This document shows positions 1 to 21,535 of a DNA stretch of 21,535 nt, piece by piece. A program made the position numbers and the translations under genes. Each line of letters starts with the position of its first letter. Position 1 is the first letter of the stretch. The stretch lies in assembly GCA_944323495.1 (NCBI GenBank), contig CALUSZ010000067.1, positions 1-21,535 on the forward strand, given 5' to 3'. Below the pieces are notes generated by a model, which saw only the letters and a list, made by a program, of their open reading frames with translations, had not been told where the DNA came from and ran no database searches. The stretch is from Candidatus Gastranaerophilales bacterium (GTDB lineage: Bacteria; Cyanobacteriota; Vampirovibrionia; Gastranaerophilales; Gastranaerophilaceae).

Positions 1-49
1 ATTAGTAAATCTTCTATCCTACAAAATTATTTATAAAAAGACACAATAC

Positions 50-718
50 CTACAGTGTATCAATGAAATCCTGGAAAGATTTTTTTCGAATAGTGTCTGC
101 ATGTTCTTTAAGCTCGCGAGGAATTCCTGCCGCAAATTCTTCAAAACATGCAATGACTGTATGTATACCGTTTACTCGGGCTACTTTTATTGCTGGTTTC
201 ATATCTGTGTCTTTTGACAGAACAATAATTTTGTCGACCCTATTTTCATAAGATAGTTGAGCTATATCAAGTCCAATCAACATATCAACTTGTTTCTGGT
301 TTATCGTTACTTCACCATTACTGCTAACTTTTCCTATCTTTAAAATACCTTTTCTTAACGCAACATATTCTTCTAGGGCAATATCTTTAATAAAATTCTT
401 GGCTTTAATATAAATAGAGTCAAATTTCTGTTGGTTATTTTGATAATGATTCTGTACTTGCTGTAGTTCTGTTTGAGAAATGTTTCTTTTCCTAAGTTCG
501 TCTTCAATTTCTTTTTGACTCAATGGCGGGGCTGTATATATAAAAATCCTATATAATTCTTCCTCATTGTCATCAAGAAAATATTTGATGGATTTCATTA
601 GTTGAGAAATGTTATTAAAATTAAATTTTCCTACAGAATTCTGTACTTGTTTAGTAACTGCCTCTAACTCTTTTCGATAATTATCCCAGTCAATAAAAAT
701 AGCAACTTTCTTTTTCAT
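50..718 (-). CDS. NYN (PIN-like) domain ribonuclease, LabA/DUF88 type
   Basis: The 222-residue protein reads as a NYN-domain, probably metal-dependent RNase. The N-terminal strand ends in an acidic motif (D10, D12, N13). A second acidic site follows a basic/Gln turn (QVD, D145; D151 in LIGLDIA), and a third is the SKDTD motif (D170, D172). This order is typical of LabA-like PIN-fold nucleases. Residues about 65-115 form a polar, Gln-rich helical insert. The start is set by a strong ribosome site (AAAGGGGGG) a few bases upstream. It appears to be a single-gene unit: no gene follows it before the left edge, and a GC-rich hairpin lies in its leader. The substrate is unknown. Family members act in RNA turnover and some are linked to defence, but nothing here decides that. 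Confidence 0.8.
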   Translation of the reverse strand: MKKKVAIFIDWDNYRKELEAVTKQVQNSVGKFNFNNISQLMKSIKYFLDDNEEELYRIFIYTAPPLSQKEIEDELRKRNISQTELQQVQNHYQNNQQKFDSIYIKAKNFIKDIALEEYVALRKGILKIGKVSSNGEVTINQKQVDMLIGLDIAQLSYENRVDKIIVLSKDTDMKPAIKVARVNGIHTVIACFEEFAAGIPRELKEHADTIRKKSFQDFIDTL

Positions 719-737
719 ATCCCCCCTTTATTAACTT

Positions 738-764
738 AAAACCGCCCTACATTTTGGCGGGCGG
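738..764 (-). promoter_or_regulatory. GC-rich hairpin in the NYN gene leader
   Basis: A CCGCCC/GGGCGG stem (742-747 with 759-764) lies just upstream of the NYN gene's ribosome site, in otherwise AT-rich DNA. A shifted pairing (742-746 with 756-760) is also possible because CCGCC occurs twice in tandem on the minus strand. On that strand the stem is followed by four T residues, so it could be a weak attenuator or an mRNA-stabilising 5' stem. No further gene was seen from here to 921. Confidence 0.35.
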
Positions 765-921
765 CATGTCTCCATACTAAACGTATAGCACAATTATATT
801 ATTACATCTTTTCAATAAAAAATCAAGTATTTAATTTATTAACTACCAGCCGTGTGGGGATTGGTTATTTGTTTCCTAGGCATTGTCAGGCAAATATACC
901 CAACTGACGACTGTTTATAAC

Positions 922-949
922 AAAGAAGAGCCTTGAAAGGCTCTTCTTT
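922..949. terminator. Intrinsic terminator downstream of tRNA-Val
   Basis: An 11-bp perfect stem (922-932 with 939-949, AAAGAAGAGCC and its complement) with a 6-nt loop begins 6 nt past the encoded CCA end of tRNA-Val. T residues close the minus-strand side. It ends the tRNA transcript and could work in both directions. Confidence 0.8.
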
Positions 950-954
950 ATAAA

Positions 955-1030
955 TGGTGGGCGTTAGAAGACTCGAACTTCTGACCCTCTCCTTGTAAGG
1001 GAGACGCTCTACCAACTGAGCTAAACGCCC
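955..1030 (-). tRNA. tRNA-Val (UAC)
   Basis: The complement folds into a full cloverleaf. The acceptor stem is GGGCGTT/AACGCCC, the D-arm has GCTC and the GG of the D-loop, the anticodon arm is TCTCC/GGAGA with loop CTTACAA (anticodon UAC), and the T-loop is TTCGAGT. The discriminator is A, and CCA is encoded (955-957). The other two tRNAs in the window lack encoded CCA. The promoter lies beyond a decayed tRNA copy (1173-1201), so this tRNA must be cut out of a longer precursor. Confidence 0.95.
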
Positions 1031-1072
1031 ATCACCATATTAAATTTTCATTCTTTCAGTTGGTAGAGCGTC
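1003..1072. repeat. 17-bp inverted copy of the tRNA-Val D-arm
   Basis: Bases 1003-1019 lie in the tRNA-Val D-arm and anticodon-stem start. Their exact reverse complement is at 1056-1072, 36 bp away and outside the tRNA. In the minus-strand precursor RNA the antisense copy comes first and could form a 17-bp helix with the D-arm of the tRNA downstream, competing with cloverleaf folding. Confidence 0.75.
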
Positions 1073-1160
1073 CATTATTTGGATTCGTTCGGCTCGACCT
1101 CCTGAACTCTTTGGAGAACTTTTAACTCCTTGCCTCACTTGGCAACTGAGCTAAACGCCC
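1073..1160 (-). pseudogene. Decayed tRNA copy (tRNA-Val-like 5' end)
   Basis: Bases 1143-1160 exactly repeat the first 18 nt of the tRNA-Val gene (1013-1030), again on the minus strand. A D-arm-like hairpin (CTCA/TGAG) and a GGAG/CTCC stem in the anticodon-arm position can follow. However, the loop lacks U33, no 3' acceptor strand matches GGGCGTT, and the T-arm is not canonical. It starts about 12 nt after a strong -10 box, as a real tRNA gene would. I read it as a tRNA gene wrecked by rearrangement. A structured non-tRNA RNA is the alternative. Confidence 0.55.
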
Positions 1161-1172
1161 TCAGCAAGTTTT

Positions 1173-1201
1173 ATATTAACTTAAACATAATTTAATGTCA
1201 A
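1173..1201 (-). promoter_or_regulatory. Promoter of the tRNA-Val unit
   Basis: On the minus strand, TTGACA (1196-1201), a 17-bp spacer and TAATAT (1173-1178) form a near-consensus sigma-70 promoter. Transcription would start about 6 nt before the decayed tRNA copy and run through tRNA-Val to the terminator at 922-949. Confidence 0.7.
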
Positions 1202-1212
1202 ATGGTTTGTTT

Positions 1213-1218
1213 TATAAT
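1213..1218 (+). promoter_or_regulatory. Possible -10 box for pepA
   Basis: A TATAAT hexamer lies 68 bp before the pepA start, but the -35 region (TTTAAT-like at 16 bp) is poor. A second AT-rich candidate (TTGCAA, 18 bp, TATAAG) lies nearer the gene. Either could be used. Confidence 0.35.
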
Positions 1219-1286
1219 CTAGTTAGCGTATTTTAAAAGTTTGCAATATTATATAAAATATTATTATAAGAAAGGAGTTTTGAATT

Positions 1287-2687
1287 ATGGAAATCAAAGT
1301 TGTTCAAGATGCTAAATCTATTGACGCTGATATCCTTGTAGTTAACCTTTTTGAAGGTGAAAAAACGTCAAGTGATTTGGCTAATAAATATGCTGTAGAT
1401 GAGGATAAGTTTAAAGGTAAGTTCGGGGAAACTTATCTGCTTCCAACTTACGGCAAAGAAGTGTATAAGAAAGTTCTTGTTCTGGGGTTAGGTAAAAAAG
1501 AGGAGTTTAATCCGGATAAGATGAGAGAGGCTGTAGCTAAAGCTATAAAAAAATCTATGCAGATGGAAGCTAAAAAGGTTGCGTTTTCTCTTGACGGGAT
1601 TGAATTTGATTATTCGGAACAATTTACATTAGGAGCATTTATTGCCGACTATGCGTTTGATAAATATAAATCAGAGAAGAAAGATAATAAGGTAAAAGAA
1701 GTTTATGTGCAGGCTAATGCGGGAATTGTAGAGAAGGCTACTAAGATAGCAGAGGCTATGGCTTTTGCTAGAAATATTGCAAATGAGCCGGCACAGTTTG
1801 CAACACCGACGGAATTAGCCTCTATTGCTTGTGATTTAGGTTTAGAGACAAAAGTTTACGATAGAGAAGAGTGTGAGAAAATGGGCATGGGTGCTTTTCT
1901 TGCGGTTGCAAGAGGCAGCGTTCAGGAGCCTAAATTTATTCATATGAAGTATCAGGTGGATAATCCAAAGAAGAGAATTGCTATTATTGGCAAGGGGATT
2001 ACGTTTGATAGCGGCGGGTTGGATATCAAGCCACCTTCTTCAATGCTTACAATGAAAGACGACATGTCTGCAGCGGCTTGTGTACTTGGTGTGATGAGTA
2101 TTATAAGAGAATTCCACCCGCAGGTAGAAGTACACGGGATTATTGCAGCTTGTGAAAATATGCCGGGCTGTAGTGCATATAAGCCGGGGGATATTCTTAC
2201 GGCTAAAAACGGAAAAACAATTGAGGTTGATAATACCGATGCTGAAGGACGTTTGACTCTGGCAGATGCTCTCTGTTATGCTTGTGAGCTCGGGGTTGAT
2301 GAAGTAATTGATCTTGCAACTCTTACCGGGGCTTGTATGGTTGCATTGGGAACACAAGCTTCCGGAATTATGGGAAATGATGAAGAGCTTGTTAAAAGGC
2401 TTATTGATACAGCTCAAAGAAGCGGTGAAAGGTTCTGGGAGCTTCCGCTTTGGGACGAATATTTTGACAGCTTAAAGAGTGATATTGCTGATATGAAGAA
2501 TACCGGTTCACGCTGGGGCGGGGCTTCTACTGCAGGAGTATTTTTAAAGAAATTTGTCAAAGATGTTAAATGGGCGCATATTGATATCGCCGGTACAGCT
2601 TTCTTTGAAAAACCGCAGAAAGAGTTTATCGCAGGTGCAACAGGTGCCGGAGTAAGGACTCTTTTGAATTATATTCTGGAACAATAG
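1287..2687 (+). CDS. pepA: Leucyl aminopeptidase (peptidase family M17)
   Basis: This cytosolic aminopeptidase of 466 residues removes N-terminal amino acids using two metal ions. The catalytic half carries GKGITFDSGG (K236, D241), D259, and the family signature NTDAEGRL (316-323, giving D318, E320 and the catalytic R322). The N-terminal macro-like domain spans about residues 1-150. The length is close to the usual 480-500, so it is complete. AAAGGAG stands 9 nt before the ATG. The gene is single and closed by a strong terminator. In some bacteria PepA also binds DNA at recombination sites, but nothing here shows that role. Confidence 0.93.
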   Translation: MEIKVVQDAKSIDADILVVNLFEGEKTSSDLANKYAVDEDKFKGKFGETYLLPTYGKEVYKKVLVLGLGKKEEFNPDKMREAVAKAIKKSMQMEAKKVAFSLDGIEFDYSEQFTLGAFIADYAFDKYKSEKKDNKVKEVYVQANAGIVEKATKIAEAMAFARNIANEPAQFATPTELASIACDLGLETKVYDREECEKMGMGAFLAVARGSVQEPKFIHMKYQVDNPKKRIAIIGKGITFDSGGLDIKPPSSMLTMKDDMSAAACVLGVMSIIREFHPQVEVHGIIAACENMPGCSAYKPGDILTAKNGKTIEVDNTDAEGRLTLADALCYACELGVDEVIDLATLTGACMVALGTQASGIMGNDEELVKRLIDTAQRSGERFWELPLWDEYFDSLKSDIADMKNTGSRWGGASTAGVFLKKFVKDVKWAHIDIAGTAFFEKPQKEFIAGATGAGVRTLLNYILEQ

Positions 2688-2699
2688 TTTTAAGAGGAA

Positions 2700-2745
2700 A
2701 AAAAAACGGCGGCAATTTTCTTTAGAAAAATGCCGCCGTTTTTTT
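2700..2745 (+). terminator. Intrinsic terminator after pepA
   Basis: A CGGCGGCA/TGCCGCCG core stem is extended by ATTTTC/GAAAAAT towards a TTTA loop and flanked by an A-tract and a T-tract. It begins about a dozen bases past the pepA stop. The A-tract on the far side could let it act on the other strand as well. Confidence 0.88.
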
Positions 2746-2790
2746 GAACCAATTAATCTCTGATTTCGTTATGATATTGGAGGTGCAAGT

Positions 2791-3081
2791 ATGAAAAAAT
2801 TTCTTTTATTATTTACAACTTTCTCACTCATGTATATTGTCTCTCCGGCGAATGCTTCGCCTCCGCCGCCTCCGGGCGGTCATGTTTTGCACGCGGGGCC
2901 TGGTATCCATAGGCACGTTCCTCCGCGCCGGAATATAATGCTCCCGCCTCCTTATGTCGGATTGGGGTTTGGTAGAAGGTGCTATCCGTATAGATATCAA
3001 ATGTGCTGGTATGACGGTTTATACAGGCCTTGCTATGATGGAGGTGTTTATATAAACTTTAGTGTCCCTGTAAGATTTTAA
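2791..3081 (+). CDS. Small secreted Pro/Gly/His-rich protein
   Basis: This 96-residue protein of unknown function has a clear signal peptide: M-KK, a hydrophobic core FLLLFTTFSLMYIV, and a likely cleavage site after the SPANA segment near residue 23. The mature part starts with a polyproline run and is rich in Pro, Gly, His and Arg. It then has a Tyr/Cys-rich segment with three Cys in a YPYRYQMCWYDG-like context. It probably acts in the periplasm or on the surface; the His residues could bind metal, but that is a guess. GGAGGTG is well placed before the ATG. No family was recognised. Confidence 0.7.
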   Translation: MKKFLLLFTTFSLMYIVSPANASPPPPPGGHVLHAGPGIHRHVPPRRNIMLPPPYVGLGFGRRCYPYRYQMCWYDGLYRPCYDGGVYINFSVPVRF

Positions 3082-3090
3082 TCAGATATA

Positions 3091-3099
3091 TGCTAAACT
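3091..3099 (+). promoter_or_regulatory. Extended -10 for the 74-codon gene/umuC (leaderless type)
   Basis: TGCTAAACT is an extended -10 box ending 6 nt before the ATG at 3106. There is no ribosome site and no convincing -35. The placement suggests transcription starting at or next to the start codon. Confidence 0.4.
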
Positions 3100-3105
3100 A
3101 TTAGT

Positions 3106-3330
3106 ATGAAGGATATTTCTACAGGCGAAGATATCGAAACTTTATATCGAATGGTTCAAATAAAGGGCGGAAAACGTGTTAACAAATTCCAGACCACGGA
3201 TATAAAGCGTGCTTTGAAGTTTCATAAGTGGTATGTGAAAAGATACCGCGAGGGGCTTTTGATGGAAATTCTTCCGCAGAAAAAGCATTATAACTGGAAA
3301 GATAAGAGTGTCGATTATATTTTTGAGTAG
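3106..3330 (+). CDS. Hypothetical 74-residue basic protein, coupled to umuC
   Basis: I do not recognise this protein. It is short, rich in Lys/Arg and aromatic residues (FHKWYVKRYREG, HYNWKD), and has no signal peptide or membrane segment, so it is cytosolic and could bind nucleic acid. It ends 5 nt before umuC, which has no ribosome site of its own, so umuC is probably translated by coupling. In classical polymerase V operons this position is held by umuD, but this protein has no LexA/UmuD peptidase motifs and is half that size. The lack of a Shine-Dalgarno sequence fits a leaderless start. Reality of the gene is supported mainly by the tight spacing. Confidence 0.6.
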   Translation: MKDISTGEDIETLYRMVQIKGGKRVNKFQTTDIKRALKFHKWYVKRYREGLLMEILPQKKHYNWKDKSVDYIFE

Positions 3331-3335
3331 TAATT

Positions 3336-4556
3336 ATGCAAAATCAGAAGTACATAGCATTGATAGACTGTGACAGTTTTTTCGTCTCCTGTGAGCGGAG
3401 GCTTAATCCGGAATTGAACAATATTCCGGTAAGTGTTGTATCCGGTGAGCGTGGGTGTGTTATTTCGCGCTCCAGGGAGGCTAAAATGCTTGGAGTGCCT
3501 ATGGGTATTCCTTTGTTTCAGGCAGTAGAGAAGTATCCCGAATGTATTTATATTACGGCTAATCATTATGCTTATACCAAAATTTCAAAACAGGTTATGG
3601 AGATATTAAAATCTTTTAGCCCGCATACAGAGGTTTATTCTATTGATGAAGCTTTTGTGGATTTTACCGGACTTACAAAGCTTTATAAAAAGAATTATTA
3701 TCAACTGGCAAAAGATTTGCAGACAAAGATTATGGAGGAGACATCAATTCCTGTTTCTATAGGAGTAAGCAGAACAAAAACTCTTGCGAAACTGGCTTCA
3801 GATAAATCAAAACGGACCCGGACTCATATTTGTCTTGCAGGGCGCGGAAAAACCCGGGAACTTTTAAGCCATACAGAAATACAAGAAGTTTGGGGAATTG
3901 GAAGAAAACTGGGTGTAAAGCTCCGCGGGCTTGGAGTTAGGACGGCTTTAGATTTTGTAGAAAAAGATGATGGTTGGATTAAAAAAAGGTTTGGTAAAAA
4001 CGGGCTTGCTATAAAAGCGGAACTATCGGGAATAATGACTTCTCCGGTAAGCAGTGAGGTTGAGCTTCCAAAATCTATAAGTGATACAAAATCCTTTTTG
4101 GAATTTTCCTCTGACTTAAAGTTCTTAAAAAACGAACTTTCAATTCATATACACGAAGTTTGTACAAGACTTCGTAAAATAAATTGTAAAGCAGGAACTA
4201 TAGGGGTTATTTTGAAAACAAAAGATTTTCAGACTCTTTATATGAAAACTAAACTAAAATTTTTAACGGATTTTGAATTTGATATATCCAAAGAGGCCTT
4301 TTTACTTCTGGAAGGTATGTTCCGCCCTGATGTTCTTTATCGGAGTGTCGGTATTGTTCTGGAAGATTTCAATTCCTGTGAAGAAGAACAATTGCTGCTA
4401 TTTAACAATAATGAAAAGAGAGAGCAGAATGAGAAACTCGGTAAAAGCCTTGACAGGCTGGAGAAGAAGTTTGGGCGTAATATTGTAAGAACAGGATTTG
4501 TAAATAAAGAAGTACCATTTAAGCAGGGATTTTTAACGAGTCCCAAAGATGTTTAG
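3336..4556 (+). CDS. umuC: UmuC-type Y-family translesion DNA polymerase
   Basis: This 406-residue Y-family polymerase copies damaged DNA. The palm motifs are intact: DCDSFFVSCE near the N-terminus (D11) and YSIDEAF (D104, E105). The fingers motif GCVISRSREAKMLGVPMG (40-57) and the helix-hairpin-helix WGIGRKLGVKLRGLG (186-200) follow. QLLLF (352-356) matches the beta-clamp-binding motif. Length and the C-terminal domain fit UmuC rather than DinB. No umuD or lexA-like gene is nearby. The tail overlaps the convergent membrane-protein gene by 4 nt. Confidence 0.9.
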   Translation: MQNQKYIALIDCDSFFVSCERRLNPELNNIPVSVVSGERGCVISRSREAKMLGVPMGIPLFQAVEKYPECIYITANHYAYTKISKQVMEILKSFSPHTEVYSIDEAFVDFTGLTKLYKKNYYQLAKDLQTKIMEETSIPVSIGVSRTKTLAKLASDKSKRTRTHICLAGRGKTRELLSHTEIQEVWGIGRKLGVKLRGLGVRTALDFVEKDDGWIKKRFGKNGLAIKAELSGIMTSPVSSEVELPKSISDTKSFLEFSSDLKFLKNELSIHIHEVCTRLRKINCKAGTIGVILKTKDFQTLYMKTKLKFLTDFEFDISKEAFLLLEGMFRPDVLYRSVGIVLEDFNSCEEEQLLLFNNNEKREQNEKLGKSLDRLEKKFGRNIVRTGFVNKEVPFKQGFLTSPKDV

Positions 4557-5536
4557 TTATGCTTTCCGCGGTAGCCGATTCCTGCTCTATATCCTGAAAT
4601 AGAATATAAAGCAGGGAGACTTGGCTCAATCCATCTTAAGCCTGACATTACCGCTACAGTTGCAATATCATCTGAATGTAAACATATGTCAAGAGGTTCG
4701 GGCTTTCGTTCTTTTTCAGATTTATTGCTCTGTTTAAAACATTTATTTATAACATTTTTACCTATCATATTTGCAATAGCGCTTCCGCCTATGACTCCTG
4801 TAATTATAATCCCTGTTACCATGCCTAAAGCCCTTGCGGATTTTGACTTAATATTTGATTTCTCCAGCAGGCCGAGAGCAAATCCGGCTCCAATATTGCA
4901 TAAAAATATATTTGCAAGGTATTGATAGGCGCCTTCTTTAATTTTATTCGGAATCCTTTTTTTGTAATCTTCTCCGGCGAGTTTATCTCCGGCAATTCCT
5001 CCCAATACTCCTCCAATAACTGGTATTAAGCCAAATATAGATAATCGTCCTATCTCTGAAAAAATCTCTTTCGATGTTATATTCTCAGGCTCCGGAATTA
5101 AATTATTTATAAGCCTTTTCCCTTCATCTGTATTAAGATTTTCTGATAAAGTTCTTATTTCCCCTACGCTTAAGATATTACTCTTTATCTTATGTAAAAT
5201 AGGCTCTGTTTCTTTACCAATTTTGTTTTTTTTGAGAAAATTTTCAACTAAATCTGTATTTCTTTTTTCAATCTCCTTTATTCCAACCATCTTCGGGGCG
5301 GTTTTGAACAATTTCGCGGTTATTTTTGGCGCAAGAAGAGAAGAAGCAACCGCCCCAAACATAGTCAGACCATTTTGGATAAATCTTTTTTTGCGTTTTT
5401 TCGGTTTTGTATGGTATGTATCATATACAACAAGTCCGCTTGCTCCTGCTGTTAAGAGAGGCGGCACTGCTTGTGAAAACTTTTCTACCAGACGCGGCTG
5501 GTCTAAATATCTGCCAATGGATTTTATCGTGCTCAT
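4553..5536 (-). CDS. Multi-pass membrane protein of unknown function
   Basis: The 327-residue protein was not recognised. Hydrophobic Gly/Ala-rich stretches at about 27-40, 55-75, 168-187, 206-226 and 236-262 look like four or five membrane segments with small-residue packing. Between the second and third lies a charged helical region (80-165), and a Lys/Glu-rich stretch follows the last segment. No catalytic motif stands out. A typical promoter (5572-5600) and an AGGAT ribosome site support the start. The stop overlaps the umuC stop by 4 nt tail to tail. It is probably a lineage-restricted protein. Confidence 0.7.
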   Translation of the reverse strand: MSTIKSIGRYLDQPRLVEKFSQAVPPLLTAGASGLVVYDTYHTKPKKRKKRFIQNGLTMFGAVASSLLAPKITAKLFKTAPKMVGIKEIEKRNTDLVENFLKKNKIGKETEPILHKIKSNILSVGEIRTLSENLNTDEGKRLINNLIPEPENITSKEIFSEIGRLSIFGLIPVIGGVLGGIAGDKLAGEDYKKRIPNKIKEGAYQYLANIFLCNIGAGFALGLLEKSNIKSKSARALGMVTGIIITGVIGGSAIANMIGKNVINKCFKQSNKSEKERKPEPLDICLHSDDIATVAVMSGLRWIEPSLPALYSISGYRAGIGYRGKHN

Positions 5537-5571
5537 TTTGTTTGGTCATCCTAACACTGCCTTTGAGGAAT

Positions 5572-5600
5572 ATTGTAAGCTAAGCCTAACAAATTGTCAA
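5572..5600 (-). promoter_or_regulatory. Promoter of the membrane protein gene
   Basis: TTGACA (5595-5600), a 17-bp spacer and TACAAT (5572-5577) on the minus strand, 35 bp before the start codon. Confidence 0.7.
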
Positions 5601-5687
5601 TAGCATGAATTATTAATTTTTATGAATAATTACTACATTTCAAAAAAATATGTCAAAATAGATATATTCAAGATGGAGGAGTAATAT

Positions 5688-6845
5688 ATGAAAGACAAAA
5701 CTTTTTTAATGATACCGGGCCCGACACCGGTGCCTGAGTCTGTAATGCTTGAGATTGCAAAGCACCCGATTGGACACAGGAGTTCGGAATTTTCCTCCAT
5801 TTTAAAAGAGGTATATGAAAATTTGAAATATGTTTTTCAGACAAAGAACGACGTTTTTATGTTCACATCAAGCGGAACCGGTGCTATGTGCGCTGCGTTA
5901 GAAAACTTGGTTAATGAGGGGGATAACGTTTTATGTCTTTCTCTGGGAAACTTTGGAAACCGCTGGGCAAAGATTGCTGAATCAAGGGGAGCTGTGGTTG
6001 AAAAAATCGAGGTCGAAGCTGGTGGAGTTATTGAGCCGGAGGTTTTAAGAAAAAGACTTGGTGAAGATAAAGATAAAAAAATAAAGATTGTAACCCTGAC
6101 TCACAGCGAGACTTCAACAGGCGCGGCAAACGATGTAAAAACTTTATGTTCAATAATCCGTGAGCATGGTGCTTTATCTGTTGTGGACGGTGTAACTTCC
6201 GTATGTGCAATGCCGGTTAGGCCTGATGAATGGGGGATTGATGTTCTTGTATCAGGTTCTCAAAAAGGGTTTATGATTCCTCCGGGGTTAGCATTTTTGA
6301 CTGCAAATGAAAGGGCGTGGAAGGTTTATGAGAATTGTAAACACCCGAGTTTTTATTTCAACTGGGGTGCGCATAAAAAAGCTGTTGATGGGGATACAAC
6401 ACCTTTTACGCCTGCTGTAAATCTGATTGTGGGACTTAACCAGGCTCTTAAGATGATAAAAGAAGAAGGAATTGAAAATATGAATGCACGCCACAAGCGT
6501 CATGCTATGGCCTTAAGAAGAGCATTAAGAGCGATTAATCTTGAGCTTTTAGTAAAAGAAGATAAAAATGCAAGCTGGTCAATTACTTCTATTTTACCTC
6601 CTGTGGGGATTTCGGTTCCGGATATAAGAGCAGGTATGAAAAAAGATTTTGATATTGTTGTTGCAAATGGTCAGAACCAGCTTAAGGATAAAATTTTTAG
6701 AATGGGTACACTGGGATTTGTATCTGATAGGGATTTGATTATGGCAGTAGGCTCATTGGAGGCTGTTCTTTATAAATTAGGACATAAATTTGAATTGGGA
6801 GCAGGAGTCAGGACGGTTATTCAGGCTTTAGGAGAAGAAGTATAA
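5688..6845 (+). CDS. Class V aminotransferase, probable phosphoserine aminotransferase substitute
   Basis: A 385-residue PLP enzyme of the serine/alanine-glyoxylate aminotransferase (AGXT/PucG) branch. It has the entry motif GPTPVP (11-16), SSGTGAMCAALEN (61-73) for the cofactor phosphate, D167 in VVDGVTS for the pyridine ring, and the Schiff-base lysine K193 in SGSQKGF. By sequence alone it would be called alanine- or serine-glyoxylate aminotransferase. It is the first gene of an operon with serA and serB, so it most likely converts 3-phosphohydroxypyruvate to phosphoserine in place of classical SerC. GGAGGAG precedes the ATG, and a TTCAAA/TATATT pair with an 18-bp spacer is a plausible promoter. 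Substrate is inferred from context. Confidence 0.85.
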   Translation: MKDKTFLMIPGPTPVPESVMLEIAKHPIGHRSSEFSSILKEVYENLKYVFQTKNDVFMFTSSGTGAMCAALENLVNEGDNVLCLSLGNFGNRWAKIAESRGAVVEKIEVEAGGVIEPEVLRKRLGEDKDKKIKIVTLTHSETSTGAANDVKTLCSIIREHGALSVVDGVTSVCAMPVRPDEWGIDVLVSGSQKGFMIPPGLAFLTANERAWKVYENCKHPSFYFNWGAHKKAVDGDTTPFTPAVNLIVGLNQALKMIKEEGIENMNARHKRHAMALRRALRAINLELLVKEDKNASWSITSILPPVGISVPDIRAGMKKDFDIVVANGQNQLKDKIFRMGTLGFVSDRDLIMAVGSLEAVLYKLGHKFELGAGVRTVIQALGEEV

Positions 6846-8443
6846 TGAGAGTTTTAGTTACAGATAAGATAAATGAATTAGCAGGAAAAATTATTGCGCC
6901 GGCAGCGGAGGTTGATTTTCTTCCGACAATGTCTGAAGAAGAGCTTATAAAAATTATTCCGCAATATGATGCATTAATGGTAAGGAGCCAGACAAAAGTA
7001 ACGTCCAAAATCATTGAGGCAGGAAAAAATCTCAAAATCATAGGCCGGGCAGGTGTTGGGGTTGATAATATTGATATTGATTCTGCAACACAAAACGGAG
7101 TTATTGTCGTAAATTCTCCTGACGGTAATACAATCGCGGCTTCCGAACACACGGTTGCTCTTATGCTTGCGCTTTCAAGAAACATTGTTCCGGCTGCTGT
7201 TTCAACAAAAGACGGGAAATGGGAGAGGTCAAAGTTTACCGGAAGAGAATTATATAACAAAACCTTAGGAATTATAGGACTCGGAAAAATCGGCTCGCAT
7301 GTTGCAGAGATTGCGCTTGCATTTGAAATGAAGGTTATTGTATATGATCCGTTTGCTTCCAAAGAAATTGTTGAAAAGATGGGCGGTGAGTATATTTCAA
7401 ATCTTGAAGATTTTTGGCCGAGATGTGACTTTATTACGGTTCATGTTCCTAAAACTAAAGACACTTTGAATATGATTAATAAAGATTCTATTTCAAAGAT
7501 GAAAAAAGGTGTATGTCTTATAAATTGCGCAAGAGGAGGAATTATAAACGAATCTGACTTAAAAGAAGCGCTTGATATGGGGCAGGTTGGCGGAGCAGCT
7601 ATTGATGTTTATGAAAACGAACCTCATATAGAAGAGTGTCCGCTCATTAGCTGTAAAGGTCATATCGTTTTGACTCCGCACCTCGGAGCAAGTACGGAGG
7701 AAGCTCAAATTAATGTGGCGCTTGATGTTGCATCTCAAATAAAAGAGGTTTTAAGCGGAGGTTCCGCATCATCTGCCGTTAATATTCCATCTCTCAGACC
7801 TGACAAGCTTGAGCCGGTTAAAGATTATATGCAGATAGCAGAAAATGCCGGCGAGATTGCAATACAAATCAGCGGAGGCGGGGTTAAGACTATTGAGATT
7901 ACAACACAGGGGAATCTTGCAGGTGTTGATATTCAGCCGCTTGAAGTTGCGGTTTTAAAAGGTGTTTTATCTTCAATGCTTGAGGGGGTAAATTATGTTA
8001 ACGCTCCGTATCTGGCTAAAAAACGCGGAATTGAAATTACCTCTACCCGTTCTAATAAAAAATGTAACTTTGCAGGACTTTTAACCGTAAAATTAACAAC
8101 AGAAAACGGTTCTGCTGTCGTATCAGGAGCGCTTGTCGCAAAAGATATACCGAGAATTGTAAAAATTAATGACTATGAGACAAGCATAAGACCTCAAAAA
8201 CACATGCTTCTTGTTCCGCACGTAAACAAACCGTCTATGATTGCAAAAGTTGCACAGGTTATCGGAGAAAATAATATCAATATTGCCTCAATGAACGTTG
8301 TGCAGAAAAATGACAAGCATGAAACGGAATCAATCATGGTAATAAGTATTGATACGGGGGTTGATGAAAGAACGCTTGATGCAATAAACAAAATTGACGG
8401 GGTTCATAACTCTAAGTATCTGAACCTTACTGCAAAGGATTAA
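6845..8443 (+). CDS. serA: D-3-phosphoglycerate dehydrogenase, long form
   Basis: This enzyme catalyses the first step of serine synthesis, NAD-dependent oxidation of 3-phosphoglycerate. The 532-residue form has the substrate/NAD domains (GLGKIG at 145-150; catalytic R230 in CARGG, E259 in DVYENEP, H279 in TPHLG), an intervening ASB domain (about 320-440) and a C-terminal ACT domain (about 455-528, with the MLLVPHVNKPSMIAKV start). The ACT and ASB domains suggest feedback control by serine. Its ATG shares one base with the aminotransferase stop (TAATG), and GGAGAAG lies in the end of that gene, so the two are translationally coupled. Confidence 0.95.
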   Translation: MRVLVTDKINELAGKIIAPAAEVDFLPTMSEEELIKIIPQYDALMVRSQTKVTSKIIEAGKNLKIIGRAGVGVDNIDIDSATQNGVIVVNSPDGNTIAASEHTVALMLALSRNIVPAAVSTKDGKWERSKFTGRELYNKTLGIIGLGKIGSHVAEIALAFEMKVIVYDPFASKEIVEKMGGEYISNLEDFWPRCDFITVHVPKTKDTLNMINKDSISKMKKGVCLINCARGGIINESDLKEALDMGQVGGAAIDVYENEPHIEECPLISCKGHIVLTPHLGASTEEAQINVALDVASQIKEVLSGGSASSAVNIPSLRPDKLEPVKDYMQIAENAGEIAIQISGGGVKTIEITTQGNLAGVDIQPLEVAVLKGVLSSMLEGVNYVNAPYLAKKRGIEITSTRSNKKCNFAGLLTVKLTTENGSAVVSGALVAKDIPRIVKINDYETSIRPQKHMLLVPHVNKPSMIAKVAQVIGENNINIASMNVVQKNDKHETESIMVISIDTGVDERTLDAINKIDGVHNSKYLNLTAKD

Positions 8444-8447
8444 GCTT

Positions 8448-9068
8448 ATGAAATTAGCTGTATTTGATTTTGACTCGACTTTAATGGACGGTGAGACAAT
8501 AGAGTTTCTTGCTCGGGAAGCCGGTGTAGAGGATAAAGTCAGGGAAATCACAACGCGGGCTATGCATGGTGAGATTGATTTTTTTGAAAGCCTTATTGAG
8601 CGCGTTTCTTTACTTAATGGGTTAAGCTTAGATAAAGTCAATAATATATGCAGAAATTTACCCCTCATGCCGGGGGCTGAAGTGACCGTAAGAAAGCTTA
8701 AAGAAAAAGGGTATAAGGTCATCTGTTTTTCGGGCGGGTTTAGGAATGCAACCGTACCGTTAGGAGAAAAACTCGGTTTAGACGGAGAATTTTCTAACAT
8801 ACTTCATACAAAAGACGGCGTTCTTACGGGACTTGTTGGCGGAGAGATGATGTTCAATGATTCTAAAGGTCAAATGCTTGCAAAACTTCAAAAGATTCTG
8901 GGAATTAAAGATGAGAATACCATTGCAGTTGGAGACGGCGCTAACGATTTGAGTATGTTTAAATATGCTAAAACCAGAGTCGCTTTTTGTGCAAAACCTA
9001 TTTTGGAAAAAGAAGCAACTCTGGTTATTAAAGAAAAAAATCTTATAAAACTGCTTGAATATATCTAA
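8448..9068 (+). CDS. serB: Phosphoserine phosphatase (HAD family)
   Basis: This is the last step of serine synthesis. The 206-residue HAD hydrolase has DFDSTL (nucleophile D7, acid/base D9), E16 and R52 in the cap, the SerB-type SGGF motif (95-98), K140 and GDGANDL (162-168). It lacks the extra N-terminal domain of the enterobacterial enzyme and matches the short archaeal/Gram-positive length. It begins 4 nt after serA, with AAGGA inside the end of serA. Its stop overlaps the convergent ABC gene by 4 nt, and no terminator hairpin was seen between them. Confidence 0.93.
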   Translation: MKLAVFDFDSTLMDGETIEFLAREAGVEDKVREITTRAMHGEIDFFESLIERVSLLNGLSLDKVNNICRNLPLMPGAEVTVRKLKEKGYKVICFSGGFRNATVPLGEKLGLDGEFSNILHTKDGVLTGLVGGEMMFNDSKGQMLAKLQKILGIKDENTIAVGDGANDLSMFKYAKTRVAFCAKPILEKEATLVIKEKNLIKLLEYI

Positions 9069-10888
9069 ACTAATGCCTCTTGTTTTTTAAATTGCATTTC
9101 GTAAAGAGCTTTGTACTGTCCGTTTGGAATAGACATCAATTCGTCATGGTTTCCGAGCTCTACAAGTTCGCCTTCATTGATTACTGCAATTCTATCGGCA
9201 TTTTTAATTGTAGAGAGTCTATGAGCGATTACAAAAACAGTCTTATCTTTGATTAAGTTATCCAACGCTTTTTGAACAATCGCTTCTGATTTATTATCAA
9301 GAGCAGATGTTGCCTCATCAAGAATTACAATCGGAGCTTTCTTAATCATCGCACGTGCAATAGCAACACGCTGTCTTTGTCCGCCTGATAGCGTTAAACC
9401 TCTTTCTCCAAGCATCGTATCCAAACCATCAGGAAGATCTGCTATCATTTCCTGAAGATGCGCAGATTCTATTGCAAGTTCAAGTTCTTCTTCTGTCGCA
9501 TTTGGATTACCCATCATTATATTTTCTCTTATTGTGCCGGAAAACAGGAAATTATCCTGAAATACCATTGCAATATTTCCTCTTAAAGATTCTACCGTCA
9601 AATCTCTAATATCTACCCCGTCGTACGTAATTGAACCGGATTTTATATCGTAAAAACGCGGAAGAAGGTTTACAAGAGTTGATTTGCCGCCGCCTGAATT
9701 ACCCACGATTGCTAACGTTTCGTCTTTTTTGATAGTCAGGTTTAGATTCTTTAAGACCGGCTGGTCAGGAACATATTCAAACCAGACATTCTTAATTTCG
9801 ATTTTATCATTTAGTCCGTTCATCGCAACAGCGTTTTCTCTATTCTTAATTTCAGGTTTTAAATCAAATAATTCAAAAACCCTGCCCATTGCAACAAAGA
9901 TATTTTGAATATTTGTAAGGGTGTTACCTAATGTTTTAACCGGTTTGTATAATAAAAGCAGAGAAGTTACAAAAGATGCAAAGCTTCCTGCAGTCATATC
10001 GCCCGAAGTTATAAGGTGTGTACCATAACCTAATACTACCGCAATACCGCAAGATGCTATCAAGTACATTAAAGGACTCATCCATGCTGCGCGCTTGGTT
10101 AGTGACATATTAACATTAAATGATGCCCAGATTTGATCTTTAAAATATTGCTCCTGCCGCCCTTGAAGAGCATACGCCGTCATAACTTTGTTGCCGTTAT
10201 ATGTTTCATTAATATTAGTTGTAATATTACCGCCAATAACCATATTCTTATTAGAAGCTGCTTTGATTCTTTTTCTAATCAATGCTACGGGAATAAATGC
10301 GATACATAAGACAAGAACTCCTATAAAAGCGAGTTTCCAGGAGCTATATAGCATAACGGTTATTAAACCTAAGGCTCCGAATAAACTTGTTGTAATCGTT
10401 TTTATCTGATCAACGATACCTGCAGAAGCAGTCTGCGGATCGCTCATATATCTTGAAATAATAATACCTGATGAATTTTCATCAAAGAATTGAGGATCCA
10501 TATATATAAGTTTATGGAACAAATCCATTTTAACGTCATTTGTAATTCTCTGTGATGTCCAGGCTGAAATATAATCATTAAGATATCTTAAAACCCCTTG
10601 GAAGCAGGCAAACGCAATAACACCAAACGGAATTATGAATGCAAACACCTGCCAGGTTAGGGTAAATTCATGACTCATAATATGAAAAACCCAGTCTTGT
10701 TTTCCTACTACATAATCCATAAACGGTTTTAGAGCAAAAGCTGTCACGCCGTCTAAAAGCCCGAGCGGAATCGCAACTAAAAATCCGCATATAATTCTAA
10801 ACATATAAGGTTTAATGTACGGCCAAATTCTAGATAATAACCAGCCATACTTAAACGAGTTTTTTGCAGTAGTTGTGCTTAATTTCAT
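9065..10888 (-). CDS. ABC exporter half-transporter (MsbA-like)
   Basis: A 607-residue fused membrane-ATPase half-transporter that should work as a homodimer in the inner membrane. Six membrane segments lie within residues 28-320. The nucleotide-binding domain has Walker A GNSGGGKS (396-403), Q444, signature LSGGQ (500-504), Walker B VILDE (521-525) and switch His556. The closest functional picture is MsbA-type lipid A-core flipping or a multidrug exporter; sequence alone does not choose. Skp and other envelope genes nearby make lipid export reasonable. AAAGGAAA precedes the ATG, with a promoter at 10924-10953. Confidence 0.88.
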   Translation of the reverse strand: MKLSTTTAKNSFKYGWLLSRIWPYIKPYMFRIICGFLVAIPLGLLDGVTAFALKPFMDYVVGKQDWVFHIMSHEFTLTWQVFAFIIPFGVIAFACFQGVLRYLNDYISAWTSQRITNDVKMDLFHKLIYMDPQFFDENSSGIIISRYMSDPQTASAGIVDQIKTITTSLFGALGLITVMLYSSWKLAFIGVLVLCIAFIPVALIRKRIKAASNKNMVIGGNITTNINETYNGNKVMTAYALQGRQEQYFKDQIWASFNVNMSLTKRAAWMSPLMYLIASCGIAVVLGYGTHLITSGDMTAGSFASFVTSLLLLYKPVKTLGNTLTNIQNIFVAMGRVFELFDLKPEIKNRENAVAMNGLNDKIEIKNVWFEYVPDQPVLKNLNLTIKKDETLAIVGNSGGGKSTLVNLLPRFYDIKSGSITYDGVDIRDLTVESLRGNIAMVFQDNFLFSGTIRENIMMGNPNATEEELELAIESAHLQEMIADLPDGLDTMLGERGLTLSGGQRQRVAIARAMIKKAPIVILDEATSALDNKSEAIVQKALDNLIKDKTVFVIAHRLSTIKNADRIAVINEGELVELGNHDELMSIPNGQYKALYEMQFKKQEALV

Positions 10889-10923
10889 TTTATATATTTC
10901 CTTTATACTTTCCCTCTTTAAAT

Positions 10924-10953
10924 ATTATACCTAATCTAAATTTTAAATGGTAA
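10924..10953 (-). promoter_or_regulatory. Promoter of the ABC exporter gene
   Basis: TTACCA (10948-10953), 18 bp, TATAAT (10924-10929) on the minus strand, just past the T-tract that follows tRNA-Asn. Confidence 0.5.
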
Positions 10954-10960
10954 TAAAAAA

Positions 10961-11032
10961 CTCCCCAGGTTGGACTCGAACCAACAACCTACCGGTTAAC
11001 AGCCGGTTGCTCCGCCATTGAGCTACTGAGGA
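10961..11032 (-). tRNA. tRNA-Asn (GUU)
   Basis: A cloverleaf on the minus strand has acceptor TCCTCAG/CTGGGGA (one G-U pair), anticodon arm ACCGG/CCGGT with loop CTGTTAA (anticodon GUU), T-loop TTCGAGT and discriminator G, as expected for Asn. CCA is not encoded. A T-rich run follows at once and may end the transcript. The promoter is at 11063-11090. Confidence 0.95.
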
Positions 11033-11062
11033 TTATTCAGTCTTATTTAATTTACATATCTT

Positions 11063-11090
11063 ATAGTACCAAATAAATTTTTTTTGTAAA
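11063..11090 (-). promoter_or_regulatory. Promoter of tRNA-Asn
   Basis: TTTACA (11085-11090), a 16-bp spacer and TACTAT (11063-11068) on the minus strand predict a start about 24 nt before the tRNA. It abuts the divergent mrnC promoter. Confidence 0.55.
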
Positions 11091-11100
11091 GGGGTTTTTA

Positions 11101-11109
11101 TGTTAAAAT
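11101..11109 (+). promoter_or_regulatory. Extended -10 of mrnC (leaderless type)
   Basis: TGTTAAAAT is an extended -10 box ending 6 nt before the mrnC ATG. GGAG occurs in those 6 nt but lies only 1 nt from the ATG, too close for normal use. Confidence 0.45.
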
Positions 11110-11115
11110 CGGAGT

Positions 11116-11487
11116 ATGTCAAATAATCTGATAAATCTTAGGAATTATGCGCATATAGGCGATGCTGTGTGGGAATTATTTGTAAGGGAATATACTGTAT
11201 TCAAGACAAATAACGCGCAAAATTTGCATAAAATTACAACTGACAGAGTAAATGCATCTTTTCAGCGTGACATGCTTATGATAATTACTGAGAAATTGAC
11301 AGATGAGGAATTGGATATTGCAAGGCGTGCAAGAAACTTGCCAATTCCTGCAGGCAGAAAAAATATACAAGCCATATACAGGCAGGCAACAGCGTTTGAG
11401 GCTTTGATTGGGTATTGGCATTTACATGACAAAGAAAGACTGAATTATTTTTTTAATATTTTTAAAGAGTTAGATTTTTTTAGCTAA
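11116..11487 (+). CDS. mrnC: Mini-ribonuclease III
   Basis: A 123-residue RNase III catalytic domain without the double-stranded RNA-binding domain. In Bacillus this enzyme trims 23S rRNA ends. The motifs are YAHIGDAVWELFVRE (D16, E20), LHKITTDRVNA (38-47), RRARN (70-74) and ATAFEALIGYW (91-101, E95). It normally has 120-140 residues and acts as a homodimer. The family occurs in Bacillota, cyanobacteria and plastids, which helps place this genome. It starts close to the divergent tRNA-Asn promoter and overlaps the convergent TPR gene by 18 nt at the 3' ends. Confidence 0.88.
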   Translation: MSNNLINLRNYAHIGDAVWELFVREYTVFKTNNAQNLHKITTDRVNASFQRDMLMIITEKLTDEELDIARRARNLPIPAGRKNIQAIYRQATAFEALIGYWHLHDKERLNYFFNIFKELDFFS

Positions 11488-12516
11488 GCCCAGTTCTGTC
11501 TCTATCTTTGTTTTATATTCAGCCACAATGCTATTTAAAGGCTGTTCTTTATACAGCAGGTTTAATTCTTTGCCCGCAAGTGCAAGATAGCCGGTTTCGT
11601 ATAATATAATAGCTCGAAGCAGGCGGGATTCAAATAAATTGTCAGTTAATTCTTCTAGTGCTCTTTTATAATGTTTACCGGAATAGTATAAATTAGCTAG
11701 AGCAAAATGATATTCAGGGGTTTCCGGTGATAAATTGATAGCTAAATTATAGTATTTTTTTGCACTTTTTATATCGCCCTGTTTAAAATATACATTTGCA
11801 AGATTAAAATAATATACAGATTCCTTATTGTTGAGACGGATGGCTTCTTTAAAGTTTTTAGCTGCATTTGTATATTTGTCCTGATAAGATTCAATCAGCC
11901 CCGTAAAATTGAATAATTCGGGATTCTCGCTGTTGTAATCAAATCTCTCCAAAAGGTCAATACAGTTGTTTTTTTTATTTTGTGCGTAATAAGTTTTTCC
12001 AAGCAGCAGAAGTCCTTCCTGAGAGCAGGGCTGTTCTTCCAGAGCTTTTATTAATAACTCTTCAGCCTGTATAAATTCTTTTTTGTAATATAAAGCACGC
12101 GCCTGTTCAATATAAATAGCGCAGTCCTCCGCATCAAGTCTGTATTCAAAAATTTCATCATATTTGTGCTGCTGATTTAAGAGCTTAAATATCTCAACTG
12201 CATCTTTAGTATTATGTGTAATGCAGTATATGTTTTTTGCGGTCTGTTCCGCCTCGGCCAGAGCATTTTTACTGATAAAAATTTGTTTTAACAGTCTTAA
12301 AGCTTCAATATGTGTCGGATTTTGCGATAAAATCTGTTCAATATAGCCCAAAGAGCGTTCATCATCCCCCATAAGGTAATACAAATCAGCAATTTCCAGC
12401 AAAAGCTCTATACTGGAGTTATCTTCTTCCAGAGCCTTATAAAATATTTCAATGGCATGTTTATAGTGCCCTTTATTTTTTAGAGCGAATCCTTCTTGTA
12501 ATAAATTTTTAATCAT
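11470..12516 (-). CDS. Tetratricopeptide-repeat protein
   Basis: A 348-residue protein built almost wholly of TPR helical hairpins. Clear repeats start near residues 2, 36, 137, 167, 200, 233 and 267, with the usual G/A-Y-F-A-P spacing (for example YFNLANVYFKQGDIKSAKKYYNLAINLSPE). There is no signal peptide, so it is a cytosolic scaffold with unknown partners. Its ATG overlaps the end of the divIC-like gene by 8 nt, so the two are coupled and may act together, perhaps in division. The last 18 nt overlap mrnC on the other strand. Confidence 0.85.
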   Translation of the reverse strand: MIKNLLQEGFALKNKGHYKHAIEIFYKALEEDNSSIELLLEIADLYYLMGDDERSLGYIEQILSQNPTHIEALRLLKQIFISKNALAEAEQTAKNIYCITHNTKDAVEIFKLLNQQHKYDEIFEYRLDAEDCAIYIEQARALYYKKEFIQAEELLIKALEEQPCSQEGLLLLGKTYYAQNKKNNCIDLLERFDYNSENPELFNFTGLIESYQDKYTNAAKNFKEAIRLNNKESVYYFNLANVYFKQGDIKSAKKYYNLAINLSPETPEYHFALANLYYSGKHYKRALEELTDNLFESRLLRAIILYETGYLALAGKELNLLYKEQPLNSIVAEYKTKIETELGLAKKI

Positions 12517-12946
12517 GTTTTCTTAATCCAATAAACTTAGATTTTTCTACTTTTTCATCGTTTTTAGGAGTGTTAATTATTACCAGCACTTCATCTTCTC
12601 CGGACATTTTAAGATTATTTCTTGCAATTGCTTCAAGTCCCGTAACATTGGAAAAATTCTTTATATTATCCTGCAGTTGTTCATTTAGGGCCTTTGCAGA
12701 ATCTCGTGTTTTAGTAATTTGTATAATCTTAGCCTTATATGAAATTATTTTTGAAATATTTAAAACGGCACTTACTGTTATTTGAATAAGACATAAAAGT
12801 AAAATTACAGTCAAAAACGAGTAATAAAATCCGCTTGAAGAAGATGTTTGTTTCGGTTTTCTTTCCTGGTTTATATTTTCATTACTTCTGCGAGTCTTAT
12901 TAACTACTTTTTTAGGTCTTTTTTCTTTTCGTCTGTATTGTACCAT
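12509..12946 (-). CDS. DivIC/FtsB-like septum formation initiator
   Basis: A 145-residue bitopic membrane protein. A very basic cytosolic tail (residues 1-38) is followed by one membrane segment (about 40-62), a coiled-coil stretch (65-105) and the family end motif GLEAIARNNLKMSGEDEVLVI, comparable to the 'IARExLxxxxPGE' region of DivIC/FtsB. Such proteins join FtsL and FtsQ/DivIB in the division complex and activate septal wall synthesis. No Shine-Dalgarno is present; a promoter ends 6 nt before the ATG, so the mRNA is probably leaderless. The FtsL-type alternative cannot be excluded. Confidence 0.75.
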   Translation of the reverse strand: MVQYRRKEKRPKKVVNKTRRSNENINQERKPKQTSSSSGFYYSFLTVILLLCLIQITVSAVLNISKIISYKAKIIQITKTRDSAKALNEQLQDNIKNFSNVTGLEAIARNNLKMSGEDEVLVIINTPKNDEKVEKSKFIGLRKHD

Positions 12947-12952
12947 ATGCTG

Positions 12953-12981
12953 ATTATATAAAATTTTTTTGTTAATTACAA
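12953..12981 (-). promoter_or_regulatory. Promoter of the divIC-like/TPR operon (leaderless type)
   Basis: TTGTAA (12976-12981), 17 bp, TATAAT (12953-12958) on the minus strand. The -10 ends 6 nt before the ATG, so the expected start of transcription falls on the start codon. The -35 overlaps the stop of the preceding gene. Confidence 0.65.
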
Positions 12982-13743
12982 CTTAAATCCGGTAGTAAAG
13001 CTGACAGCAGAACTTTGTCTTCCGTTTGTATAATATGATTGTGCAACTCCAAGTTCAAATTTCAAAGATTCTGCGTATTTTTTTAGTGCCGGAGTATATA
13101 CAATTGTTATTTCATTCTTGTTCTTAGGTGCTGCAACATAATTGGTAAAAGAGTCTTTTAGTGTTAACTTATCTGTTATATGCCATTCAGGAGTAACTCT
13201 TACTGTTCCATATTGAGAACCTATATCCTGCGATGCAGACTGTTTAAAAGTTGTATCAAGAGAAAAGTATTTAGGTGCATCATATCGTAAAAAAACTCCT
13301 GTAGAAGATTCCATTTGCGATAATGATAGTTCTTCTCCCCATAGGGTTCCGTATGTTACACCGCGAAACTGTTCAGATAAATTGCCGCTTAAAGGCAGTA
13401 TATCTTTTAAATTATTACGGCTTACAGAAGCTCTTGCAAGGGCACTCCTGGGTGTATTTGTATTGGTTTTTATATCTAATATACTTACCGGAAGTGTAAG
13501 CGAGCGTTTAGGTATATTAATCTGTGGTTTATCAATGTCATCATCAAGATAAATTGTTTCAACCGGATTATCATCGTATTCTATCTGACCTTGAAGTTTG
13601 TATGTTTCTTTAACTTCACCGCTATTAGTCGTAACGCTGTTTACTTTGGTTAAACCCTTTACATCCTTAATCTCAAATTCATCAGACAGAACGGGAGATA
13701 TCGCTAAAAATATGAAAATAAATATTAATGTTAATTTTTTCAT
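12976..13743 (-). CDS. Exported envelope protein, probable outer-membrane beta-barrel
   Basis: A 255-residue protein of unknown family. A signal peptide (MKKLTLIFIFIFLAISPVLS) is followed by a polar, Asp/Thr-rich linker (about 21-100). The C-terminal half (about 105-255) has alternating polar and hydrophobic strands, such as GVFLRYDAPKYFSLDTTF, YGTVRVTPEWHIT and SAVSFTTGFKL. The pattern and the terminal hydrophobic strand suggest a small outer-membrane barrel. Export beside skp, whose product chaperones such proteins, fits. No ribosome site is present; a promoter ends 6 nt before the ATG. Confidence 0.65.
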   Translation of the reverse strand: MKKLTLIFIFIFLAISPVLSDEFEIKDVKGLTKVNSVTTNSGEVKETYKLQGQIEYDDNPVETIYLDDDIDKPQINIPKRSLTLPVSILDIKTNTNTPRSALARASVSRNNLKDILPLSGNLSEQFRGVTYGTLWGEELSLSQMESSTGVFLRYDAPKYFSLDTTFKQSASQDIGSQYGTVRVTPEWHITDKLTLKDSFTNYVAAPKNKNEITIVYTPALKKYAESLKFELGVAQSYYTNGRQSSAVSFTTGFKL

Positions 13744-13749
13744 AAATAC

Positions 13750-13778
13750 ATTTTAGATTAAATCCCTAAGGATTTCAA
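13750..13778 (-). promoter_or_regulatory. Promoter of the envelope protein gene (leaderless type)
   Basis: TTGAAA (13773-13778), 17 bp, TAAAAT (13750-13755) on the minus strand, 6 nt before the ATG. This is the best of the leaderless-type promoters in the window because both hexamers and the spacing are good. Confidence 0.65.
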
Positions 13779-13821
13779 TTGATTTTTTGCCTGAATAGAG
13801 AATGTAAAAAATTTTAGTGAG

Positions 13822-13830
13822 TGGTATAAA
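13822..13830 (+). promoter_or_regulatory. Extended -10 of skp
   Basis: TGGTATAAA upstream of skp is an extended -10 box with no clear -35. An AAGGAGG ribosome site (13844-13850) follows, so unlike its divergent neighbour this mRNA has a normal leader. Confidence 0.45.
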
Positions 13831-13855
13831 TATTTAGATATTTAAGGAGGCACAA

Positions 13856-14302
13856 ATGAAAGATAAAGTTGTAAAAAGAAGTTTTGTAATAACAGTGTTA
13901 GGATTTTTTCTTGCGTCTTGCAATGTTTTTGCAGCAGATTCGATTGCTGTGGTTGATTTACAGAAAATAGTAAGTAATTCTTCACAGGTAAAACAATTAA
14001 AGCAAGAGCATGAGAAAAAAATGGAAGAACTAAACAAAATCATAGTAAATGCAAGGGGTGCTATATCTAATGAAACAGATAGTGCCAAGATTTTGCAGCT
14101 GGAGGATAAATATACCAAAGAGTTTAACGCTAAAAAGCAAGCGCTGGAAAAAGATTATGCATCACGTCTGTCTGCTATAGAGAAAAACATTCAAACTGAG
14201 ATTGAGAAAAAGGCCCAGAGTGATAAATATGACTATGTATTCGCAAAAAGTGTAGTTTTATATGGCGGTAAAGATATTACTAATGAAATAAAAGTTAAAT
14301 AA
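13856..14302 (+). CDS. skp: Skp/OmpH-family periplasmic chaperone
   Basis: A 148-residue protein: signal peptide, then a short strand IAVVDLQKIVSNS (the family's 'D.qkv...' start), a long charged coiled coil (about 45-125) and a closing strand region (YVFAKSVVLYGGKDITNEI). Skp trimers hold unfolded outer-membrane proteins in a tentacle-like cavity. Length and pattern fit well. Oddly, the signal region also contains LASC, a possible lipobox, before the standard-looking AFA cleavage site. It could therefore be a lipoprotein anchored through Cys22 or be cut after VFA. AAGGAGG is well placed before the ATG. Confidence 0.85.
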   Translation: MKDKVVKRSFVITVLGFFLASCNVFAADSIAVVDLQKIVSNSSQVKQLKQEHEKKMEELNKIIVNARGAISNETDSAKILQLEDKYTKEFNAKKQALEKDYASRLSAIEKNIQTEIEKKAQSDKYDYVFAKSVVLYGGKDITNEIKVK

Positions 14303-14316
14303 TTTTAAATTTGCTA

Positions 14317-14346
14317 TTGTTCTTTTTAATTATTTTGTAATATAAT
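14317..14346 (+). promoter_or_regulatory. Promoter of the 149-residue exported protein gene
   Basis: TTGTTC (14317-14322), 18 bp, TATAAT (14341-14346), followed by AAGGAG (14365-14370) and the ATG at 14377. It lies just downstream of skp. Confidence 0.55.
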
Positions 14347-14376
14347 AATATTACTCTATAACTTAAGGAGAACAGT

Positions 14377-14826
14377 ATGAAAAAAATCAATCTAATTTCG
14401 TTAAGTTTAGTAATGGCAGCCACTGCTTTTATTTGTGCTGCACAGGCAAATTCAACTATTTATACAGATGATTTAGGTAGAATGCATTTTTTAGGCAAAG
14501 ACCCGTCTATATATCTGCGTGATACCAGATTTGAAACTGTTGATACGCAGGAAAAAAAGGATTTTAATGATATAATATACAAGAATGAAACTGCGCCAAA
14601 TCCTGATTCAGAAACAAAGGTTAATACAACAGAACCTGCTTCAGAGAGTGCCGTTTCTCCTGTAAATGAAACAAAAGGTCATACAAATAAATCGAAAGGT
14701 TCATTTACATATAATAAAGGGGCTATGGATGCCTCGGATCCATATACTTTCGGTGAAACAAATATTCAACCGAAGTCTAAAGAAAATAATTCTCAAGAGA
14801 AAAAACATTTTTGGGATAATTGGTAA
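14377..14826 (+). CDS. Exported hypothetical protein, low complexity
   Basis: A 149-residue protein of unknown function. The signal peptide is MKKINLISLSLVMAATAFICAAQA, cleaved before NS. A short conserved-looking segment follows (IYTDDLGRMHFLGKDPSIYLRDTRFE). The rest is a hydrophilic, probably disordered stretch rich in Asn, Thr, Glu, Ser and Lys, ending in the aromatic HFWDNW. It is presumably periplasmic. Strong signals (TATAAT promoter, AAGGAG) support a real gene. It follows skp in the same direction but has its own promoter. Confidence 0.65.
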   Translation: MKKINLISLSLVMAATAFICAAQANSTIYTDDLGRMHFLGKDPSIYLRDTRFETVDTQEKKDFNDIIYKNETAPNPDSETKVNTTEPASESAVSPVNETKGHTNKSKGSFTYNKGAMDASDPYTFGETNIQPKSKENNSQEKKHFWDNW

Positions 14827-14834
14827 TTAAATAT

Positions 14835-14905
14835 TCCCGGATCGTCTAGCGGCAGGACGAAAGATTCTGGCTCTTTTAACGGTGGTTCGAATCCATCTCC
14901 GGGAG
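14835..14905 (+). tRNA. tRNA-Gln (CUG)
   Basis: A cloverleaf has acceptor TCCCGGA/TCCGGGA, D-arm GTC/GAC, anticodon arm AAAGA/TCTTT with loop TTCTGGC (anticodon CUG), T-arm GGTGG/CCATC with loop TTCGAAT, and discriminator G. CCA is not encoded. The CUG isoacceptor reads only CAG and is normally an addition to tRNA-Gln(UUG). The AT-rich anticodon stem is typical for Gln tRNAs. Confidence 0.9.
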
Positions 14906-14913
14906 TATTTTTT

Positions 14914-14945
14914 ATACAGGGCTTGCATTTATGCAAGCCCTGTAT
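14914..14945. terminator. Bidirectional terminator between tRNA-Gln and the AAA ATPase gene
   Basis: A perfect 15-bp stem (14914-14928 with 14931-14945) around a 2-nt centre has a T-run (14908-14913) before it and AT-rich sequence after it. It serves the plus-strand tRNA and the minus-strand ATPase, whose stop lies 4 nt away. Confidence 0.85.
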
Positions 14946-14948
14946 TTA

Positions 14949-16433
14949 TTAGATATAGCCTATTGGTTTTCTGTTGCTGGAGTTTTTGTCTTTTAGGAAA
15001 TCTGCGATTGCTTTATCAAAATCTTCCTGCGTTATTTTGAATTCTTTATTGTCCTGCGGAGTGTAAGTTTTATTGTCCATTTTTTCAAAGATTCCTGCTC
15101 TTACGAAACCATTTGTATGTGCTTCATTAATAATATGTCTTATATCGGCTCCAGTAGCCTTATATTGATGAAGCTTTTTCAGCATATTTTCTTTGTCAAT
15201 ATTGCTGTCAAGAGCTTTTTTAGCGGAATGAATATCAAAAATTTCTCTGAGAGCCTCTAAATCCGGAGCCGGAATTTCATAGTGTTTTCCAAATCTACCG
15301 GAGCGTGTAATTGCATTATCAAGTGCTTTATAATTATTTGTAGCTCCGATAACAAACACATTATGTCCTTCATTATCAATATCAGTCATGAGTGTCAAAA
15401 TCTGGTTTACAACCTTATTTCCATATTCATCCTTGCTGTCGCGGCTTCTTGCAACAGCATCAAATTCATCTAGAAATATAATTGTAGGCTGGTTTGCTTT
15501 TGCTTCCTCAAATAGCTGTCTCCAGTTAGCTTCCGATTCTCCAACCCATTTTGACTCCAAATCTAGTCCGTTAAGTCCTATAAAGTTTGCGTCAGCTTCA
15601 TTTGCAAGCGCTCTTGCAATATGAGTCTTACCGGTTCCGGGCGGGCCGTAGAGGATAAATCCTCTGTTTAATTCAACATTTTCATATGCATCAGGGTAGC
15701 GAAGAGGATAAATTATATCCTTTTTTAGAGCATCTTTAAGCTTGCTCATTCCGCCAACCTGTGCGAAAGTGACAGGGGTTGCGGTTTTATGTTTCTTTTG
15801 TATAAGAGTTGATAACGTCTTTTTATTGATTTTTTCAATCTGTGGTTCAACTTCTTTTTGAAAATCAAATGCTTTGCAGAAATTTTTACGAAACATACTT
15901 AAATCTGTTTTTGACTTATCTTTAATTTTTAGCAGACTGCCGTTAATATCGAGAACATCTCCGTTTATTACATAAAAGCTTTCTTTGGGGTTCATGCTAT
16001 ATGTTTTGTTGTCGCTTATTAAATTTATGTCAGAGTCGTTAAGGTTAATAACTTCTGTGTCACCAAGCATATTTTTAATAAAACCTATATTTCCGTTTAG
16101 ATTGTCATCCGCAATAAAAAAACCTCGTTTTATAGCGTTTTTGACAATATTTGTTGTATTGTACATTTTTTTTGCGCTTTCGTTAAGGTTTTTCCCTACA
16201 AGGATTAAATCTCCAAGTTTAAAATTTTGAAAAATAGATGCTAATCTATCTTCCAGTGGAATTTGTTTGGCAATTTCATTGACTGTCATCGGGACACCTT
16301 TAAAATTTACAGGGTAGTAATTTACAGCCTGTGGCAGTTTTTCTACATTAATTGAATTGTCAGGTGCTTGTCTTAATTTTTGTTTAGGTATGTTGTACCT
16401 TTGGAAGTTTGCTGTAATCGGGCTGATTCTCAT
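14949..16433 (-). CDS. Cytosolic AAA ATPase with a lineage-type N-terminal domain
   Basis: A 494-residue protein with one classic AAA module (about 222-480): Walker A GPPGTGKT (263-270), pore loop SKWVGESE (294-301), Walker B IIFLDE (318-323), sensor 1 in ATNN (364-367) and arginine fingers R377/R380. The AAA core resembles katanin/Cdc48/FtsH, but there is no membrane segment and no HEXXH protease domain. The N-terminal 220 residues match nothing I know; they start with an unstructured stretch ending in PVNFKG (41-46). It is probably a hexameric protein-remodelling motor with unknown substrate. GAGGAGG precedes the ATG, and the long leader looks regulated (16434-16691). Confidence 0.85.
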   Translation of the reverse strand: MRISPITANFQRYNIPKQKLRQAPDNSINVEKLPQAVNYYPVNFKGVPMTVNEIAKQIPLEDRLASIFQNFKLGDLILVGKNLNESAKKMYNTTNIVKNAIKRGFFIADDNLNGNIGFIKNMLGDTEVINLNDSDINLISDNKTYSMNPKESFYVINGDVLDINGSLLKIKDKSKTDLSMFRKNFCKAFDFQKEVEPQIEKINKKTLSTLIQKKHKTATPVTFAQVGGMSKLKDALKKDIIYPLRYPDAYENVELNRGFILYGPPGTGKTHIARALANEADANFIGLNGLDLESKWVGESEANWRQLFEEAKANQPTIIFLDEFDAVARSRDSKDEYGNKVVNQILTLMTDIDNEGHNVFVIGATNNYKALDNAITRSGRFGKHYEIPAPDLEALREIFDIHSAKKALDSNIDKENMLKKLHQYKATGADIRHIINEAHTNGFVRAGIFEKMDNKTYTPQDNKEFKITQEDFDKAIADFLKDKNSSNRKPIGYI

Positions 16434-16467
16434 TTGTGTGTCCTCCTCATAATAAGTATAAAAAACC

Positions 16468-16502
16468 GGCTTGTAAATTTCTTTCGTACGAATTTACAAG
16501 CC
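16468..16502 (-). terminator. Terminator/attenuator hairpin in the AAA ATPase leader
   Basis: A perfect 12-bp stem (16491-16502 with 16468-16479, GGCTTGTAAATT and its complement) with an 11-nt loop is followed on the minus strand by GG and six T residues. It stands between the promoter (16663-16691) and the ribosome site, so it would stop transcription before the gene unless opened. It might also end readthrough from the ykgJ-family gene. Confidence 0.75.
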
Positions 16503-16546
16503 TTAAAAGATAGTGTGTTATTTTATGTTTCTAATCTTGTAAATTC
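16490..16546 (-). promoter_or_regulatory. Antiterminator helix competing with the AAA leader terminator
   Basis: Bases 16536-16546 are the exact reverse complement of 16490-16500, the 5' arm of the terminator. In the RNA the upstream segment (GAATTTACAAG) can pair over 11 bp with CTTGTAAATTC and so prevent the terminator. The two structures exclude each other, the usual layout of an attenuator. Confidence 0.55.
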
Positions 16547-16561
16547 ATATAAAAACAACAT
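16523..16561 (-). CDS. Possible 12-residue leader peptide in the AAA leader
   Basis: A short frame, MLFLYEFTRLET then TAA, runs over the antiterminator strand. GGTGAT, which matches the 3' end of 16S rRNA, stands 6-7 nt before the ATG and is buried in hairpin 16562-16605. Translation would mask the antiterminator strand. No one amino acid dominates. Existence is inferred from position only. Confidence 0.35.
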   Translation of the reverse strand: MLFLYEFTRLET

Positions 16562-16605
16562 AGCTTAATCACCGAAATCATAATAGATTTTCGGGTCATA
16601 AAGCT
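16562..16605 (-). promoter_or_regulatory. Imperfect hairpin masking the leader-peptide ribosome site
   Basis: A 44-nt inverted repeat (AGCTT outer stem, CCGAAA/TTTCGG inner stem, TATTAT loop) contains mismatches and two single-base bulges. Its 3' arm in the RNA includes the GGTGAT ribosome site of the leader peptide. T-rich sequence follows. Confidence 0.5.
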
Positions 16606-16662
16606 GTTAATATGTGAATTTAGATTAGTCAATGTTTATCCCTTATTAATTGTAGTTACTAC

Positions 16663-16691
16663 ACTATATATGATGTTTTAAAATCTGTCAA
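16663..16691 (-). promoter_or_regulatory. Promoter of the AAA ATPase gene
   Basis: TTGACA (16686-16691), 17 bp, TATAGT (16663-16668) on the minus strand. This predicts a start near 16656 and an untranslated leader of about 220 nt. It begins 20 nt past the ykgJ-family stop. Confidence 0.75.
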
Positions 16692-16710
16692 TAGCTCTGC
16701 TTAACATTAC

Positions 16711-17112
16711 TTAATCAGATGATTTTTGCAGATATGATTTAAAGCTTTTATCTTCAATTTTATAACCGCATCCTTTGTGAAGTTTGCCTGGATAGGAAAT
16801 CTTTTTTGCAGGGTAATTTCTGCACATTTTAAGACGTTTATTATATACAGAACACAAACCTTCTTCTGTTACATATTTGCAGGCAAAAATCAGGTTTCCT
16901 TCCTCATCTTTCCCTCTTATGTAAAACCTCCTGTATGCCGGAAAGAGGAATTGCATTATTTTAAAATCTGTTGTTGTATAAGTATCGAAGCTGTACATAT
17001 ATTTACAGCACTTCCCGCACTTGAGGCATTTACCGGTAATCTTGTATTCGACCTTTTCGGGAACAAAATATGATAAAATTTCATTTTTTAGATTTGTCAA
17101 AAAACTTAACAT
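16711..17112 (-). CDS. YkgJ-family cysteine-cluster protein
   Basis: A 133-residue protein with the family's conserved cysteines: C29-x2-C32-x2-CC (35-36), C78, C87 in the GLCSVYNKRLKMCRNYP block, C97, and C115. The set should bind zinc or an iron-sulfur cluster; the family (also called Fe/Zn-chelating CxxCxxCC) has no firmly established function. There is no signal peptide. It is divergent from the PBP gene with a 76-bp gap, and followed by the AAA gene with its own promoter. The ribosome site is weak (GGAG too far from the ATG). Confidence 0.82.
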   Translation of the reverse strand: MLSFLTNLKNEILSYFVPEKVEYKITGKCLKCGKCCKYMYSFDTYTTTDFKIMQFLFPAYRRFYIRGKDEEGNLIFACKYVTEEGLCSVYNKRLKMCRNYPAKKISYPGKLHKGCGYKIEDKSFKSYLQKSSD

Positions 17113-17188
17113 TTCGTAGAAAAAATCTCCGATAAACTATTTATTTGATAGAATATTAACATAGTACTAATTTTGTGAGAAAAAAACA

Positions 17189-19372
17189 ATGGGAAATTAT
17201 AGTATTCCAAAAAATCGGAAAAAAAAATCAAAAAGAGTTATGGTGGATAATCCTGTTTTAAGTTTTATTACAGGATTTATAGTGTTTGGGTTGGGCGTAT
17301 TGCTTGCGGGAATGCTTGCTTTAAAACTATATCTGGCATCACTTCCGCCGATAAAGAATTTAAATACTTTGAAACCGAATATTGTAACAACATTCTGTGC
17401 CGCAGACGGTGAAGTTATTAAGACATTTGCAGCTTATACTTATTCAAATGTTGAGCTTAAAGAAGTTCCGGAACAGCTTATTAATGCTCTTATTGCTACT
17501 GAAGATAAAAATTTTTATAAGCATCCGGGCTATGATATTCTCGGGCTTGCACGTTCTATGGTGGCAAATATTCTGGCCGGTCATGTTGTGCAGGGTGCAA
17601 GTACTATAACACAACAGCTTTCAAGGATACTATTCTTATCTAATGAAAAAACATTTACAAGAAAGATTAAGGAATTACAGGTCGCAGCACAGATAGAGAA
17701 AACCATTTCTAAGGATAAGATTTTAGAAATGTATTTAAATAATGTATATTTAGGCTCAGGTGCATATGGAGTTAAGGGGGCTGCAAGAATTTATTTCAAC
17801 AAAAATTTAAATCAGTTAACCTTGCCTGAGATGGCTTTAATTGCAGGGCTTCCACAGGCACCTTCAGTGTATTCACCTTATAATAATAAAAAGTTAGCTG
17901 AAAAACGCAGAAACCAGGTTTTGCTTAGAATGTATAAGATGAAATACATAGATAAGGAAACTTATGAGAATGCAAAAAAGGCTCCAATAGTGCTTTCAAC
18001 CATGCCTATTATGTATGCTACTAATAAGGCTCCGTATTTTTGTGATTATGTAATGAAAGAACTTTATAAACTAGGATTTACAGAAGATGAGATAGTAAAC
18101 GGCGGATATAAAGTTGTAACTACACTAGATTACAAAGCTCAGGTTAAAGCAAATGAAGCTATTTTAAAAAATTTAAATGCCTGGGGCTTAAGAAGCGATA
18201 AAAATCAGGCAGCAGTATTTTCATTCAGTCCTATAGATGGAAGAATTCTTGTATATTCAGGCGGCAAGGATTATACTAAGAGTCAATACGATAGAGTTAC
18301 CCAGTCTTTGCGTCCGTCAGGCTCCGCATTTAAGCCTTTTATTTATACAGCAGCCATTGAAAAGGGGTATTCTCCAAATGATATGATAGATGATTTGCCC
18401 TTTAAAGTAGGTGATTGGACTCCCAAAAACTATGGTAACAAATATAGAGGTCCTATTCCATTATATACGGCGCTTATGGTTTCATCCAATGTTTGCACTG
18501 CAAGACTTATGGATGCAATCGGTGTAAGACCGGTAATTCAGCTTGCACGTGTAATGGGTATAACAACTCCTATACCGTATGATTATACAATATCTCTTGG
18601 CTCAAACAGCGTAAAATTGTTTGAAATGACGAGGGCATATGGTGTATTTGCAAACGGCGGATTTAAAGTAGAACCGTATGCAATAGAGCGTGTCGAATCT
18701 TCTCGTGGTACAGTTTTATATGAAGCCAAAAAAGCCCGTACTAGCAAGGTTTTAAATATTAATACTGCAGCTACAATGACAGCTATAATGAAAACTGTAA
18801 TTACAAATGGTACCGGACGTGCTGCAAATATAGGAAAACCTGCGGCAGGGAAAACAGGAACGACTGATGATTGTAAAGATGCTTACTTTATTGGTTTTAC
18901 TCCGGATGTAGTGACGGGTGTCTGGGTCGGTAATGATGATAATTCAAGAATGGGAGAACTTACCGGCGGTACAGTTCCGGCGCGTATATGGAAAGATGTT
19001 ATGCAAGTAGCAACTGAACCGTATGGAAATTCTGACTTTGAATATCCGGAGGTGATATTAAATCCGTTTAAAGCTCCAGGAGTATCTATTATACCTCAAA
19101 GCGAAGCTAAAAAAGAATTAGAGGAGCAGGAGAGAAAGGCAAAAGAACTTGAGGAACAACAGAAGAATGCTCCGCCGGAGGCACCTATTATTAAACCGGA
19201 CAGTATTAAGCCAAATAATATTATGCAAATACCGTCTATTATAAAAAAGAAAGAAGTTCCAACTATTGAAGTTGAACAGCAGCGTGCTCCGGAAAATACT
19301 GCAGCGCCTGCAGCCGGAACAGAAGTTCCGTATGCACCTGTGCCAATAACAACAGCACCTATAGGACAGTAA
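17189..19372 (+). CDS. Class A penicillin-binding protein (glycosyltransferase/transpeptidase)
   Basis: This 727-residue bifunctional peptidoglycan synthase resembles PBP1A. A basic cytosolic tail (1-20) leads to one membrane anchor (24-50). The GT51 domain (about 65-240) has EDKNFYKHPG (catalytic E105), STITQQL (139-144 region) and the MYLNNVYLGSGAYGV block. The transpeptidase has SAFK (S379, K382), SSN (432-434) and KTGT (555-558). The last 80 residues are a Glu/Lys-rich helix and a Pro-rich tail, probably periplasmic. Polymerisation and cross-linking motifs are all intact. The ribosome site is weak. The PurH-like gene follows within 11 nt. Confidence 0.92.
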   Translation: MGNYSIPKNRKKKSKRVMVDNPVLSFITGFIVFGLGVLLAGMLALKLYLASLPPIKNLNTLKPNIVTTFCAADGEVIKTFAAYTYSNVELKEVPEQLINALIATEDKNFYKHPGYDILGLARSMVANILAGHVVQGASTITQQLSRILFLSNEKTFTRKIKELQVAAQIEKTISKDKILEMYLNNVYLGSGAYGVKGAARIYFNKNLNQLTLPEMALIAGLPQAPSVYSPYNNKKLAEKRRNQVLLRMYKMKYIDKETYENAKKAPIVLSTMPIMYATNKAPYFCDYVMKELYKLGFTEDEIVNGGYKVVTTLDYKAQVKANEAILKNLNAWGLRSDKNQAAVFSFSPIDGRILVYSGGKDYTKSQYDRVTQSLRPSGSAFKPFIYTAAIEKGYSPNDMIDDLPFKVGDWTPKNYGNKYRGPIPLYTALMVSSNVCTARLMDAIGVRPVIQLARVMGITTPIPYDYTISLGSNSVKLFEMTRAYGVFANGGFKVEPYAIERVESSRGTVLYEAKKARTSKVLNINTAATMTAIMKTVITNGTGRAANIGKPAAGKTGTTDDCKDAYFIGFTPDVVTGVWVGNDDNSRMGELTGGTVPARIWKDVMQVATEPYGNSDFEYPEVILNPFKAPGVSIIPQSEAKKELEEQERKAKELEEQQKNAPPEAPIIKPDSIKPNNIMQIPSIIKKKEVPTIEVEQQRAPENTAAPAAGTEVPYAPVPITTAPIGQ

Positions 19373-19383
19373 GGAGTTTGAGT

Positions 19384-20271
19384 ATGAATATTAATGAAAT
19401 AAAAATAACATCGGGAGAAAATCCTAATCAGAGTGCCAGTCTGGAAGCTGGGGAAAAAACAATAGATTACACTGCTCATGGGTGTCTAAGTTTTGTGGAT
19501 ATTTTGTCGGTCTCTAAAGGTTTGAGTGTAATAAGCGAATTTTTTGATGTAAATGCTGTAACTGCTGTTTCTGGTTGCGGCATATGTGCAGCAGCTCTGG
19601 GAAAATCTCTGGAAGAGGCTCTTATAAGTGTAATAGACTGTAATCCTATTGAGTTTGTGAATTCAGTTATTACAGCTTCAGCGGAAGTAAACAGTGATAT
19701 TGTAAAAATGCTTAAAGATACTAATAAGATAGCGGCTCCAAAATTTACTCCTAATGCTTTAAAGCTTCTGGAAGAAAAGAATATATCCTATATAGAAATA
19801 CATACTCCGCTATGTGATTATAAAAAATATTTGACGGATGATGTAAGGGTAACACCGCTGGGTATTTTAAGGCAAACTCCAAATCATAGTGAACTCATAA
19901 AAGATACTTTTAAAGTAGTTTCAAATACAAAACCCACGGTAGAGCAGATTGAGGATGCGGTATTTGCGTGGAAAGTAGCAAAATATGCAAATTCTCAGGC
20001 TATTGTAATTGCAAAAGATTTAAAGACAACTGCAATTTCTCAAGGCCTTCATACAGTTTCAGTCGAATATGCACTGGACTATTCTTGCGATAAGTCAAAG
20101 GATGCGGTTTTGGCTTCGGATATGCCTGTATCAGTCCATGATGTTAATGCCGCTGCCCAGGGAAGGATTAAGCTGATGATACTTCCGGAGGCGGGGGCGG
20201 ACGTTATTGCGGCGGCTGATAAATTCAATATCGCATTGATAACAACAGGTTTTACAAATATTAAGTATTAA
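19384..20271 (+). CDS. PurH AICAR-transformylase-fold protein lacking catalytic residues
   Basis: A 295-residue protein matching only the formyltransferase half of PurH: GENPNQSA at the start (family GENPHQ), PT-x6-VFAWKVAKYANSQAIVIAKD (family ...FxWKVxKxxKSNAIVxAK), VLASD, and a C-terminal ADVIAAADKFNIALITTGF block. The IMP cyclohydrolase domain is absent. Key residues are changed: the KHANPCG catalytic Lys-His is Ser-Gly, SNA is SQA, and the FRH end is IKY. It is therefore probably not an active transformylase. I place the start at ATG 19384, 7 nt after GGAG; a TTG at 19378 would be only 1 nt from it. It is cotranscribed with the PBP gene. Confidence 0.8.
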   Translation: MNINEIKITSGENPNQSASLEAGEKTIDYTAHGCLSFVDILSVSKGLSVISEFFDVNAVTAVSGCGICAAALGKSLEEALISVIDCNPIEFVNSVITASAEVNSDIVKMLKDTNKIAAPKFTPNALKLLEEKNISYIEIHTPLCDYKKYLTDDVRVTPLGILRQTPNHSELIKDTFKVVSNTKPTVEQIEDAVFAWKVAKYANSQAIVIAKDLKTTAISQGLHTVSVEYALDYSCDKSKDAVLASDMPVSVHDVNAAAQGRIKLMILPEAGADVIAAADKFNIALITTGFTNIKY

Positions 20272-20306
20272 AAAAAATCCGGTATATTTTAGATACCGGA
20301 TTTTTT
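20272..20306. terminator. Bidirectional terminator between the PurH-like gene and rpsG
   Basis: A 14-bp stem (20272-20285 with 20293-20306; core TCCGGTAT) with a 7-nt loop has A residues on one side and T residues on the other. It closes the convergent plus and minus operons. Confidence 0.88.
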
Positions 20307-20323
20307 ATATTAATAAATAAGTA

Positions 20324-20794
20324 TTAATATCTGTAGTGAGCAAAAGCCTTGTTAGCTTCAGCCATTCTGTGCGTGTCTTCACGTTTCTTGCATGCAGCAC
20401 CATTTCCGTTTGAAGCATCGATTAATTCGTTAGTCAGCTTTTCAACAAAAGATTTGCCGTTTCTATTTTTAGCTGCTGCAATAATCCAGGAAGAAGCAAG
20501 TGCAAAACCTCTATCAGGTTTAACATCAATCGGTACCTGATAAGTAGAACCGCCGATACGTCTTGCTTTAACTTCCAATAACGGAGTAGCATTTGTAACT
20601 GCTTTTTGGAAAATTTCTAATCCTTTTTCATTTGTTCTTTCTTCAACTTTTGTAATTGTTGAATAGAATATTTTTTCAGCAAGCGATTTTTTACCGCGTC
20701 TCATAATTCTGTTAATAAATTTAGAAACATCAACGCTGTTGTAAATCGGGTCAGCTGTAGGAATTCTTCTTTCCGGTTTAGATCTTCTAGACAT
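20324..20794 (-). CDS. rpsG: 30S ribosomal protein S7
   Basis: A primary 16S rRNA-binding protein that nucleates the 30S head and lines the exit-site tRNA path. The 156-residue length is standard. Recognisable blocks are the start [30 protein letters not shown] (29-48), VEVKxRRIGGSTYQVP-like (70-90) and the C-terminal RKREDTHRMAEANKAFAHYR-like segment. Its ATG shares one base with the rpsL stop, and GGAGGGAAG lies in the end of rpsL. The E. coli-type S7 control site between rpsL and rpsG cannot exist here. No fusA or tuf gene follows; instead the operon ends at a terminator. Confidence 0.97.
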   Translation of the reverse strand: MSRRSKPERRIPTADPIYNSVDVSKFINRIMRRGKKSLAEKIFYSTITKVEERTNEKGLEIFQKAVTNATPLLEVKARRIGGSTYQVPIDVKPDRGFALASSWIIAAAKNRNGKSFVEKLTNELIDASNGNGAACKKREDTHRMAEANKAFAHYRY

Positions 20795-21177
20795 TATTTC
20801 TTCCCTCCTTTAGCTCTCTTAGCCCCGTATTTAGAACGGCTTTGAGTTCTGTTAGCAACACCTGCTGTATCTAAAGTACCGCGTACAATGTGATATCTTA
20901 CACCAGGAAGGTCTTTAACCCTTCCGCCTCTGATTAGAACAACACTGTGTTCTTGCAGGTTGTGTCCGATACCAGGGATATAAGAAGTTACTTCAAATCC
21001 GTTAGTAAGTCTGACTCTGGCAACCTTTCTCAATGCAGAGTTAGGTTTTTTAGGGGTTGTAGTATAAACCCTTGTACATACGCCGCGTCTTTGAGGACAT
21101 TCCATTAAAGCCGGCGATTTGGTTTTGTCTTTTAGCTTTTTGCGTTCTGAACGCACAAGCTGATTCATTGTAGGCAT
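20794..21177 (-). CDS. rpsL: 30S ribosomal protein S12
   Basis: A decoding-site protein of 127 residues, the first gene of the rpsL-rpsG pair. The decoding loops are [11 protein letters not shown] (K43) and [11 protein letters not shown] (K88, D89). The lysines linked to streptomycin resistance when mutated are wild type here. AAGGAG stands 7 nt before the ATG. A promoter (21331-21359) and a structured leader precede it. Confidence 0.97.
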
Positions 21178-21324
21178 AATTTTTCTCCTTTTACCTTTTT
21201 TAGTATCATAAGAACAAATCTGAATGTCACACGACCTGTTCTTTTTTGACTAACCTCTGAAAACTTTCAGGGGGTACGTCATCCCTCCAGCCGTCAAATC
21301 CGGCAAGAAAATTTCGACTAGAGT
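21178..21324 (-). promoter_or_regulatory. Structured leader of rpsL-rpsG
   Basis: This roughly 145-nt untranslated leader can form several stems on the minus strand: GCCG/CGGC (near 21290-21305), a CCCCTGAA/TTCAGAGG hairpin with one mismatch (21254-21273), and a longer arm closed by AAGAACA/TGTTCTT (about 21210-21244). It is the likely place for autogenous control by S7 or S12, since the space between the two genes is gone. I could not match it to a known ribosomal-protein leader. Confidence 0.45.
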
Positions 21325-21330
21325 ACTTTA

Positions 21331-21359
21331 ATCGTAAGACGAACATATACTTGTGTCAA
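21331..21359 (-). promoter_or_regulatory. Promoter of rpsL-rpsG
   Basis: TTGACA (21354-21359), 17 bp, TACGAT (21331-21336) on the minus strand, about 155 bp before rpsL. Confidence 0.65.
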
Positions 21360-21421
21360 TCTTTCAACCTCAGATATTTAACAAATCGTAGCATTTTATG
21401 TTTATAAAAATATTTTTATTG

Positions 21422-21427
21422 TATAAT
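21422..21427 (+). promoter_or_regulatory. Possible -10 box for the gene at the right edge
   Basis: A TATAAT hexamer lies 40 bp before the ATG at 21468, with only a weak -35 region. It is divergent from the rpsL promoter. Confidence 0.4.
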
Positions 21428-21467
21428 CTTATAAGAAAATATTGGGCTATTTATTCCCGAATTTATT

Positions 21468-21535
21468 ATGGAAAAGGAAAAGAGTTTGAAGCAGTCACGA
21501 TTAACAATAGCGATTTTTACAGCACTATTTTTAGG
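21468..21535 (+). CDS. N-terminal fragment of a membrane or exported protein (cut by the window edge)
   Basis: An open frame of 22 codons runs off the right end. It reads MEKEKSLKQSRLT and then a hydrophobic start IAIFTALFLG, which looks like a membrane anchor or signal peptide after a basic tail. No ribosome site is evident. The product cannot be identified from this piece. Confidence 0.5.
   Translation, partial: MEKEKSLKQSRLTIAIFTALFL

Follow-up and report, generated by a model that had tools for sequence, protein, structure and literature searches.

In Bacillus subtilis, the vmlR leader contains an upstream open reading frame (uORF) within an anti-antiterminator, an antiterminator, and an intrinsic terminator, and ribosome stalling favors read-through; its further features are a drug-induced, three-codon uORF (Met-Ile-Asn), a pause hairpin, a hairpin sequestering the Shine-Dalgarno (SD) sequence, and an ABC-F factor gene (PMC9226507). 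In Listeria hflXr (rli80), a small ORF across the anti-antiterminator is combined with an antiterminator and a terminator in a single-gene leader, the 14-residue peptide bears an RLR motif, and induction is by lincomycin and erythromycin (PMC6310831). According to the passages of PMC13236596 on mycobacterial leaders, a ribosome at the stop codon of the ilvB1 uORF, whose regulatory codons are LVVI, masks mRNA and permits termination, and a stall within the uORF leads to expression of both ilvB1 and whiB7, the latter a transcription factor gene and not a biosynthetic one. The E. coli toiL-topAI uORF, as outlined in PMC12121999, responds to at least five ribosome-drug classes through stalling at different places and acts on translation and Rho-dependent termination.

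We describe here a leader that is quite probably a ribosome-dependent transcription attenuator upstream of an AAA ATPase gene. It is located in a 21,535-nt stretch of DNA from a Candidatus Gastranaerophilales bacterium, which is referred to below as the window. Compared by anatomy, the leader follows the logic of vmlR, with a uORF, an antiterminator, an intrinsic terminator, and a candidate anti-antiterminator; unlike in vmlR, the frame has 22 to 36 codons, its stop codon lies on the antiterminator strand (strand 2), and the gene encodes an AAA protein (PMC9226507). The arrangement of ORF and helices would be shared with hflXr, but the peptide is longer and lacks a conserved RLR (PMC6310831). 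Masking at the stop codon would be a likeness to ilvB1 and stall-dependent expression a likeness to ilvB1 and whiB7, whereas the gene in our case is unfoldase-like and belongs to another phylum (PMC13236596). The toiL account offers a parallel for one uORF reporting many translation stresses, as we propose here, but our terminator is intrinsic (PMC12121999). The mechanism would be an ordinary one; the lineage and the target gene are new, and a search of the open-licence PMC literature for attenuation, leader peptides, or riboswitches in these bacteria returned no relevant paper.

All elements lie on the minus strand, in the order promoter, AAGGG, TTG frame, spacer, terminator, GAGGAGG, and AAA gene (14949–16433, ATG at 16433). 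The sigma-A–type promoter TTGACA-17-TATAGT (16663–16691) matches the consensus at 11 of 12 positions, in agreement with the original prediction made for this sequence, and is located 19 nt beyond the stop codon of a gene for a CxxCxxCC protein (16711–17112; assigned by a match to PF03692). An SD-like AAGGG (16640–16644) lies 7 nt before TTG 16632, the start of a 33-codon frame (16531–16632, MTNLNSHINSFMTRKSIMISVIKLCCFYMNLQD) that ends with TAG 16531 and is kept in relatives. The terminator, too, was found where it had been predicted (16502–16468): a 5′ arm, strand 3 (16490–16502), and a 3′ arm, strand 4 (16468–16481), are followed by GG and six T residues (16460–16467). This tract and the SD sequence of the AAA gene, GAGGAGG (16442–16448), were read from the sequence. 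The region 16660–16440 folds at −47.4 kcal/mol compared to −30.4 ± 3.7 kcal/mol in shuffles (z = −4.6), a value better than that of 200 of 200 shuffles. No Rfam 15 family matched the leader at its gathering score, the window matches being three tRNAs only, which bears out the earlier statement that the leader fits no known class. The hairpin was not reported by an automated terminator scan, which takes loops of 3 to 8 nt only.

A palindrome, TGTA-N5-TACA, is located at the expected transcription start (16651–16663) and is present in 20 of 23 leaders; it is missing from leaders L026 to L028 and lies 9 bp farther from the −10 box in L010 to L013. Two such palindromes occur in the window, with 0.27 expected. 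It is possible that the start-site palindrome is an operator for some repressor.

Of 65 genus genomes, 22 carry the same leader anatomy ahead of the AAA ortholog, making 23 leaders with that of the window. The attenuator anatomy is real and conserved before the orthologous AAA gene. By eye, the promoter layout is alike in all 23 leaders, with TACTAT as the −10 box in L026 to L028. Each of 97 genomes yielded a match when searched with the AAA protein, many of these matches being confined to an AAA domain in some other protein; among the matches listed, full-length ones with at least 48% identity were all within the window’s genus. Upstream DNA was read for 29 of the 30 best AAA matches (all except L017) and then for 20 more, and no homologous leader was seen by eye in these 20 regions. 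Nor was such a leader seen by eye in eight orthologs, L018 to L025. These eight, L017, and the distant L030 and L036 were excluded from the counts.

A covariance model built from 14 leaders was searched against the 65 genus genomes and matched 19 of them at E ≤ 0.01, 18 of these at E ≤ 7.2e-4. In all 18 strong matches, the AAA gene follows the leader, and two leaders, in genomes G103 and G104, were new. The remaining match, in G018 (E = 0.0095, 90 nt), is at a locus with neither such a promoter nor an AAA gene and is probably due to chance. Four leaders known by eye were missed by the model. That of G038 was recovered at E = 7e-4 once less DNA was searched, while those of G012, G049, and G028 have arms of differing sequence; the search used stricter filters and 40 scored candidates per genome, so weak or divergent leaders may escape it. 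A repeat or mobile element was considered and rejected, each of the 18 genomes with a strong match having one such locus; in G037, an additional match comes from the opposite strand of that hairpin.

A tree built from 28 AAA proteins unites 15 rows that have a leader (95/94) and places L016 with the leaderless L018 to L025 (84/85). L026 to L028, whose leader is divergent, fall outside, beside the long branch of L030, a placement flagged as unsure by the program. The tree fits an old leader lost once in one clade but does not force this reading. In two wider searches of other families, AAA homologs with E ≤ 1e-60 turned up in 2 of 10 genomes and in 1 of 4, too few for comparison. Two AAA genes of the set are interrupted by stops or frame breaks, L029 (G037, contig C10) and L017 (G025, contig C63; two in-frame stops), and G037 retains the leader despite its broken gene.

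Pairing was tested in representative sets from which the near-copies L011, L012, L027, and L029 were left out, along with L001 in the 18-leader pairing tests. Strand 2 (16536–16546, GAATTTACAAG) lies in the last codons of the frame, and its predicted 11-nt complementarity to the terminator's 5′ arm is present. The pairing tests identify strands 2 and 3 as alternative partners, with z ≤ −3.0 for 2:3 pairing in 17 of 18 representative leaders. The antiterminator and the terminator would exclude each other, as had been proposed, and the paired strands are conserved in close relatives, which the original prediction had named as its test. The exception is L016 (G038), where the frame is kept but 2:3 pairing does not exceed chance, being equaled by 51 of 300 shuffles. 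In the model alignment, 92.8% of 2:3 cells are paired compared to 21 to 53% when the strands are slid; the helix hardly varies within the genus set, and 180 of 500 shuffles match its values. Stronger evidence than this alignment pairing is provided by L026 and L028, whose terminator arms differ from those of the other leaders. Their strands 2 pair with their own strands 3 at −13.4 and −13.2 kcal/mol, compared to −6.0 and −6.9 kcal/mol with strand 3 of the window. Being close kin, the two count as one change, and the cross-pairing is not fully specific: L028 strand 2 also reaches −13.4 kcal/mol with L014 strand 3.

The original prediction lacked a third helix, a candidate anti-antiterminator (1:2) in which strand 1 (16612–16628), at the start of the frame, would pair with 16531–16550 at its end, as suggested by folding, covariation, and shuffle tests. 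For the terminator, where strand 4 was delimited by alignment folding and covariation, 90.2% of 3:4 cells are paired; for 1:2, the proportion is 65 to 73%. In these two helices together, 14 of 30 pairs are altered on both sides, and in an alignment that had been fitted to the structure, this number, the pairing, and the covariation score were reached by 0 of 500 shuffles. The observed number of further pair types was reached by 166 of 500. By energy, 1:2 stands out from codon shuffles (matched by fewer than 50 of 500) in only 8 of 18 representatives. A hairpin within the frame, P2 (16567–16597), is variable in sequence among relatives; compared to codon shuffles, it has a z of −4.1 in the window and a mean z of −1.9 over 19 leaders, with positive values in L007 and L026. 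Given plain alignments, RNAalifold returned the terminator or part of it only, a shortfall that we think is owed to strands 1 and 2 shifting between groups. Among the five closest leaders, pairing is no better than in shuffles (99 of 500).

A reading frame is found at the same place in all 23 leaders, with a TTG start in 20 and ATG in 3. The stretch before it resembles an SD sequence, with energies of −3.3 to −10.7 kcal/mol against a generic 16S ribosomal RNA tail. The original prediction had assigned the leader peptide to a 12-codon ATG frame (16561–16523), which does not hold up: a counterpart of this ATG exists at the same place in 5 of 23 leaders, with frames of 12, 38, 20, 3, and 9 codons. 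The hairpin at about 16605–16562, supposed to bury a ribosome site, falls inside the TTG frame, and its GGTGAT would be coding sequence. In all 23 leaders, the stop codon is located −4 to +16 nt relative to the start of strand 2, which was set by its core motif; a terminating ribosome would therefore cover strand 2. When frames were shuffled with dinucleotides preserved, a stop fell within −6 to +20 in 7 to 34% of shuffles per leader, rates that were not multiplied since the leaders are related. In L004, L010 to L012, L015, L016, and L073, the frame departs from the common one and acquires a new stop just before strand 2.

The frame has a coding-like composition that is kept among the leaders. 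Before strand 2, Asp and Glu account for 5 of 520 codons (1.0%) compared to 20 and 38 of 501 in the other frames (19 of 23 leaders), and stop-free shuffles contain 5.9 ± 1.0%, the lowest of 300 having 3.1%. Lys, Arg, and His make up 97 of 520 codons (18.7%) compared to 53 and 54 of 501, with no more than 17.3% in 300 stop-free shuffles. In 11 more distant leaders, acidic codons number 2 of 304 compared to 12 and 18 of 293 in the other frames. We read this frame-specific composition as a sign that the frame is translated and that the charge of its product is under selection. The peptide itself varies fast, with no residue-by-residue conservation: between the window and L001, 24 of 33 residues are identical, compared to 91% identity between the AAA proteins. 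With the last five codons omitted, the pN/pS ratio is 0.66 to 0.90 in four larger pairs whose frames are equally long, 2.56 for the window and L001, and 0.80 in one badly aligned pair of unequal length; the near-identical L010 to L012, with only two to four changes, give 0.24, 0.73, and one undefined value. The leader peptides contain neither a stretch of one amino acid nor a consistent run of codons; the original prediction had likewise noted no single-amino-acid bias.

To model masking by a ribosome, the nascent leader was folded to just beyond strand 3 with a footprint of −13 to +15 nt from the first P-site base, placed at every codon. In the window, an A site at codons 2 to 16 or 22 to 25 gives a predicted probability of 2:3 of ~0.9 to 1.0; at codons 18 to 21, 1:2 wins in the model, and from codon 27 onward, the predicted probability of 2:3 is 0. 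An early stall would raise 2:3 to at least 0.87 somewhere in the frame in 22 of 23 leaders, the modeled maximum for L016 being 0.47. With the ribosome at the last two codon positions, the predicted probability of 2:3 is below 0.01 in 23 of 23 leaders, which is consistent with the original proposal that a ribosome on the leader frame masks the 11-nt strand and favors termination. In nascent leaders modeled without a ribosome, 2:3 dominates (probability at least 0.76) in 16 of 23. The untranslated state would therefore not be a conserved OFF state, and 1:2 would be confined to some leaders, including that of the window, rather than being a common default. For full leaders without a ribosome, 3:4 is predicted to win (probability at least 0.71) in 20 of 23, with 0.21 to 0.38 in L010 to L012. 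The switch would therefore have to be kinetic, 2:3 forming before strand 4 is made.

From the observed anatomy, its conservation, the kept frame, and the position of the stop codon, we infer the following course of translation, termination, and stall dependence, as well as the signal. RNA polymerase would start at about 16656, judging from the −10 box, and the leader would be translated from TTG 16632. A ribosome that reaches the stop codon would cover strand 2, so that 3:4 forms and transcription ends before the AAA gene. A ribosome delayed early or midway (in the window, with the A site at codons ~2 to 16 or 22 to 25) would leave strand 2 free for strand 3; 2:3 would then form first, the terminator would be blocked, and the AAA gene would be transcribed. 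When no ribosome is present, 1:2 may hold strand 2 away in the window and some relatives. With a leader running from promoter to terminator, an exclusive antiterminator, a kept frame, and a stop codon positioned for masking, the element would, on its anatomy, belong to the attenuator class. It is not of the amino-acid-biosynthesis or the macrolide sub-kind, given that there is no residue run, no matching gene, and a +X+ motif in only 6 of 23 leaders.

An attenuator specific for amino acids, sensing charged Trp/Cys or branched-chain tRNA four to eight codons before strand 2, is quite unlikely. Trp or Cys does occupy position −4 in 9 of 19 leaders, Val, Ile, or Leu is found in 14 of them at −8 and in 15 at −7, and in our model, a stall at these codons would free strand 2 in most leaders. 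However, Trp or Cys is missing at −4 in the other 10, single-residue runs are absent, and the pN/pS values given above also speak against such sensing. The codons in question lie, by eye, partly in the 3′ part of P2, so that RNA pairing can account for them, and the regulated gene encodes an AAA ATPase instead of a protein of amino acid synthesis or uptake. Drug-specific arrest in the style of macrolide leaders, where a nascent basic peptide stalls only with bound drug, would explain the excess of basic residues, which exceeds that in 300 of 300 stop-free shuffles, and the +X+ motifs; the topology, moreover, is that of hflXr with its RLR leader (PMC6310831). Against this, 17 of 23 leaders, including that of the window, have no +X+, the residues of the peptide are not kept, and no resistance family is found among the Pfam/NCBIfam matches of the AAA gene. 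We consider such arrest unlikely.

The original prediction left the choice between attenuation and a riboswitch. Attenuation is the part that is supported; a metabolite riboswitch with 1:2 as the aptamer stem is very improbable. The overlap of 1:2 with the antiterminator strand is what riboswitches show, and 1:2 covaries. However, there is no Rfam family, the alignments reveal by eye no common core beyond the arms and the frame and no common unpaired core within 1:2, the helix is filled by a frame of coding-like composition, and it is indistinct from shuffles in 10 of 18 leaders. It is also very improbable that the hairpin is a plain intergenic terminator against read-through from the CxxCxxCC gene, with the AAA gene driven from elsewhere. 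That gene is on the same strand, and a second promoter-like site, TTTACA-17-TATTAT (16477–16449), overlaps the terminator end. Yet a conserved promoter separates the CxxCxxCC gene from the leader, inspection by eye shows that L006 and other relatives lack the downstream site, and a plain terminator gives no reason for the conserved frame and strand 2.

For the ribosome-dependent attenuator that we favor, the input is likely slow elongation in general, caused by starvation, ribosome-binding drugs, or other translation stress, because single-amino-acid runs are lacking and the peptide is free to change. More speculatively, and with considerable doubt, the leader may be a general translation-stress sensor driving a bacterial p97-like unfoldase, with the basic, freely varying peptide as a ribosome timer and not as a gauge of amino acids or drugs. 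Any slowdown of elongation would then induce a factor that would pull stalled or misfolded proteins. Acidic stretches can destabilize elongating ribosomes, and an acid-free peptide could be selected against ribosome fall-off or for elongation speed. If true, ribosome slowdown would be coupled directly to protein unfolding in an uncultured lineage of gut bacteria. The leader suggests a regulatory input for a p97-like AAA protein, which is predicted to be made when translation slows. Across the 23 natural leaders, the peptide sequence changes, but frame length, stop position, charge, and RNA pairing stay the same in kind, so that the set separates the requirements of a uORF sensor from its dispensable features.

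The AAA product contains a possibly FHA-like N-domain (about residues 46 to 203) and a p97/Cdc48-like AAA domain (about 217 to 477) that is nearest to the AAA domains of p97/Cdc48. The best NCBIfam family, CDC48, scores 199.7 bits, far under its cut-off of 802.65; having one AAA domain instead of two, the protein is p97-like and not a full CDC48 member. Neither biosynthetic enzyme families nor resistance families were among its Pfam/NCBIfam matches.

The CxxCxxCC gene is also seen by eye upstream of six leaderless orthologs, L018 and L020 to L024. In L020 to L024 and, more loosely, in L018, L019, and L025, the upstream DNA has by eye an AT-rich motif, about CAAATTTATTTTTT, in many cases followed by GGTTTTA; this motif is located directly after the CxxCxxCC gene in L018 and L020 to L024. 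It is maybe a different promoter. In another group of AAA homologs (L039, L041, L043, L046, and L047), TATTAAGAAATGTAAA ... AAGTATCATATA is seen by eye before a TTG start.

Two related leaders occur in G070, which belongs to another family of the order, at L042:134–351 (contig C9) and in L082 from ~1500 (contig C21); by eye, they bear no likeness to the window leader. Their frames are rich in Cys and Met (MKNFIVKKQNNLQKHSMIMCCCCIMCMCQMCM... and MNNFIIKTQNSSQKHSTTTMMMCCCCMMRMR...), and each is then followed by a terminator-like hairpin. The L042 leader lies 294 nt before an AAA homolog, and that of L082 precedes the gene of a different protein, which has an FKG motif; a Met/Cys-rich frame lies close by. 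Both look like Cys- or metal-sensing attenuators.
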